From assembly GCA_003211695.1 (NCBI GenBank), contig QCSA01000005.1:1-64000 (forward strand): a DNA stretch of 64,000 nucleotides. The letters run 5' to 3'. Numbering within the stretch: position 1 is the first letter of the stretch; the number at the start of each line of letters is the position of its first letter. This DNA is from Pelagibacteraceae bacterium AG-464-P07. GTDB lineage: Bacteria; Pseudomonadota; Alphaproteobacteria; Pelagibacterales; Pelagibacteraceae. The translations under genes were made by a program, and so were the position numbers. The notes beneath the pieces were generated by a model. That model was not told where the DNA came from, searched no databases, and saw only the letters and a list, made by a program, of their open reading frames with translations. Shown piece by piece: positions 1-64,000 of this stretch.

Positions 1-2
1 AG

Positions 3-1133
3 ATGATAAAATATTGGGATTATTTACGCGAATATAGAAAACTTAAACGTGAAATCTTAAATTCCGTTAATAAAGTTTTTGAAAGCGGAACGTTACTCTT
101 TGGACAAGAGTTAAAAAAATTTGAGAGAAATTTTTGTATATTTAATAATTCAAAATATGGCTTGGGAGTAGGTAGTGGTACCGATGCATTATTTATTGCT
201 CTTAAAGTTCTAGATATTGGAATAGGAGACGAAGTAATTACCGTCTCTAATACCGCTATACCTACTGTAGCTGCAATAAAAAATACAGGTGCAAAAGTGA
301 GATTTGTAGATATCGGTAAAGATTTTCTGATAGATGTAAAAAAAATTAAACATGTAATTAGTTCCAAGACAAAAGCGATTATTCCAGTTCATCTTTTTGG
401 TCAAACCTGTGATATGAATGAAATATTGTCAATCTCAAAAAAATACAACTTAAAAATAGTCGAAGATTGTGCACAAGCATGTGGAGCATTATATAAAGGA
501 CAAAAAGCTGGTTCGATGGGAGATATCGGTTGCTATTCTTTTTATCCAACTAAAATTCTTGGATCTTATGGAGATGGAGGGTTTTTGACTACTCATAATA
601 AAAAAATATATGAAAAAATGCATAGATTCAGATTTTATGGAATAGATACTTTAAAAAAAAATAAAAAATGGAGTAATAAATATTATTCTATTGATCATGG
701 TACTAGCTCAAGATTGGATGAGGTCCAAGCTTCAATACTTAATTTGAAACTAAAATATGTTAATTCCTTTATAAGAAAAAGAAGACTTATAGCACAAAAA
801 TATTTTAAGGGATTGAAAGGACTGGATATTAAAATGCCAATTGTAAATAAAAAAAACTTTCATGTATTTCATATATTTGCTGTGAGCCATCCAAAGAGAG
901 AATTAATTTTAAAAAAAATGAGATCACAAAATATTAATTTAAATATACACTATCCATATCCAATACATACTATGAAAGCTTATAAAAATTTTAAATGTGA
1001 TAATTCTAATTGTTTAATTGAAACAGAAAAAAAAGCAAAAATAATATTTTCTTTACCTATTTACCCTAGTATAAAAAATTATGAAATCGAAAATATAATT
1101 CAAAATATTAATAAAATACTCTGTAAAATTTAA
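3..1133 (+). CDS. DegT/DnrJ/EryC1/StrS-family PLP sugar aminotransferase
   Basis: Fold-type I PLP enzyme of the family that aminates nucleotide-linked keto-sugars for surface polysaccharides. Visible family marks are the glycine-rich cofactor loop GSGTDAL (57-63), the Asp of VEDCAQ (D155) that contacts the pyridine nitrogen, and the Schiff-base lysine in SFYPTKILGSYGDGG (K184). At 376 aa it has the usual family length. The ATG lies two bases inside the window edge and gives a normal N-terminus, so the gene is probably complete. An RmlC-type epimerase follows after 12 bp, suggesting one dTDP-sugar pathway. Closest functional analogues would be the dTDP-3-amino-3,6-dideoxyhexose aminotransferases (FdtB/QdtB type), but the substrate cannot be read from sequence. 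Confidence 0.93.
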   Translation: MIKYWDYLREYRKLKREILNSVNKVFESGTLLFGQELKKFERNFCIFNNSKYGLGVGSGTDALFIALKVLDIGIGDEVITVSNTAIPTVAAIKNTGAKVRFVDIGKDFLIDVKKIKHVISSKTKAIIPVHLFGQTCDMNEILSISKKYNLKIVEDCAQACGALYKGQKAGSMGDIGCYSFYPTKILGSYGDGGFLTTHNKKIYEKMHRFRFYGIDTLKKNKKWSNKYYSIDHGTSSRLDEVQASILNLKLKYVNSFIRKRRLIAQKYFKGLKGLDIKMPIVNKKNFHVFHIFAVSHPKRELILKKMRSQNINLNIHYPYPIHTMKAYKNFKCDNSNCLIETEKKAKIIFSLPIYPSIKNYEIENIIQNINKILCKI

Positions 1134-1145
1134 AATGTTTAAAAA

Positions 1146-1649
1146 ATGATAGTGGTATCTAAACTTAATAAACCAAGACATTTAAAACAGGTAATTCATA
1201 AAGATTCCAGAGGAAGTCTCACAGAAATTTTTTTAAAAAAAAGAATAAAATTTAATTTTTGTAAATGCATTACCGTGACTTCAAAAATTAATGTTATAAG
1301 AGGTTTACACTTTCAAAAAAAATTTGCCCAACATAAAATTATTTTTGTTTTAAAAGGAATTATTAACGATTTTGTTGTAGATATAAGAAAAAATAGTAAA
1401 ACCTTTGGTAAAGTTTATAAATTTAAATTAACTCCTGGAAAAGGACTAATTATTCCAAAAAAATTTGCTCATGGATACAGTTCTTTGGCTAAGGAAAATA
1501 TAGTGGTCTATTTTTTGTCAAAGGATTGGCATCCAAGTCAAGAAAGTGGGATTATTTGGAATGATAAATTCTTAAATATAAATTGGGGAATTAAAAAACC
1601 GATTATTTCAAAAAAAGACAAATTATTAAAAACATTTTTGAAACTTTAA
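1146..1649 (+). CDS. rfbC: RmlC-like dTDP-4-dehydrorhamnose 3,5-epimerase family protein
   Basis: Cupin-fold sugar epimerase acting on dTDP-4-keto-6-deoxyhexoses in the cytoplasm. Family marks are IRGLHFQ with the catalytic-base histidine (H55), the strand FVVDIRKNSKTFGK, the IPKKFAHGYSSL loop and the C-terminal ESGIIWND motif. The length of 167 aa is slightly short for RmlC (about 180) but the core is complete. It sits 12 bp after the DegT aminotransferase and 20 bp before a GT2 glycosyltransferase, so the three probably form one operon. It may be a 3-epimerase or 5-epimerase for an amino sugar rather than a true rhamnose enzyme, because rmlA, rmlB and rmlD are not in the window. Confidence 0.88.
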   Translation: MIVVSKLNKPRHLKQVIHKDSRGSLTEIFLKKRIKFNFCKCITVTSKINVIRGLHFQKKFAQHKIIFVLKGIINDFVVDIRKNSKTFGKVYKFKLTPGKGLIIPKKFAHGYSSLAKENIVVYFLSKDWHPSQESGIIWNDKFLNINWGIKKPIISKKDKLLKTFLKL

Positions 1650-1669
1650 AGTTAATATAAAATATAAGA

Positions 1670-2542
1670 ATGAATACCCCAATCAATGAAATAACTATTA
1701 TCATTGTACTTTATGAGGAGGAAACGAATCTTGTATTACAATGTTTGGAAAATATAAAAGATTTTAAAATAATAATTGTAGACAATGCTGGAAATAAACT
1801 TCTTAAAAAGGTAGTCGAAAAAAAATTCGAAATATATAAATATGTTCTAAATGAAAAAAATTTAGATTTGCCAAAAGGATTTAATCAAGCGGTTGAACTA
1901 TGTGATACTGAATACATATTAAATTTACAAGCTGATTGTTTAATTTCAAGTAAAGATATATCAATACTTTTGAAATCACACAAAGAATATGACAACTGCT
2001 TCATAGCTTCTCCTACTTTTTATGATAAAGAATTAAAATTAACCTATAACGGAGGAAGCCTTCCAGAAAAAAATGACAAAAAAGATGTTTTAAATTTAGA
2101 AGGTGATGTATGCGTAGAAACTATTTTATTATCAACTATTTTATTTAAAAAAAAAGATATTTTTGAACTTGGTCTATTAGATGAAAATTTTTTGGGATAT
2201 TATGTTGATTTTGAGTTGTGTAGAAGAGTGATAAATAAAGGAGGATCTATCATTCAAGTTTTTGATGCAAAAGCTCAACATTTACATGGCCAACTTAAAA
2301 TAAAAAATTATTTAAAAAGAACTTTTGTGCGAAATTATTATTATACTTTCGACGAACTTTATTATTTTTTTAAAATCAATAAACATTCTGAAATATTAAA
2401 AAAACTCAAAAAAAAATTACCCAATTATATTTTTAAATCAATAATCAACCTTTTTTTATTAAGACCTACTCAAAGCGTATATTATTTCTCCAAAACGGTC
2501 GCGTTCTATAAATTTAATAAATTTTTAAATAAAAAAAATTGA
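1670..2542 (+). CDS. Glycosyltransferase family 2 (rhamnosyltransferase-like)
   Basis: GT-A fold transferase of about 290 aa. The N-terminal ITIIIVLYEEE strand, the IIIVDNAGN nucleotide-binding segment and the LQADCL segment in the metal-binding position match GT2 enzymes of the rhamnosyltransferase/WcaA group. GLLDENFLGYYVDFELCRR is the conserved acceptor-side motif of these enzymes. There is no transmembrane anchor, so it is likely a peripheral membrane enzyme adding a sugar to a lipid-linked or LPS chain. It is last in the plus-strand sugar cluster and faces a convergent GT17 gene 34 bp away. Donor and acceptor cannot be predicted. Confidence 0.87.
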   Translation: MNTPINEITIIIVLYEEETNLVLQCLENIKDFKIIIVDNAGNKLLKKVVEKKFEIYKYVLNEKNLDLPKGFNQAVELCDTEYILNLQADCLISSKDISILLKSHKEYDNCFIASPTFYDKELKLTYNGGSLPEKNDKKDVLNLEGDVCVETILLSTILFKKKDIFELGLLDENFLGYYVDFELCRRVINKGGSIIQVFDAKAQHLHGQLKIKNYLKRTFVRNYYYTFDELYYFFKINKHSEILKKLKKKLPNYIFKSIINLFLLRPTQSVYYFSKTVAFYKFNKFLNKKN

Positions 2543-2576
2543 TATAATTCAAAATCAATTAAAATTGAAAACTTTA

Positions 2577-3383
2577 CTAATCAATCCATTTATTAAATTT
2601 ATGTTGATTGTTTAATATATAATTTGGAAATGTACTGTCTAATTGAACTTTATAATATTTGTTTCCCCTATTAAACAAATCCTTCATTTCATGAATGTTC
2701 TTTTGGATTATATCTATTTTAGTGAATTCATCTTTATTAAAAGCTATATGGGCAAATGTTTTTAATTTCTTTGATATTTTTTCAGGTTCAGATAAATAAT
2801 TAAAATGCCAGCCTCCATTTTCAATTAATTGTATACTTTTTTCTTTATCAATCCTCCAAAATGGATAACGAGTATTTTTTTTTCTTACTTTTTGCCTAAG
2901 AAAGTCGATTGATTTTAAATTTTTTTTAAGACAAATCCTTGACCCTTCCCAAGGACTCTCGTGAGGATTATAAACATTAAGTTTATAGCAAAACATTTTT
3001 TGAAGAAAGATTCCAAATTTTTTATTTAACTTTAGATTTGTCAGTATTTCTGGTCGTGGTATTTCATCTGGGTCTGAAAACATAATATAGTCTTCTGGCT
3101 TTGCATTATTTAAACCATTAAAAATAAATTCTCTTTGAAAAGCCTGTGTTTTCCATGGATTAGAGATATCTGGAAACTGTTTATCAATAACTAAATAAAT
3201 TATTTTATCTATGAATTTTTTATGACTTTCCAAATTGAAGTTAAGTCCTTTATAATTGCCTTTGTGATCAAATTTTGATTCACAAACTATAAATTTTTCT
3301 ATATATTTATTTAAAGTATTAAATCTTAAATTTGCTTGTAAATTTTCATCAAAAAAAGTTATACAATCATAAATTTTAATCAC
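2577..3383 (-). CDS. Glycosyltransferase family 17-like protein
   Basis: Resembles GT17 (beta-1,4-mannosyl-glycoprotein GlcNAc-transferase family) as found in bacterial polysaccharide clusters. Visible family features are the N-terminal KIYDCITFFDENLQ segment, the stretch from KFIVCES to FDHKG, and FSDPDEIPRPE, which carries the acidic metal-binding residues. I place the start at a GTG (3383) rather than the upstream TTG at 3416. The GTG gives the typical MIKIYDC N-terminus and has an AGAGG ribosome-binding site 8 nt upstream. The gene is convergent with the GT2 gene and divergent from the radical SAM gene. The linkage formed is unknown. Confidence 0.8.
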   Translation of the reverse strand: MIKIYDCITFFDENLQANLRFNTLNKYIEKFIVCESKFDHKGNYKGLNFNLESHKKFIDKIIYLVIDKQFPDISNPWKTQAFQREFIFNGLNNAKPEDYIMFSDPDEIPRPEILTNLKLNKKFGIFLQKMFCYKLNVYNPHESPWEGSRICLKKNLKSIDFLRQKVRKKNTRYPFWRIDKEKSIQLIENGGWHFNYLSEPEKISKKLKTFAHIAFNKDEFTKIDIIQKNIHEMKDLFNRGNKYYKVQLDSTFPNYILNNQHKFNKWID

Positions 3384-3691
3384 TGGTTCAACCTCTGCAC
3401 TTTTTCTAATCTCCAAATTATACTAAGATTGCATTAAAATCTTATTTTATTCAATGTTATAAATGGTAAAACTATAGCAAAATCATAAAATGAAAAAAAT
3501 CAAAATATTACATTCAGAAGAAGCTAAGTTAATTTGACAAATAATTTTTTTATTTGTTTCAAATTTTACTTGGAAAATGCGCAGGAAATACTTTGAAAAT
3601 TTATAAAAAATTTGAGTAATAGCTTGTAAAATTAATTTAATACTGTGATAAATAATGAAAAATAAATAAATATTTAAACGAAATTTTTAAA
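3384..3691. other. Divergent intergenic region (about 300 bp) with a terminator-like hairpin
   Basis: Separates the GT17 gene (minus) from the radical SAM gene (plus), so it must carry both promoters. No recognisable protein gene is present. A 15-codon ORF (3491-3538, reading MKKIKILHSEEAKLI) runs straight into the hairpin at 3533-3563. It could be a leader peptide, a gene relic or chance. The remainder is low-complexity A/T sequence with no clear promoter consensus that I would defend. Confidence 0.5.
3533..3563 (+). terminator. Terminator-like stem-loop in the leader of the radical SAM gene
   Basis: TTTG plus ACAAATAA (3533-3544), a five-T loop and TTATTTGT plus CAAA (3550-3557 and 3560-3563) form a 12-bp stem with a 2-nt bulge. 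It is followed by TTTTACTT on the plus strand. The stem is almost pure A/T, so its strength is doubtful. It lies about 130 bp upstream of the radical SAM start and could attenuate that gene. Confidence 0.3.
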
Positions 3692-5209
3692 GTGAATCAA
3701 ATCAAAATATTATTATTATATCCACCTGAACAACAGTGGCCAGGTTGCATAGTTAAACCTAACGGATCTTTAGCTTATCCATATTTAGGTGGGTCTTTGA
3801 GAGATATTGGTATTGAAACTTATATATATGATGCTTGCGTAGGTAATAATAATGATAACCTAGAAAATTTTTTTAAAAATTCTACACAGCTTCCTAGTGG
3901 CATGTTAAGGACTGGTGTTAGTAACGATAGGATATTAGAAGTAGTAAGTTACTATGATGCTGTAGGTATAACATCAATATTTTCCCAGCAAGAAACTCAA
4001 GTATTGGATTGTGCAAAATTAATAAAAAAAAATTATCCGAATAAATTACTTTTTTCTGGCGGTGTTAATGCTAAATCAAGACCTTCTATTTTCTTTGCTG
4101 CTGGATTTGATATTATTTTTACTTCTGAATCAGAAATTACCATACAACAAATAGCAAAAATTTTACAAAAAGGTAGTAGAGATTTCAGTTCTGTGGGAAA
4201 AATATATTTTAAAAACAAATATGGAAAAATAATCGATAATTCTCATTTTGGTGATATTGTTTGGGATTTAGATAAACTGCCAATTCCTGCTTGGAATTTA
4301 TTACCCAATGAAAGATATTGGAAAATTGGTAGACCACACGGAGGTCAAATTGCTTCTGATAGTACTTTAAGATACGCTTCCATAATGACTTCAAGAGGTT
4401 GTCCTTTTGCGTGTTCGTATTGCCATATAGCTAATGAAACTGTAAATTCAAAATCAGGTGCTATAGGTAGGTTCCGAATAAAGTCTGATGATAGAGTTAG
4501 AAACGAATTACAAATCTTAAAAGATGAGATAGGTGTAAAACAAGTTTTTATTGAAGATGATTCAATATTTGGCAAGAAGAAAAGAGCCATTCGACTTTTA
4601 AAAAGTATAATTGGTTTTGGATTGGATTTAATGGATGTCAATGGAATTAACATGATACATTTAGTCAAAAAAAGTAATAAACCAAATTGGATGGTTCCGG
4701 ATGAAGAGGTCATTGAATTGCTAGCTGAAGTTGGGTTTAAATATATAGTTTTACCATTTGAATCTGCAAATCTAAGAATAATAAAAAAATGGTGTTCTAA
4801 TAAACTAGCTTTAGATCGATTTAGCCCAAGCGATTTAATTAAAACCATCAAAAAATACAAAATAAATGTAGGAACAAACTACATGATAGGTTTCCCGGAT
4901 GAAACAAGGAAGGAAATAGAAACAACATTAAACTTTGCTCATAAAATGAAACAAAATGGTTTAGATCATTCAAATTTCTTTTTAGTAATGCCAGTGCCGG
5001 GTACGCCAATATTTGATTATTGTATAAAAAAAGGTCACCTACCAAAAAATTATAACCCAGATAAATTTCAATGGACAAAAGCAAACCTAATTAATACCGC
5101 TGTTTCACCAGCTGAATTAGAAAGTATTAGAGATAAAGCTTGGGATGACTGTAATAATCAACAGTTTAAAAAAGAAAGAAAAAGTTGGGTAGCTACTAGA
5201 CCAAGTTGA
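3692..5209 (+). CDS. B12-binding-domain radical SAM protein
   Basis: 505 aa with an N-terminal cobalamin-binding-like Rossmann region (about 1-160, including ILLLYPP and FSGGVNAKSRP). A radical SAM core follows, whose 4Fe-4S cluster motif is C237-x3-C241-x2-C244 (CPFACSYC). The later segments LPFESAN, NYMIGFPDET and PVPGTPIFDY are typical of the Elp3/MiaB-like radical SAM barrel. Such enzymes perform methylations, ring rearrangements or C-C chemistry on unactivated carbons; the substrate here is unknown. It starts with GTG and has no strong Shine-Dalgarno. The position among polysaccharide genes suggests a surface-sugar or lipid modification, which is inference. Confidence 0.88.
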   Translation: MNQIKILLLYPPEQQWPGCIVKPNGSLAYPYLGGSLRDIGIETYIYDACVGNNNDNLENFFKNSTQLPSGMLRTGVSNDRILEVVSYYDAVGITSIFSQQETQVLDCAKLIKKNYPNKLLFSGGVNAKSRPSIFFAAGFDIIFTSESEITIQQIAKILQKGSRDFSSVGKIYFKNKYGKIIDNSHFGDIVWDLDKLPIPAWNLLPNERYWKIGRPHGGQIASDSTLRYASIMTSRGCPFACSYCHIANETVNSKSGAIGRFRIKSDDRVRNELQILKDEIGVKQVFIEDDSIFGKKKRAIRLLKSIIGFGLDLMDVNGINMIHLVKKSNKPNWMVPDEEVIELLAEVGFKYIVLPFESANLRIIKKWCSNKLALDRFSPSDLIKTIKKYKINVGTNYMIGFPDETRKEIETTLNFAHKMKQNGLDHSNFFLVMPVPGTPIFDYCIKKGHLPKNYNPDKFQWTKANLINTAVSPAELESIRDKAWDDCNNQQFKKERKSWVATRPS

Positions 5210-5232
5210 CATTAACAATGTTCTTTTTACTT

Positions 5233-6261
5233 TTAATTTAACCATTTATCCAAAATTCTCATATTTTCGAGAGTTTCATTGATGGTCATGCCAGGAAAAT
5301 TAGGTTCTTTTTTATTTTCTAATATGCACTTGCTTAAGATATCTATCTCGTAAGTGTAAATATTATTATGACTTCTAATCTTAATTATTTCCTTATTTTC
5401 ACCATTAATTTGTATTGACGAAATATCTGATGGAGTCCAGGTATTCTCTAAAACTAATTCACCTTTGGTTCCAATGATCTTTGTTTTTTTTCCCAAATTT
5501 TGTGTCAGTGAAGCACCAACAGTAGATTTAAAATTATTTTCAAAATTTAGTTCTGCAAATGAATTCATATCGACTCCGGTTGGTCCAATTTCTTTTTTTT
5601 TATTTAAGACCTTTGTTTTATTAAAATCAAAATTAGAAATTAATGAAGCAATAAGAATACTAAAAGAGACAGGATAACATCCTACGTCAAGTATTGCTCC
5701 TCCACCCAATTCTTTATTATATAATCTGTAATTTCTATTTGGTTTCTTTTTTAATTTAATACCAAATATTTTTTTTCTACCTAATGCATCAAAACCAAAA
5801 AATGATTCCATCGAAACTAAATTTCCTATCACTTTATTTTTTAATAAATCTACAACTTTTTCTATTTGGGGATGGTATCTGTACATAAATGCCTCTGAAA
5901 ATAAAATATTTTTGCCTTTTAAATTATTTTTTATATTTTCCATCTGTGAAAAATCTACAGTGGCAGGTTTTTCCACCAAGATATTTTTTCCCTTTTCAAT
6001 AGTTTTGATTACCCATTCGTGATGAAGAGAATGAGGTAAAGCTATATAAATTATATCTAAATCTTTACATTCCAATAAGCTATTATAATTCGTAAAACAA
6101 CAATCATCACCAATTTGAAACTTATTTTTGAATGTCTGAAGTTTATTTTCACTTCTACTTGATATAGCAAATAATTTAGCATTCTTTATATATTGAAATC
6201 CTTCAGCAAATTTTAAGGCAATATTTCCTAAACCTATAATTCCCCACTTCACTTGTTTCAT
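5233..6261 (-). CDS. Gfo/Idh/MocA-family NAD(P)-dependent oxidoreductase
   Basis: 342-aa two-domain dehydrogenase. The N-terminal Rossmann fold shows GIIGLGNIA near residue 8. The conserved EKPA motif (VEKPATVDF, about residue 97) marks the catalytic lysine typical of Gfo/Idh/MocA enzymes. The C-terminal alpha/beta half includes GGGAILDVGCYPV, the family's GG-x-D-x-G-x-H-like segment, with Cys-Tyr where many members have a His. Likely role: oxidation or reduction of a sugar or sugar nucleotide, cytoplasmic. It lies 4 bp after lepA on the same strand, so it may be transcribed from the translation operon. The radical SAM gene converges on it. Confidence 0.9.
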   Translation of the reverse strand: MKQVKWGIIGLGNIALKFAEGFQYIKNAKLFAISSRSENKLQTFKNKFQIGDDCCFTNYNSLLECKDLDIIYIALPHSLHHEWVIKTIEKGKNILVEKPATVDFSQMENIKNNLKGKNILFSEAFMYRYHPQIEKVVDLLKNKVIGNLVSMESFFGFDALGRKKIFGIKLKKKPNRNYRLYNKELGGGAILDVGCYPVSFSILIASLISNFDFNKTKVLNKKKEIGPTGVDMNSFAELNFENNFKSTVGASLTQNLGKKTKIIGTKGELVLENTWTPSDISSIQINGENKEIIKIRSHNNIYTYEIDILSKCILENKKEPNFPGMTINETLENMRILDKWLN

Positions 6262-6265
6262 AAAA

Positions 6266-8071
6266 TTATACTTTGTTTATTTTTAATACCCCAATAAATG
6301 CTTCCTTTGGAATTTCAACTTGACCAAATTGTTTTGCTCTTGTTTTTCCTTTTTTTTGTTTATCCAAAAGTTTTCTTTTTCTATCTCTGGCTCCACCACC
6401 ATGTATTTTGGTTAAAACATCTTTTTTAAATCCTTTTATGGTTTCTCTAGCAATGATCTTTCCACCTATGACTGCTTGAATAGGAATTAGAAAATTATGT
6501 CTTGGAATTAATGCTTTAAGTTTTTCACATACCAGCCTTCCTTGTGATTGAGCAAAATCCTTGTTGATAATCATTGAGAGAGCATCAACGGGTTCAGTGT
6601 TAACTAATATTCCCATCTTAACTAAATTGCCTTCTTTATAATCTGTAATTTCATAATCAAAACTTGCATATCCGCTAGAAATTGATTTGATACGATCATA
6701 AAAATCAAAAACCACTTCATTTAATGGCAGTTCATAACTTAACACAGCACGGTTTCCTGAATAGGTTAAATTGCTCTGAACTCCTCTTTTATCCTGGCAA
6801 ATTTTTATCACTGATCCTAAGTATTGGTCTGGAGTAATTATTGTAGCTTTGATCCAAGGTTCCTCTATTGATAGAATTTGAGTTGGATCCGGCATATCTG
6901 TTGGGTTTTGTAGTTCCTGAATCGTACCATTTTTTTTGTTAATTTTATATATTACTCCAGGTGTTGTGGTTATAAGATTAATATCAAATTCTCTTTCTAA
7001 CCTTTGAGTCACAATTTCTAAATGAAGCAATCCTAAAAAACCACATCTAAAACCTAATCCCAATGCACTAGAGGATTCTGTTTCATAAGAAAAACTTGAG
7101 TCGTTAAGTTTTAATTTTGCTAAACTATCTTTTAACTTTTGATATTCTGAATTATCAACTGGAAATAAACCACAAAATACAACTGGTTTACTTGGTTTAA
7201 ATCCTGGTAAAGCTTTTTCGACAGGATTTGATGAATCACATATTGTGTCACCGACTTTGGTGTCAGACAAATTCTTTATTCCAGTAATTATAAAACCAAT
7301 CTCTCCAGATGAAATTTCATCCATATCTTTAGGCTTTGGTGTAAATACACCAACTTTTTCAATTACATGTTTGCTGTTATTAGACATCATTTTAATTTCC
7401 ATACCTTTTTTTAAATTTCCATCGATCACTCTTACTAAAATAACAACTCCTAAATAACTGTCGTACCAACTATCTACCAATAAACATATTAACGGTTTCT
7501 TTGTATTGCCTTTAGGTGAAGGTAAAATTTTAACTATAGACTCTAATATTTCATCAATTCCTTCACCTGTTTTTCCTGAACAATTAATGGAGTGACTGGT
7601 ATCTATCCCAATTACATCTTCTATTTGTTTTTTAACCTTCTCTGTATCTGAGGATGGTAAATCAATTTTATTGAGGACAGGTATAATTTCATGATTGTTA
7701 TCGAGAGCTTGGTACACATTGGCCAAGGTTTGAGCTTCAACTCCTTGCGAACTATCAACAATTAAAATAGAACCTTCGCAAGCTGATAAAGATCGACTTA
7801 CTTCGTAGCTAAAATCTACGTGTCCAGGAGTGTCGATAATATTAAAAATATAATTTTTGCCATCTTTCGCTTTATAATTTAAACGAACTGTTTGAGCTTT
7901 TATAGTAATTCCTCTTTCTCTTTCAATATCCATAGTATCAAGAACTTGATCTTTCATTTCTCTATCACTTAATCCTCCACATTTTTGGATTAGTCTATCT
8001 GCTAAGGTAGATTTGCCATGATCGATATGCGCAATTATAGAAAAATTGCGTATAGCTTCATTATTAGACAT
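6266..8071 (-). CDS. lepA: Elongation factor 4 (LepA) GTPase
   Basis: 601-aa translational GTPase that back-translocates or remodels stalled ribosomes. The G1 motif AHIDHGKST (14-22), the G3 motif [12 protein letters not shown], the G4 motif NKIDLPS and the LepA-specific C-terminal domain ([20 protein letters not shown]) are all present. The length matches the family (about 600). Its ATG overlaps the pheT stop codon by one base (TAATG), indicating translational coupling at the end of the thrS-infC-rpmI-rplT-pheST operon. Confidence 0.98.
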
Positions 8072-10473
8072 TAAGATCTTAACGTTGCGCCTGTTGTTTC
8101 TTGAACTACTGATATAATTTTTTTGCTTATTTGATCAATATCATTATCACTTAAAGTTTTGTTTTTAGGTTCCAGAATTACATTAAAAGCAATAGACTTT
8201 TTGCCACTATCAATATTATCTCCTTGATAAACATCAAAAATTTTTACAACTTTAATTAATTCCTTATCAATTTTTTGAACTAAACTTATAATTTCACCAG
8301 AACTATATTTTTCTTCAATGACAAAGGCAAAATCTCTAACTACTTTTTGATAGTCAGAAACGATAAATTGAGGTTTAGTTTCTCTAATTTTTTTTCTTGA
8401 TTCAGGTATATTATCTAAGAAAATTTCAAAACCTAATACGTTATCAGTTCTCAAATCTAGTCTTTTAATAATTGATGGATGAATTTCACCAAAGTACGCT
8501 AGTTCAGGACCTTTTGTAGATCCTAATGATAACAAACCAGATCTTCCTGGGTGGTACCATTTTTTTGTTCTATTGCTAACCACTACCTTGAGGTTATCAA
8601 AACCAATTTCATTTAAAGTTCTTAAAGCATCATTTTTAATATCAAAAACATCAAAGCTTCTTTCTTTTTCAATCCAATTTTTTCTAGAATATTTTCCAGT
8701 TTTAATTGCACTAATCATTGTTGATTGCTCTCCAGGTTTACTGCCTTTAAAGACGGGACCTACCTCAAACAACATTAAATCTTCAAAATTTCTATGGATA
8801 TTTTTTTTCGCGGCTATCATTAAATTAGAATAAAGGGATGACCTCAAAACATCCAAATCACCAGATATTGGGTTAGATAGTTTAATTTCAGTTTTTAATT
8901 CTGAAAATAAATTATCTATTTTTGAATCTGTAAATGACCATGTAACAGCTTCCGTAAAACCCTTTGAAGCTACTGATCGTTGAGAAAAATGAAAAAGTTT
9001 TTGTTTATAATTTAATGTATCCTTAACATTTTCCTTTTCTGGGTTTATTATAGGTATTTTGTCATAGCCTTTTATCCTTGCTAGCTCCTCTATAAGATCA
9101 ATATCTTCCTTAAGATCTGGTCTCCATGAAGGGGGTAAAACCTTAATTTTTTTTTTACCCATTTTTAGAGAACATCCTAATGAAGATAAGATTTTTTTAA
9201 TTTCTGAAATTGTGATCGAAAATCCAATAACTTTTGGAAATTTTTCTGCATCTAAATCAATTATTTTTACTTCATTTTTTAATTTACCAACAATTGAAAG
9301 CTTGCTACCTTCACCTCCGCATAAATCTAAAATCATACGCATTCCTAGTTCTAGTCCTGATTGTATAGAGTTTGGATCTATGCCTCTCTCAAATCTATAC
9401 TTAGCATCAGTATCAATATTTAAAATCTTTGCAGTTTTTCGAACTGATGAAGGATAAAAATAAGCCGATTCCAATAAAATATTTTTAGTTGAAAATTCTG
9501 TGCCAGATCTAGTTCCTCCAATGATACCTCCAAGACCCAAAACTCCAAATTTATCGGTAATCGCGCACATGTTATTTTGAAGTGTATATTTTTTATTATC
9601 TAAAGCTTCAAAAGACTCACCCTTTTTGGAATTTCGTACAATTATTTCTTTATTAATTTTATCAGCGTCATATGCGTGCAGGGGTCGATTTAAATCAAAC
9701 ATCACATAATTTGTAGTATCCACAATTGCAGAAATAGGTTTTAAACCTAAAGATATAATTTTATTTTTTAGCCAATTGGGACTTTCTTTGTTTTGAACAT
9801 TTCTAATATATACGCTTCCAAAAATTGCGCAGCCTTGATCTTTTTCTTTTCCTATTGACACTTTAATGGGTTGTTTAAATTTTTGGTTTATTTTAATTGG
9901 TGACTGCTTTTTTAATTGTCCTAGGCCTGACGAAGCTAAATCTCTTGCAATACCTCTAACTCCTAAACAGTCCGGTCTATTAGGAGTAATAGTAATATCC
10001 ATAGTTTTTTTGCCACCGCTTTTGAAATATTTATCACCAATATTTTTTTCTTTTTTATTTAATTCAATAATTCCTTCTTTATCTGAAGATTGATCAAGTT
10101 CATACCCGGAACACAACATTCCAATGGATTCGATTCCTCTTATTTTTGCTACTTTAAGTTTCATTTTAGTTTTTGGAATAAAAGTTCCTGGGGGAGCGTA
10201 AACAGCAAATAGTCCGTTTCTAGCATTTTGAGCACCACAAACAACCTTGACTAAGTTTCCGGTTCCAACATCAACATCACAAAGTTTTAACTTATCTGCA
10301 TTCGGATGTTTTTGAGATTTAATAATTTTACAAATAATAAAATTATCTAAATTATCATTTGATAACTTTATATTTTCTACTTCCAAGCCAATTTCAGTTA
10401 AACGTTCTACTATTTGATTCAAGTTTGCCTTGGTTGCTAAATGATTTTTCAACCATGATAAGGAAGTTATCAT
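8071..10473 (-). CDS. pheT: Phenylalanine--tRNA ligase beta subunit
   Basis: 800-aa beta chain of the (alpha-beta)2 PheRS. Domain order: N-terminal tRNA-binding OB fold (about 40-150), B3/B4 editing domain (about 210-390), B5 domain (about 400-470), catalytic-like core, and the C-terminal anticodon-binding FDX-ACB domain (about 705-800, beginning [14 protein letters not shown]). The length fits the family. It overlaps pheS by 4 bp (ATGA) and lepA by 1 bp, so it is co-translated with its partner subunit. Confidence 0.98.
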
Positions 10474-11537
10474 CTGCTTAAACCTCTATAATTTGTTGGA
10501 ACATCAAGTGGATCGAACCCATAAAATTCTAACCATCTAATATCACTTTCAAAAAAAGCTCTAAGATCATTGATTCCATATTTCAACATAGCCAAACGAT
10601 CTATTCCAACGCCAAATGCATAACCTTGATATTGTTTTGGATTTACTTTTACATTTATAAGAACATTAGGATGCACCATTCCACAACCAAGAATTTCTAA
10701 CCACTTGTAACCTTCTCCAATTTTAATTTGACCATCTTGAATTTTATATCCAATATCTACTTCAGCTGATGGTTCCGTAAAGGGAAAGTGACTAGGTCTG
10801 AATCTTATTTTTACCTTTTCAACTTCAAAAAATTTTTTAACAAAATAGTATAAACAACCCTTAAGATGACCCATATTAATATTTTTATCTATGTGTAAAC
10901 CTTCCAATTGATGAAACATGGGTGAATGTGTTTGATCACTATCACATCTATAAGTTCTTCCGGGAGCAATTATTTTAAATGGTGGTTTGCTTTTTAACAT
11001 TGTTCTAATTTGAACTGGAGAAGTATGTGTTCTTAAAAGTAAATCTTTAGAACGATCAAGATAAAAAGTGTCTTGCATATCTCTAGCTGGATGATTTTCA
11101 GGTGTATTAAGTGCAGAAAAATTATAATATTCGCTCTCTACATCAGGTCCTTCCTCAACAGAAAAACCTATTTCAGCAAAAATAGAAGTAACCTCATCTA
11201 TAACTTGTGAAACTGGGTGAATTCTTCCAGCAAAGTAGGTTCGCCCTGGTAAAGTTATATCTATTTTTTCATTTTTAAGTTTATTATTAATTTCTGATTG
11301 ACCTAAATTAACAACTTGTTTTTTCAGAATCTCTGTTATTTTTGCTTTAAGATCATTAAGTTTTGAAGCATATTCTTTTCTCTGACTTTGATCCAAGCTT
11401 CCAATTTTTTTAAAAAGCTCCGTAATAATCCCCTTTTTACCAAAAATTTCAGTTTTAACTGAATCGAGGGAGTTTCGATTACTTACGTTTTTTATTTTAT
11501 TTAGAATATCAGATTCAATTTGATCAAAATTTTCCAT
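10470..11537 (-). CDS. pheS: Phenylalanine--tRNA ligase alpha subunit
   Basis: 355-aa class II aminoacyl-tRNA synthetase catalytic chain. An N-terminal coiled-coil arm (about 1-95) is followed by the class II core, with motif 2 around [21 protein letters not shown] and motif 3 around [27 protein letters not shown] is also diagnostic for PheS. The length fits the family (about 340-360). It pairs with the overlapping pheT. The upstream rplT-pheS gap of 55 bp has a small hairpin beside the rplT stop. Confidence 0.98.
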
Positions 11538-11592
11538 AATAAAATCTTTTTAGTGATTCTTTACTATAATGAAGATAATAGAAATGCCCTTA

Positions 11593-11949
11593 TTAGTTAA
11601 GGGAGGATTGTACTTTTTTTACTATAGTTTTAAAGGCTTCTGGATTGTTATAGGCTAAATCTGCTAGAATTTTTCTATCTAATTTAATTCCAGATTTATT
11701 TAATCCATTGATAAATTTTGAATAAGTGATCCCCTCAGATCTAACACCTGCATTTATTCTTTGAATCCATAGCGATCTGAATTCTCTTTTTTTAGTCCTT
11801 CGATCCCTGTAAGCATATTGAAGAGCTTTTTCCATTGCCTGTTTAGCAGCCCGAATAGTATTTTTTCTTCTACCCCATTGGCCCTTTACAGCCTTTAATA
11901 CTTTTTTGTGTTTAGCATGACTTGTGACGCCTCTTTTAATTCTTGCCAT
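11593..11949 (-). CDS. rplT: 50S ribosomal protein L20
   Basis: 118-aa L20 with the canonical basic N-terminus [16 protein letters not shown] and a family-typical C-terminus. It binds 23S rRNA early in 50S assembly, and in many bacteria it also represses its own operon. It ends with tandem TAA TAA. CCCTTA/TAAGGG repeats (11587-11592 and 11598-11603) around the stop could form a weak hairpin before pheS. rpmI lies 1 bp upstream, which is the universal gene order. Confidence 0.99.
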
Positions 11950-11950
11950 T

Positions 11951-12157
11951 TTAACCTCTTAAATTATAAGGCATGTATGATTTCACAATTTTTTCATCTT
12001 GCTTGGACATAATGGTTGTACCTCTTTGCTTTCTAATTTGTGAATTCGTTCTTTTGATCATGCCATGTCTTTTACCTGCTTGAGGCATTATCACTTTTCC
12101 TTTACCAGTTATTTTAAATCTTTTCTTTGCTGAACTTTTAGTTTTTAGTTTGGGCAT
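11951..12157 (-). CDS. rpmI: 50S ribosomal protein L35
   Basis: 68-aa L35, recognised by [20 protein letters not shown] and the very basic composition. It sits between infC and rplT, the conserved order across bacteria, one base from rplT. No oddities seen. Confidence 0.99.
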
Positions 12158-12216
12158 AAAATAATTGGCAGTTTATACAAACAATATAATTAATTTACAA
12201 TGACTAATATTTGACA

Positions 12217-12762
12217 CTAAAGTGGTTGAATTACCATAGTCATCTGTCTACCCTCAAATTTTGGACTAAGCTCTAATTTGCCAACTTCTTTTACATCCTC
12301 TTCAACTCTTTTCAATAATTCCTTTCCGAGATAATGATGTTGCATTTCTCTTCCTCTAAACTTAACTGTAAATTTTACTTTATCTCCTTTTGAAAGAAAC
12401 TTTTGTGCATTTTTTATTTTAAAATTATAATCATGAATTTCTATAACTGGTCTAAGTTTAATTTCTTTTAATTCTGATATCTTTTGTTTTTTCTTTGCTT
12501 TGTTTGCTTTTTTTTGTAATTCATATTTATATTTACCCATATCGATTATTTTACAGACTGGAGGATTTGCTTTGGGAGCAATTTCAATTAAATCTAATCC
12601 TTCTTGTTTAGCTAAATACAATGCTTCTTTAGTAGATAAAATTCCTAGATTTTGTCCCTCGCTACTAATAACTTGTACTTTGAGCGAATTAATATTGTTA
12701 TTTGCTTTAGGACCTCTTGGTCTCGTCCTCCTTTGAAAATAGTTTTGTTTAAATACTGCCAC
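12217..12762 (-). CDS. infC: Translation initiation factor IF-3
   Basis: 181-aa IF-3 that prevents premature subunit joining and checks start codons. The N-terminal domain contains NLGILSTKEALYLAKQ and DLIEIAPKANPPVCKI; the C-terminal domain contains KFTVKFRGREM and ends RQMTMVIQPL. It appears to start with GTG placed immediately after the thrS stop (TAAGTG). Non-AUG starts are common in infC and allow autoregulation by IF-3. An AGGAGG inside codons 11-12 encodes Arg-Arg and is not followed by a usable start codon. Confidence 0.97.
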   Translation of the reverse strand: MAVFKQNYFQRRTRPRGPKANNNINSLKVQVISSEGQNLGILSTKEALYLAKQEGLDLIEIAPKANPPVCKIIDMGKYKYELQKKANKAKKKQKISELKEIKLRPVIEIHDYNFKIKNAQKFLSKGDKVKFTVKFRGREMQHHYLGKELLKRVEEDVKEVGKLELSPKFEGRQMTMVIQPL

Positions 12763-14679
12763 TTAGTTTAGAGGAACTTTATTTTGAGAAGAAATATACT
12801 GAACAGATTTATCAAGATTCATTGTTTCCTGTTTTTCGGAGCCTAATCTTCTAATCGTAATAGTGTTTGTATCTAATTCTTTTTTTCCACAAATTAAAAG
12901 TATAGGTATTTTAGCAAGAGAATGTTCTCTAATTTTATAGTTTATCTTATGATTTTTTAAATCCACTTCACAATTTATACCTGCTTTCATGAATTGTTCA
13001 AACACCTTTTTGGCATAATCATTAAAGTCTTGAGATATAGGCAATATAACTGCTTGAACAGGGGATAGCCATAAAGGAAGTTTGCCAGCGTAGTGTTCAA
13101 TTAATATTCCAATAAATCTCTCTAAGGAACCAAATAAAGCCCTATGCAGCATCACTGGAACTTTTTTTGATCCATCTTTATCGACAAAAGTTGCTCCTAG
13201 TCGACCAGGTAAATTAAGATCTACTTGAAGTGTACCGCACTGCCAATCTCTTTCAATCGCATCTCTTAATATAAAATCAATTTTTGGACCATAAAACGCT
13301 CCTTCTCCGTTGCTAACACTATATTCTAATTTCGATGTCTTAATAGCTTCTAACAATGCAGCTTCAGACTTATCCCAAATTTTATCTTCTCCCACTCTTA
13401 TTTTTGGTCTGTCAGAAAATTTTAAAATTATATTTTCAAATCCTAAATCCCTATAGATTTCCAAAATTAAATTTGTAACACTTAAGCATTGTTGAGTAAT
13501 TTGTTCTTCTGTGCAAAATATATGTGCATCATCTTGGGTAAATGCTCTTACTCTTAACAAGCCATGCAAAGCTCCCGATGGTTCGTATCTATGAACCTTT
13601 CCAAATTCAGACATTTTTAATGGTAAATCTCTATAACTTTTCAAGCCTTGATTAAAAATTTGCACGCAGCCTGGACAATTCATAGGCTTAATAGCAAATA
13701 TTTTTTCATCTGGAGTAGTTGAGGTAAACATGTGTTCACCAAATTTTTCCCAATGACCAGATTTTTCCCAAAGAGATTTATCAAGTAATTCTGGAGTATT
13801 AATTTCTTGATACCCATCTTTTTTTTGTTTAGCTCTCATATATTCAATTAGTTTTAGGAATAGATTCCATCCCTTACTATGCCAAAAGACTGCTCCCGGA
13901 CTCTCTTCTCTAAAATGAAAAAGATCCATTTCTTTTCCGAGTTTTCTATGATCTCTTTTTTCAGCTTCTTCCAATCTTTTCAAATAATTGTCTAAATCCT
14001 TTTGACTAGCCCAACAAGTTCCATAAATTCTCTGAAGCATTTCATTGTTTGAGTCTCCACGCCAATATGCTCCCGATACCTTGGTGAGTTTAAACGCCTT
14101 TCCTATTTTTCCAGTTGAAGGTAGATGCGGTCCCCTGCAAAGATCGTGCCATTTGCCATGATAGTAAATCGATACTTCCTCTTCTTTTGGAATATCTTTA
14201 ATTATTTCTGATTTGTAGTGCTCACCAATCTTTTTAAAATGACTAATTGCATCATTTCTTTTCCATACTTCACGAGTTGTTTTTTCATCTCGATCGATTA
14301 TTTCTTTCATTCTATTTTCTATTTTTTTAAGATCATCCTCAGTAAAAGGTTCTTGTCTTGAGAAGTCATAATAAAATCCATCTTCAATAACAGGACCAAT
14401 GGATACCTGTGTTCCAGAAAACAATTCTTGTACAGCCATTGCTAAAATATGAGCGGTATCATGTCTTAATACTTCTAAACCCTCTTTGTCTTTAGATGTA
14501 ATGATTCTAACAGTTGAATTTTTTTTTATCTCGTAACTCAAATCTTTTAGTTTGCCATCCACGCTCATAACACATGCTTCTTTGGCAAGTGATTTGCCAA
14601 TTTTTTCAACTAACTTAAATCCATTCACATGATTTTTGAATTGAATTATTTTTCCATCGGATAATTTTATATCTAACAT
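12763..14679 (-). CDS. thrS: Threonine--tRNA ligase
   Basis: 638-aa class II synthetase with all expected domains. These are an N-terminal TGS domain (about 1-62), the editing domain with zinc-site motifs HDTAH and CRGPHL, and the catalytic core with KPMNCPGC (zinc-binding Cys) and VHRYEPSGALHGLLRVR (motif 2). The C-terminal anticodon-binding domain begins near LSPVQAVILPIS. The length fits the family. It heads the infC-rpmI-rplT-pheST operon and lies 8 bp after a GT4 glycosyltransferase that may share its promoter. Confidence 0.99.
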   Translation of the reverse strand: MLDIKLSDGKIIQFKNHVNGFKLVEKIGKSLAKEACVMSVDGKLKDLSYEIKKNSTVRIITSKDKEGLEVLRHDTAHILAMAVQELFSGTQVSIGPVIEDGFYYDFSRQEPFTEDDLKKIENRMKEIIDRDEKTTREVWKRNDAISHFKKIGEHYKSEIIKDIPKEEEVSIYYHGKWHDLCRGPHLPSTGKIGKAFKLTKVSGAYWRGDSNNEMLQRIYGTCWASQKDLDNYLKRLEEAEKRDHRKLGKEMDLFHFREESPGAVFWHSKGWNLFLKLIEYMRAKQKKDGYQEINTPELLDKSLWEKSGHWEKFGEHMFTSTTPDEKIFAIKPMNCPGCVQIFNQGLKSYRDLPLKMSEFGKVHRYEPSGALHGLLRVRAFTQDDAHIFCTEEQITQQCLSVTNLILEIYRDLGFENIILKFSDRPKIRVGEDKIWDKSEAALLEAIKTSKLEYSVSNGEGAFYGPKIDFILRDAIERDWQCGTLQVDLNLPGRLGATFVDKDGSKKVPVMLHRALFGSLERFIGILIEHYAGKLPLWLSPVQAVILPISQDFNDYAKKVFEQFMKAGINCEVDLKNHKINYKIREHSLAKIPILLICGKKELDTNTITIRRLGSEKQETMNLDKSVQYISSQNKVPLN

Positions 14680-14687
14680 TTTAAATA

Positions 14688-15845
14688 TTAATTTATTAAT
14701 TTTTTATATTCAGCAATAGTAGAATTGCACATTTTTTCAATATCAAATTTTTTTAAAACGTTTTTCCTACCTTCTATTCCCATTAATTTCAATGTATGAT
14801 CATCTAAGCTTAATATTTCTTTTAATTTCTCAACTAAAGAAATCGGATCTTCAGATTTAAAAAACAATCCACTTTTATTCTTCAATATAGTTTCCTTTGA
14901 TCCTCCAATATCACTTGCTATAATTGGTTTTTCCATAGATTGTGCCTCGACAGATACTCGACCAAATGCTTCCGGTTCAATTGACGCTGACACCACAACA
15001 TCGGCTAATTTATAAGCTAATGGCATTTCTTTACAGAAAGGAATAAATTTTATTTTTTGATTCAATCTATATTTTTCAACTAAAGATAAAAGCTTTTTAT
15101 AATAAACTTTTCTATCCTGATCACTTCCCAAAATGATTGCCGAAAAAGGTTTAAGATCCATTTGTTGATTTAATATATTTAAAGCTTCAATAAAAATAAC
15201 TTGCCCTTTCCAATTTGTTAATCTGCCCGGTAATAGAATAATAAATTTATTTTTGTCAATCTGCCATTCTTTAATTTGTTTTTGTAATTTTGTATTTGAG
15301 ACATTGTTTTGTGCAAAATATTCTGAATTTATTCCTCTAAAAATAACCAAAAGTTTTCTATTTTTGTTTTTAAGATATTTTTCATAGTTCTCACAAATAT
15401 GTGAAAAGATGAAATTTGAACCAGCAATCACAAGATCTGATCTTACCATTGCAGAGTTATAAAACTTTTTAAATGAGTTGTTAAAATTATAAGTGCCGTG
15501 AAAGGTTGTTACAAATTTTCTACGTGTAAGTCTTGTTGCTAATAAACAAGACCAAGCAGGCGCCCTACTTCTTGCATGAACAATTGAAATATTAAAAAAT
15601 AAAATAATGAAGGTAATAAAAATAAAATTCAATATCATTAATAATGGATTCTTTGAATGTACAGGAAGTCTGAATAATTTTACTTTATCTTTTCTAATAT
15701 ATTTTAAAAGGGGACCTCCGCTCGTAATTAGATAAGATTGACAATTGTTTTCCTGCAAATAGTGTGCCAAATCATAACATCCCGTTTCAGCACCACCGTA
15801 ACCAAGTTTTGGAATCACTTGCAAAATTTTCATTTTGGAATTCAT
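14688..15845 (-). CDS. Glycosyltransferase family 4 (GT-B fold)
   Basis: 385 aa, two Rossmann-like domains. The N-terminal half has the donor-independent LQVIPKLGYGGAE loop. A hydrophobic stretch (about residues 68-90) probably docks to the membrane. The C-terminal half has LLPGRLTNWKGQ and the GT4 E-x7-E region EPEAFGRVSVEAQ, which binds the nucleotide sugar. Likely job: adding a hexose in LPS core or capsule assembly on the cytoplasmic face. Two in-frame ATGs exist (15845, and M5 at 15833). The second gives the more usual MKILQVIP start. Confidence 0.92.
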   Translation of the reverse strand: MNSKMKILQVIPKLGYGGAETGCYDLAHYLQENNCQSYLITSGGPLLKYIRKDKVKLFRLPVHSKNPLLMILNFIFITFIILFFNISIVHARSRAPAWSCLLATRLTRRKFVTTFHGTYNFNNSFKKFYNSAMVRSDLVIAGSNFIFSHICENYEKYLKNKNRKLLVIFRGINSEYFAQNNVSNTKLQKQIKEWQIDKNKFIILLPGRLTNWKGQVIFIEALNILNQQMDLKPFSAIILGSDQDRKVYYKKLLSLVEKYRLNQKIKFIPFCKEMPLAYKLADVVVSASIEPEAFGRVSVEAQSMEKPIIASDIGGSKETILKNKSGLFFKSEDPISLVEKLKEILSLDDHTLKLMGIEGRKNVLKKFDIEKMCNSTIAEYKKLIN

Positions 15846-15872
15846 AAAAATTAAATTATATATTTATGTTAA

Positions 15873-16634
15873 ATGACAAGCAAAAGATTTAAATTTTTCA
15901 TCACTTCTAATAAGAAAAAAATAAGATATCAGCTTCTTAACCAAGAAAAAGATTTATTCATTATATTTTTTCATGGTTTTATGTCAGATATTACTGGAGA
16001 AAAACCATCAACATTTCGAAAATATTGTAGAAAGAAAAAAATTGGATTTTTGACATTTGAGTATTCTGGACATGGAAAATCATCAGGAAAATTTATTAAA
16101 GGAAATATATCAAAATGGTCCAACGACGCTAAACAAATCATCAAAGCAAAAATAAAAGGTAAGAAAAAATTAATATTTATTGGATCAAGCATGGGAAGTT
16201 GGATAGCTCTCAATTTGTTTTCGGTTTTTAAAAAACAGATTAAAGGTTTTATAGGAATATCTTCTGCTCCCGAGTTTTTAGAAAAATTAATGTGGAAAAA
16301 ATTTACTAAAAAAATTAAAAAAATTATTATGACTAACAAAATTTATCATCTTGAGGAGAGTGAATATACTTACCCTATTACTAAACAGCTGATAATGAGT
16401 GGAAGAAAAAATAGAGTTTTGAATAAAAAAATTAATTTAAATATTCCAATAACTTTATTTCACGGTTTAAAAGATGAAGTCGTTCCATTGATGTTTTCAA
16501 AAAAAATTTTAAAAATATTTCCGAAAGCAAAAAAAAAATTGATTAAAATCAAAAACGGAAATCATAGTTTATCAAAAAGAAATGATTTAAAAAAAATTTG
16601 CGAAGAATTAGATTGTATTATACGGCTGTTTTAA
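15873..16634 (+). CDS. Alpha/beta hydrolase (serine hydrolase)
   Basis: 253-aa alpha/beta hydrolase without a signal peptide. FFHGFMSDITGEK forms the oxyanion loop, GSSMGSW carries the nucleophile (S106), FHGLKDEVVP gives the acidic residue and NGNHSLS the histidine, so the catalytic triad is complete. The substrate is unknown; related proteins are carboxylesterases or acyl-peptide hydrolases. The gene is divergent from the GT4 gene and its last 17 bp overlap the end of gltB on the opposite strand. Confidence 0.88.
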   Translation: MTSKRFKFFITSNKKKIRYQLLNQEKDLFIIFFHGFMSDITGEKPSTFRKYCRKKKIGFLTFEYSGHGKSSGKFIKGNISKWSNDAKQIIKAKIKGKKKLIFIGSSMGSWIALNLFSVFKKQIKGFIGISSAPEFLEKLMWKKFTKKIKKIIMTNKIYHLEESEYTYPITKQLIMSGRKNRVLNKKINLNIPITLFHGLKDEVVPLMFSKKILKIFPKAKKKLIKIKNGNHSLSKRNDLKKICEELDCIIRLF

Positions 16635-19600
16635 CTGAAAATTTAGTAGTTATTGGATGTTTAAGTTTATCCAGCATTTCGGTTGGACAGATTTGTTTAA
16701 AACTGTTTTTTTCTAATTCAAAATTGTCTAAAATTCTCTTAGCAAGAGAAGAATTTGTTTCTTCATAATGTTTAACAATCATGTCATTTAAATATGATGT
16801 CCAATATTTGCTTTCGATTTTCTGCCAAATTATCAATTCAGGATTAACATATTTTTCAAATTCATCAGTAGGATCATAAACGAAAGCCATTCCTCCAGTC
16901 ATTCCAGCTCCAAAATTATCACCCACTTTACCTAAAATAACTACGGTTCCACCGGTCATATATTCACATCCATTAGAATCACAACCTTCAACGACTGCTT
17001 CGGCTCCTGAATTTCTAACTGCAAACCTCTCTCCTGACTGACCTGCTGCAAAAAGTTTTCCTGAAGTAGCTCCATAAAGTACAGTGTTACCAATGATTGT
17101 ATTTTTTTCGCTAGTTAAATTGCTATCTGAGGGAGGTTTGATAATAATTGTTGCTCCCGACAGCCCCTTTCCAACGTAATCGTTTGCATCACCATCAACA
17201 TTTAGCTTTAAACCTTTTGTTCCAAAAGCTCCTAGTGACTGACCTGCTGTCCCTGTTAAATTAATTTCAATAGTATTTTCTTTAATACCTTTCTTTCCGA
17301 ATTTCTTAAAGATGTAATGTGATAGCCGTGTTCCTACAGCTCTGTGAGTGTTTTTAATTTTATAATTTGATCTAACTTTATTTTTTTCAGTAATGGAATT
17401 TTTTATATCATCATAAATTTTTTCATCCAAAGTAGGGGGAACTTTGTTTATTAAATTGGGAGTGCAATATCTTTTGTTTTTTCCGGGATCTGCTTGAACT
17501 AGTAATGGATTAAGATCTAAATCATCCAAATTTGATGTACCTAAGCTTACTTGTTTTAAAAGGTCAGTTCTTCCAATAATTTCGTTCAAATTTTTAAATC
17601 CTAGCTCAGCTAAAATTTCTCTAACCTCTTGAGCAATAAAAGTAAATAAATTGACAACTTTTTCAGGTGTTCCGGTAAATTTTCTTCTTAAATCTAAATC
17701 TTGAGTACAAACACCTACAGGACAAGTATTTGAATGACATTGACGTACCATAATGCAACCCATTGCCACAAGAGAAGTGGTGCCAATTCCAAATTCTTCT
17801 GCTCCCATCATTGCTGCGGTCACAACATCCCTACCAGTTTTTATACCTCCATCAGTTCTTAAAGTTACTTGTTGTCTTAGACCATTTAAGGTTAAAATTT
17901 GGTTTGCTTCTGTAAGTCCCATTTCCCAAGGAATTCCGACATGTTTTATACTTGTCTGAGGACTAGCACCTGTACCTCCTGAATGTCCTGAAATTAAAAT
18001 TACATCAGCTTTTGCCTTTGCTACACCAGCGGCAATTGTTCCAACACCAGTTGATGCTACTAACTTAACGCCCACTCTTGCGTTAGGATTAGTTTGTTTG
18101 AGATCATAAATAAGCTGAGCCAAATCTTCTATAGAATAAATATCATGATGTGGCGGAGGTGATATTAAAGTAACTCCTGGCGTCGAATATCTTAATTTTG
18201 CAATTTCTTTTGAAACTTTAAAACCAGGTAATTGACCTCCTTCTCCAGGTTTAGCACCTTGAGCAATTTTAATCTCAATTTCGTTACAATTGTTTAAATA
18301 CTCAACGGTTACTCCAAATCTTGCGGAAGCTATTTGTTTTACTCTTGAATTGGCACTGTCGCCATTTTTCATTTTAATAAATCTTTTTGAATCTTCGCCT
18401 CCCTCTCCACTGCAGGAAGCAGCACCAATTCTATTCATTGCAATTGCTAAAGTTTCGTGAGCTTCAGCTGATAAAGCTCCATGAGACATGCTTCCGCTTC
18501 CAAATCTTTTTCTTAAGTTGGTTACGGACTCAACCTTATTGATATCAATTGGTTTTCCTAAACTTTTAAAAGCCAATAGATCCCGTAAATTAATTATGGG
18601 CAAATTGTAAATGCCCTGAGCATATTTTTTATAAGTCTCATAAGAATTAACAGCTACAGCATGTTGTAGCATGTGAATCGACTGGCCTTGATATTGGTGA
18701 TTTTCTCCGTTTTTTCTATATTTATAAATACCTCCGATTGGAAGAATTGATACATTTTTTTGAAAAGCTTTTTTGTGAAGCTCTTTTATTTTTTTTTCAA
18801 TTCCAAAAATACCTATGCCAGATATTCGAGAAATCATACCTGGAAAATATTCAGCTATAACTGCTCTGCTTAGTCCAACAGTCTCAAAATTGCATCCACC
18901 GCGATAGGCACTTAAAACAGAAATGCCCATTTTAGACATAATTTTTAACAAACCATTATCTACAGATTTGATATATCGTCGAACACAATCCTCATAACTA
19001 AATTTACCAAATAGTTTTTTTTCACATCGTTGGTGAATTGAATCAAAGGCCAAATAAGGATTAATGGTTGTTGCTCCAATCCCTAACAAAACTGCGAAAG
19101 AATGTGTATCTAGAGCTTCACCTGTTTGTACATTAATTGAAGCAAAACCTCGAATTCCTAAATTTACTAACTTTGAATTGATAGCCCCAAAAGCAAGAAT
19201 CATTGGAATGACTGCTCTATTTTTAGAAATTTTTTTGTCGCTTAAAATTAGGTGTTTATAGCCTTCTCGTACTGCAATTTCTGCTTCAGAACACAACTGA
19301 TCTAAGCTTTTTTTTAAATTATTTTGAACGTCAAATGTGCAATCTAATACTTTTATAGTATCTCTAAAAAAATTTACAAATTTTTCGTATTGAGAGTTAG
19401 ATAAAATTGGACTTTCCAATACATAAATATTGTCTTTAGTTAAATTTTCAAAATCAAGAATATTACCAAGATTACCGAAACGAGTTTTTAAACTCATCAC
19501 CTCATTTTCTCTTAGTGAATCAATTGGAGGATTAGTTACCTGACTAAAGTTTTGTCTGAAGAAATGTGATATAGGTCTGTATCTATTCGATAACACTGCT

Positions 19601-21117
19601 GTAGGTGTATCATCACCCATAGATCCTACCGCTTCTTTAGCTTCCTCCACCATTGGATGCAAAATGAGTTCCATGTCTTCAATATTCATCCCAGCTAAAT
19701 ATTGTCTGCGCCTTAATTCATCACCAGAGTAAGTAAATTTTTCTTTTGAAATGCTAAATTTTTTATCAAGATCAATGATTTGTTTATTATATTTCTTATA
19801 ATCTTTTGAGATATAATCTTTAATATCTTTGCTATTAAAAAATTTTCCTTTGTCTAAATTAACGGCAATAATTTGTCCAGGTCCAAGTCTTCCTTTAGAA
19901 ACTACTTTGTCATTTGCAATTGGTATCATGCCGGTTTCAGATCCTGCAAATAAAAGCTTATCCGTAGATACTGTATAACGTAACGGACGAAGTCCATTCC
20001 TATCTGTAGCTACAATGGCCCATTTTCCATCCGTTGCTGCAATAGCCGCAGGTCCATCCCAAGGCTCAATTGTACTATTTAAAAAATTAAATAGATTTTG
20101 ATGGGCTTTCGGAATTGTTTTTCTTCTCTTTGACCAAGCATCTGGAATAAGCATAAGTTTTACTAATGGAATGGATTTTCCTGACCTAACTAGTAATTCA
20201 AAAACATTATCTAGAGCTGCCGAGTCTGAATTACCAGGCGTAATAATCGGTTTCAATGATTCAATATCATCAAAAAATTCGCTTTTCATATCTTGCTCAT
20301 GAATTTTCATCCAATTTATATTTCCTTTAAGAGTATTAATTTCACCATTATGAGCCAAAGTTCTAAATGGCTGAGCCAAATCCCAGCTTGGAAAAGTATT
20401 GGTTGAATACCTTTGGTGAAAAATTGCAAATCTTGAAATAAATCTTTTATCCATCAAATCAGGATAAAATTCGGATAACGCCTCTGCTAAAAACATTCCC
20501 TTGTAAATAACCGAACGTGAACTAAAGGAACAAATATAAAAATCTTTCAGTTGCAATGTATTAGATTGTTTTTCAATTTTTTTCCTGATTGCAAATAAAT
20601 CTCTTTCAAGTTTATCCTCTATTAAATTTTTGTTGTTTGACTTAAAAATTACTTGTGTAATCTCAGGACGATTACTCTCAGCTTTAATTCCAAGAACACT
20701 AGTATTAATTGGAACCTGTCTCCATCTATAAATATAATAATTTTTTCTTAAAAGTTCTGTTTCGACCAATGTTTTACATTTTTCTTGAGAGCTATAATCA
20801 TTGCGGGGTAAAAAAATCATTCCGATGCAAATCGCTCCACCATGATATTGGCGACCATAGTTCTCAATCTTTTCTTTAAAAAAATCTGTTGGTATTTCAA
20901 CATGAATTCCGGCTCCATCTCCTGTCTTACCGTCAGCATCTACTGCTCCACGATGCCAAACGGCTTTTAATGCTTGTATGCCAAACTCTACTATTTTTCT
21001 CGATTTTTTTCCTTCTATTGAAGCCACAAGCCCAACTCCACAAGCATCATGCTCGAGGCTTGGATAGTATGCGTTAGCCTCGGTTAATTTTTTTAAATTT
21101 TTTTTATAAAGATTCAT
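16618..21117 (-). CDS. gltB: Glutamate synthase (NADPH) large subunit
   Basis: 1499-aa GOGAT alpha chain, full family length. The class II glutaminase domain begins after a short propeptide, with nucleophile C26 in HDACGVG. The central domain follows, then the FMN/synthase domain (SGHSGGTGASP region), the 3Fe-4S motif CIMVRQCHSNTCPVGVC, and the C-terminal beta-helix GXGXG domain with repeated Gly segments. It converts glutamine plus 2-oxoglutarate to two glutamates, with electrons from GltD. gltD lies 2 bp upstream in the same operon. This is the main ammonium-assimilation step visible in the window. Confidence 0.99.
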   Translation of the reverse strand: MNLYKKNLKKLTEANAYYPSLEHDACGVGLVASIEGKKSRKIVEFGIQALKAVWHRGAVDADGKTGDGAGIHVEIPTDFFKEKIENYGRQYHGGAICIGMIFLPRNDYSSQEKCKTLVETELLRKNYYIYRWRQVPINTSVLGIKAESNRPEITQVIFKSNNKNLIEDKLERDLFAIRKKIEKQSNTLQLKDFYICSFSSRSVIYKGMFLAEALSEFYPDLMDKRFISRFAIFHQRYSTNTFPSWDLAQPFRTLAHNGEINTLKGNINWMKIHEQDMKSEFFDDIESLKPIITPGNSDSAALDNVFELLVRSGKSIPLVKLMLIPDAWSKRRKTIPKAHQNLFNFLNSTIEPWDGPAAIAATDGKWAIVATDRNGLRPLRYTVSTDKLLFAGSETGMIPIANDKVVSKGRLGPGQIIAVNLDKGKFFNSKDIKDYISKDYKKYNKQIIDLDKKFSISKEKFTYSGDELRRRQYLAGMNIEDMELILHPMVEEAKEAVGSMGDDTPTAVLSNRYRPISHFFRQNFSQVTNPPIDSLRENEVMSLKTRFGNLGNILDFENLTKDNIYVLESPILSNSQYEKFVNFFRDTIKVLDCTFDVQNNLKKSLDQLCSEAEIAVREGYKHLILSDKKISKNRAVIPMILAFGAINSKLVNLGIRGFASINVQTGEALDTHSFAVLLGIGATTINPYLAFDSIHQRCEKKLFGKFSYEDCVRRYIKSVDNGLLKIMSKMGISVLSAYRGGCNFETVGLSRAVIAEYFPGMISRISGIGIFGIEKKIKELHKKAFQKNVSILPIGGIYKYRKNGENHQYQGQSIHMLQHAVAVNSYETYKKYAQGIYNLPIINLRDLLAFKSLGKPIDINKVESVTNLRKRFGSGSMSHGALSAEAHETLAIAMNRIGAASCSGEGGEDSKRFIKMKNGDSANSRVKQIASARFGVTVEYLNNCNEIEIKIAQGAKPGEGGQLPGFKVSKEIAKLRYSTPGVTLISPPPHHDIYSIEDLAQLIYDLKQTNPNARVGVKLVASTGVGTIAAGVAKAKADVILISGHSGGTGASPQTSIKHVGIPWEMGLTEANQILTLNGLRQQVTLRTDGGIKTGRDVVTAAMMGAEEFGIGTTSLVAMGCIMVRQCHSNTCPVGVCTQDLDLRRKFTGTPEKVVNLFTFIAQEVREILAELGFKNLNEIIGRTDLLKQVSLGTSNLDDLDLNPLLVQADPGKNKRYCTPNLINKVPPTLDEKIYDDIKNSITEKNKVRSNYKIKNTHRAVGTRLSHYIFKKFGKKGIKENTIEINLTGTAGQSLGAFGTKGLKLNVDGDANDYVGKGLSGATIIIKPPSDSNLTSEKNTIIGNTVLYGATSGKLFAAGQSGERFAVRNSGAEAVVEGCDSNGCEYMTGGTVVILGKVGDNFGAGMTGGMAFVYDPTDEFEKYVNPELIIWQKIESKYWTSYLNDMIVKHYEETNSSLAKRILDNFELEKNSFKQICPTEMLDKLKHPITTKFSVKTAV

Positions 21118-21119
21118 AG

Positions 21120-22559
21120 TTATGCTGCTTTTTCACTTTTGTTTAGCTTTTGCTCTAAATATTTTCGAATTGATACTGTTGCGTCTCTACCATCTCTAAT
21201 TGCCCAAACAACTAAGGACGCTCCTCTGACTATATCTCCTGCGGCAAAAACACCAGAAAGATTTGTTTCCATAGTTTTTAAATTGATCTTTATAGTCCCC
21301 CATTTAGAGATAGATAGTTCTGGGGAGTTAAATAATTTTGGTAAATCTTCAGGATCAAAACCCAAGGCATTAATTGCCATATCCGCTTTCATTTCAAATT
21401 CAGAATTTGGGACAGACTCAGGTTTTTTTCTTCCAGATGAATCAGCCTCACCAAGTTTCATCCTCTCTAATAACACTGAAGAAATTTGCAATGTACCAAT
21501 AAATTTTTTTGGATTTGATAACCAGATAAACTCAACCCCTTCTTCTTCTGCATTATGTACTTCTCTCGCAGAACCGGGCATATTTTCTTTATCTCTTCTA
21601 TATAAACACTTTACTGATTTTGCGCCTTGTCTTACTGCAGTTCTAACGCAATCCATTCCGGTATCACCTCCACCAATTATAATAATGTCTTTATTTTCAG
21701 CATTGAGTATTCCGTTATCAAAATTTTCTACTCTATCCCCCAGGCCTTTCCGATTGGATGCCGTTAAAAATTCCATGGCTGGGAAAATATTTTTTAAATC
21801 AGAGCCAGGTAAATTAATTTCTCGTGGTTTATAAACGCCAGTTGCTATAAGTATTGCATCATGTTTTTTTCTTAATTCATCAAGAGATATATTTTTTCCA
21901 ACCTCAAAATCTTGTTTGAACTTTATTCCACTCTCCTTTAAAAGATTGGTTCTTCTTTCAACAGTAAATTTTTCTAGTTTAAAGTTTGGTATTCCGTAAA
22001 TCAAAAGTCCACCTGGTCGATCGTATCGATCGTAAATAGCTATTTTATATCCTAATTTTCTTAGCTCTTCCGCACAAGCTAGTCCAGCTGGTCCTGCTCC
22101 TATGATACCAACGGATTGATCTATTTCTTTCAAAACTTTAATTGGTTTAATCCACCCCTTTTCCCACGCAGTATCTGTTATGTATTTTTCAACAGATCCG
22201 ATTGTAACGGTTCCATGTCCTGCTCTTTCAATTACGCAATTACCTTCACACAAACGATCTTGGGGGCAAATACTTCCGCAAATCTCTGGCATATTATTTG
22301 TGCTGTGAACTATTTCATGAGCTTCTTGAAGCCTATCTTCGGCAGTCAGCTTCAACCAATCAGGAATATTGTTGTGTAAAGGACAATGAACTTGGCAAAA
22401 AGGAACCCCACATTGTGAACATCTGCTGGATTGTTCTTTTGCTTTCTCGTGAATGAATGCATCATAGATTTCTTTAAAATCTTTAGTTCTTGCACCACTA
22501 GTTCTTTTGGTTGGCATTTGCATGCCAACGTTTACAAATTTAAGCATTTTATCTGGCAT
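21120..22559 (-). CDS. gltD: Glutamate synthase small subunit (FAD/NADPH)
   Basis: GOGAT beta chain. The N-terminal 4Fe-4S region is CSQCGVPFCQVHCPLHNNIP. The FAD GxGxxG motif is IIGAGPAGLACAEEL and the NADPH motif is IIGGGDTGMDC. It passes NADPH electrons to GltB. The frame stays open 40 codons further upstream. The start at 22559 (MPDKMLKFVN) is preferred because an AAGGA sits 7 nt before it and the extra residues are hydrophobic and untypical. This gives 479 aa, normal for the family. It is co-transcribed with gltB. Confidence 0.98.
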   Translation of the reverse strand: MPDKMLKFVNVGMQMPTKRTSGARTKDFKEIYDAFIHEKAKEQSSRCSQCGVPFCQVHCPLHNNIPDWLKLTAEDRLQEAHEIVHSTNNMPEICGSICPQDRLCEGNCVIERAGHGTVTIGSVEKYITDTAWEKGWIKPIKVLKEIDQSVGIIGAGPAGLACAEELRKLGYKIAIYDRYDRPGGLLIYGIPNFKLEKFTVERRTNLLKESGIKFKQDFEVGKNISLDELRKKHDAILIATGVYKPREINLPGSDLKNIFPAMEFLTASNRKGLGDRVENFDNGILNAENKDIIIIGGGDTGMDCVRTAVRQGAKSVKCLYRRDKENMPGSAREVHNAEEEGVEFIWLSNPKKFIGTLQISSVLLERMKLGEADSSGRKKPESVPNSEFEMKADMAINALGFDPEDLPKLFNSPELSISKWGTIKINLKTMETNLSGVFAAGDIVRGASLVVWAIRDGRDATVSIRKYLEQKLNKSEKAA

Positions 22560-22673
22560 AATATTTTCCTTATAAACTTCTACTTTTATACCAATAAAAA
22601 TAAGGCTAAAAGGATTTTTAGGACATAAAAACTGACCTATATTTTGAAAAACCCAGTAAATAAGTGATTTATT

Positions 22674-22692
22674 TTGCATATCTGCTATGCAA
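22674..22692. promoter_or_regulatory. 19-bp inverted repeat upstream of uppP
   Basis: TTGCATA, 5-nt spacer, TATGCAA: a perfect 7-bp inverted repeat ending 11 bp before the uppP start, in the gap shared with divergent gltD. It could be a repressor operator or a hairpin near the ribosome-binding site. No regulator family is recognised, so the function is a guess. Confidence 0.3.
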
Positions 22693-22703
22693 TACTATTT
22701 TTA

Positions 22704-23471
22704 ATGCTTTCTTCAGTTGAAATATTAATTCTAGGAGCAATTCAAGGTATTTCAGAATTTTTGCCAGTTAGTTCTGCTGCTCATCTTGTATTATTTTCCA
22801 AGTATTACGAATTTAGCAATCAAAACTTATTAATAGATATTAGTTTACATCTTGGATCTTTAATTGCGATTATATTTTATTTTAGAAAAGATTTATTTGA
22901 TTTCGTTCGAAATAAAAGTTTCTTAATCAAAATTGTATTAGGTACTATTCCAATAATTCCTGTTGGTTACATTCTTTACCAAACTGGATTAATTAATCAT
23001 TTAAGAAGTTTAGAAGTCATTGGTTGGATGAGTTTAATATTTGGTATCTTATTATATATTAGTGATAAGTTCAAAATCACAAAAAAAATTGATACTGAAT
23101 TTACTAACAGCTCAGCGATCATCATTGGCTTATTTCAAGTTCTAGCTTTAATACCCGGAGTTAGTAGATCGGGTATTACTATTACATCAGGAAGACTCTT
23201 GGGTTTTAGTAGATTTGACTCGGCTAAAATCTCATTTTTCCTATCAATACCTACTTTAGGTGCAGCGAGTTTTTTAGGAATTTACAATATTTATAAAGAA
23301 GGTAGTACTGAGCTAAACTTCTTATCAATCATTGCTGTTATATTTTCTTTTATTTTTTCTTATTTTACAATTTCGATTTTTCTAAATTTTATTAAAAAAT
23401 TTAGTTTAAACATATTTATAATTTACAGAATATTACTGTCTTTATTTATATTAGCTGTAGTTTATTTATAA
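22704..23471 (+). CDS. uppP: Undecaprenyl-diphosphatase (UppP/BacA)
   Basis: 255-aa polytopic membrane phosphatase that recycles C55-PP to C55-P for peptidoglycan and LPS export. Both signature motifs are present: GAIQGISEFLPVSSAAHL near the N-terminus and PGVSRSG in the middle. I chose ATG 22704 rather than the in-frame TTG at 22674, because MLSSVEILILGAIQG is the classic N-terminus. A 7-5-7 inverted repeat lies immediately upstream. The 3' end overlaps the converging DMT transporter gene by 6 bp. Confidence 0.96.
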   Translation: MLSSVEILILGAIQGISEFLPVSSAAHLVLFSKYYEFSNQNLLIDISLHLGSLIAIIFYFRKDLFDFVRNKSFLIKIVLGTIPIIPVGYILYQTGLINHLRSLEVIGWMSLIFGILLYISDKFKITKKIDTEFTNSSAIIIGLFQVLALIPGVSRSGITITSGRLLGFSRFDSAKISFFLSIPTLGAASFLGIYNIYKEGSTELNFLSIIAVIFSFIFSYFTISIFLNFIKKFSLNIFIIYRILLSLFILAVVYL

Positions 23472-24359
23472 CTTATCTTTTTCAACAATTGGTGCAAGTT
23501 GAGACAACAAAACACCTCCAAGTATCAATGTGCAGCCTATAATATTATTTAAACCTAAAATCTGATTGAGAATTATCCATGCCGAGATTGCTGCAAAAAC
23601 TCCTTCGAGTGACATTACAATAGCGGCAGGTGCTGCTGAAATATGTCTTTGACCAAAAAGTTGTAAAACGAATGCTGCTCCTCCTGATAAAATTCCAGCA
23701 TACAAAATCTCTAATGTTTCTAATTTGATTTTAGAAAAATCAAATTCTTCAAATAAAATCACTAGTAAGAAAGATAATATTGATACCAAAAGATTTTGTA
23801 TAAAAGCAATAAAAAAAGGTAGATCAAATTTTCTTACCAGTTTTCCTATGTAAATAATGTGCAACGCCCAAAATATAGCACCAATTAACACCAAACCATC
23901 ACCAAATCGAGTGGAAGCTTCGGTAATATCACTTAAAAAATAGCCTCCAATAACACACGCAAAAACGGAAGGCCATATAGACCAGTGTAATTTTTCAGAA
24001 AACAAAAAATAAATAATTATTGGTACCATTGGTACGTAAAAAATTGTAAAAAAAGCAGAATTAGCTACATTTGTATAAAGCAATGAAACTTGTTGAAATA
24101 CAGTTGCTAAAAATAAAAATACCCCAACGGGTATCATAAGCTTAATAAATTGACTTGGTTCAGCTTTTATTTGTGTAGGTATTTTTTTTTTTTCAAACAA
24201 TAAAACAAAAGGAGCGACAGCTAAAAAACCCACAAAAAATCTAACAGAGTTAAAAGTGAATGGACCTATATTATCCATACCCGTATCTTGAGCAATAAAT
24301 GTTGTACCCCAAATTAATGTGCAAATAACCAAACAGATAAACGATATTATCTTTTGCAT
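23466..24359 (-). CDS. EamA/DMT-family transporter
   Basis: 297-aa membrane protein with about ten predicted transmembrane helices arranged as two EamA repeats. The opening segment FICLVICTLIWGTTFIAQD, with NSVRFFVG after it, is the recurring family signature. The C-terminal repeat contains AAPAAIVMSLEGVFAAISAW. Members export amino acids, nucleobases or other metabolites; the substrate cannot be predicted. It lies 9 bp downstream of the acyltransferase gene and is likely the third gene of the PDH operon. Confidence 0.9.
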   Translation of the reverse strand: MQKIISFICLVICTLIWGTTFIAQDTGMDNIGPFTFNSVRFFVGFLAVAPFVLLFEKKKIPTQIKAEPSQFIKLMIPVGVFLFLATVFQQVSLLYTNVANSAFFTIFYVPMVPIIIYFLFSEKLHWSIWPSVFACVIGGYFLSDITEASTRFGDGLVLIGAIFWALHIIYIGKLVRKFDLPFFIAFIQNLLVSILSFLLVILFEEFDFSKIKLETLEILYAGILSGGAAFVLQLFGQRHISAAPAAIVMSLEGVFAAISAWIILNQILGLNNIIGCTLILGGVLLSQLAPIVEKDKL

Positions 24360-24368
24360 AGGAGGGTA

Positions 24369-25307
24369 TTATATTGCTAATTTATATGCGAAATCTTTTC
24401 CTAGACTTTCTCGTAAATGCTTACAAAATCTAGCTCCGTCAGCGCCATCTATTATTCTGTGATCATAGGATAAAGATAAAGGAAGCATTGTACGTGTTTC
24501 AAATTTACCACCAATAAAAACTTGTTTAACTTCTGATCTACCAACCCCAAGAATAGCAACTTCAGGCTGATTTATTATTGGTGTAAAAAAACTACCTCCG
24601 ATTCCTCCTAAACTTGAAATAGTCATAGATCCTCCGAAAAATTCTTTTTTATCAATTTTTAGATTTCTACAAGCTTCACTCATTCTTTTTAAATCTGAGC
24701 TGATAGTATTTATATCTTTTTTATCTGCATCTCTAATTTTTGGAACCATGAGGCCATGGGGAGTATCTACTGCTATACCAATATGAAAATATTTTTTTAA
24801 AATCATTTTTTCATTAGCAATATCTAAAGATGAATTAAAAATTGGAGAATCAATTAGTGCTTTAACCAAGGCTCTTATAATAAATGATAAGGGTGTAGTT
24901 TTAACTATTTCACCAGTATGAATATCTCTTAGAGAATTTCTAAATTGTTCCATTTCAGTTATGTCTACCTCATCATGTTGCGTAACATGTGGAATTTCAG
25001 TCCAAGATTTTACCAAATGTGGACGTGCAATTTTTTTTATTCTAGGAATTGGTTGAATATCAACTTCTCCAAATTCAGAAAGATCATATTTTTGAATTTC
25101 TTTAATCTCTTTTTCTGAAGTAATTTCTGGTTCCTTCTTGGAAATTACTTTGGCAAAAGATTCTTTAATAAAAGATTTAACATCATCTTCTGAAACTCTA
25201 CCTGCTCTTTGGGAACCTCTTATTTTTTCTATATTCGCACCTAACTCACGAGCAAATTTTCTTACTTTGGGGCTGGCACTAATTATTGAAGATTTTTTTT
25301 CTAACAT
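24369..25307 (-). CDS. aceF: Pyruvate dehydrogenase E2 core (dihydrolipoyl acetyltransferase) lacking a lipoyl domain
   Basis: 312 aa. It contains a peripheral-subunit-binding domain (about 9-52, ASPKVRKFARELG through GRVSEDDVKSFI) and the trimeric catalytic acetyltransferase domain (about 85-312) ending with the active-site motif SYDHRIIDGADG. Normal bacterial E2p has one to three N-terminal lipoyl domains; here there is none. The start codon sits one base after the E1 stop, so no upstream exon-like stretch is missing. The lipoyl domain is instead on the upstream E1 gene. The sequence resembles beta/gammaproteobacterial-type AceF. Confidence 0.93.
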   Translation of the reverse strand: MLEKKSSIISASPKVRKFARELGANIEKIRGSQRAGRVSEDDVKSFIKESFAKVISKKEPEITSEKEIKEIQKYDLSEFGEVDIQPIPRIKKIARPHLVKSWTEIPHVTQHDEVDITEMEQFRNSLRDIHTGEIVKTTPLSFIIRALVKALIDSPIFNSSLDIANEKMILKKYFHIGIAVDTPHGLMVPKIRDADKKDINTISSDLKRMSEACRNLKIDKKEFFGGSMTISSLGGIGGSFFTPIINQPEVAILGVGRSEVKQVFIGGKFETRTMLPLSLSYDHRIIDGADGARFCKHLRESLGKDFAYKLAI

Positions 25308-25308
25308 T

Positions 25309-28300
25309 TTACAATACCGTTGGTATAGGCTTGTTTTTATCTATTTTATATTTTTTCATCGCTCTAACTGCATCTTTTGATGGCATAAGTTGTTCTTTAG
25401 CTAAAGCGCTCAATGCATAAGCTACAATATGTTCTTTATCAACTTCGAAAAATTCTCTTAATTTTTTTCTACTATCGCTTCTGCCGTATCCATCGGTTCC
25501 AAAAGAATAAAACGGTTTTGTAATATAAGGTCTTATTTGATCCGAATAACTTCTAATATAATCAGAAGCAGCAATAATTATTCCTTCTCTTTTGCCCAAA
25601 CACTTTTCTACATATGATTTTTCTGATTTTTCTGTTGGATTAAGAAGATTTTTTCTTTCTATCTCTATACCATCTTTTCTTAACTCATTGAAACTTGTTG
25701 CGCTCCAAACGTCACTATCAATATTGTAATCTTTGCTTAAAATTTCTGCAGCGGCTATCATCTCTCTTAAAATTGTTCCACATCCTAACAACTGAATTTT
25801 TATTTTTCCTTTATTTTTAAATTCTTTGAATAAGTACATTCCCTTAAGTATGCCTTTTTGACAATCGTATGGCATTTTTGGATGTTTATAGTTTTCATTC
25901 ATAACCGTAATGTAATAATAAATATTTTCCTGATTATCATGCATTCGCTTTAGTCCTTCTCTTAAAATAATTGCCAATTCATAAGAGAAGGTTGGATCGT
26001 AACTTACACAATTGGGAATAGTTGAAGCTAATAAATGACTATGACCATCTTGATGTTGTAATCCCTCGCCTGCAAGAGTGGTTCTACCTGATGTAGCTCC
26101 AATAAGAAATCCCCTTGTTTGCGCGTCTCCTGCTGCCCAAGCAAAATCCATTACTCTTTGAAAACCAAACATAGAGTAAAAAAGGTATATTGGTATCATT
26201 TCTAAATCATGATTTGTATATGCCGTCCCTGCTGCAATCCAAGAAGACATAGCTCCTGCTTCAGTTATTCCTTCTTCCAAGACTTGACCTTTTTTATCTT
26301 CTTTATAGGAACTGAGCTGTTCAGAATCTTCTGGTTCGTACTTTTGTCCCTCATGAGCATAAATTCCAATTTTTTGGAAAAACCCTTCCATTCCAAAGGT
26401 TCTGGCTTCATCAGGAATAATAGGAACTAACCTTGGCGCAATGTTTTTGTCTCTCAATAAATTTGTTAACATTCTGACCAATGCCATAGTAGTTGACATT
26501 TCACGATTTCCTGAAGATTTCAGCATATTTTCAAAAATATCTCTTGAAGGTTTCTCAATTGGTTTTGCATAAGAAGTTCGTTCAGGTAAATTCCCTCCAA
26601 GCTTCATTCTTCTTTCTTTTATATATTTTATTTCCTCAGACTTTTCGTTAGGTTTATAAAATTCAATATTTTTCACTTGTTTATCTGTCAGTGGAATATC
26701 AAAGCGATCTCTGTAATAAATTAAGTCTTCTTCACCCAATTTTTTATGCTGATGGGTTATGTTGGTACTTTCACCAGATTTTCCCATACCATATCCTTTA
26801 ATAGTTTTTGCAAGAATAACAGTTGGTTGACCTTTGGTTTTCATTGCCGCATCATAAGCGGCATAAACTTTATGAGGATCATGCCCTCCTCTGTTGAGTC
26901 TCCATACATCATTGTCAGTCATTGTTGAAACTAGGTCTTTTAATTTAGGATATTTTCCAAAAAATTTTTCTCTAACATAAGCTCCACCTTTAGCTTTAAA
27001 CGCTTGATATTCTCCATCAACACATTCGTCCATTCTTTTGATAAGCAAACCACTTTTATCCTTAGCAAGTAAAGGATCCCAATACGATCCCCAAATAACT
27101 TTTATTACATTCCATCCAGCTCCTCTAAAAATACCTTCTAGTTCTTGGATAATTTTTCCGTTTCCTCTAACTGGACCATCCAATCTCTGTAAATTACAGT
27201 TGATCACAAATATAAGATTGTCTAATTTTTCTCTTGATGCTAATCCAATTGCTCCTAAAGATTCTGGTTCGTCCATTTCCCCATCGCCTAAAAATGTCCA
27301 AATTTTTCTATTTTCTTCTTTTAATAAACCTCTATTAATTAAATATTTTGTAAACCTTGCTTGATATATTGACATTATAGAACCCAGGCCCATTGATACT
27401 ATTGGAAACTGCCAAAATTTAGGCATTAACCATGGATGAGGATAAGATGAAAGTCCTCCTCCACCAACTTCTTGTCTAAAATTACTTAATTGTTTTGCAG
27501 CAAGTCTTCCTTCTAGGAAAGCTCGTGCATACATCCCAGGTGCACTATGGCCTTGAAAATAAATAAGATCACCTCCAAATTTATTATTTTTAGCTCTCCA
27601 AAAATGGTTCATTCCAACATCATAAAGTGTAGCTGCAGAAGCAAATGTGCCAATATGTCCACCAAGTTCAGGATTTTTTTTGTTTGCTTTTACAACCATA
27701 GCTGCTGCATTCCATCTAATTAAAGATCGTATCCTTCTTTCTATATTTTGATCACCCGGAGACTTCACTTCTGATTCAGTGGGTATGGTATTAATATAAG
27801 GGGTAATCCTAGTTAAAGGTCGATTAGAACCTTCTTTATAAGCTTCATCAATTAATTTCTTAAGTAAATAATGAGCACGGTCTGTACCGTCTTTTGCAAC
27901 CACTGCCGTTAGAGAATCTAGCCATTCTTGTGTTTCCGTTGGATCGATATCAGAACCATTTGGACGTGCGTAAACTTTTTGTGGTAATTTTTCTTTTGGT
28001 ATTTGAATTATTGTTGATTCTGCCTCTTTAATAATTTTTTCTGTCTCTGGCAAAAGATCATCTTCTTTTAACACCAAGGGTTTAGTTTTTTCTTTTTCTT
28101 GTTCTGAAGATTGTTGCTCAGCTTTTATCTCCTCAACATCTATTAAAGCCAAAACACTTCCTTTTGAAACTTTGTCTCCTATATTAACTTTTAATGCAGA
28201 AATTTTTCCTGCAAATGGTGATGGCACCTCTACGCTAGATTTGTCACTTTCTAGTGTAACAACTGGATCATTTTTGTTGATTGTATCGCCTGGCTTAACT

Positions 28301-28365
28301 AAAATTTCTATGATTTCAACACTTTCGAAATCACCAATATCAGGAACGGATATTTCTGTAGTCAT
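25309..28365 (-). CDS. aceE: Pyruvate dehydrogenase E1, homodimeric type, with N-terminal lipoyl domain
   Basis: 1018 aa against about 890 for ordinary AceE. Residues 1-80 are a complete lipoyl domain, with acceptor lysine K42 in ESDKSSVEVPSP. A charged linker (about 80-140) follows, then a full homodimeric E1 starting at DIDPTETQEWLDSL. The E1 part keeps the ThDP motif GDGEMDEPES, the active-site His segment TNITHQHKK and the catalytic Glu segment LEEGITEAGA. It decarboxylates pyruvate and would acetylate its own tethered lipoyl group. It is first in an operon with lipoyl-less aceF (1-nt gap) and a DMT transporter. No E3 gene is nearby. Confidence 0.96.
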   Translation of the reverse strand: MTTEISVPDIGDFESVEIIEILVKPGDTINKNDPVVTLESDKSSVEVPSPFAGKISALKVNIGDKVSKGSVLALIDVEEIKAEQQSSEQEKEKTKPLVLKEDDLLPETEKIIKEAESTIIQIPKEKLPQKVYARPNGSDIDPTETQEWLDSLTAVVAKDGTDRAHYLLKKLIDEAYKEGSNRPLTRITPYINTIPTESEVKSPGDQNIERRIRSLIRWNAAAMVVKANKKNPELGGHIGTFASAATLYDVGMNHFWRAKNNKFGGDLIYFQGHSAPGMYARAFLEGRLAAKQLSNFRQEVGGGGLSSYPHPWLMPKFWQFPIVSMGLGSIMSIYQARFTKYLINRGLLKEENRKIWTFLGDGEMDEPESLGAIGLASREKLDNLIFVINCNLQRLDGPVRGNGKIIQELEGIFRGAGWNVIKVIWGSYWDPLLAKDKSGLLIKRMDECVDGEYQAFKAKGGAYVREKFFGKYPKLKDLVSTMTDNDVWRLNRGGHDPHKVYAAYDAAMKTKGQPTVILAKTIKGYGMGKSGESTNITHQHKKLGEEDLIYYRDRFDIPLTDKQVKNIEFYKPNEKSEEIKYIKERRMKLGGNLPERTSYAKPIEKPSRDIFENMLKSSGNREMSTTMALVRMLTNLLRDKNIAPRLVPIIPDEARTFGMEGFFQKIGIYAHEGQKYEPEDSEQLSSYKEDKKGQVLEEGITEAGAMSSWIAAGTAYTNHDLEMIPIYLFYSMFGFQRVMDFAWAAGDAQTRGFLIGATSGRTTLAGEGLQHQDGHSHLLASTIPNCVSYDPTFSYELAIILREGLKRMHDNQENIYYYITVMNENYKHPKMPYDCQKGILKGMYLFKEFKNKGKIKIQLLGCGTILREMIAAAEILSKDYNIDSDVWSATSFNELRKDGIEIERKNLLNPTEKSEKSYVEKCLGKREGIIIAASDYIRSYSDQIRPYITKPFYSFGTDGYGRSDSRKKLREFFEVDKEHIVAYALSALAKEQLMPSKDAVRAMKKYKIDKNKPIPTVL

Positions 28366-28546
28366 AGTTTATTGTTTTAATTATAACACAATTTCATCTT
28401 TTTTTAGCCATGTAAATATTGATAGTTCAGTTATGAGTTTAATTTTAGAAAATATATCAAAATTATTTGAACCTAAATATCAAAGTTTAGATTCAAGAAT
28501 TTGGGTTCAAAAACTAATTTTAAAAAAATATTTGCTAAAAAAGAAT

Positions 28547-29737
28547 CTAAGAATTGCGCTCTAAACACATCGCAATTCCCATGCCACCACCAATACATAG
28601 AGTGGCTAAACCTTTTTTAGAATTTCTTTTAATCATTTCGTGCAAAAGTGTCACGAGTATTCTAGTTCCGGAAGCTCCGATAGGATGACCAAGAGCAATA
28701 GCTCCTCCGTTAACATTGACTTTTTCTTTAGGTATTTCTAGATCCTTAATGACTGCTAAACTTTGAGCTGCAAATGCTTCATTTGATTCTATTAAATCCA
28801 AATCACTTGTTTTCCATCCAGCTTTTTTTAAAGCCTTTTTTGATGCTGGAATTGGCCCTGAACCCATTAAAGATGGATCTACCCCACAAGTTGCCCATGA
28901 AACAATTCTAGCTAAGGACTCTACATTTCTTTTATTGGCCTCATTTTGACTCATTAAAACAACTGCTGCAGCACCATCATTAATGCCTGAAGCATTTCCT
29001 GCTGTTACAGTTCCGTTTTTTTTAAATACTGGATTTAGTCTTCTAAGAGTTTCCAATGTCATTTTTTCTCTAGGATGTTCATCAACTTTAAATATGGTAT
29101 TGCCCCTTTTAGATTTTAAAACTACTGGAACTATTTCATTTTTAAATTTTCCATCTTTTTGTGCTTTTGCAGTTTTAGTTTGAGATAATAAAGCAAAATT
29201 ATCTTGATCTTTTCTGGTAATTTTCCATTTGTTAGCGACATTCTCAGCGGTAATTCCCATGTGATAACCGTTAAAGGCATCCCAAAGTCCGTCCTTGATC
29301 ATTGTATCTACAAGTTTTGATTTCATTAATTTATTTCCGTTGCGAAAATTAATTGCATGGGGTGCATTCGACATACTCTCTTGACCCCCCGCAATCACAA
29401 TTTGCGAATCATCAGACATAATTGCTTGATATCCAGCTGCTACTGATCTTAATCCTGAACCACAAACTTGATTAATAACATACGCTGTTTTGCTAATAGG
29501 AAGACCAGCCTGAATGGCTGCTTGCCGTGCAGGATTTTGCCCTGCAGCCCCTGTCAACACTTGACCCATAATTAATTCATCAACATCGTTTGGTTTTAAT
29601 TTTGATTTTCTTATAGCCTCTTTGACAACAATAGATCCAAGATCTTGTCCTTGCATCTTCTTAAGAGAACCACCAAATGTTCCAATTGCAGTTCTTACCG
29701 CTGAAGTAATTACTATTTTTTTTTTGTTTAATTTCAT
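28547..29737 (-). CDS. atoB: Acetyl-CoA acetyltransferase (thiolase II)
   Basis: 396-aa biosynthetic/degradative thiolase interconverting acetoacetyl-CoA and two acetyl-CoA. Catalytic residues are visible: acylated C92 in [10 protein letters not shown]351 in [11 protein letters not shown] and proton-donor C381 in CIGGGMG. The length is exactly that expected for the PhaA/AtoB group. It is a single-gene unit, separated by 181 bp from aceE downstream and divergent from tRNA-Arg. Together with acetoacetyl-CoA synthetase (35.6-37.5 kb) it would complete acetoacetate use; no phaB or phaC is seen here. Confidence 0.96.
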
Positions 29738-29864
29738 AATTTAATTTACTTAGTTAAATAATAAAATAAATCTGATCAATAACAACATACTACATAAACA
29801 TTACAAAGAAATTATGCACAAAGACGCTTTAAATAAGACATATTCTTTGATAGAAAAACACTGA

Positions 29865-29941
29865 GCGCCTGTAGCTCAACTGGATAGAGCGCTTGGCTAC
29901 GGACCAGGAGGTTCTGGGTTCGACTCCTAGCAGGCGCACCA
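29865..29941 (+). tRNA. tRNA-Arg (anticodon ACG)
   Basis: 77-nt cloverleaf with encoded CCA. The acceptor stem GCGCCTG pairs with CAGGCGC. The anticodon stem CTTGG/CCAGG encloses loop CTACGGA, so the anticodon is ACG (inosine-modified, reads CGN). The T arm contains GGTTCGACTCC. It lies between the divergent thiolase gene and a small membrane ORF. Confidence 0.97.
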
Positions 29942-29960
29942 AAAATAAAGGCTTTAAAAT

Positions 29961-30062
29961 ATGAATTTTAAATGGCTAACACATATTCCTTTACAAAAAG
30001 CTGTTATTTATTTTTTTATTCTTATATTTCTTATTCTTTTATTTTTAGCGTTTATTTTTTAA
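29961..30062 (+). CDS. Possible 33-aa single-span membrane peptide
   Basis: ATG to TAA ORF of 33 codons, 20 bp after tRNA-Arg and 9 bp before the thioesterase gene. The protein is a short polar head (MNFKWLTHIPLQKA) followed by about 19 uninterrupted hydrophobic residues, so it would be a single transmembrane helix. An AAAGG lies about 9 nt upstream. In such AT-rich DNA Phe/Ile/Leu-rich ORFs arise by chance, so only conservation would establish it. Confidence 0.35.
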   Translation: MNFKWLTHIPLQKAVIYFFILIFLILLFLAFIF

Positions 30063-30070
30063 ATTAGATT

Positions 30071-30466
30071 ATGAGCGAAGAATTTAAACAAATTAGTACC
30101 TCAAGTGGCTTTATGAAACACAACGGAGGTATTCTGTTCAGAACTATTTCTGAAAATGAATATGAATTTAAAACTAAAATTAATGAAAATCATCTAAATG
30201 CAGCAAAGATTACTCATGGCGGTTTTATTGCAGCTTTGACAGATGCTGGAGTTGGTACAGCTGCCCACAGAGCAACGGGTGAAAACATGTGCGTAACTAT
30301 TTCTTTAGAATTAAAATTCATTTCTCAAGTTAAATTAGGCCAAGAATTAATAGGATTGGTTAAAGTTCAAAAAAAAACTAAATCATTAGTTTTTTTGACT
30401 TGTGAATTAAGAGCCGATAATAAAATTGCAGCAACTGCTTCTGGAGTTTGGAAAATAATCAAATAA
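30071..30466 (+). CDS. PaaI-family hotdog thioesterase
   Basis: 131-aa single hotdog domain. The family motif HGGFIAALTDAGVGTAA (from H49) contains the substrate-binding HGG and the catalytic acidic position (D58). Members hydrolyse aryl- or acyl-CoA esters in the cytoplasm as tetramers. The actual substrate is unknown. The gene sits alone between the small membrane ORF and a convergent DUF4346-like gene, 10 bp away. Confidence 0.9.
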   Translation: MSEEFKQISTSSGFMKHNGGILFRTISENEYEFKTKINENHLNAAKITHGGFIAALTDAGVGTAAHRATGENMCVTISLELKFISQVKLGQELIGLVKVQKKTKSLVFLTCELRADNKIAATASGVWKIIK

Positions 30467-30476
30467 TAGATTATTT

Positions 30477-30872
30477 TTATATTTTAATTTCTAGGTCCCT
30501 ATCCTGAATATATTTAAAATCATATTTTAAAGATAACTCTGCTTTGTGAAGTTCAATTCCCATATCAGCGGCATGCTGTAGTGTTGAAATAAATTTTTTT
30601 CTTATTAAAGTATTTACAATTTCTATTGCAGTTTTACCTTTAATTTCTGCTATCATGTCATTAACAGGTGAATTACCTAACTTTGTGAATATACAATATC
30701 CTACCCTTATAATTTTATTTTTTTTATCGACGGCAATCAAAAAATATCCTTTTGGGTCCATTTTCCAATCTTTGATCCTATGATACTTAGCAATTATTCT
30801 TTTTTTTATTTTTTTATTAATATTATACCACCTGCCTTTTATAATATTTTTATCTGTAAACTCTTTAGTCAT
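30477..30872 (-). CDS. DUF4346-like conserved protein in the TRAP operon
   Basis: 131 aa, soluble, basic N-terminal half. The core DPKGYFLIAVDKKNKIIRVGYC, followed by a KGKTAIEIVNTLI segment and LQHAADMGIELHKAELSLK, looks to me like DUF4346, a domain of unknown function. I made this match from memory, without a search. It starts 3 bp after the TRAP permease stop, so it is almost certainly co-transcribed with it, suggesting a link to the imported substrate. No catalytic motif is recognised. Confidence 0.65.
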   Translation of the reverse strand: MTKEFTDKNIIKGRWYNINKKIKKRIIAKYHRIKDWKMDPKGYFLIAVDKKNKIIRVGYCIFTKLGNSPVNDMIAEIKGKTAIEIVNTLIRKKFISTLQHAADMGIELHKAELSLKYDFKYIQDRDLEIKI

Positions 30873-30875
30873 TGA

Positions 30876-33239
30876 TTATATTTTTTTATCTCTTTTATAA
30901 TTTAAATAACCAAAACCAAACAAAAACAATAAAGAAAAAGGATAAATAATTGCTTGATTTGGTCTATCTAAAACTTCAGTTTTAAATTCACTAATTACAT
31001 CACCAGTTTCAACTCCTGATTTTTTTGCAAGACCATTCCATTTAAGTGTGTCTATGGTCATTCTTCCTTCTTTGTCGACAAGATTAACACCATAGTCTTC
31101 TAATGAGTAATTTTCCTTGAAGCTATCTTTGTTGATTACAAAAAGCTTATACCTATCTCCATATTCTGTTCGTCTTGTTACCTTTATATGAACATCTCTA
31201 TCTGGTTTTAAATTAATAAATTGTAAATTATTTATTTGTAATTGCGCATATTCATAGTTTGGATAAAATTTATCAAGCACGTAGTCTGGCCTAAATAATG
31301 ATAATGATATTAAAATAAAAATTATTATTTCATACCATCGTAATTTATTTATAAACCAACCCTGTGTCGCTGCTGAAAAAACCAGTATAGCAATCAATGA
31401 TGTTGTTATTACCATCAGACCGTGCCAAATACTTTTGATTCCGATAAGCAAAAGTTCACTGTTAAAAATAAAGACTATGGGAAGTATTCCTGTTCTTAGA
31501 CTGTACCAAAAAGCTTGAATACCTGTCTTGATAGGGTCTGCTCTTGATATTGCTGCAGCTGCATAAGATGCTAAACCTACAGGTGGTGTAACATCAGCCA
31601 TTAAGCCAAAATAGAAAACATATAAATGTACAGCTATTAAAGGAAAGACATAACCTGATGCAGCACCAACCTCAACAACAACATGTGCCATCAACGCTGC
31701 AACGACAAGATAATTTGCCGTAGTTGGCAATCCCATTCCCAAAATAATACAAAGAACAGCAGTTAGAGCTAATAGTATTATTACATTACCACCAGAAATT
31801 GCCTCAACAATTATAATTAAATTATTGCTTAATCCAGTGGAAGCTACCGCTCCAACAATGATTCCAGCTGTTGCAATGGCAATTGCAACACTAATCATAT
31901 TAATTGCTCCTTTTTCTAAACCTGCAATTATTTCATTGATACCAAGTTTTAATCCATTAAATCGGCTAAGATTATTTTTTTTTGCTGCTAATATCTCTCT
32001 AACAAGAATAATAACCATTAAAGAAAGAATGGAGTAAAATACAGCCGATGCGGCTGTCCATCTTTCTATTAAAAGAAGATAAACCAAAATAAATATTGGA
32101 ATTAAATAATGAATTCCACTTAAAAAAGTTTTTCCAAGTGGTGGAATTTCACTTTCAGGTAATCCTCGAATATTTAATTTTACAGATTCAAGATGTGAAA
32201 TATAAAAAAGTGCAATGTAAGATATAACAGCCGGCAAGAATGCATGAGTAATGACTGTAAAATAAGAAATACCTAAAAGTTCTGCCATAACGAAAGCTGC
32301 TGCTCCCATAATGGGTGGCATTATTTGACCATTTACAGAAGCTGCAACTTCTACAGCGCCAGCTTTAACTGCAGGAAATCCAGATTTTTTCATAATGGGA
32401 ATTGTAAAAGTCCCTGTAGTAACTGTATTAGCAACCGATGAGCCTGAAATTAATCCTGTTAGTCCCGAGGCAAGAATAGCTGCTTTAGCTGGTCCCCCTC
32501 TCATTTTTCCTACTAAAGCAAAAGCTAAATTTATAAAATATTTGCCTCCACCAGCCGCATCTAAAATTGCACCAAATAAAACGAATAAAAAAATGAAGCT
32601 AACCGAAACACTTATTGGAATTCCGAAAATTGCTTCTCCACCAAACCAATGATACCCAACTAATCTTGTGATCGATAAACCTTGATGCGAAATTAAATAT
32701 GGCATTGATTGACCAAAGATTGAAAAAAGTATGAAAATGAGCGCTATTGCTACCAAGGGAATTCCTATTGCTCTACGAGTGGCCTCTAATAATAAAATAA
32801 TTCCGAGTGTTCCAATAATTAATTCATAGGGTATAACAAATGATCCAAATTCAATTTTTGCTAAAATTCCTTGACGATAAACCAAACCTTCGTAATCGAA
32901 AAAAATGTATAAGGTCACTAAAAGCGATATAAAAGCCAAGATAAAATTTGAAGTTGCTATTTTTGATTTTCTTTTTGATTTTATAGTGGGATAAACCAAA
33001 AAACATAAAACCAGTCCAAAAGCTAAATGTAATGATCTAGCAGGAACATCAATAATTTTACCAAAGTTTAAAATGTAGGGTAAAGGCGAAGCGTACCATA
33101 GTTGAAATAAAGACCAAGATATCGCAACAATAGCTACTAGCTTTAAGTTCCAACCCTGAAGATTTCTTTTAGTGCCGCCGTCTTCGTCAAATTTATCTAG
33201 GTTAACTGATTTATTATCAATATCTTGATTAACGCTCAT
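30876..33239 (-). CDS. TRAP transporter permease, fused 4TM/12TM (DctQM-type)
   Basis: 787-aa integral membrane protein of the TAXI-associated fused class. An N-terminal small-subunit-like block (about 35-200) is followed by the DctM-like 12-TM core with SGSSVANTVTTGTF, GLPTTANYLV and DVTPPVGLASYAAAA. The C-terminal 150 residues form a soluble PDZ-like DUF3394-type segment (SGVETGDVISEF) and a final TM helix. It imports an organic acid or amino acid using a sodium gradient. It is separated from its binding-protein gene by 58 bp containing a strong terminator. Confidence 0.95.
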   Translation of the reverse strand: MSVNQDIDNKSVNLDKFDEDGGTKRNLQGWNLKLVAIVAISWSLFQLWYASPLPYILNFGKIIDVPARSLHLAFGLVLCFLVYPTIKSKRKSKIATSNFILAFISLLVTLYIFFDYEGLVYRQGILAKIEFGSFVIPYELIIGTLGIILLLEATRRAIGIPLVAIALIFILFSIFGQSMPYLISHQGLSITRLVGYHWFGGEAIFGIPISVSVSFIFLFVLFGAILDAAGGGKYFINLAFALVGKMRGGPAKAAILASGLTGLISGSSVANTVTTGTFTIPIMKKSGFPAVKAGAVEVAASVNGQIMPPIMGAAAFVMAELLGISYFTVITHAFLPAVISYIALFYISHLESVKLNIRGLPESEIPPLGKTFLSGIHYLIPIFILVYLLLIERWTAASAVFYSILSLMVIILVREILAAKKNNLSRFNGLKLGINEIIAGLEKGAINMISVAIAIATAGIIVGAVASTGLSNNLIIIVEAISGGNVIILLALTAVLCIILGMGLPTTANYLVVAALMAHVVVEVGAASGYVFPLIAVHLYVFYFGLMADVTPPVGLASYAAAAISRADPIKTGIQAFWYSLRTGILPIVFIFNSELLLIGIKSIWHGLMVITTSLIAILVFSAATQGWFINKLRWYEIIIFILISLSLFRPDYVLDKFYPNYEYAQLQINNLQFINLKPDRDVHIKVTRRTEYGDRYKLFVINKDSFKENYSLEDYGVNLVDKEGRMTIDTLKWNGLAKKSGVETGDVISEFKTEVLDRPNQAIIYPFSLLFLFGFGYLNYKRDKKI

Positions 33240-33250
33240 TACGCGAGAAT

Positions 33251-33281
33251 AAAAAAAAAGGCCCAGTTAATCAACTGGGCC
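33251..33281 (-). terminator. Rho-independent terminator between TRAP binding protein and permease
   Basis: Perfect 9-bp stem GGCCCAGTT/AACTGGGCC (33260-33281) with a 4-nt loop, followed on the minus strand by nine T (33251-33259). This is the most GC-rich hairpin seen in any intergenic gap of the window. It lies inside the TAXI-TRAP operon, so it should reduce permease expression relative to the binding protein. Confidence 0.93.
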
Positions 33282-33297
33282 TTTAAATTTTAAAGAC

Positions 33298-34296
33298 TTA
33301 CATTAAGCCTGCTTCTTTATAGTATTTTATTGCTCCAGGATGTAATGGTGCAGATAAACCATCTACGATCATTCTCTTTGGATCAAGATTAGCAAATGCT
33401 GGATGTTGTTTTCTGAAATCGTCTAGATTTTCAAAAACGGCTTTAACAACTGCATAAACTAGGTCGTCTGATACCTTGGCGCTTGTTACAAATGAAGCCA
33501 TAACACCAAAAGTTGTTACATCTTTTTTAGATGTTTTATAAGTTCCCTTTGGAATTGTTGCCCATGCATAAAATGGATTGTCAGCAACTAATTTTTTTAC
33601 AGCATCTGTCTGTAAATCAATTATTTTTGCTCCACATCCATCGGTTGATTGTGCAACACCTGCGTTTGGTACACCAACTGTATATCCAAATGCATCTATT
33701 TTGCCGTCACAAAGGGCACCTGATTGTTCTGATGAAGTTAGCTCAGATGTTCCACCAAAAAAACCTGTGTCTACTCCGTGAGCTTCCATTAAAACTTCGA
33801 AAGTTCCTCTTTGCCCTGAACCTGGATTTCCTATGTTGACTTTCTTGCCTTTCATAGAGTTCCAATCTTTAATTTTAGATTTTTTTCCAACTATAATTTG
33901 AAATGGCTCTGGATGAGCAGAAAATACAGCTCTTAAACCTTTGAAAGGTTTAACTTTATCCGGTTTTGAACCATTGTATGCATGATATTGCCAGTCAGAC
34001 TGCGCTACACCAAATTGTAGTTCACCCTCCATAATTTGACCTATGTTATAAGTAGATCCTCCTGTAGAAGGAGCTGAGCATCTTAAAGCTTTGTCAGTTC
34101 CTTTTTTTCTTCCATGTTCAGCGGATTGAATTTTTGCAACCATTTTACAAACAGCATTACCTACTTGAAAATAGACTCCTGTCGGTCCACCCGTACCGAT
34201 AGAAAAATACTCAGCTGATTTTGCAGCACTAATTAGAGAAAACGATGCAACAAAAAACAGTAGAGAACTTGCTAAAGATGAAATTAACTTTTTCAT
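33298..34296 (-). CDS. TAXI-family TRAP transporter substrate-binding protein
   Basis: 332-aa periplasmic receptor. A Sec signal peptide (about 1-27, MKKLISSLASSLLFFVASFS then a small-residue cleavage region) precedes the TAXI domain, which opens FSIGTGGPTGVYFQVGNAVC. GNPGSGQRGTFEVLMEAHG is the conserved ligand-pocket loop. TAXI receptors often bind glutamate or other organic acids; the ligand is not readable here. A very strong ribosome-binding site, AGGAGGGG, lies just upstream. With the terminator after the gene, this fits high receptor output. Confidence 0.95.
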   Translation of the reverse strand: MKKLISSLASSLLFFVASFSLISAAKSAEYFSIGTGGPTGVYFQVGNAVCKMVAKIQSAEHGRKKGTDKALRCSAPSTGGSTYNIGQIMEGELQFGVAQSDWQYHAYNGSKPDKVKPFKGLRAVFSAHPEPFQIIVGKKSKIKDWNSMKGKKVNIGNPGSGQRGTFEVLMEAHGVDTGFFGGTSELTSSEQSGALCDGKIDAFGYTVGVPNAGVAQSTDGCGAKIIDLQTDAVKKLVADNPFYAWATIPKGTYKTSKKDVTTFGVMASFVTSAKVSDDLVYAVVKAVFENLDDFRKQHPAFANLDPKRMIVDGLSAPLHPGAIKYYKEAGLM

Positions 34297-34356
34297 ATTT
34301 TCCCCTCCTTTAATGTTTTTTTATAAAATATCCTAACAATAAATTTAGAATGAGTC

Positions 34357-35592
34357 TCAGATATTTTCTGCCCAGTTTTTTAACTTTGAAACACCTTCAA
34401 GAACATTTGGAGCAAATTTAGAAAGAATATCTTGATTTATTTCTTTACAACCTGAAGTATTATTTAAAAATTTTTCTCCATCAAAATCGGTAAAACTCAA
34501 TCTTGCTAGCATTTTGTTCTCAGAAAATCCAAACTCACTGCCGGGCAACAAAGCAACTCCGGTTTCATTTATTATACTTTTACACATTTCCGAAGAGGTT
34601 TGAAATTTGTTATTAATAAATTCTGGCATTAAATAAAATCCACCTTCAGGCTTGTTAATCAAAATTTTATTTGATTTTAGATTTTCGTATACATACATGC
34701 CTATTTCTTTAAGAATTTTTTTTGTCCTTTTAACATAATTGCTATGATCTTTGGTGAAGGCTGAAATAGATGCATACTGAATTGGAGAGTTTACAGAAGT
34801 AAAAGACTCGCTAGCTAGTATTTTTAAAGAATTTTTTATATTCTTTAAACTATCAGGAATGGCAAAAAAACCTAAGCGCCAACCACCAGCTCCACACCAC
34901 TTGCTTAATCCAGTACTAATTATCGTTCCTTCAGGATTGTAGTTCGAAATTGAATCACATTCATCACTGAATGAAAGTTCAGAGTAAATTTCATCTGATA
35001 ATATTAAAATATTATATTTTTTAGCAACATTCCCTAAATCATTTAAATTTTTACATATTGTGCCGGATGGATTATTTGGTGAATTTAAGAACAATAAATG
35101 ATTTTTATTTTTATTTAATTGAACTATATTTTCAATTTGTTGAGCAGTTGGAAACCAATTATTTGAACTTGTAGTTTCAATCCAGTGGACTTTATTTCTT
35201 CCCAAAATAGCCTGGGGACCATACGAAACCCAACTTGGAACTGGTAATAATATATCACCCTCAAATAATATGTGTAATAGAAACATTAATTCTTTGGTTC
35301 CAGGACCAATGATTATGTTGTCAGCTCTAAATTTTTTTTTACTTTTTTTATTTAAATATACTGCAACTGCTTCACGAAGCTCTATCAAACCCTGCATTGG
35401 TAAATATTTGTTCTGATGTACATTATTTATTAATTCATTCCTTACAATTTCTGGTACTGGAAAAGGAGATTGTCCGAAACCAAATTTGTAAACTTTTTTC
35501 CCTTGGTCCTGAAGCCGTTTGGTCTCTTCATTAATTTGTAAAGTAGCTGATGGCTTAAGTTTTTTGACTATGTCTTTAATCATTTTATTCAT
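34357..35592 (-). CDS. Class I/II PLP-dependent aminotransferase
   Basis: 411-aa aspartate-aminotransferase-fold enzyme. NSPNNPSGTI is the PLP-contact loop, LSDEIYSEL carries the Asp for the pyridine nitrogen, and GLSKWCGAGGWRLGF contains the Schiff-base lysine. The motif with GAGGWRLG is typical of the aspartate/aromatic/alanine subgroup. It overlaps the 3' end of the acetoacetyl-CoA synthetase by 8 bp and is followed by the TAXI gene 60 bp away, so it may process the transported substrate. An internal ATG (M4, 35583) is an alternative start. Confidence 0.9.
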   Translation of the reverse strand: MNKMIKDIVKKLKPSATLQINEETKRLQDQGKKVYKFGFGQSPFPVPEIVRNELINNVHQNKYLPMQGLIELREAVAVYLNKKSKKKFRADNIIIGPGTKELMFLLHILFEGDILLPVPSWVSYGPQAILGRNKVHWIETTSSNNWFPTAQQIENIVQLNKNKNHLLFLNSPNNPSGTICKNLNDLGNVAKKYNILILSDEIYSELSFSDECDSISNYNPEGTIISTGLSKWCGAGGWRLGFFAIPDSLKNIKNSLKILASESFTSVNSPIQYASISAFTKDHSNYVKRTKKILKEIGMYVYENLKSNKILINKPEGGFYLMPEFINNKFQTSSEMCKSIINETGVALLPGSEFGFSENKMLARLSFTDFDGEKFLNNTSGCKEINQDILSKFAPNVLEGVSKLKNWAENI

Positions 35593-36775
35593 ATAATTCT
35601 TTAATATTTTTGAATTGATTTAGAGAATCGGGATTTACAAGAGCCTCGATATTTTTAACCTGATCACCTTCTATTGTTTGTTTAACGGCAAGTTCAACTA
35701 TTTTACCATTTTTTGTCTTTGGAATATCTTTTATTGGAAAGATTTTGTAAGGCACGTGCCTTGGAGAAGCATTGTTTTTAATTTGTTTTTTTATCTTCAT
35801 AATTAATTCTTCAGTAAGATTAGATTGACTATCTAATACTACAAATAAAATAATTCTAATATCGTTATCCCAAGATTGTCCAACAACTAGAGCTTCCCTA
35901 ATCTCATCAAATTTTTCTACTTCAGAATATATTTCCGCTGTTCCCAGTCTCACACCCCCGGGATTGAGTGTCGTATCGGACCTTCCATAAATTACAAACC
36001 CTCCGCTATCCTTTACTTCAGCATAATCACCATGGTGCCAAATATTATTGTATTTTGCAAAATATGAATTTTTATATTCTTTATCTCCTTCATCATTCCA
36101 AAACTTTAAAGGCATCGAAGGAAAAGGTTTTTTACAAACAAGTTCTCCTTTTTTATTTTTTATCGCTTTACCTTTTTCATCAAAAATGTCTACATCCATA
36201 CCAAGCCCTTTATTTTGTATTTCTCCTGAAATTACTGGTTGATAAAGATTTCCAAGTACAAAGCAAGAAACTATGTCAGTGCCTCCAGATATAGAAGCTA
36301 GATGAACATCTTTTTTTATATTTTGATAAACATAATTAAATCCATCTTTAGATAGAGGAGATCCGGTAGAACAGATAGTTTTTAAATTGGATAAATTAAA
36401 TTTATTTATCGTTGTGATTTTACTTTTTCTTAACGCATCTATATATTTTGCACTAATACCAAATAAGGTTATATTTTCGGCATTTGCAATTTCAATTAAA
36501 AGATCATCCTTTTTATACATTGGGAAACCGTCAAATAGTAAAATTGATGCTTTAAGAGCTAGTGAACTAACCAACCAATTCCACATCATCCAACCGCATG
36601 TCGTAAAATAAAAAATTTTATCATTTGGATTTATATCACAATGCAAATACAGTTCTTTAATATGTTGCAAAAGAACCCCTCCTGTTCTATGGCAAATACA
36701 TTTGGGTTTGCCAGTAGTTCCGCTAGAATAAAGAATTGCTAGTGGGTGATTAAATTTAAATAATTCAAAATTCAT
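35585..36775 (-). CDS. aacS: Acetoacetyl-CoA synthetase, C-terminal part (out of frame with N-terminal part)
   Basis: 396-residue open segment of an ANL-superfamily acyl-CoA synthetase. It carries the AMP-binding P-loop YSSGTTGKPK (16-25), the ASISGGTDIVSCF adenine-site segment, HHGDYAE, YGRSDTTLNPGGVRLG and the C-terminal K-motif PKTKNGKIVE. It would activate acetoacetate with ATP and CoA. On its own it lacks the N-terminal 250 residues. The frame stays open upstream of this ATG to the A9 run at 36839-36847, reading on as LNFKEINVLEWKNILN, which is where the N-terminal part stops. The two parts are one gene broken by one base. Confidence 0.88.
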   Translation of the reverse strand: MNFELFKFNHPLAILYSSGTTGKPKCICHRTGGVLLQHIKELYLHCDINPNDKIFYFTTCGWMMWNWLVSSLALKASILLFDGFPMYKKDDLLIEIANAENITLFGISAKYIDALRKSKITTINKFNLSNLKTICSTGSPLSKDGFNYVYQNIKKDVHLASISGGTDIVSCFVLGNLYQPVISGEIQNKGLGMDVDIFDEKGKAIKNKKGELVCKKPFPSMPLKFWNDEGDKEYKNSYFAKYNNIWHHGDYAEVKDSGGFVIYGRSDTTLNPGGVRLGTAEIYSEVEKFDEIREALVVGQSWDNDIRIILFVVLDSQSNLTEELIMKIKKQIKNNASPRHVPYKIFPIKDIPKTKNGKIVELAVKQTIEGDQVKNIEALVNPDSLNQFKNIKELYE

Positions 36776-36834
36776 ATTAATATCATCGCAATTTAATATA
36801 TTTTTCCATTCTAAGACGTTTATTTCTTTAAAAT

Positions 36835-37545
36835 TTAATTTTTTTTTGAAATATCTGAGCCTGGATAAGGAACAATAATTAAATGTTTAATTGATGGAAT
36901 GCTTTTTAATATTTCTTTTGACCTACTTAGTACTTCTATTTTTTTTCCATTATAATAATACTTATCAGCAATAAATAAAACTTTTGGATTTATTTGAGAA
37001 AATCGTTCCACTACACCTTTGATGCCAAAATCAGGCGAACACGAAGACCAAATAGCTCCTATTGCTGCTGATGCTAAAAAAGCCTCGATCGTTTCTATAC
37101 AATTTGGTAAGTAAGCAGCAACTCTGTCATTTTCTTTTATTCCAATTTCTTTTAAAAATTTTGATATTTTAATGATATCTGTATTAAGCTCTCTCCAAGT
37201 TTTATTTTCTTTATATCCATTTTCACTAATAAAGGTTACTGATAATGAGTTATCATTTTTTGACAACAAATTTTCTGTAAAATTTAATTTTGAGTCTGGT
37301 AAAAATTCATTTTTATAAAATATTTTAGAAAAATGTGTAAGCCTATTTCCTAATTGACCTTTGACATTTGAAAATTTCCAAATTGATTTCCAAAATTCTC
37401 CCGAATTACCAACTGACCATTTCCACAATTTTTCGTAATTATTTTTATAGTTCAATCCGTATTTTTTTTTTAAAAAATCTTCAAATTTAAATAAATTTGA
37501 TTTTTTTAATTTTTCATCAGAACATTTCCAAAAAAATTTGGTCAT
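36835..37545 (-). CDS. aacS: Acetoacetyl-CoA synthetase, N-terminal part (ends at frameshift)
   Basis: 236-aa N-terminal region: KLWKWSVGNSGEFWKSIWKF, then HFSKIFYKNEFLPDSKLNFTENLL and the ACS-type GAIWSSCSPDFGIKGVVERF segment, all diagnostic for acetoacetyl-CoA synthetase. Translation stops at TAA (36835-36837) straight after nine consecutive A (plus-strand T at 36839-36847). One more A, or a -1 slip on the run, joins it to the C-terminal part. That gives about 650 aa, the normal family length. Either a pseudogene, a sequencing or assembly error, or a gene rescued by slippage. Confidence 0.86.
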   Translation of the reverse strand: MTKFFWKCSDEKLKKSNLFKFEDFLKKKYGLNYKNNYEKLWKWSVGNSGEFWKSIWKFSNVKGQLGNRLTHFSKIFYKNEFLPDSKLNFTENLLSKNDNSLSVTFISENGYKENKTWRELNTDIIKISKFLKEIGIKENDRVAAYLPNCIETIEAFLASAAIGAIWSSCSPDFGIKGVVERFSQINPKVLFIADKYYYNGKKIEVLSRSKEILKSIPSIKHLIIVPYPGSDISKKN

Positions 37546-37736
37546 TTAATATTTATAATATTTAGATAAAATAGTTAAAAAAAAACAATATGGAAATTAT
37601 GCTTATTATGTTAATGTTCGGAAAATAATAACTTAATATGAGAACTTTTTAACTAATGATTCGGTCATGTTTTAGACTTCTTTTGTTCTAAAAGCTAAAC
37701 TAGATCTAGTGCTCATTCAAAACTAAAACACAAAAC
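37546..37736 (+). promoter_or_regulatory. Helicase leader region with nested inverted repeats
   Basis: Divergent gap between aacS and the helicase gene. It holds a perfect 12-bp palindrome ACTAGATCTAGT (37699-37710) flanked by AGC and GCT. An outer pair TGTTTTAG (37668-37675) and CTAAAACA (37723-37730) ends 6 bp before the helicase start. Together they could fold the 5' leader of the helicase mRNA. No protein gene seen. Confidence 0.3.
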
Positions 37737-40229
37737 ATGGATTTAAATAAAAAACAAGTTACTGCAGTTCTTGGGCCAACCAATACAGGAAAAACTTATA
37801 TGGCAATTGAAACAATGTTGGGTTTTGAAAGTGGAATTTTGGGATTTCCATTAAGATTGTTAGCAAGAGAAGTTTACGAAAAGGTTTTAAAGAGAGTTGA
37901 TCCTTTAAAAGTTGCTTTAATCACTGGTGAAGAAAAAATTATTCCTGCAAATGCAAGATATTTTTTGTGCACAACAGAATCAATGCCTATAGATAAATCA
38001 GTAGAATTTATTGGCGTGGATGAAATTCAAATGTGCGCAGATCATGAAAGAGGACATATATTTACAGATCGTCTTTTAAATTTAAGAGCTGAAAAAATAA
38101 CAATGTTTTTAGGTTCTCATACTATGAGAAACATTATTGAGTCTCTTGGAGAAGATGTACATTTTATAAGTAAGGAAAGATTTTCAAAACTTGCTTACAG
38201 TGGTCAAAAAAAAATATCTAGATTAAATAGAAAAACTGCGATTATTGCTTTTTCAGTTGAAGAAGTATATGCAATTGCAGAATTAGTAAGAAGGCAAAAA
38301 GGTGGCTCTGCAATAGTAATGGGTTCATTAAGTCCAAAAACGCGAAATTCTCAAGTAGAATTATATCAATCAGGTGATGTAGATTATTTGGTAGCCACTG
38401 ATGCCATTGGAATGGGAATCAATATGGATATAGATAATGTTTATTTTACCAATTTAAAGAAATTTGATGGTAAAAAACTAAGAAGGCTAAATCTATCAGA
38501 AATATCTCAAATAGCTGGAAGAGCAGGACGTCATGTAAGTGACGGAAATTTTGGTATTACTGGACAATGTGAAAATTTAACCTCCGAAGAAATTGAATTA
38601 ATTGAAAATCACAAGCTAGAATCTCTTCAAAAAATTTATTGGAGAAATTCTAATTTAGATTTTAAAAATTCTGAAACTTTAATCAATTCTTTAGAAAAAA
38701 AACCTGATAAATTATTTTTGAGAAGAATAAATGACTGTGAAGATGAAAAAATCTTAAAATATTTTTTAAAAAGTAATTCAAAATTTATAATCTCTAATGA
38801 AAAAAATGTTCTAAAAATCTTATGGGACTGTTGTCAAATACCTGATTTTGTTAAACATACTTATGGTCATCACTTAGAAGTAGTTAGTAAAGTTTTTAAT
38901 TTTTTAACCTCGGATAAAGAAAGAGTGCCGAATTCATATATGAGAGAGCAAATAAAAAATTTGGATAAATTAGATGGAAATGTAGATACTTTAGCAAATA
39001 GAATATCAAATGTCAGAACTTGGGCTTATGTTTCTAATAAAAAGAATTGGGTACAAAATCAAGATTATTGGATTGAAAGAACAAAAACTATGGAAGATAA
39101 ATTATCAGACAGATTCCATGAGGAATTAACAAAAAGCTTTCTTGATAGAAGGGCAAGTATACTAGCTAGAGGTCTTAAACAAGATATAGTTTTGAAAACA
39201 GAAATAAAAAATGATAAAGATGTTATTATTGATGGACATTATATCGGAGAACTAAAAGGACTGAAATTAAATTTATATTTTAGAACTGGAGCTCTTGATA
39301 CAGATATTAAATCACTAAAAAAGGCAGCTCGACAAGGAATTAGCCCGGAATTGACGAAAAGAGTGAATCTTATTATTTCCAGTGGAATTTTAAAATTAAA
39401 TGAAGATTTTAGAATATATTGGTTAGATAATCCTATCGCTAAGATTATACCAGGAAAAAATTATTTAGAACCAGATATAGATTTAATCACCGATGATATA
39501 TTGAATTTAGATTCAAAAAACAAATTAATAGAATTCCTCAATAATTGGATAAAAAATCTTATAAATACTGGATTGAAGGACTTGGTAAATTTAAATAAAT
39601 TTGAACAAAAAAATAGTTCAGTCCGAGCTTTGTGTTATCAATTATTTGAAAATAATGGAGTATTAATAAGAGATTCTGTTAATAAATTTATAAAAAAACT
39701 TAACCAAGAAGACAGAAGAATATTAAGAAGTAAGGGTGTGAAAATTGGAAGGTATCATGTCTACTTGCACAGAATATTTAAACCAAGTGCAGTAACTATA
39801 AGAGTACTTTTGTGGAAAAACTTTTTTCAAAACAATTTAAAACTAAATCCTCCAAAGTTTGGTCTAAATTTTTTAGATTTAAAAAAAACCATAGATCAAA
39901 AATTTATGTTAATTTGTGGTTTCGAAAAATTTGAAAATTTTTTTGTTAGAATTGACATCTTGGAACGATTATTTATTAAAATTATAGAAAATAATAAAGA
40001 AAATAGAATAAAATTAAACTCTGATATGATTAACCTTCTTGGTTGTAATAAAGACAATTTCATAAAATTACTTGAGTTAATGAATTATAAAACAGAAAAA
40101 ATAAAAAAAGAAAATGAAATACATTTCAGATATATGCCAAAAAAGACTATTAACAAAAAAAAATCATTTAATAAAAACAAGAAGGATGATAATCCGTTTA
40201 GCATTTTAACTAATGTAAATTATAATTAA
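37737..40229 (+). CDS. SUV3-like DExH-box RNA helicase
   Basis: 830-aa superfamily 2 helicase resembling mitochondrial SUV3 and its alphaproteobacterial homologues. Walker A is GPTNTGKT (13-20), motif II is DEIQ (95-98), motif III lies around LGSHTM, and motif VI is QIAGRAGRH. The C-terminal half (about 330-830) is a family-specific helical region ending in a Lys/Asn-rich tail. In mitochondria this family unwinds RNA for degradation. A role in a bacterial RNA-decay complex is plausible but not shown. It is followed after 5 bp by a TerB-like gene, then ferredoxin and CarD. Confidence 0.93.
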   Translation: MDLNKKQVTAVLGPTNTGKTYMAIETMLGFESGILGFPLRLLAREVYEKVLKRVDPLKVALITGEEKIIPANARYFLCTTESMPIDKSVEFIGVDEIQMCADHERGHIFTDRLLNLRAEKITMFLGSHTMRNIIESLGEDVHFISKERFSKLAYSGQKKISRLNRKTAIIAFSVEEVYAIAELVRRQKGGSAIVMGSLSPKTRNSQVELYQSGDVDYLVATDAIGMGINMDIDNVYFTNLKKFDGKKLRRLNLSEISQIAGRAGRHVSDGNFGITGQCENLTSEEIELIENHKLESLQKIYWRNSNLDFKNSETLINSLEKKPDKLFLRRINDCEDEKILKYFLKSNSKFIISNEKNVLKILWDCCQIPDFVKHTYGHHLEVVSKVFNFLTSDKERVPNSYMREQIKNLDKLDGNVDTLANRISNVRTWAYVSNKKNWVQNQDYWIERTKTMEDKLSDRFHEELTKSFLDRRASILARGLKQDIVLKTEIKNDKDVIIDGHYIGELKGLKLNLYFRTGALDTDIKSLKKAARQGISPELTKRVNLIISSGILKLNEDFRIYWLDNPIAKIIPGKNYLEPDIDLITDDILNLDSKNKLIEFLNNWIKNLINTGLKDLVNLNKFEQKNSSVRALCYQLFENNGVLIRDSVNKFIKKLNQEDRRILRSKGVKIGRYHVYLHRIFKPSAVTIRVLLWKNFFQNNLKLNPPKFGLNFLDLKKTIDQKFMLICGFEKFENFFVRIDILERLFIKIIENNKENRIKLNSDMINLLGCNKDNFIKLLELMNYKTEKIKKENEIHFRYMPKKTINKKKSFNKNKKDDNPFSILTNVNYN

Positions 40230-40234
40230 AGCTG

Positions 40235-40666
40235 ATGGTGTTAAATATTTTCCAAAAAAAAAATAAAGATGTAAAAAGTGAAAAAAAACTTGTTCTTATT
40301 GGTGCATTGTTTGTTCATGCCGCAAAAATGGATGAAAATTATACTGATAAAGAAAAATCTATTATTCTAAAAGCTTTATCAGAAATATCTGATGAAAAGG
40401 AAAGTGATCTTAAAATCATTCTTGAAGAAGCTGAGAAAAAAGAAGATCAGTCCAATCAAATTTTGGAATTTACTAAAGAGATAAAAAGATCGGAAAAAAA
40501 TTTTAGACTCAAAATTCTTGAAGTATTATGGAAAATCATATATTCAGATGGTATTTCAGATATGTATGAATCCAGTTTAATGAGAAAACTTAGTGGATTA
40601 CTTTATGTAAGTGATAAAGAAACTGGGGATATAAAACAATCAATTATTAAAAATAAAACAACATGA
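40235..40666 (+). CDS. TerB-like tellurite-resistance-family protein
   Basis: 143-aa soluble, helical protein. [28 protein letters not shown] and [32 protein letters not shown] are the two acidic helix-pair halves typical of the TerB/DjlA-N domain, with conserved Asp/Glu that may bind metal. The true role in alphaproteobacteria is unknown, and tellurite resistance should not be assumed. It is in an operon: 5 bp after the helicase and overlapping the ferredoxin gene by 4 bp. Confidence 0.82.
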
Positions 40667-41004
40667 CTTATATTGTTAATGACAATTGTATCAAATGTAA
40701 ATTAATGGATTGCATGGAAGTATGCCCAGTAGACTGTTTTTACGAAGGTGAAAATATGCTTGCGATTAAACCTGACGAATGTATAGATTGTGGAGTTTGT
40801 GAACCGGAGTGTCCCGTAGATGCAATCAAGCCCGATACCGAAGACGGAGCAACTGATTGGGTTGAGCATAATACAAAATACAGTGATCTATGGCCAAATA
40901 TTACTAAAAAAAGAGCAGAGGATGTTCCGCAAGATCAAGAAAAATGGCGTGGGGTTAAAGATAAATTTAAACATTTCAGTGAAAAACCAGGAAAAGGAGA
41001 TTAA
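40663..41004 (+). CDS. fdxA: Seven-iron (3Fe-4S/4Fe-4S) ferredoxin FdxA
   Basis: 113 aa. The cysteine pattern C9, C12, C17, C21, C25 and C40, C43, C46, C50 matches the Azotobacter FdI type, including the extra non-ligand Cys in the first motif. The C-terminal extension ([18 protein letters not shown]) is the hallmark of FdxA. It carries electrons at low potential in the cytoplasm; the partner is unknown. ATG overlaps the TerB-like stop, and CarD follows after 10 bp, the common alphaproteobacterial order. Confidence 0.96.
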
Positions 41005-41014
41005 GAATTTAAAT

Positions 41015-41707
41015 ATGCCAAAAAAAAAAATAAAAAAAAAAAAAGTTAAAAAATATAAAAAAAAAAAATTAAAAAAAAAGGTTTATAGAAAAAAAGTAAC
41101 AGCTAGTCACATAAAAAAAAATAATCTTGAAAAAGAAAATATTTTACGAATTCCAAAAAATTATGAACAAAAAATTGAAATAGTAAAAATTAAGAAACAA
41201 GCTACAGAAAAGAGAATTTATAAAATGAAAGATTATATAGTTTATCCCAAGCATGGAGTAGGACAAATCTTGTCGGCTGGCTCTAAAATTATTGGTGGGA
41301 TAGAAGTACAATGTTATGAAATTAAATTTGAAAAAGATAAGGCAGTTGGATTACTTCCAATAAACAAACAATCTCATTTAAGACATTTATCAAGTATAAA
41401 TCAGATAAATAAAGCAATTAGTATTTTAAAAGGAAAACCTAAAATAAAAAGAACAATGTGGAGTAGAAGAGCTCAGGAATATGAACAAAAGATTGTTTCA
41501 GGAAAAATCTATGATTTAGCGGAGGTAGTAAGAGACTTAAATAAAGGAAATGATATTCTTGTGGACCAATCTTATAGTGAAAGGCAATTGTTTGAAAAAG
41601 CTTACGATAGAATTCTAAATGAATTTCAAATTGTACTTGAAATTTCCCACGAGCTAACTCAAAAAAAACTTGATAAAGTTCTTAAAAGAGAACAGCCAGC
41701 TGAATAA
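41015..41707 (+). CDS. carD: CarD-family transcriptional regulator with Lys-rich N-terminal extension
   Basis: 230 aa. The CarD/CdnL RNA-polymerase-interacting domain begins at residue 70 (MKDYIVYPKHGVGQI) and is followed by the helical DNA-binding C-terminal domain (RRAQEYEQKI, SERQLFEKAYDRI). CarD stabilises open promoter complexes, often at rRNA promoters. The first 30 residues are mostly lysine, encoded by A runs of 11 and 13 nt (41020-41030 and 41032-41044). I chose ATG 41015, because upstream codons in this frame overlap fdxA. If the A runs vary, M70 could still give a working core. Confidence 0.9.
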   Translation: MPKKKIKKKKVKKYKKKKLKKKVYRKKVTASHIKKNNLEKENILRIPKNYEQKIEIVKIKKQATEKRIYKMKDYIVYPKHGVGQILSAGSKIIGGIEVQCYEIKFEKDKAVGLLPINKQSHLRHLSSINQINKAISILKGKPKIKRTMWSRRAQEYEQKIVSGKIYDLAEVVRDLNKGNDILVDQSYSERQLFEKAYDRILNEFQIVLEISHELTQKKLDKVLKREQPAE

Positions 41708-41825
41708 AAAATACGCTCCTTACAAATTTTGTAATAAGGAGCGTATTTAAAGAAAACTCTACTATCTTCTTCTTCTTTTTTTTAGCTTTCTTTTTCTTTT
41801 TTCCACCTTTTCTTCTTTTAGCCAT
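41682..41825 (-). CDS. Tiny Lys/Arg-rich ORF, possibly frameshifted at an A8 run
   Basis: ATG at 41825 with GGGAG 8 nt upstream opens MAKRRKGGKKKKKAK. As sequenced, the frame runs 47 codons to 41682, through the terminator and into carD antisense, with an unlikely hydrophobic tail. If the eight-A run (plus-strand T 41776-41783) were seven, the protein would be about 20 aa, end in four arginines and stop at tandem TAG TAG (41759-41764) just before the terminator. That layout suggests a real nucleic-acid-binding mini-protein. No family is recognised. Confidence 0.4.
   Translation of the reverse strand: MAKRRKGGKKKKKAKKKKKKIVEFSLNTLLITKFVRSVFFIQLAVLF
41709..41748. terminator. Bidirectional terminator between carD and the Lys/Arg-rich ORF
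   Basis: 14-bp perfect inverted repeat AAATACGCTCCTTA / TAAGGAGCGTATTT with a 12-nt loop. On the minus strand it continues into TTTTTTATT, a good T tract. On the plus strand only TTT follows. It lies 1 bp after the carD stop and 11 bp after the tandem TAG of the opposite-strand small ORF, so it probably serves both. Confidence 0.85.
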
Positions 41826-42066
41826 CTTTAACTCCCTTTTTTTTTTGAACGAATCTAAGTGATTCGGTTCATCTTTCTACTTTTATGTTTTTTTTTACTT
41901 ATGTCAAACATAAATTATATGAAAAAAAATTAAAAAAAATTAAAACTAAAAAAAAAATTAATTCTTTAATAAGTTGTAAAAATAAAGAAGAATAAGTTGT
42001 AAAATAAACAAGCAATAACAATACTTTTTTAAACAATAAAATAAATTAAATTTAAAATTGAAATAA
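41826..42066. other. AT-rich intergenic region (about 240 bp)
   Basis: Lies upstream of the Lys/Arg-rich ORF and downstream of the acyl-CoA synthetase, both minus-strand. It holds an imperfect inverted repeat at 41847-41870 (GAACGAATC and GATTC-G-GTTC) next to a run of ten T on the plus strand. The remainder is A-rich low-complexity sequence. No gene is visible. Confidence 0.5.
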
Positions 42067-43785
42067 TTAATTTTTATAAAAATTTTCTAAAACATTTTTA
42101 TACTTTGCAATAACTTTATTTCTTTTTACTTTCATAGTTGGTGTTAACAAACCATTTTCAATTGAAAAATTTTCATTAATTAAATTAAATTTTTTTATTT
42201 TTTCAATTAAAGTTAAATTTTTGTTAATTTCATTTACTATTTCATTAATTTTTTCTTTGTTTTCTTTAAATTCTTTGCTAGGAACGATTAGCGCAACTAA
42301 ATAATTTTTTCCATCTCCATACACCATGCACTGATCTATTGCTGGAGAATTTGATAATTGATTTTCAATTTTAGCTGGTGAAATATTATCTCCTCCTGCG
42401 TTAACAATTATATCTTTTTTTCTATCTGTGATTTTTAAATAACCATCTTGAGAGTCTAACTCTCCAATATCTCCAGTATATAACCATCCATCTCTAATCA
42501 CTTTTTTGGTTTCTTCTTTTTTGTTCCAATAACCTAGCATTACATTTTCTCCCTTAACCAATATCTCTCCATCTTCAGCAATTTTTACTTGGTTGCCTTT
42601 AAATGGAGGCCCTACACTTTCAACCTTAATTTTATGAATAGGATTGCAACTGACTACCGGGGAAGTTTCTGTTAAACCATATCCTTGAAGAGTGGGAAGT
42701 CCTATAGCATTTAAAAATTCACCTATTTCTTTATCTAATGCACCTCCTCCTGAAACAAAAGCTCTTAAATTACCACCAAATTGCTTCTTCACTTTTTTTC
42801 TTACTAGAGAACTACAAATACAATTTATTAATTTTTCGTTTAAACTCATTTTTTGGTTGAGTAACTTTTTTTTACCCAAAGAGATTGTAGATCTAATTAA
42901 CTTGGCTTTTAAGCCAGTTTGTTTTTTCATATTCATGTTTATTTTACTATAAAGATTTTGATAAAACCGAGGGACGGCAGTCATAAGTGAAGGTTTAGCT
43001 TCTGAAATATTGTCCAAAAGTTTTTCTATTTTTTCTGCATAAAAAACTTTTGCCCCAACGGAAATTTGTACAAATTGAACAGTATGTTCATAAGAATGGG
43101 ATAAGGGAAGCCAAGTCAAAAAAACAGGCCTTTTATCAATTAATGGTTTTAAAATTTCACATGCTCCTTCACAATTATTTAATATTCCTCCATGGCTTAA
43201 AATAACTCCTTTTGGATTTCCTCCTGTTCCCGAAGTATATATTATACAAGCGGGTGACGTTCTTTTTAAATTCAAATTTTTGATTTTATCATTTTCTACA
43301 AGTTCAGTTTTAATTATAGAATTAAAATCTATATATTTATTTTCATAGTCAACTCCATCTATTTTTTCAAAAGTGATTACTTTTTTTATAAAATTTTTTT
43401 CTTCAATAATTTTTTGTAATTTTTTATGCATCTCGTTATTAGAAACAACAATAATTGAGGGTTCACAGTCTTCGATCAGATACTTATAGTCATTTTCAGT
43501 ATATGTAGTGTAAGCAGGAACTGTAATTGCATTTGCTAGCATAATTGCAATATCTGAAATAAGCCACTCTGGCCTATTTTCCGAAACTAAAAGACACCTG
43601 TCATCTTCTCTTACATATTCCTTTAAAATTTTAGCAAATTTATAAATATTTGATGATGTTTCTGACCATGTAAATATTTTTTTATTTTTTGGATTAAGCC
43701 ACTCTAAAAAAATACTTTCAGGAATTTGTTTTTCGGCCTGATAAAAAAATAAATCTGTTAGGCTGTTAAATTCATTTAAATTCAT
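42067..43785 (-). CDS. Long-chain acyl-CoA synthetase (AMP-binding, FAA1 type)
   Basis: 572-aa ANL-superfamily ligase. P-loop YTSGTGGNPKG (183-193), LQGYGLTETSPVVSCNP adenine loop, GWLYTGDIGELD and ITDRKKDIIVNAGGDNISPAKIE hinge are all present, giving the order expected for long-chain acyl-CoA synthetases of the COG1022 type. It activates fatty acids to acyl-CoA for lipid synthesis or beta-oxidation. It stands alone between the AT-rich gap and the tRNA-Leu fragment, whose end lies only 8 bp upstream of its ATG. Any island insertion therefore changed its promoter region. Confidence 0.92.
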   Translation of the reverse strand: MNLNEFNSLTDLFFYQAEKQIPESIFLEWLNPKNKKIFTWSETSSNIYKFAKILKEYVREDDRCLLVSENRPEWLISDIAIMLANAITVPAYTTYTENDYKYLIEDCEPSIIVVSNNEMHKKLQKIIEEKNFIKKVITFEKIDGVDYENKYIDFNSIIKTELVENDKIKNLNLKRTSPACIIYTSGTGGNPKGVILSHGGILNNCEGACEILKPLIDKRPVFLTWLPLSHSYEHTVQFVQISVGAKVFYAEKIEKLLDNISEAKPSLMTAVPRFYQNLYSKINMNMKKQTGLKAKLIRSTISLGKKKLLNQKMSLNEKLINCICSSLVRKKVKKQFGGNLRAFVSGGGALDKEIGEFLNAIGLPTLQGYGLTETSPVVSCNPIHKIKVESVGPPFKGNQVKIAEDGEILVKGENVMLGYWNKKEETKKVIRDGWLYTGDIGELDSQDGYLKITDRKKDIIVNAGGDNISPAKIENQLSNSPAIDQCMVYGDGKNYLVALIVPSKEFKENKEKINEIVNEINKNLTLIEKIKKFNLINENFSIENGLLTPTMKVKRNKVIAKYKNVLENFYKN

Positions 43786-43792
43786 AGAATTT

Positions 43793-43848
43793 TGGTGGGC
43801 GAAGAGAGACTCGAACTCTCACAGTATTGCTACCATTGGATTTTGAGT
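43793..43848 (-). repeat. 3'-half duplicate of tRNA-Leu (putative att site)
   Basis: 56 bp identical, except for one base, to 44654-44709. It runs from the anticodon loop through the variable arm, T arm and CCA of tRNA-Leu. The 5' half is replaced by unrelated sequence: the anticodon stem cannot pair and no D arm exists, so it is not a working tRNA. This is the footprint left at the far end of an element integrated into a tRNA gene. Confidence 0.85.
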
Positions 43849-43902
43849 TTTCTTCGTCTGTCAATATTCCCACCCCTCCTTATTAATTTACATACAAAAT
43901 TG

Positions 43903-43924
43903 CGTGTATGAGACGTGTATGAGT
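43903..43924. repeat. Arm-type-like repeat, copy 1
   Basis: Two tandem 11-mers, cgtgtatgaga then cgtgtatgagt, one helical turn apart. The 22-bp unit recurs at 44563-44584 with one mismatch. It lies about 55 bp inside the tRNA-Leu duplicate, where integrase arm sites would be expected. Confidence 0.7.
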
Positions 43925-43947
43925 CATTTCCATTTTTTTTACTAATT

Positions 43948-44517
43948 CTATTTTAACCATTCATTATATTCTTTTGTTTTTATAGTTACATTCAGATTGT
44001 CAGTATATGACATTTCTTTCGACCAATCATAACATCTAACACTTGCATTTCCTGATTTTAAAAAGAAAGCAACTCCTTCGGTGGTGCTTTTACCAGATTC
44101 ATCAAGACTATGTTTTCTTTTTTTTTGTATTTCCTTCTCTCCATTTTTGAAGACCTCGGATAATTCTTCTGCAATTTCATCCATTTTTTTGTAACAACTA
44201 TCAATATTATTGTCATAAAATATTCCACTACGCACTGCATGTATTATATATTTTGTGTCATTAGTTTTCATTGCAATTTGAATTGAATCATAAACTTTAA
44301 AGAATGGAAGTTTATAAAACTCTGCATGAATAAACGTTTTATCTTTATCATCAGGAAAAGAAAATAATTCTTTTTTTATTTCTTCTTCAGAAAAAAAATC
44401 CAGTGCACTATCTCCTATACTCATCCCTTCACTTTGAAAGTCAGATATATCATCACCAAAAGAGGGTGCCGAGAAGCTGAAGAGAATTAAAAACAGGTAA
44501 GTAGACAGTTTTTTCAT
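43948..44517 (-). CDS. Secreted hypothetical protein carried by the mini-island
   Basis: 189 aa with a clear Sec signal peptide (MKKLSTYLFLILFSFSAPSFG, cleavage likely near residue 21) and a mature acidic/basic mixed domain. It contains two cysteines (in DSCYKK and VRCYDW) that could form a disulfide in the periplasm. No domain is recognised. A charged Lys/Glu helix lies around KNGEKEIQKKRKH. It is the only gene between the tRNA-Leu repeats and is transcribed in the same direction as the tRNA. It probably came with the element as cargo; function unknown. Confidence 0.8.
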   Translation of the reverse strand: MKKLSTYLFLILFSFSAPSFGDDISDFQSEGMSIGDSALDFFSEEEIKKELFSFPDDKDKTFIHAEFYKLPFFKVYDSIQIAMKTNDTKYIIHAVRSGIFYDNNIDSCYKKMDEIAEELSEVFKNGEKEIQKKRKHSLDESGKSTTEGVAFFLKSGNASVRCYDWSKEMSYTDNLNVTIKTKEYNEWLK

Positions 44518-44562
44518 TTTATTTAAAATTCATACACAAAACGTAAACCGAGTTTATACCAA

Positions 44563-44584
44563 CGTGTATGAGACGTGTAGGAGT
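44563..44584. repeat. Arm-type-like repeat, copy 2
   Basis: Matches 43903-43924 at 21 of 22 positions, in the same orientation, about 70 bp from the CCA end of the intact tRNA-Leu. The two 11-mers are cgtgtatgaga and cgtgtaggagt. It is the partner site at the other end of the putative island. Confidence 0.7.
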
Positions 44585-44653
44585 TGTTTTTTGGTTGTAT
44601 TTTTCTACAACTTATAATTTAAGAATTATTATTATTGCGACTCATAGTTAATT

Positions 44654-44740
44654 TGGTGGGCGAAGAGAGACTCGAACTCTCACAGCATTGCTACCATTGG
44701 ATTTTGAGTCCAACGCGTCTACCAGTTCCGCCATTCGCCC
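44654..44740 (-). tRNA. tRNA-Leu (anticodon CAA)
   Basis: 87-nt type II tRNA with encoded CCA. Acceptor GGGCGAA pairs with TTCGCCC. D arm contains GAACTGGTAGACGC. Anticodon stem TTGGA/TCCAA encloses loop CTCAAAA, so the anticodon is CAA and it reads UUG. A long variable arm and GTTCGAGTC T loop follow. It appears to be the integration target of the adjacent mini-island and remains intact. Confidence 0.97.
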
Positions 44741-44856
44741 TCTCACCTTATTAGTTAATGTTTATAAGATATCTTACTCTGTGTTGTACAAAAGACTCAA
44801 CTAAAATTTATTTTTATTCCCTAAGTTAAAATCTTGTTAATGTTTTTAATAATTAA

Positions 44857-46602
44857 TTAATAGGAAGTAACTGGCATACTTTTGACTGTTTTATGTTCTT
44901 TTTGGACTTGATTTATAACATTGCTCTTGTGTAAATCACGAGTATCTGCTGGACTAACTTTGACAATACCTTTTGATAATTTTTCTCTTCTAATTATTCG
45001 ATAAATATTGTCCCATTCCTTAAATAAATTCAATTCTTCTTTTTTGGAAATCCAACGTTTTCTTTTACTTTTCATAGTATCAATTAGACTGGTACATGCA
45101 TTATGAAAAGCTGTCTGAAGTTTAGAATCATGTCCTTCGTTTGAAAATAAACCTTTAAGAATAATTTTAACTGAACTAAGCAGACTAGATTTACTATTTG
45201 TTGATTTATTAGATTTATAAAATCTTAGATAAAACTTTAATTTCCAAAGGAATAGACCCACGCGTGATATACCAGGACAATACTTCTGTGAAGGAAACAG
45301 AGCTAAACTATCAAGAATATGTTTGAAATACTCAATATCTAATTTAATTTTATTTGAGTCATACAAGCTATTAAATAACTCTGTTCCTGGCAAAGCCATA
45401 TAAAAACCTACCGAAAGATCGGTTACACCATGTTTTGCTAATCGCTCAACAAAATTTCTATTTTCATTAAGATGCTTAGGAAGGTCATGGGGAAAGCCTA
45501 TAACGAGAAAAACTGCTACATTCAGATCTGCTTGAGCTGCTGCATCTACACTGTCAAAAAGTCGGTCTGTTTTCATTTTTTTCTTTATGTACTTCCTTGT
45601 TTCTTCCGATCCAGACTCAGGTGCATATGCCATACTAGTCATACCAGATTTTTTTATAAGAAAAGCAATTTCGCTATCTATAGCTTCAGAACGAGTTCCT
45701 GTAGGGAGCTGCCAGGTGATATTTAGCTCTCTTTTTATTAATTCCTCACAAAATATTTTTATCCAATCTCTTTTTATTATCGCGGTTAGATCTTGGAAAG
45801 GAAAGTTGCCCGCTCCAAATTTTTTTACATAATATTCTATTTCATCAACAACGAGTATAGGATCTCGAGGTATCCATAGAGGCAACCACATGTTAGGAGC
45901 CGAACAATAAGTACATTGATATGGGCAACCTCGAGTAGCAAGTATAGGAATAGTCAATTTATTCGAATACATACCTCCAACAAATCTGCTCTCATGATAT
46001 CCTTTGATATTAAAAGAATCCCAATCAGGATATGAGATCTTGTCGATACTTTGTCGTCTGTTTCTTCTATTATTAATAACAACTTGATTATTTATCCTGT
46101 AACCTATGCCTTCAATTTTTTGAAAAGTTACTTTATTTTTTATTGCCTTTACTAATGCAATTATAGTTTCTTCACCTTCTCCCATCACAATATAGTCCGC
46201 ATTAGAAGTGATCAGAGAAAACTCAGGCATTGCTGAAATATGTTCTCCTCCTAAAATGACAGGCATATTTGGAAATTTCTCCTTTATTAATGATATAAGC
46301 TTAACTACAGCGGGCCATTCATGAGTAAATATTACTGATATCCCAACACACTTGGTGTTGGGATTAATTTTTTTAACTATTTCTTTTAGACCTAAACCAA
46401 CTAAATATCCTTTATAGTAGCCAGTTCTATTTTTAGGCGCTTCTCCTACAGCATCTAAGACCTCAACTTTAAATCCATGTTCTTTAAGAGAAGAAGATAT
46501 GTAGGCCAAACCAATCGGTAAACTTATTGAAGTTGTAGCAAATCTAAAAGACTCAACTGCCGGCGGTCTTATAAGTTGGATATCAAAATGCGATAATGTC
46601 AT
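44857..46602 (-). CDS. B12-binding-domain radical SAM protein
   Basis: About 580 aa. The N-terminal cobalamin-binding-like domain (about 1-150) has a GGEHISAMPEF loop. The radical SAM cluster motif CPYQCTYC is near residues 226-233, followed by barrel segments YAPESGSEETRKYI and VIGFPHD. A basic C-terminal extension (about 440-580) is unlike the 3.7-kb homologue. I prefer ATG 46602 over TTG 46608; neither has a good ribosome-binding site. Substrate unknown. It stands alone next to tRNA-Leu, so it may be accessory DNA. Confidence 0.87.
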   Translation of the reverse strand: MTLSHFDIQLIRPPAVESFRFATTSISLPIGLAYISSSLKEHGFKVEVLDAVGEAPKNRTGYYKGYLVGLGLKEIVKKINPNTKCVGISVIFTHEWPAVVKLISLIKEKFPNMPVILGGEHISAMPEFSLITSNADYIVMGEGEETIIALVKAIKNKVTFQKIEGIGYRINNQVVINNRRNRRQSIDKISYPDWDSFNIKGYHESRFVGGMYSNKLTIPILATRGCPYQCTYCSAPNMWLPLWIPRDPILVVDEIEYYVKKFGAGNFPFQDLTAIIKRDWIKIFCEELIKRELNITWQLPTGTRSEAIDSEIAFLIKKSGMTSMAYAPESGSEETRKYIKKKMKTDRLFDSVDAAAQADLNVAVFLVIGFPHDLPKHLNENRNFVERLAKHGVTDLSVGFYMALPGTELFNSLYDSNKIKLDIEYFKHILDSLALFPSQKYCPGISRVGLFLWKLKFYLRFYKSNKSTNSKSSLLSSVKIILKGLFSNEGHDSKLQTAFHNACTSLIDTMKSKRKRWISKKEELNLFKEWDNIYRIIRREKLSKGIVKVSPADTRDLHKSNVINQVQKEHKTVKSMPVTSY

Positions 46603-46634
46603 TTTCAAAATAATATTAGATGAAATTCATTAAA

Positions 46635-47861
46635 TTAATCAAGATTTTTAATTTTAAAAAGTAATAGTAGTCCAATAATCAGTAAAAAAATAGCAGCAGA
46701 AAATCCAATTCTTTGGCTTCCACTCACAAAAGTAAGTGTACTAACCAATACTGGACCAAGAAATGAGGTTAATTTCCCTGAAGTTGCAAACAGACCAAAA
46801 CCTTTGCTTTGATCTTCATTAATTAGCATTTTTGAAATAACAACTCTGCTCGCTGATTGAATTGGACCTATGAATAAACCATTTATGGTAGCAAAAACAA
46901 AAAAATGCATTTTAGAAAAGGAAAATAAAATTAAAATAGAAGAAATAATTATTCCTAACAATGATAAGACGATTATTTTTTTTGAACCCAAAAGATCATT
47001 AAAGTATCCACCAATTATTGCGCCAATCACAGCAGAAACATTCATTAAAATTGATAATTGAAGTAGTTCCTTTATCGATAATTGAAATACTCCAACAGCA
47101 AATATTCCACCCATGACAATAATGGCATTAAGTCCATCTGCATAGAGCATTCTAGCGATTAAAAAAATTCCAATTTTTTTTAACCCTCTATCCCAAACAA
47201 TTTTTTGGATTTGAGAAAATAGACCAATTTCACTTTTAGTTTGTATTAAAGTTTTTTTTGCACTTATTAATAACGGTATTGAAAATATTAAAAACCACAA
47301 GCTTACAAAAAATGAAATTGCTCTAACATTTTCATAATTTTCTTTCTTTAGACCAAATATAGGATTTTCGGTATCTATAAATAATTTTATTGCCAAAAGT
47401 AAAACTAATATGCCACCTAGGTACCCTAACGCAAAACTTGCTCCAGAGGATTTTCCAAGATTTTTTTCTGACGAAACAGTTTTGAGCAAAGCATTGTAAA
47501 ATAATAAACTTAGTTCATAAAAAAAATTTGCAATTACTACAATTATTAAAGTGAAAAAAATATAGTCTTTTGAAGGTTTTGCAAACCAGAGTGAGGTGGT
47601 TAAAATAATGCACAATAGTGAAAATATTCTTAGAAAAGTAACTGTTAAATTTTTTTTGTCAGAAATAGCGCCTAGAAATGGTCCAATTACTGCAACAGCA
47701 AAACCTGAAACTCCAATGGCCCAGCCCCAATAAGATTGTCCCAATATAGGGTCCTTTACAATTTGTTGTGCAAAATAAGTTGCAAAAATAAAAGTAATGA
47801 TAATTGTCGTAAAGGATGAATTTGCAAAATCATAAAGTGCAAAGTTAATTATTTTTCTCAT
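46635..47861 (-). CDS. UMF1/Atg22-type MFS transporter
   Basis: About 408 aa, roughly twelve transmembrane helices. The start MRKIINFALYDFANSSF is the hallmark of the UMF1 family (related to yeast Atg22), followed by GVSGFAVAVIGPFLGAISDKKN, the MFS loop 2-3 region. I moved the start from the TTG/ATG-rich upstream stretch to ATG 47861 to give this conserved N-terminus. It likely exports or imports small metabolites; the substrate is unknown. Divergent from the adenine deaminase gene. Confidence 0.9.
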   Translation of the reverse strand: MRKIINFALYDFANSSFTTIIITFIFATYFAQQIVKDPILGQSYWGWAIGVSGFAVAVIGPFLGAISDKKNLTVTFLRIFSLLCIILTTSLWFAKPSKDYIFFTLIIVVIANFFYELSLLFYNALLKTVSSEKNLGKSSGASFALGYLGGILVLLLAIKLFIDTENPIFGLKKENYENVRAISFFVSLWFLIFSIPLLISAKKTLIQTKSEIGLFSQIQKIVWDRGLKKIGIFLIARMLYADGLNAIIVMGGIFAVGVFQLSIKELLQLSILMNVSAVIGAIIGGYFNDLLGSKKIIVLSLLGIIISSILILFSFSKMHFFVFATINGLFIGPIQSASRVVISKMLINEDQSKGFGLFATSGKLTSFLGPVLVSTLTFVSGSQRIGFSAAIFLLIIGLLLLFKIKNLD

Positions 47862-47940
47862 ACATTGATAATGATAATTGCTTATTTTCATATATAATAG
47901 CAATATCTGCTTAATTAATACAAAAACCGGGAGTTACCAA

Positions 47941-48945
47941 GTGAGTGAAATTATCAAATTAATAAAAAGAGTACCAAAAGCTGAATTGCATTTACATATC
48001 GAAGGTTCTCTGGAACCAGAGCTCATGTTTAAGCTGGCCAAAAGAAATAAGATAAAAATCCCTTTTGGAAGTGTTGATGAAATCAAGATCGCTTATAATT
48101 TCCACAATCTTCAATCCTTTTTAGATATTTATTATCAAGGAGCTAAGGTTCTTATTAGTGAGCAGGACTTTTTCGATCTTACTTGGGCCTACCTGCTAAA
48201 GTCCAAAGAAGATAATGTTGTTCACACAGAAATTTTCTTTGATCCCCAATCTCACACAGATAGAGGAATTAAATTTGACCTAGTTATCAATGGCATTCAC
48301 AGGGCTATTCTGAAAGCTAAAAAAGAACTAGGAATAAGTTCAAAAATTATCATGTGTTTCTTAAGACATCTTGATGAACAGTCAGCTTTTAAAACATTAG
48401 ATCAAGCCTTAACACATAAAGATAAAATTATTGGGGTAGGTCTTGACTCTTCAGAAGTTGGTTATCCTCCAAGTAAATTTGAGCGCGTGTTTAATAAGGC
48501 AATGGAAGAAGGTTTTTTGACCGTAGCCCATGCAGGAGAAGAAGGACCTTCTGAATATATTTGGCAGGCATTGGAGCTTCTTAAAGTAAAGAGAATTGAT
48601 CATGGTGTCCGATGCTTAGAGGATGAAAAGCTTGTTCAAAGACTGCGTGATGACCAAATCCCTTTAACAGTTTGTCCTCTTTCAAACGTCAAACTCCGTA
48701 TTTTTAAAAAACTTAAAGATCACAACCTAAAAATGTTGCTGGATAAAGGATTAATAACTACGGTTAATTCCGATGATCCTGCTTATTTTGGGGGATACCT
48801 CAACACAAATTTGATCAAATGCCAAATGGCTTTGAATCTTACTAAAGGGGATATTAAAAAACTGATTATAAATTCATTTAGATCATCTTTTTTGAGCGAA
48901 GATAAAAAGAAAAAATGGATAGAGCAGATTAATAAGTTAGTCTAA
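47941..48945 (+). CDS. Adenine deaminase (adenosine/adenine deaminase family)
   Basis: 334 aa, metal-dependent TIM-barrel deaminase. Zinc and catalytic motifs: [46 protein letters not shown] and [10 protein letters not shown]. The IDHGVR and EEGPSEYIW segments resemble bacterial adenine aminohydrolases more than true adenosine deaminases, so adenine to hypoxanthine is the favoured reaction. Start is GTG 47941, with GGGAG 7 nt upstream; the longer upstream frame is not credible. The coding DNA looks clearly richer in G+C than its neighbours (37% in one 60-base sample I counted), hinting at transfer. Confidence 0.92.
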
Positions 48946-48959
48946 TTAAATAAACATTT

Positions 48960-50837
48960 CTATTTTTTTCTCTCTAAATATGTTTTCCACATTAAATTTA
49001 AACAATTTTCAAAGTGTTTAGCATACTGTTTTGTATCACTTAATGGAGACTTTAAAAATTTATTTCTCAATTCCTTTTTAGTTTGAAACAATTTTTCCAA
49101 ATCTGAAGCTTTAGAAACAGCTTTTAAAACATAATCTTTTTCATCATTAGCTATCCAATCTTCCATATCCAAATTTTTATTTATGCTTGTTCCAATTCTG
49201 GAATAAAAATTATTTCCTTTTTTTGTAAGCAATGGAACCCCCATCCAATTCGCTTCTAAACTTGTAGTAATTCCTGAATAAGGAAATGGGTCTAATGCAA
49301 TATCAATTTGATTATATTTTTTCAACATTTCTTCTCTTGTTTTAGATAGTCCTTCGGTAATTATTCTTTTAATATTTATTCCATTTTTTTGAAATTTTTT
49401 TTTTATATTGTTCACAATTACTAAATTATCCAATTGCTTTGCTTTTAAAAAAAGTTTTGAATTTTTTGCTTTCTTTAGTATTTCCGACCATAAAGCTATT
49501 ACATTGTCATTTATTTTAGATAAATTATTAAAACTCCCAAAAGTAATATTTCTTATATTTTGAAATCTACTGTGGTCAATGTTAATGTCATCTTTTATTG
49601 AAATACATTGAAAGGTATTGGGTAACTGAAAAATTTTCTCAGTAAAATATTTTTGATCGCTCAATGGTACAACATATGGATCTACTATAATATAATCTAT
49701 TTCTTTAAGACCTGTAGACGCATTATAACCCAACCAAGTTACTTGAACAGGTGCAGCCTTATTTACAAAAATTGATAATCTATTTTTTGCAGTATGACCA
49801 GAAAGATCAAATAAAATATCTATTGAGTCTTTGTTAACTAAATTAATGACTTCTGTATCACTTAAATGATTAATTTTTCTCCAAATGTAAAATCGTTTTT
49901 TTAATTCTAAAGTTATTTCATCCATTCTATTTGAGTTTGAATAAGCTATTAATTCAAATTTATCTTCACTAATATGATTTATTGTATTTAATAGATAATA
50001 ACTTATAGGATGTTTCCCATAATCACCTGATACAAATCCAATTCTAATTTTTTTGTTTTTCTTTTTTATTCTTGGAAATTGATTTATTTTGTCTAAATCA
50101 ATCTTGGATAAATTTTGTTTGAATTGTTGTGCTAATTCAAAATAAAGATTTGAATCAAAATATTTACTAAAATTTAAACAAAATAAATAATTTTGATATG
50201 CTTCGGAAAAGTTAGGATTTATTTTGATTACAGATTGAAAGTTTAATATAGCTAGGTCAAATTTCCCAATTTCTTGGTACAAAGTTCCCAAATTATTGTA
50301 GGCAGCAAAATAATTTTTATTAAATTTAATTGCAAGTTTGTAACTATCAATTGCTTTTTCATAATCTGTCTTTTTTTTATACAAATTACCCAGACTATAG
50401 TGTGCATCACTATCCTCCAAATTAATTTTCAGTATTCCGCGAAAATTTTTTTCGGATTTTTTTTCTTGATTTAAATTGTTATATAAATTTCCGAGTAACA
50501 GTAATGTAGCTTTTGATTTTGAATTAAGTTTTAAACACTCCTTTGACTGTATAATTGCTTCATCATATTTTTTTAAATTATAAAGTAACCGAAATAAATT
50601 AAAATGTGCATCAAAAAAATCTTCTTTGATATTTATAGATTTTTGAAAATAACTCATTGCCCCTTCTATTTTATTTAGTTCAAATAAAATTAATCCATAA
50701 ATATTACATAATTGATAATCTTTTGCGGTTCTTGTAAGTAAATTTTTAGCTAGACTTTCTGCTTTTAAAAAGTTACCCAAATTATAATTTTGGATTATTT
50801 CATTAATTTTTTCTTCAAATGTCATGATATTATTCAT
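48960..50837 (-). CDS. TPR protein with SPINDLY/OGT-type O-GlcNAc transferase domain (GT41)
   Basis: About 625 aa. Residues about 1-235 form six or seven tetratricopeptide repeats (for example the SDAHYSLGNLYKKKTDYEKA and FAAYNNLGTLYQEIGKFDLA units). Residues about 265-620 form the GT41 catalytic region, with RIGFVSGDYGKHPISYYL, DILFDLSGHTAKNRL, QVTWLGYNASTGL and DPFPYSGITTSLEANWMGVP. It would glycosylate proteins on Ser/Thr in the cytoplasm. An in-frame TTG precedes ATG 50837; ATG 50825 is another option. Convergent with the deaminase gene; targets unknown. Confidence 0.93.
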   Translation of the reverse strand: MNNIMTFEEKINEIIQNYNLGNFLKAESLAKNLLTRTAKDYQLCNIYGLILFELNKIEGAMSYFQKSINIKEDFFDAHFNLFRLLYNLKKYDEAIIQSKECLKLNSKSKATLLLLGNLYNNLNQEKKSEKNFRGILKINLEDSDAHYSLGNLYKKKTDYEKAIDSYKLAIKFNKNYFAAYNNLGTLYQEIGKFDLAILNFQSVIKINPNFSEAYQNYLFCLNFSKYFDSNLYFELAQQFKQNLSKIDLDKINQFPRIKKKNKKIRIGFVSGDYGKHPISYYLLNTINHISEDKFELIAYSNSNRMDEITLELKKRFYIWRKINHLSDTEVINLVNKDSIDILFDLSGHTAKNRLSIFVNKAAPVQVTWLGYNASTGLKEIDYIIVDPYVVPLSDQKYFTEKIFQLPNTFQCISIKDDINIDHSRFQNIRNITFGSFNNLSKINDNVIALWSEILKKAKNSKLFLKAKQLDNLVIVNNIKKKFQKNGINIKRIITEGLSKTREEMLKKYNQIDIALDPFPYSGITTSLEANWMGVPLLTKKGNNFYSRIGTSINKNLDMEDWIANDEKDYVLKAVSKASDLEKLFQTKKELRNKFLKSPLSDTKQYAKHFENCLNLMWKTYLERKK

Positions 50838-50868
50838 CAAATCAATTAAACTAATTTAAAATATAGAA

Positions 50869-51471
50869 ATGATCAAAAAATTATTTGATAAATGTGTGGA
50901 TTGGGCTGGTCGAAAATATGCAAATTCTGCCCTAGCTATTGTTTCTTTTATAGAAAGCTCTTTTTTTCCAATACCCCCTGATGTGATGATTATTCCTATG
51001 GTTATCGCAAAAAAACAATATTTTATTAAAATAGCTTTGATCGCAACTATATTTTCTGTCTTAGGTGGTCTGTTTGGATATTTGATAGGTTATGTTTTTT
51101 TTAATGAAATTGGTTTTAAAATTTTTCAATTTTACGGCTATGAAAATGTGAACATATTAAAAGAAATGTTCTCAAGTAAACAAGGCATGTTTTCTTGGTT
51201 TGGGCTTTTATTTGTTGCCGGGTTTACTCCTTTACCATTCAAAATATTAACAATCACTAGTGGATTTATACATTATAACATATTCGTTTTTATTTTAACT
51301 TGTGCGGTTACCAGAGGTTTAAGGTTTTTCTTAGTCGCATTTCTAACAAATAAATTTGGTTCAAAGATAAGTTCCTTTATGGAAAAAAAAGCCGGTAAAT
51401 GGACATTTATAATTGCTGGGGTAGTAATTTTATTATGCGCAATAGTTTATTTTTTAATAATGAATAAATAA
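50869..51471 (+). CDS. YqaA/DedA-related (VTT domain) membrane protein
   Basis: 200-aa integral membrane protein with about five hydrophobic segments. SFIESSFFPIPPDVMIIPMVIA and FVAGFTPLPFKILTITSGF are the paired re-entrant-loop motifs of the SNARE-associated/VTT family, YqaA subgroup. DedA relatives act in lipid-carrier recycling and membrane homeostasis; no specific role for YqaA is established. The stop overlaps the dsbB start by one base (TAATG), so the two are translationally coupled. Confidence 0.9.
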   Translation: MIKKLFDKCVDWAGRKYANSALAIVSFIESSFFPIPPDVMIIPMVIAKKQYFIKIALIATIFSVLGGLFGYLIGYVFFNEIGFKIFQFYGYENVNILKEMFSSKQGMFSWFGLLFVAGFTPLPFKILTITSGFIHYNIFVFILTCAVTRGLRFFLVAFLTNKFGSKISSFMEKKAGKWTFIIAGVVILLCAIVYFLIMNK

Positions 51472-51971
51472 TGTTAAATAAAAAAAACAATATAATTTTA
51501 ATTATTATTTTTTTCATAATTTTACTCTCACTTATTTCTGCGTTAACAATTGAATATGTTCTAGGTCATAAACCATGTGGTCTTTGTCTTTATGAACGAA
51601 TTCCCTATTTTCTTTCCGCTCTATTAATGATTAAAATATTCTTCTTTAAGAAATACGAAAAAATCACTTTGTTTATATTATTTTTTGTATTTATATCTAG
51701 TTCATTGCTTGCATTTTATCACTTTGGAATTGAACAAGGTTTTTTTAGTGAATCTTTTGTTTGTAATGTGGACAATCAGGTACAAATTCTATCAAAAGAA
51801 CAGCTTCTTAAAGAACTAAATCAAAACGTTGTAAGCTGTAAAGACGTAACATTCAGGATTTTGGGGCTATCGCTTGCTGCTATTAATACTATTTTATCTG
51901 TTGTATTGAGTATTATTTTTTTGAAATTATTTTTTAATTATGGCTCCAGTTCAACATCCCAATACAAATAA
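51471..51971 (+). CDS. dsbB: Disulfide bond formation protein DsbB
   Basis: 166-aa, four-helix inner-membrane quinone reductase that reoxidises DsbA. The first redox pair is C36-G-L-C39 (PCGLCLYER). The second periplasmic pair is C98 and C123, and LGLSLAAINTILS closes the fold. The length fits the family. Its last 34 bp overlap a convergent HNH nuclease gene. A TlpA-like thioredoxin lies 1.3 kb away. DsbA is not in the window. Confidence 0.92.
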   Translation: MLNKKNNIILIIIFFIILLSLISALTIEYVLGHKPCGLCLYERIPYFLSALLMIKIFFFKKYEKITLFILFFVFISSSLLAFYHFGIEQGFFSESFVCNVDNQVQILSKEQLLKELNQNVVSCKDVTFRILGLSLAAINTILSVVLSIIFLKLFFNYGSSSTSQYK

Positions 51972-52507
51972 TCCATCCAACTTTCATGTAAAAAATTTGG
52001 TGGGAAATTTCTACCATTTTGGTGTAAATCATCTACTGTTGGTCTGAAAGGCCTTCTAGATAATTTCATTCCAGAAGTAGAATGCAGTCTACCTCCTTTT
52101 TTAACATTACAAACTGAACAAGCTGTAACAACATTCTCCCAGTCAGTAAATCCTCCTTTAGATTTTGGCAATAAGTGATCAAAAGTTAAATCATTTTTAT
52201 CTCCGCAATACTGACAAGTGAATTTATCTCTAAGAAATACATTAAATCTGGTAAAATTTGGATACTCTGAAGGTTTGATAAAACTTTTTAAAGCAATTAC
52301 ACTTGGTAAATTCATTTCAAATGAAGGACTTCTTACTTTTCTCTTATAGCTGGAAACAATACTTACTTTCTGAAGAAAAACAGACTTAACGGTATCCTGC
52401 CAACACCACAATGATAGAGGGTAATAGCTTAAAGGTCTAAAATCAGCATTTAAAACCAATGCTGGACATTTCTCCAACGGAACTGTCTCTGAGGCTGTTA
52501 TTATCAT
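51938..52507 (-). CDS. HNH endonuclease domain protein (conserved alphaproteobacterial type)
   Basis: 189 aa. The HNH fold covers about residues 90-135: FTCQYCGDKNDLTFDHLLP supplies the first CxxC and the catalytic DH, followed by GGFTDWENVVTACSVCN with the second CxxC and the Asn. The N-terminal ALVLNADFRPLSYYPLSLW segment recurs in a widely conserved chromosomal HNH family. It is probably not a mobile-element nuclease; function unknown, perhaps DNA repair. Overlaps dsbB tail to tail. Confidence 0.9.
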   Translation of the reverse strand: MIITASETVPLEKCPALVLNADFRPLSYYPLSLWCWQDTVKSVFLQKVSIVSSYKRKVRSPSFEMNLPSVIALKSFIKPSEYPNFTRFNVFLRDKFTCQYCGDKNDLTFDHLLPKSKGGFTDWENVVTACSVCNVKKGGRLHSTSGMKLSRRPFRPTVDDLHQNGRNFPPNFLHESWMDYLYWDVELEP

Positions 52508-52571
52508 GCAAATAAGTTAGCCGATACTAAGAAATATTTCAAGGGATAGTTTTTTAACAATATTGTTTCGG

Positions 52572-53228
52572 TTATAAAAGATTTTTTCTTAAAAACTCTA
52601 ATCCCAGGCTTGAACCTTCAACGGATATTTTATGTTCACAATTTTTAAAAAGTTTAGTTCTAATTTTTAAATTCTGTTGCACTAAAAACTCTTTGCTCTC
52701 TAATAAATGACTGGGTGATACAATAGTATCTCTATCTCCATGCATCAAAAATATTCTAGGTCTTGAAACAATATTGTCTGATAAGTGCTGTTTATTAATT
52801 ATTTTTCCAGAATAACAAACTAAACAATTAATCTGCTCTTTTTTTTTAAGTGCAGTCTGAATAATCATCATAGAACCTTGGCTAAAACCAACCAATGCAA
52901 GATTTTTTATATCTAGTTGAAAATTATCAAGAACTTGATCCAAAAAAGTATTGAGTTTTTTTTCAGCTATTAAGGATTTTTCAAGAATCGCTTCATCATT
53001 TTCTATAGTCATATCAAACCACTGATAGCCGAGTGGATTTATGGTGCAAATTTCTGGAGCATTGGGACATAAAAATACAGCGTCTGGTAAAAATCTTCTC
53101 CAACTATTAGCAAGAACACTTATATCTTGACCATCTCCACCATAACCGTGGCACAAAATAATCATTTGCTTTGGCTCATTTTTCGAAAGTGATGAAAAAG
53201 ATGTTACATCAAAAATATATTTAGTCAT
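52572..53228 (-). CDS. Carboxylesterase/phospholipase-family alpha/beta hydrolase
   Basis: 218 aa, no signal peptide. LCHGYGGDGQDISVLANSW forms the oxyanion loop, GFSQGSMM holds the nucleophile Ser, HGDRDTIVS the Asp, and ENCEHKISVEG-like FKNCEHKISVEG the His. This is the acyl-protein thioesterase/carboxylesterase group (YpfH, EstB relatives). Substrate unknown. Overlaps the TlpA-like gene by 8 bp, so it is co-translated with it. Confidence 0.88.
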   Translation of the reverse strand: MTKYIFDVTSFSSLSKNEPKQMIILCHGYGGDGQDISVLANSWRRFLPDAVFLCPNAPEICTINPLGYQWFDMTIENDEAILEKSLIAEKKLNTFLDQVLDNFQLDIKNLALVGFSQGSMMIIQTALKKKEQINCLVCYSGKIINKQHLSDNIVSRPRIFLMHGDRDTIVSPSHLLESKEFLVQQNLKIRTKLFKNCEHKISVEGSSLGLEFLRKNLL

Positions 53229-53763
53229 AATCTGATAACCATTTCAAAAATTTTTTATCTTTAAAATCAATTGATCCAGTAATTCTTGCAAATTCTTTTC
53301 CTTTTTTATTTATTATAACTGTTGTTGGCACACCTATAAGTTTTAATTCTTTTACAAAATTTAAATTTGGATCAAAAAAAATTTCTAATTTTTTGACATT
53401 TAAATTAGAAAAAAATTTTTTTGTTTTTTCATAATTAATATTTTCTACATTAACAGGAAATATTACCAAATTTTTAAAATCTTCATTTTGAGAAAGGCTT
53501 TCCAAAGAGGGTATTTCCTCTTTGCAAGGTTTGCACCAAGTTGCCCAAAAGTTAAGCATTACAAGCTTTCCCAAATAATCTCTCAAATTAACCTTGTTAG
53601 CTGAAAAATCTTCAAATACTATAGGAGAGACTAGCTTTGGAGTTACATGTAGAGCTATATTATTAAATGGAACATTTTCATTTGTTTGTGATATTGATGA
53701 AGCAATATTAAAAAAAAGACAGCAAAAAATTGTAAATTTTATAGCTTTAATCATTTTTGACAT
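53221..53763 (-). CDS. TlpA-like membrane-anchored or secreted thioredoxin
   Basis: About 180 aa. An N-terminal hydrophobic signal or anchor (FTIFCCLFFNIASSIS) is followed by a thioredoxin fold with NFWATWCKPCKEEIPSL (redox CxxC) and the cis-Pro segment GVPTTVII. It would reduce periplasmic disulfides, for instance during cytochrome c maturation. I chose ATG 53763 (MSKMIKAIKF) or the ATG at 53754. The frame's upstream extension overlaps the argH start and is Tyr/Phe-rich, so unlikely. Divergent from argH. Confidence 0.88.
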   Translation of the reverse strand: MSKMIKAIKFTIFCCLFFNIASSISQTNENVPFNNIALHVTPKLVSPIVFEDFSANKVNLRDYLGKLVMLNFWATWCKPCKEEIPSLESLSQNEDFKNLVIFPVNVENINYEKTKKFFSNLNVKKLEIFFDPNLNFVKELKLIGVPTTVIINKKGKEFARITGSIDFKDKKFLKWLSDYD

Positions 53764-53783
53764 AAAAAACAAATACTTAGCAT

Positions 53784-55190
53784 ATGAAAAGTAAAAAACA
53801 TATGAAAAATAAAAATAGGATAATCTGGAGTACAAGATTTAAAAGTTCTACTTCAAAAATTTTTGAACAAATTGGAGCATCAATTAACATTGATAAAAGA
53901 TTATTTGAAGAAGATATTTTAGGATCAATTGTACACACTCAAATGTTGGTTAAACAAAAAATAATTAACAAAAAAAGAGGCAAAAAAATAATTTATGGTC
54001 TAAGAAGAATTAAAATTGAAATTAAAAAAGGTAAATTTTCTTTTAATAAAAAATATGAAGATATTCATTTAAATATTGAAAAAAGACTTTTTTCAATTAT
54101 TGGAAAAGATGCTGGTTATTTACATATTGCAAGATCAAGAAATGATCAGGTAATTACAGACTTGAAATTATGGTTAAAAAAATCATCAATTAATGTTGTT
54201 AAAAATTTAAATAATTTGATTAAAAGTTTTTTAAATAAATCGGAAAGCAATATTCAAACAATAATGCCTGGTTTTACACATCTTAAAAATGCTCAACCAA
54301 TTTCTTTTGCACATTATTTGTTAGCTTATGTTGAAATCTTTAAAAGAGATAAAAAAAGATTTTCCAATAATATTGTAGACTTAAACGAGTGTCCTTTAGG
54401 AGTGGCTGCTTTGGCTGGCACCTCATATAACATAGATAGAAATTTTACATCAAGAAAATTAGGTTTTAAAAAACCAACTTCAAATTCAATTGATACTGTA
54501 TCCGATAGAGATTTCGTTTTAGATTTTTTATCCTCAGCTGCCATTTGTGCTACGCACATATCTAGACTTGCCGAAGATTTAATTATTTGGAATTCAGATA
54601 TATTTAGATTAATTAAATTTAATGATAAGATATTAACTGGTTCCTCAATAATGCCCCAAAAAAAAAATCCTGACCCCGCTGAATTAATTAGGGGTAGAGC
54701 TGGTAAAAACTTTGGAAATTTACAAGCAATGCTAACAACTATGAAAGGTTTACCTCTCTCATACTATAAAGATATGCAAGAAGATAAAAATTTAGTTTTT
54801 GATAGTTATGATGTGTTAATGGAGTCCATTTTAATTACCAATGAATTAATTAAAAATTTAAACTCAAATAAACAAAGAATGTTATACCTTGCAAATAAAG
54901 GTTATACTACTGCAACTGATTTTGCTGATTATCTTGTCCAGAAAAAAAATCTTTCTTTTAGAGAAGCTTATAAAATTTCTGCAAAGATTGTAAACTACGC
55001 TGAAAAGAACAATAAAAAACTAGATGAACTGAGCATAGATGAGATAAAAAAGGTAAAAAATGATTTAAATAGAGATGTAATGAAAGTTTTTAATGTCAAA
55101 AATTCAGTAAATTTGAAAACATCGTATGGCGGAACTTCTATAAAAAATATAAAAAAGATGGTATCAAAATTGAAGAAGGAATTTAAATAA
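53784..55190 (+). CDS. argH: Argininosuccinate lyase
   Basis: 468-aa fumarase/aspartase-superfamily enzyme for the last step of arginine synthesis. Signature GSSIMPQKKNPDPAE (flexible catalytic loop with Ser) and HIARSRNDQV and HLKNAQPISFAHYLLAY (catalytic His region) are all intact. The length fits. Two in-frame ATGs (53784 and 53802) are possible starts. The stop overlaps the following small lipoprotein by one base, and lysA comes next, the conserved alphaproteobacterial order. Confidence 0.97.
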   Translation: MKSKKHMKNKNRIIWSTRFKSSTSKIFEQIGASINIDKRLFEEDILGSIVHTQMLVKQKIINKKRGKKIIYGLRRIKIEIKKGKFSFNKKYEDIHLNIEKRLFSIIGKDAGYLHIARSRNDQVITDLKLWLKKSSINVVKNLNNLIKSFLNKSESNIQTIMPGFTHLKNAQPISFAHYLLAYVEIFKRDKKRFSNNIVDLNECPLGVAALAGTSYNIDRNFTSRKLGFKKPTSNSIDTVSDRDFVLDFLSSAAICATHISRLAEDLIIWNSDIFRLIKFNDKILTGSSIMPQKKNPDPAELIRGRAGKNFGNLQAMLTTMKGLPLSYYKDMQEDKNLVFDSYDVLMESILITNELIKNLNSNKQRMLYLANKGYTTATDFADYLVQKKNLSFREAYKISAKIVNYAEKNNKKLDELSIDEIKKVKNDLNRDVMKVFNVKNSVNLKTSYGGTSIKNIKKMVSKLKKEFK

Positions 55191-55306
55191 TGAGAATATT
55201 CTTTGTAATAATAACAATTGCTGTAATTTGTTTATCGTGTGGAAAAAAAGATGATCCAGAGTATAAATCATTTGATTATAAAAATAATACGATACAAATA
55301 ATTTAA
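55190..55306 (+). CDS. lptM: LptM-like small lipoprotein
   Basis: 38 aa. A short hydrophobic signal (MRIFFVIITIAVICLSC) ends in a lipobox with Cys17, followed by GKKDDPEYKS, the pattern of the LptM/YifL lipoprotein family. In E. coli LptM assists disulfide maturation of the LPS translocon subunit LptD. ATG overlaps the argH stop, and lysA begins 7 bp later. This argH-lipoprotein-lysA arrangement, as I recall it from other alphaproteobacteria, strengthens the call despite the length. Confidence 0.8.
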   Translation: MRIFFVIITIAVICLSCGKKDDPEYKSFDYKNNTIQII

Positions 55307-55312
55307 TAAATA

Positions 55313-56542
55313 ATGAATTTTATTCAACTTAGGAGTAATGGCCTTTGCATTGAAAATATATCTGCTTTTAGGCTTACAAAAAAGTATCGAACCCCTTTTT
55401 ATTGTTATTCACTTGCACAATTAAGAAATAATTTTTTAAGGTTTAATAATGTATTTAAAAATATTAAACCAATTATATGTTTTTCGGTAAAATCTAACTC
55501 AAATCTAACCTTGTTAAGAGAGTTAAGAAAAATTGGATCTGGTGCTGACGTTGTATCTATTGGAGAGTTACTAAAAGCGATAAAAGCAGGTATTCATTCT
55601 AAAAAAATTGTTTTTTCTGGAGTTGGAAAAACCGAGGAAGAAATAAATAAAGCAATAAAAAAAAGAATACTTCTAATTAATGTGGAATCAGAAAGCGAAG
55701 TTATTCTAATTAATAAGATTTCAAAAAAACTATCCAAAAAAACTTCTATTGGAATAAGGTTCAATCCCAATATAAGTGGAAATACACATAAAAAAATTTC
55801 GACAGGCAATAAAGGTGAAAAATTTGGCTTGCTTTATAGTGATTGTGTAAATCTTTGTAAAAAAATTCAAAAAATGAAAAATGTAAAATTGGAAGGGTTA
55901 AGCGTACATATTGGCAGTCAAATAACAGACATTAAACCATTTAAAAATATGTTGTCTACATTAGATAAACTAATCGAAAGATTAAAAATAAATTTTAAAT
56001 TTATAGATTTAGGTGGAGGCATGGGTATCTCTTATTCAAATAAAGAAAAAAAACTAAATTTGAAGAAATATTCACAATTAGTAGAAAAATTTATGAAAAA
56101 TAAAGATGCTAAAATAATTTTTGAACCGGGTAGAGTAATCGTTGGAGATGCGGGTGTATTAATTTCAAAAATTCTTTATATTAAAGAAAGCGCCAACAAA
56201 AAATTTATTATTTTAGATGCAGGCATGAATGACCTAATGAGACCAGCTTTATATAATGCAAAACATCAAATAATACCTCTTAAAAAAACAAATAAAAAAT
56301 TTACTGGAAATATTGAATTTGTGGGACCAGTTTGTGAAAGTTCTGATAAATTTTTAAACCAAAAAGTGTTTGTAAAAATTAAAGAAGGAGATTACGTAAG
56401 TTTCACTCACGTTGGTGCCTATGGAATGTCTTTATCTTCAAATTACAATATAAGACCAACAATAGCTGAAGTTATGGTTACTGGATCAAATCATAAGCTA
56501 ATTAGAAAAAGGCAAAGTTTAGAAAATTTAGTCAAAAACTAA
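55313..56542 (+). CDS. lysA: Diaminopimelate decarboxylase
   Basis: 409-aa fold-type III PLP enzyme making lysine from meso-DAP. PLP lysine K60 is in CFSVKSNSN. The HIGSQITD motif, the GGGMGISY phosphate loop and EPGRVIVGDAG are present, and VGPVCESSDKF supplies the catalytic Cys from the partner subunit. The length fits. Third gene of the argH-lptM-lysA operon. Confidence 0.97.
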   Translation: MNFIQLRSNGLCIENISAFRLTKKYRTPFYCYSLAQLRNNFLRFNNVFKNIKPIICFSVKSNSNLTLLRELRKIGSGADVVSIGELLKAIKAGIHSKKIVFSGVGKTEEEINKAIKKRILLINVESESEVILINKISKKLSKKTSIGIRFNPNISGNTHKKISTGNKGEKFGLLYSDCVNLCKKIQKMKNVKLEGLSVHIGSQITDIKPFKNMLSTLDKLIERLKINFKFIDLGGGMGISYSNKEKKLNLKKYSQLVEKFMKNKDAKIIFEPGRVIVGDAGVLISKILYIKESANKKFIILDAGMNDLMRPALYNAKHQIIPLKKTNKKFTGNIEFVGPVCESSDKFLNQKVFVKIKEGDYVSFTHVGAYGMSLSSNYNIRPTIAEVMVTGSNHKLIRKRQSLENLVKN

Positions 56543-56559
56543 TATACAGCTTAAATTAA

Positions 56560-57267
56560 ATGTCACTAATAAGATCATTAATATTTAATTTTTTTTTATA
56601 TACAGGAATAGTTCTTGTATTTTTAATAGCTATTCCAACGCTATTAATGCCTTCTAAATTTACTTTATTTTTTGGAAAATTTTTAGGGCATTACGTAGTT
56701 TTTATTGTAAGATTTTTTTTGAATACAAAAGTGGAATTTAAGGGAATAGAAAATATTCCAAAGACAGTGAAATATTTTGTAGCATCGGCACACCAATCAA
56801 TGTTTGAAACTTTTGCACTTCAAAGTGTACTTGACTACCCGGTATTTATAATAAAAAAAGAACTTTTAAAAATACCATTGTTTGGACTTTATTTAAAAAA
56901 AATTAAATCGATAGAAATTATTAGAGACACAACTACAAAAGATAATCTTAATTTTTTTAACAAAATTGCAAACATAATTAAAAACGAAAATAGGCCACTT
57001 TTAATATTCCCTCAAGGAACAAGAGTAAAATTTGAAGAACGAGTACCTTTTAAAAAGGGAGCTGGAAGAATATACGAGGCCCTCAATATTTCTTGCGTTC
57101 CTGTATCTTTAAACTCAGGAAAAGTTTGGCCAAAAATCGGATTTATAAAATATCCAGGTAAAATAACAGTATCTTTTTTACAACCAATTGAACCAGGAAT
57201 AGAAAGGGAAACTTTTTTAAAATTATTAGAAAAAAAAATTTATGACGAAATGGATACAACAAAATAA
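56560..57267 (+). CDS. plsC: 1-acyl-sn-glycerol-3-phosphate acyltransferase
   Basis: 235-aa membrane acyltransferase making phosphatidic acid. An N-terminal TM segment (about 8-30) precedes the catalytic block HQSMFE (H78-x4-E83, where most members have Asp) and the substrate motif FPQGTR near residue 150. The Glu variant of the HX4D motif is known in a subset of bacterial homologues. It lies 17 bp after lysA and probably shares its transcript. Convergent with dnaN. Confidence 0.92.
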   Translation: MSLIRSLIFNFFLYTGIVLVFLIAIPTLLMPSKFTLFFGKFLGHYVVFIVRFFLNTKVEFKGIENIPKTVKYFVASAHQSMFETFALQSVLDYPVFIIKKELLKIPLFGLYLKKIKSIEIIRDTTTKDNLNFFNKIANIIKNENRPLLIFPQGTRVKFEERVPFKKGAGRIYEALNISCVPVSLNSGKVWPKIGFIKYPGKITVSFLQPIEPGIERETFLKLLEKKIYDEMDTTK

Positions 57268-57302
57268 TTTGTGTAAAAAATAAAAAAATATTTTATCTCA
57301 TG

Positions 57303-58415
57303 TTATGCTTTCATGGGCATAATGACAAATATGCTGTCCTTATCCACTGGATCTTTAATTAAAGCTGGGGAGCCTATTTCATTTAAGTAAAATATAATTT
57401 TTTCACCATTAATCTGTGAAGCAACATCAATAAGATACTTAGAGTTAAAGCTAATATTTAATTCATGATCAAATTTTACTTCTAAAGTTTCGCTTCCATC
57501 TCCACTATTGGGATTATTAACTGATAATTCTAATATATTTTTTAATAATTGAAATTTGACACCCTCTTTTTTATCCGTCGAGACAGAGGCTACTCTATCC
57601 ACAGAACTTAAAAAATTATTTACATTTATTTCTAATTTTTTTTCATTAGTTGTTGGTATCACCTGAATATAATTGGGAAATTTTCCATCAATTAATTTAG
57701 AAATTAATATACTATTATTAAATTCAAATTTTATTTTTGATTTTATATTACAGATTTTTATTGTTGCTTCATGATCTTCCAACAATGTAATTAATTGGTA
57801 TATCGTTTTCTTTGGAAGAATTATAGACTCAAAATTTATTTTTGAGTTTAACTTTACTTTTGAAACAGACATTCTATGACCATCAGTTGCGGCTGCAGTA
57901 AGGAAATAATTTTTGTCATGCTCCGTTTGATGTAAAAAAATGCCACTTAGATAATGTCTTGTTTCATCATTTGAAATTGAAAACTTTGATTTGTTGAGCA
58001 ATTTTAGTATTGATTTAGAATCAATTGTAAATTCATTATCATTAAAATTTTCATTAATAAGGGGAAAATCGCTTGGACTTAAACATAATAAATTAAATTT
58101 TGATTTTTCTGATTCTAATTGAAGTTTGTTTTCATTTACTAAATTAAAATTAATTTCACTACCAGATGATAATTTTCTAACAATATCATAAATTACTGAA
58201 GCAGAGGTTGTTGTGCTCCCTTCAGTATATATTTTAATGTTGTTTGTTAAATTGGTAAAAATTAAATCAAGATCAGTCGCGGTAATTTTTATAGATGAAT
58301 TTTTAGCTTCAATCAATACATTGGACAGTATTGGTAGTGTGCTTCTTTTTTCTATAACACCTTGACAATAATTTAAAGATTTTAAAAGTTGATTCCTGCT
58401 TATACTAAACTTCAT
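57303..58415 (-). CDS. dnaN: DNA polymerase III sliding clamp (beta)
   Basis: 370-aa three-domain clamp. MKFSISRNQLLKSLNYCQGVIEKRSTLPILSN is split across the canonical start, and the C-terminus ends VIMPMKA, close to the usual VMPMRL. The length fits the family. It overlaps dnaA by 11 bp and follows it, the ancestral dnaA-dnaN order. recF does not follow here; a converging plsC does. Confidence 0.98.
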   Translation of the reverse strand: MKFSISRNQLLKSLNYCQGVIEKRSTLPILSNVLIEAKNSSIKITATDLDLIFTNLTNNIKIYTEGSTTTSASVIYDIVRKLSSGSEINFNLVNENKLQLESEKSKFNLLCLSPSDFPLINENFNDNEFTIDSKSILKLLNKSKFSISNDETRHYLSGIFLHQTEHDKNYFLTAAATDGHRMSVSKVKLNSKINFESIILPKKTIYQLITLLEDHEATIKICNIKSKIKFEFNNSILISKLIDGKFPNYIQVIPTTNEKKLEINVNNFLSSVDRVASVSTDKKEGVKFQLLKNILELSVNNPNSGDGSETLEVKFDHELNISFNSKYLIDVASQINGEKIIFYLNEIGSPALIKDPVDKDSIFVIMPMKA

Positions 58416-59835
58416 CGTAATTTTTATATAGTATCTTATTTTTAAGTTTTTCTATTGCTTTACTTATTTCTTCATCGCTATCTTTTAATTTATCAATAGT
58501 TTTAACAGAGTGAATAACCGTTGTATGGTCTCGACCAGAAAACTCTGTTCCAATATCAGGTAAAGACTTTGATGTTAAATTTTTTGTTAAATACATTGCA
58601 ATTTGTCTCGGTCTAACCAAATATCTTGATCTTCTTTGTGAAAGCATTTCTCTAACACTTATTTTAAAATAATCACAAACAGTTTGTTTAATATTGTCAA
58701 TTGTGACATAATTTTCTGAAAAATTTATCAAATCTTTTAAGATTATTTTACTTTCTGAAATTGATGGAGATTTATTATATATCCTACTAAAAGATATTAT
58801 TCTGTTTAACGCACCTATTGTTTCTCGGATATTAATTCTCATTTCGGAAGCAATAAAATTTAATAAATTTTCGTCTGGCTCAATCATATCGGAAAAAGAT
58901 TTTCTTATTTCATTTACTTTATTTTTTAAAATACTTAATCTTAAATCAAAATCTGATTGTTGAATGTCAACCACTAACCCACCGGAGAAACGAGATTTTA
59001 TTCTCTCTTGAATTTTAGTTAATTTTATTGGAGCTCTATCTGATGAAATAACTATTTGAGATCCTTTTTCAACTAAAGCATTAAAAGTATGAAAAAATTC
59101 TTCTTGCATTGCCTCTTTGCCAATTACAAATTGTATATCATCTATAATGAATAGGTCTGATGTTCTAAAAGAATCCTTAAATTTTACCATTTCATTACTT
59201 CGAATAGATTTAATAAAATGATACATAAATCTCTCAGCAGAGATAAACATAACTTTATTATTTTCCCTCATTTTTAAACCAATTGCATTTAATAAATGAG
59301 TTTTTCCCATACCTATTTCTCCATAAATAAACAACGGATTGTAGTGGGCAATTTGTTCACAAACTTTTTGTGATGCCTGATAGGCAAGATTATTGCTTTT
59401 TCCTATAACAAAATTTTCAAAACTTTTGTTTGGATCTAAACGAGTATAATTAATTAGAGAGTCTTTAATAAAACTAACATTAGTTGTTTTAGATCCTTTT
59501 GCAATTTTTAGACTTTGATCTGAAACATTGTTGTTATTTACGTCTAATTCCGATTCAATAATAAAATCAATTCTGCTTACAGTTTTTTTATATAACTTTA
59601 CAACTTTTAATATCTTATCAATATATCTTGAAACTACCCAATCTCTAATAAATCTAGTTGGAGATGAAAGCACCAAATAGTGCTGAAATTCTTCAACTAA
59701 CTTAAGTTTTTTTATCCAACTTTCATAAATATCTTTTCCCAGCTTGACCTCTATTTCTTTGCAAATAGTTAGCCAGTCCAAAGATTGTAAATTGGAAGAA
59801 ATTGTAGCTTCCTGTGTAGAAATATTTTTTTTCAT
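58405..59835 (-). CDS. dnaA: Chromosomal replication initiator DnaA
   Basis: 476 aa. Domain I (about 15-95) binds helicase and partners, a short linker follows, the AAA+ domain III has GEIGMGKTH (Walker A) and FIIDDIQF (Walker B), and the C-terminal domain IV has the DnaA-box-reading signature VRPRQIAMYLTKNL and GRDHTTVIH. Full length and intact. The 299-bp gap upstream to rpsT shows no clear DnaA boxes, so the origin may lie elsewhere. Confidence 0.98.
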   Translation of the reverse strand: MKKNISTQEATISSNLQSLDWLTICKEIEVKLGKDIYESWIKKLKLVEEFQHYLVLSSPTRFIRDWVVSRYIDKILKVVKLYKKTVSRIDFIIESELDVNNNNVSDQSLKIAKGSKTTNVSFIKDSLINYTRLDPNKSFENFVIGKSNNLAYQASQKVCEQIAHYNPLFIYGEIGMGKTHLLNAIGLKMRENNKVMFISAERFMYHFIKSIRSNEMVKFKDSFRTSDLFIIDDIQFVIGKEAMQEEFFHTFNALVEKGSQIVISSDRAPIKLTKIQERIKSRFSGGLVVDIQQSDFDLRLSILKNKVNEIRKSFSDMIEPDENLLNFIASEMRINIRETIGALNRIISFSRIYNKSPSISESKIILKDLINFSENYVTIDNIKQTVCDYFKISVREMLSQRRSRYLVRPRQIAMYLTKNLTSKSLPDIGTEFSGRDHTTVIHSVKTIDKLKDSDEEISKAIEKLKNKILYKNYDEV

Positions 59836-60134
59836 GAATTAAAAATTTGAATTTCAATTTCTTTAGTCTTGTTAAAGAATTAAAGCAACTAAAAATTTTT
59901 TTTAACTAATAAAAAATAAAATCTAGGATAGAAAATTAAACTTGGAAGTGTTTTAAATTTTTAATAGAATTATTTTTTATCTTTCTAAATTTACAAATTA
60001 GTTATGAGACTTGTGAGTTACTACATGTAGATTAATTTAAAAAAAAATTAATTTATTTAGATAAAATTTATTTTAGACTTATTTATAAAATAAATATTAA
60101 TCTTGAAAGTTGATCAACTCGGAATTGAAGTTTT
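59836..60134. other. AT-rich dnaA upstream region
   Basis: 299 bp between rpsT and dnaA (both minus). It should contain the dnaA promoter. I see long A/T stretches and one 12-bp palindrome AGTTGATCAACT (60108-60119) just downstream of rpsT, but no convincing TTATCCACA-like boxes and no gene. Confidence 0.5.
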
Positions 60135-60395
60135 CTAAAGTTTATTAATTTTTTTTGTAAGTCTTGATATTTTTCTTGACGCAGTTTGCTTTTTTATAAC
60201 ACCCACTTTAGCTATTTTCATTAATTGGGAATTTAATTTTGGTAATAATTTAATTGCTTCATTTTTCTTCTTTGCAGTTATTAATAAACTAATTCCCTTG
60301 ATAATAGATTTATACTTGCTTTTTCTAATTCTATTCACAGAAGTCTGTTTATTAACTCTTCTAACTCTTCGAATGGCAGATTTTGTATTAGGCAT
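60135..60395 (-). CDS. rpsT: 30S ribosomal protein S20
   Basis: 86-aa, very basic helical protein beginning MPNTKSAIRRVRRVNKQT, with the typical QTASRKISRLTKKINKL end. Binds 16S rRNA. The rpsT-dnaA neighbourhood is common in alphaproteobacteria. Confidence 0.98.
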   Translation of the reverse strand: MPNTKSAIRRVRRVNKQTSVNRIRKSKYKSIIKGISLLITAKKKNEAIKLLPKLNSQLMKIAKVGVIKKQTASRKISRLTKKINKL

Positions 60396-60452
60396 AAAAA
60401 GAAAAGTTATATAACTCTTACTTGTGTTTTGGTCAATAAATATTTATTATTA

Positions 60453-61316
60453 TTAGATCTGGCATTTTGGACAATAAAAGGCTGATCTGTTGGATGTTAA
60501 AATCTTTTGAATATATCCATTACAACCATGTCTGGGACATTGAGCGTTATTTTTTCCATAAACTTTAAAATTTTGCTGAAAATTTCCAGGAACCCCATCT
60601 GTTTTTTTAAAATCTCTAATTGAAGACCCTCCAAATATGATTGCTTTATTTAGTACTTTTCTAGCTTGCAAAATAATATTTAAAATATTCTTTTTTGATA
60701 ATTGATTAACAGTTTTTGTAGGTTTTAATCTACAGTAATAAAGAATTTCATTAGCATAAATATTACCAATTCCACCAACAAATTTTTGATTCATTAATAA
60801 ATTTTTTATGTTTATTTTTTTTTTGTAAATAAAATTTTTAATGTATTCAAAATTAAACTTATAACTAAAAGGATCAGGACCCAGATTAATGATTGGTTTT
60901 TTTGATAAATAATTTTTTTTTAATAATTTAAAATAACCAAATCTTCTGGGGTCATTGTAGATCATTTTAATATCATTATTGAAACTTATTTCAATATGGT
61001 TATGTTTTGTGGGTAAATATGATGAATGATAAAAACTGGCATTAGTATTGATTTTATTATTTTTTTCAATCAAATGAATTGATCCTGACATTCCCAAATG
61101 AACCAATAATTTTTTTGAAAAATTGATGTGAAAAATTAAATATTTTGATATTCTGGAAATATTATTAACGACATGATTTTTGAGATTTCTCTTAATCGAA
61201 TAAGGAACTTTGTATCTTAAATTTCTATTATAGATCCTAATTCTTGTAATCTTGCTAAATCTTATTTTTTTTTGAAGGGATCGCTTTAAAACCTCAACTT
61301 CTGGTAATTCTGGCAT
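60453..61316 (-). CDS. mutM: Formamidopyrimidine-DNA glycosylase (Fpg/MutM)
   Basis: 287-aa bifunctional glycosylase/AP lyase that removes 8-oxoguanine. Begins PELPEVEVL after Met, giving catalytic Pro and Glu. LLVHLGMSGSIHL holds the conserved lysine-region beta-hairpin, VGGIGNIYANEILY is the helix-two-turn-helix, and the C-terminal zinc finger is CPRHGC with YCPKCQ. The first finger half is C-x4-C, a spacing often seen in this family. Divergent from ubiE. Confidence 0.97.
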   Translation of the reverse strand: MPELPEVEVLKRSLQKKIRFSKITRIRIYNRNLRYKVPYSIKRNLKNHVVNNISRISKYLIFHINFSKKLLVHLGMSGSIHLIEKNNKINTNASFYHSSYLPTKHNHIEISFNNDIKMIYNDPRRFGYFKLLKKNYLSKKPIINLGPDPFSYKFNFEYIKNFIYKKKINIKNLLMNQKFVGGIGNIYANEILYYCRLKPTKTVNQLSKKNILNIILQARKVLNKAIIFGGSSIRDFKKTDGVPGNFQQNFKVYGKNNAQCPRHGCNGYIQKILTSNRSAFYCPKCQI

Positions 61317-61373
61317 GAAAATATTATATAATATTTATAAAAAAATATTTTAATTAATAAAATAAAATTAACC

Positions 61374-62078
61374 ATGAAATCTAATATCGCTGAAAAAAAA
61401 ATGTTAGTTCAAAAGGTATTCGATAAAGTTTTTGATAAATATGACTTAATGAATGACATTATGTCTTTAGGTTCACATAGGTTGTGGAAAAAACAAATGA
61501 TTAGCTGGCTTTCTCCAAATAAAAATACCGTTTTACTAGATATGTCATCGGGAACCGGAGATATTGCTAAATTATTTCTTAAACATATAAAAAATAAAGG
61601 AACAGTATATGCGGTTGATCCAAATTCAAAAATGTTGGAAATTGCCAAGAGAAAACTTGGTAAATATAAAAATATAAAATGGTATTTGGGTACTGCCGAA
61701 AAACTAAGTTTTAAAGATAACTATTTTGATTATTATTCTATTAGCTTCGGATTAAGAAATACAAATAATATAAACCATGTATTGCGAGAAGCATACCGAG
61801 TATTAAGGCCAGGAGGAAGATTTATATGTCTGGAATTTTCGAAAATTAAAAATTATAATTTTAAAAAATTATATGATTTTTACTCAAAAAGTATTCCAAG
61901 AATTGGAAATATTGTGGTTGGAGATGACCAGCCTTACGAATACTTAGTTAAAAGTATAAAAAATTTTTATAATCAGGGAGAATTAATTGATTTAATGAAA
62001 AAGAATAATTTTTATAAATGTGAATATAGAAATCTTAGTTGTGGAATTGTTGCAATCCATTCTGGCTGGAAAATATAG
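61374..62078 (+). CDS. ubiE: Ubiquinone biosynthesis C-methyltransferase
   Basis: 234-aa class I SAM methyltransferase for the ring C-methylation of ubiquinone (and menaquinone where present). VFDKVFDKYDLMNDIMSLGSHR is split by the conserved UbiE motif, LLDMSSGTGDIAK binds SAM, SFGLRNTNN and RPGGRFICLEFSK are further family blocks. The length fits. The UbiB gene begins 2 bp after its stop. Confidence 0.97.
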   Translation: MKSNIAEKKMLVQKVFDKVFDKYDLMNDIMSLGSHRLWKKQMISWLSPNKNTVLLDMSSGTGDIAKLFLKHIKNKGTVYAVDPNSKMLEIAKRKLGKYKNIKWYLGTAEKLSFKDNYFDYYSISFGLRNTNNINHVLREAYRVLRPGGRFICLEFSKIKNYNFKKLYDFYSKSIPRIGNIVVGDDQPYEYLVKSIKNFYNQGELIDLMKKNNFYKCEYRNLSCGIVAIHSGWKI

Positions 62079-62080
62079 TT

Positions 62081-63649
62081 ATGTTCAAAAAAACTTTTTT
62101 ATTATTTAAGATTGGAAGAAAATTGGCTAAATCTGGTGCAATTAACTCAATTTCAGCAATATATAATCCACCGATATTAATTAAAATTTTTTTTTTTATA
62201 TTAGGTTTTAGCCTAAAAAACGAAGAACAAAAAAAAAATGAAAGTTCGGGTCAAAAAATAAGTTCCTCGCTACAGGAAATGGGTACAACATTTATTAAAC
62301 TTGGTCAGTTTTTGGCTACAAGACCTGATATCATTGGAGAAAAATTAGCAAAAGATTTAGAAAAACTCCAAGATAAACTTCCTCCTTTCAGCAAAACTGA
62401 AGCTACCTTAATTTTAAAAAAGGAATTGGGAGAAAAAACTTTTCAAAACATCCATGAATTTAGTGAACCTATTGCTGCTGCCTCTATAGCGCAAGTACAT
62501 TTTGCAAAAATAAAAAACAATGGAATTGAAAAAGAAGTTGCAATAAAAATATTGCGACCTTCGATTCAAAAAATTTTCAATGAAGAATTAGATGCTCTCA
62601 TGTTATTAGCTTATATTATTGAAAATACAGTAAAAAAAACAAAAAGGCTTAAATTAATTGAAGTTGTTTACCTACTTAAAGAAATTACAAACATAGAAAT
62701 GGATTTGCGATTTGAGGCTGCCGCTGCCAACGAATTATATGAAAATACAAAAAGTGATATTGGATTTATTGTGCCTAAAATTTACTGGAACTTTACTACT
62801 CAAAAAATACTTACACTAGATAAAATTGAAGGTATTCCAATTAGAGAAACTGAAAAACTTACAAAAAGTGGAATTGATACAAAAAAAATATCAAAAAATT
62901 TAATACAACATTTTTTAAGACAAGCTGTTAGAGATGGTTTTTTTCATGCGGACATGCATCAAGGTAATATTTTTATAAATAAGAATGGTGACATAGTTAC
63001 AGTAGATTTTGGAATTATGGGCAGATTAGATAAACTAAACCGTAGATATTTAGCTGAAATTTTATACGGTTTTATCAATAGAGATTATAAAAAGGTTGCA
63101 GAAGTTCATTTTATAGCTGGTTTGATATCAAAAAAATTTTCGATTGAGGAATTTGCCCAATCACTAAGGTCTATTGGTGAACCAATTTTTGGTCAATCAA
63201 TAAAAGACATATCTGGTGGTAAACTATTAAAACAATTATTCGATAATACAGAAAAATTTGATATGCAAACGCAACCTCAACTTTTACTTCTTCAAAAAAC
63301 TATGGTTGTTGTAGAGGGTGTAGCACGAAGATTAGACCCTAATACTAATATTTGGAATGTATCAAAACCAATATTGGAAACCTGGCTAAAAGAAACGAAA
63401 GATCCACTTAATAAAATAAGTGAAAAAATAGAAAATGCATCTGAGGTATTAAAAAGACTTCCAGAATTGCCAAAAATTATGGATAAAGCCAATGAAGCAT
63501 TAACAATCATTGCAGAAGGCAAACTGCCTCCTAACTCAGCTTCATATTATTCCTTAAAGGAAGAAGAATTAAAAATTAAATTGTTTAGAAATAACTTGAT
63601 ATTTGCCTTTTTAATTCTTGTAATTTTTCTATTATTGGTATTCAAATAA
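62081..63649 (+). CDS. ubiB: Ubiquinone biosynthesis accessory kinase-like protein UbiB
   Basis: About 522 aa ABC1/ADCK atypical kinase-like protein. The KxGQ motif (FIKLGQFLATRPD), the Ala-rich loop EPIAAASIAQVHFA, the lysine in VAIKILRPS, HADMHQGNIFI and VDFGIMG are present. A C-terminal TM helix (IFAFLILVIFLLLVF) anchors it to the membrane. The frame extends upstream inside ubiE; ATG 62081, right after the ubiE stop, gives the expected MFKKTFLLFKIGRKL start. Confidence 0.96.
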   Translation: MFKKTFLLFKIGRKLAKSGAINSISAIYNPPILIKIFFFILGFSLKNEEQKKNESSGQKISSSLQEMGTTFIKLGQFLATRPDIIGEKLAKDLEKLQDKLPPFSKTEATLILKKELGEKTFQNIHEFSEPIAAASIAQVHFAKIKNNGIEKEVAIKILRPSIQKIFNEELDALMLLAYIIENTVKKTKRLKLIEVVYLLKEITNIEMDLRFEAAAANELYENTKSDIGFIVPKIYWNFTTQKILTLDKIEGIPIRETEKLTKSGIDTKKISKNLIQHFLRQAVRDGFFHADMHQGNIFINKNGDIVTVDFGIMGRLDKLNRRYLAEILYGFINRDYKKVAEVHFIAGLISKKFSIEEFAQSLRSIGEPIFGQSIKDISGGKLLKQLFDNTEKFDMQTQPQLLLLQKTMVVVEGVARRLDPNTNIWNVSKPILETWLKETKDPLNKISEKIENASEVLKRLPELPKIMDKANEALTIIAEGKLPPNSASYYSLKEEELKIKLFRNNLIFAFLILVIFLLLVFK

Positions 63650-63655
63650 ACAAAA

Positions 63656-64000
63656 ATGAACTACTTAAAAGACAAAAAAATATTATTGATAATAACTGGT
63701 GGTATTGCAGCGTACAAAAGTCTCGAGCTAATTCGTTTATTAAAAAATAAAGGATCCGAAATAAAAACAGTTTTAACTAAGAGTGGAAAGGAATTTGTAA
63801 CACCATTATCGATCACATCTTTAACTCAAAATAAAGTATATGAAGAATTATTTGATTCTAATAGCGAAGCTGAAATGGACCATATTACACTCTCCAGATG
63901 GTGTGATGTAATATTAGTATCTCCCGCAACAGCAAACTCAATTTCAAAATTCTCCTACGGAAATGCCGAGGATTTGGCATCAACTCTAGTTTTAGCTTCA
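63656..64000 (+). CDS. coaBC: CoaBC (Dfp) phosphopantothenoylcysteine decarboxylase/synthetase, 5' part
   Basis: 115 codons, open to the window edge, beginning MNYLKDKKILLIITGGIAAYKSL. The flavoprotein (CoaC) domain is recognisable from GGIAAYKSLELIRLL, AEMDHITLSRWCDVILVSPATANSISK with its active-site His, and GNAEDLASTLVLA. It acts in coenzyme A synthesis. It starts 6 bp after ubiB, completing the common mutM-ubiE-ubiB-coaBC neighbourhood. The synthetase half is beyond the window. Confidence 0.95.
   Translation, partial: MNYLKDKKILLIITGGIAAYKSLELIRLLKNKGSEIKTVLTKSGKEFVTPLSITSLTQNKVYEELFDSNSEAEMDHITLSRWCDVILVSPATANSISKFSYGNAEDLASTLVLAS

Follow-up and report, generated by a model that had tools for sequence, protein, structure and literature searches.

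SAR11 bacteria are among the most abundant bacterial groups, and their gene content varies even though few recognisable mobile elements are found in their genomes. How do genes enter and leave such genomes? A locus beside a leucine tRNA in one of them raises this question on a small scale: it has both ends of an integrated element and a single gene, and no integrase. The window that we analyzed is a stretch of 64,000 nucleotides from Pelagibacteraceae bacterium AG-464-P07, a member of the SAR11 family Pelagibacteraceae whose genome is a 1.14-Mb draft in 46 contigs (83% complete). Contigs related to the window's are titled Pelagibacteraceae.

The window contains an intact tRNA-Leu(CAA) gene whose 3' half is present a second time nearby (Table 1). 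A sequence-only reading of this DNA had described the copy as 56 bp with one mismatch. We found that the duplicated core comprises the 3' half of the tRNA plus 2 nt, or 58 nt in all, with 1 mismatch, and that the two copies are 861 bp apart (start to start). The same reading had seen two 22-bp double repeats that face into the interior. These repeats are present near both ends, but they do not face each other: both are on the same strand, in direct orientation. Within each double repeat the units recur in 11-bp phase, and by their layout these phased pairs are putative arm-type sites for an integrase. If the ends of the element were joined, the resulting attP would read arm, core, arm, with direct pairs. 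Direct arm-type pairs that flank the core have been described for phages L5 and Giles (PMC3203893). We found no further copy of the 21-mer arm repeat elsewhere in the genome, even with up to 3 mismatches.

Table 1. The element at tRNA-Leu(CAA): features and their positions in the window
Feature	Position	Strand	Basis
Intact tRNA-Leu(CAA), whose 3' half provides one core copy of the two (att at the tRNA end of the element)	44654-44740	-	ARAGORN; Rfam RF00005, 60.4 bits
att core copy of 58 nt, in the intact tRNA and at its 3' end	44652-44709	-	Repeat search
Second, displaced att core copy that covers the tRNA-Leu 3' half from the anticodon loop to CCA, with 1 mismatch	43791-43848	-	Repeat search; relatives with an empty site have the same junction to the ligase gene
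Putative arm-type double repeat, tRNA end: CGTGTATGAGA CGTGTAGGAGT, 11-bp phase	44563-44584	+	Repeat search, phasing statistics
Putative arm-type double repeat, far end: CGTGTATGAGA CGTGTATGAGT, 11-bp phase	43903-43924	+	Repeat search, phasing statistics
Cargo gene: probably secreted protein of 189 amino acids, SAR11 multi-copy family	43948-44517	-	ORF, profile searches, model
Interior of the integrated element	43849-44651		Core-copy period of 861 bp

Is this arrangement the result of an insertion? In 15 relatives, tRNA-Leu(CAA) lies directly before the same ligase gene, with a gap of roughly 10 bp. This is the empty site that the sequence-only reading had proposed to look for. In the window, the gap between the tRNA and the ligase gene (42067-43785) is about 869 bp, and the junction of the far core copy with the ligase gene is identical to the junction of the intact tRNA with that gene in the relatives. 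The Leu(CAA) element is a precise insertion with a target duplication. Two other relatives are not simply empty at this site: one has unrelated DNA there (G009) and the other is rearranged (G003). The sequence-only reading would have been contradicted by a fixed locus in distant relatives; the relatives instead have the empty site. Because of these empty sites and the recurrence statistics given below, a chance origin of the arrangement is excluded. In short, the element has the marks of integration into a tRNA gene (a partial tRNA duplication at both ends along with an intact tRNA, an empty site, and arm-type sites at both ends) and lacks an integrase of its own, with a single cargo ORF. Elsewhere in the window, a CoA-ligase-type gene seems to be split, perhaps by a frameshift or an assembly error: two consecutive ORFs on the minus strand (36835-37545 and 35585-36775) resemble its halves.

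The cargo gene is the only ORF between the arm repeats, and the protein begins with a stretch that resembles a signal peptide; as the sequence-only reading had it, this protein is probably secreted. Members of its family are present in 43 of 397 Pelagibacteraceae genomes (one genome per species), often as tandem arrays. At a meaningful E-value, the family matches nothing in Pfam, NCBIfam, or PADLOC, and tblastn against the phage collection also gave no match. An AlphaFold2 model is a confident alpha/beta structure (mean pLDDT 91.3). Its similarity to structures in the PDB (DcrB, Mog1, and PsbP-like proteins) is weak, with E above 0.001 and TM about 0.3, and we do not use it as a claim about function. 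The fold is also weakly similar to a few small proteins encoded by phages, one of which is a lipoprotein. We considered a viral contig (L049) as a carrier of the family and rejected it, as only a common signal peptide is shared: at 4992-6149 it encodes a protein of 385 amino acids that has nearly the signal peptide of the cargo family and is otherwise unrelated. This contig also has phage baseplate-like genes. Genes of the cargo family are found as well in a single-cell genome that is labelled SUP05 (RIS_SAG_20; L039 and L045), which reflects either SAR11 contamination or a real transfer.

The same genome has relatives of the cargo gene at three other tRNA genes, tRNA-Gly(GCC), tRNA-Leu(TAG), and tRNA-Arg(TCT), and the repeat sequence differs at each. 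Two of these sites, tRNA-Gly(GCC) (L002) and tRNA-Leu(TAG) (L003), have full elements with the same layout, so the genome holds several independent cassettes with different arms. The claim of the sequence-only reading that a full att structure is kept although no integrase is present is supported, and it extends to these sister elements. Fragments of tRNA-Arg(TCT) are found with arrays of cargo genes on two further contigs. Other SAR11 genomes have the family at Ser(GGA), at Thr(TGT), and at Gly(GCC), the last of these with a copy of the 5' half of the tRNA; further members adjoin Leu(TAA) and Met(CAT) fragments. Tandem att copies at Thr and Gly sites (L032, L319, and L393) indicate that several units have accreted at one tRNA, and some islands are larger (4.6-12 kb) with mixed cargo. 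In a tree of the cargo proteins, in which many branches are weak, the grouping does not follow the tRNA site: the copy at Gly(GCC) falls with copies from other genomes near which we found no tRNA, and the copy at Leu(TAG) falls with a Leu(GAG) copy. Cassettes that share a kind of cargo appear to carry the attP of different integrases, and the gene family is therefore spread over many tRNA genes.

A census of the tRNAs of the genome (RF00005 loci) identified further islands without a recognised integrase at Met(CAT), Cys(GCA), and Phe(GAA), as well as a second element behind the Gly cassette. These islands carry other cargo, so the layout of the cassettes does not depend on the secreted-protein family. 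The Met island (L387, G000:C3:88000-95760, at 2593-7332) is 4.6 kb, extends from a copy of the 5' half of tRNA-Met to a complete tRNA-Met, and has about five genes and similar arm pairs (GTTGGGAC..GTTGGGA) at both ends. At the Cys site (L386, G000:C21, at 3337-6168), two complete tRNA-Cys genes lie 2.7 kb apart; between them are 11-bp phased repeats of the TGACCAAG type, both direct and inverted, and a 13-nt piece of the tRNA-Cys core. The Phe site (L391, G000:C3:1-12000, at 2235-3934) has two complete tRNA-Phe genes, a 5' fragment, and an 11-phased repeat, and the ORF between the tRNA genes encodes what we presume from its sequence may be a dioxygenase. The second element behind the Gly(GCC) cassette (L393, G000:C7:7000-14000, at 1686-4224) has a different arm pair, TGATCACAATTTGATCACAC, and ends in a 48-nt copy of the tRNA-Gly 3' end.

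The sequence of the arm repeats varies among elements and their geometry is common to them. We counted a repeat wherever at least 7 of 8 bases matched at a given offset. In 17 of 25 element ends there is a repeat at an offset of exactly 11, while every other offset from 8 to 25 gives 0-2 ends; first-order Markov shuffles of the 25 ends (n = 200) averaged 0.45 ends and reached 4 at most. The exceptions include the Gly cassette of L027, whose end segments lack the 11-phased pair. The 25 end segments were picked with their repeats already known, and therefore an unselected test across the genome weighs more. In that test, an 11-phased repeat lies within 200 bp of 11 out of the 29 tRNAs, as compared to 0-3 for other offsets.

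Which integrase might act on these sites? For the Leu(TAG) sister, phages of known sequence offer a candidate. This cassette has TGTTGC arms at +0/+12/+19 (TGTTGC-6-TGTTGC-13-TGTTGC) and the core AGTCTTAGGAACT. In the pelagiphages HTVC011P, HTVC041P, and HTVC025P, the integrase gene is followed by a tRNA-Leu(TAG), three arms that start at +0/+12/+19, and the core AGTCTTAGGAACT, except that the first arm of HTVC025P is CGTTGC and the core of HTVC011P reads GGTCTTAGGAACT. The integrases of HTVC041P and HTVC025P are about 38-45% identical to that of HTVC011P. Cassette and phages thus share the site (tRNA-Leu(TAG)/tig), the core, and the TGTTGC arms at +12/+19; on the opposite side, the cassette has GCAAC arms and then GGTGCATA, as in HTVC011P. 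In 2.14 Mb of compared sequence, we found TGTTGC-6-TGTTGC-13-TGTTGC only in the Leu(TAG) cassette and beside HTVC011P-type integrases; this set is enriched in HTVC011P-type phages, so the phage matches were expected and the cassette match was not. The other TGTTGC spacings that we tested had zero matches in the same 2.14 Mb. Judged by these shared motifs and their spacing, the Leu(TAG) cassette carries an attP of the HTVC011P pelagiphage type. Unlike the phages, it has no phage gene and no integrase, just one secreted-protein gene, and in place of the phage's tRNA it has a degenerate tRNA-like piece.

Integration of HTVC011P and HTVC025P at tRNA-Leu(TAG)/tig has been reported (PMC6811365). The same site is occupied in four more SAR11 genomes, all from one genus, by prophages with HTVC011P-type integrases (L276, L277, L278, and L279); the arms of these prophages are GATACAA- or GATACGA-like, not TGTTGC. 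We surveyed the site in 29 relatives, one of which has a contig end too close to judge. It is empty in 27 of the 28 relatives with the tRNA in reach, with the tRNA 4-54 bp from tig, and the remaining one carries a prophage. The element in the window differs from the HTVC011P type in its arms, which are CTCATACACG pairs.

We then turn to candidates for the Leu(CAA) element itself. The assembled genome encodes one tyrosine recombinase (on a contig other than the window's, C10, with a weak SAM-like N-terminal domain), which is the single match to PF00589; this profile search detected no integrase remnant anywhere in the assembly. There is no match to the HTVC011P-type integrase in the assembled genome either, nor any other integrase that matches the cassettes. 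With the genome 83% complete, the missing remainder could hold an integrase. The exact Leu(CAA) arm pair is absent from IMG/VR and, besides the window's own genome, from the 397 Pelagibacteraceae genomes, and the exact 3' 28-mer has no match in IMG/VR. The sequence-only reading would also have been contradicted if no phage or integrase used its 11-mer. For that specific 11-mer, this half of the refutation stands: we found no phage or integrase with it in IMG/VR or in the 397 Pelagibacteraceae genomes.

Other leads to a helper were mostly set aside. A relaxed arm pattern, TGTATGAGNNNTGTATGAG, is found in 7 viral contigs, none of which has the tRNA core nearby; the two for which ORFs are listed have no recognised integrase. 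BLAST of the tRNAs against phages mostly matched the tRNA genes of phages and was uninformative. The attP regions of the HTVC019P, HTVC021P, HTVC120P, and HTVC200P types, as compared by eye, are at other tRNAs or, at Arg(TCT), have visibly different flanking repeats. The arm pattern of the Thr cassettes occurs in 66 viral contigs, and most of these matches are an unrelated phased-repeat structure without a tRNA. Four of the contigs have a tRNA core nearby (L119, L132, L145, and L150), and in L150 a recognised integrase gene adjoins. L145 is a GC-rich viral contig in which TGTGGTGTC double repeats flank a tRNA 3' piece (11950-12330), and the arm motif is the one in the SAR11 Thr cassettes.

We propose that the element in the window is probably a non-autonomous attP cassette: one secreted-protein gene inserted in tRNA-Leu(CAA), with the tRNA restored, which would be integrated and excised by an integrase that acts in trans. 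The integrase would come from a co-resident or infecting phage or island, mainly from phages, and would recombine the attP of the cassette (a tRNA-derived core and paired 11-bp arm sites) with the tRNA gene. Excision by the same means would yield a cassette circle, which might pass between cells by transduction, in vesicles, or by natural transformation. Both movement in trans and continued mobility are what we infer from the sites. The sequence-only reading had suggested a satellite-like element mobilised by a prophage, or the remnant of one. Mobilisation has indirect support, as the Leu(TAG) sister has an HTVC011P-type attP at a site that prophages use, but the element has no genes for packaging, replication, or regulation, so a strict satellite is not supported.

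The main rival is that these elements are decayed islands. They would have arrived with their own integrase, as prophages or genomic islands; streamlining would then have left the ends and one useful gene, and they would now be immobile. In favour of decay, SAR11 genomes are streamlined, and some of the islands are larger, with mixed cargo. The degenerate tRNA-like piece in the Leu(TAG) sister, which sits where the phage has its tRNA, also fits a deletion from a prophage and counts against a cassette mobilised in trans. Yet decay would have had to reach the same minimal outcome, with both arms, both cores, and one gene of the same family, many times and with different arms, and to do so with the single PF00589 match as the only trace of a recombinase in the assembly. 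Furthermore, the arm pairs at the two ends are still nearly identical, though they are useless to the host. Finally, aside from the common signal peptide, our searches of phage collections found no relative of the cargo, and therefore it is not a leftover phage gene. We consider decay unlikely as the explanation for the element in the window.

It is much less probable that the cassette is a CIME-like passenger, able to move in cis alone: it would join an autonomous island in tandem at its tRNA and leave together with that island. The tandem att copies at the Thr and Gly sites would fit this, but the Leu(CAA) and Leu(TAG) elements are solitary, each with a single pair of core copies, and the assembled genome has no autonomous partner. 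Ordinary chromosomal duplication, in which homologous recombination copied part of a tRNA and the short repeats arose by chance, could draw on the duplicated tRNA pieces that do occur in arrays, but given the 11-bp phasing at both ends of many elements, the empty sites, and the match to phage attP architecture, it is hardly credible, and the recurring arm pairs refute it in practice.

If cassettes mobilised in trans are the right explanation, then a broader picture may follow, which we offer tentatively. SAR11 might host a whole class of att cassettes that lack an integrase and that parallel MITEs and CALINs, with a tyrosine integrase as the borrowed enzyme. Phage integrases would be a public resource for these cassettes, shared at about ten tRNA genes. 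Small cargo, above all one diversifying family of secreted proteins, would be continually loaded, swapped, and stacked. Such cassettes, with complete phage-type att sites, would explain how a SAR11 genome gains and loses genes without mobile-element machinery and, if the picture is true, would be the mechanism that underlies the additive flexible islands of streamlined plankton. The hypothesis is directly testable because the likely integrase of the Leu(TAG) cassette (HTVC011P type) comes from a cultured phage and because the core and arms have been located in the sequence.

How does the Leu(CAA) element compare to known systems? Phage satellites such as PICI and P4-like elements have their own integrase as well as genes for regulation, replication, or packaging. 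Dependence on phages is plausible for the cassettes too, but the Leu(CAA) element has one ORF and no integrase, regulator, replication, or packaging gene of its own. CIMEs are cis-mobilisable elements flanked by attL and attR. Like them, the Leu(CAA) element is flanked by att sites and has no integrase; unlike them, it is far smaller and solitary, with no phage-like or integrase gene adjoining within the window. Additive flexible genomic islands at tRNAs are closer in some respects. One account (PMC10872708) gives as an example the tRNA-Lys repeats in Ca. Methylopumilus (330 bp-42 kb) and also describes tycheposons, which have a tyrosine recombinase, measure 4-200 kb, and occupy one of a few tRNAs. 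These systems and the cassettes share cargo that is added beside a tRNA, repeated tRNA 3' pieces, and streamlined planktonic hosts, while the Leu(CAA) element differs from tycheposons in being 861 bp and having no recombinase.

In the searchable literature, which leaves subscription journals outside its scope, we did not find such cassettes described, with a single gene, no integrase, and complete attP sites of phage type for several integrases. Elements that borrow a recombinase are known: these hitchers include MITEs, which use a transposase, and CALINs, which use an integron integrase (PMC11389934). MITEs and CALINs resemble the proposed cassettes in having minimal recombination sites without a recombinase and in being mobilised in trans. 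By comparison with integron cassettes and CALINs, the ends of the Leu(CAA) element seem to be accounted for by tRNA cores and arm pairs. The SAR11 cassettes differ from both MITEs and CALINs in that their sites are phage-type attP in tRNA genes, apparently for several tyrosine integrases, and in that each unit has a protein gene, often from one family.
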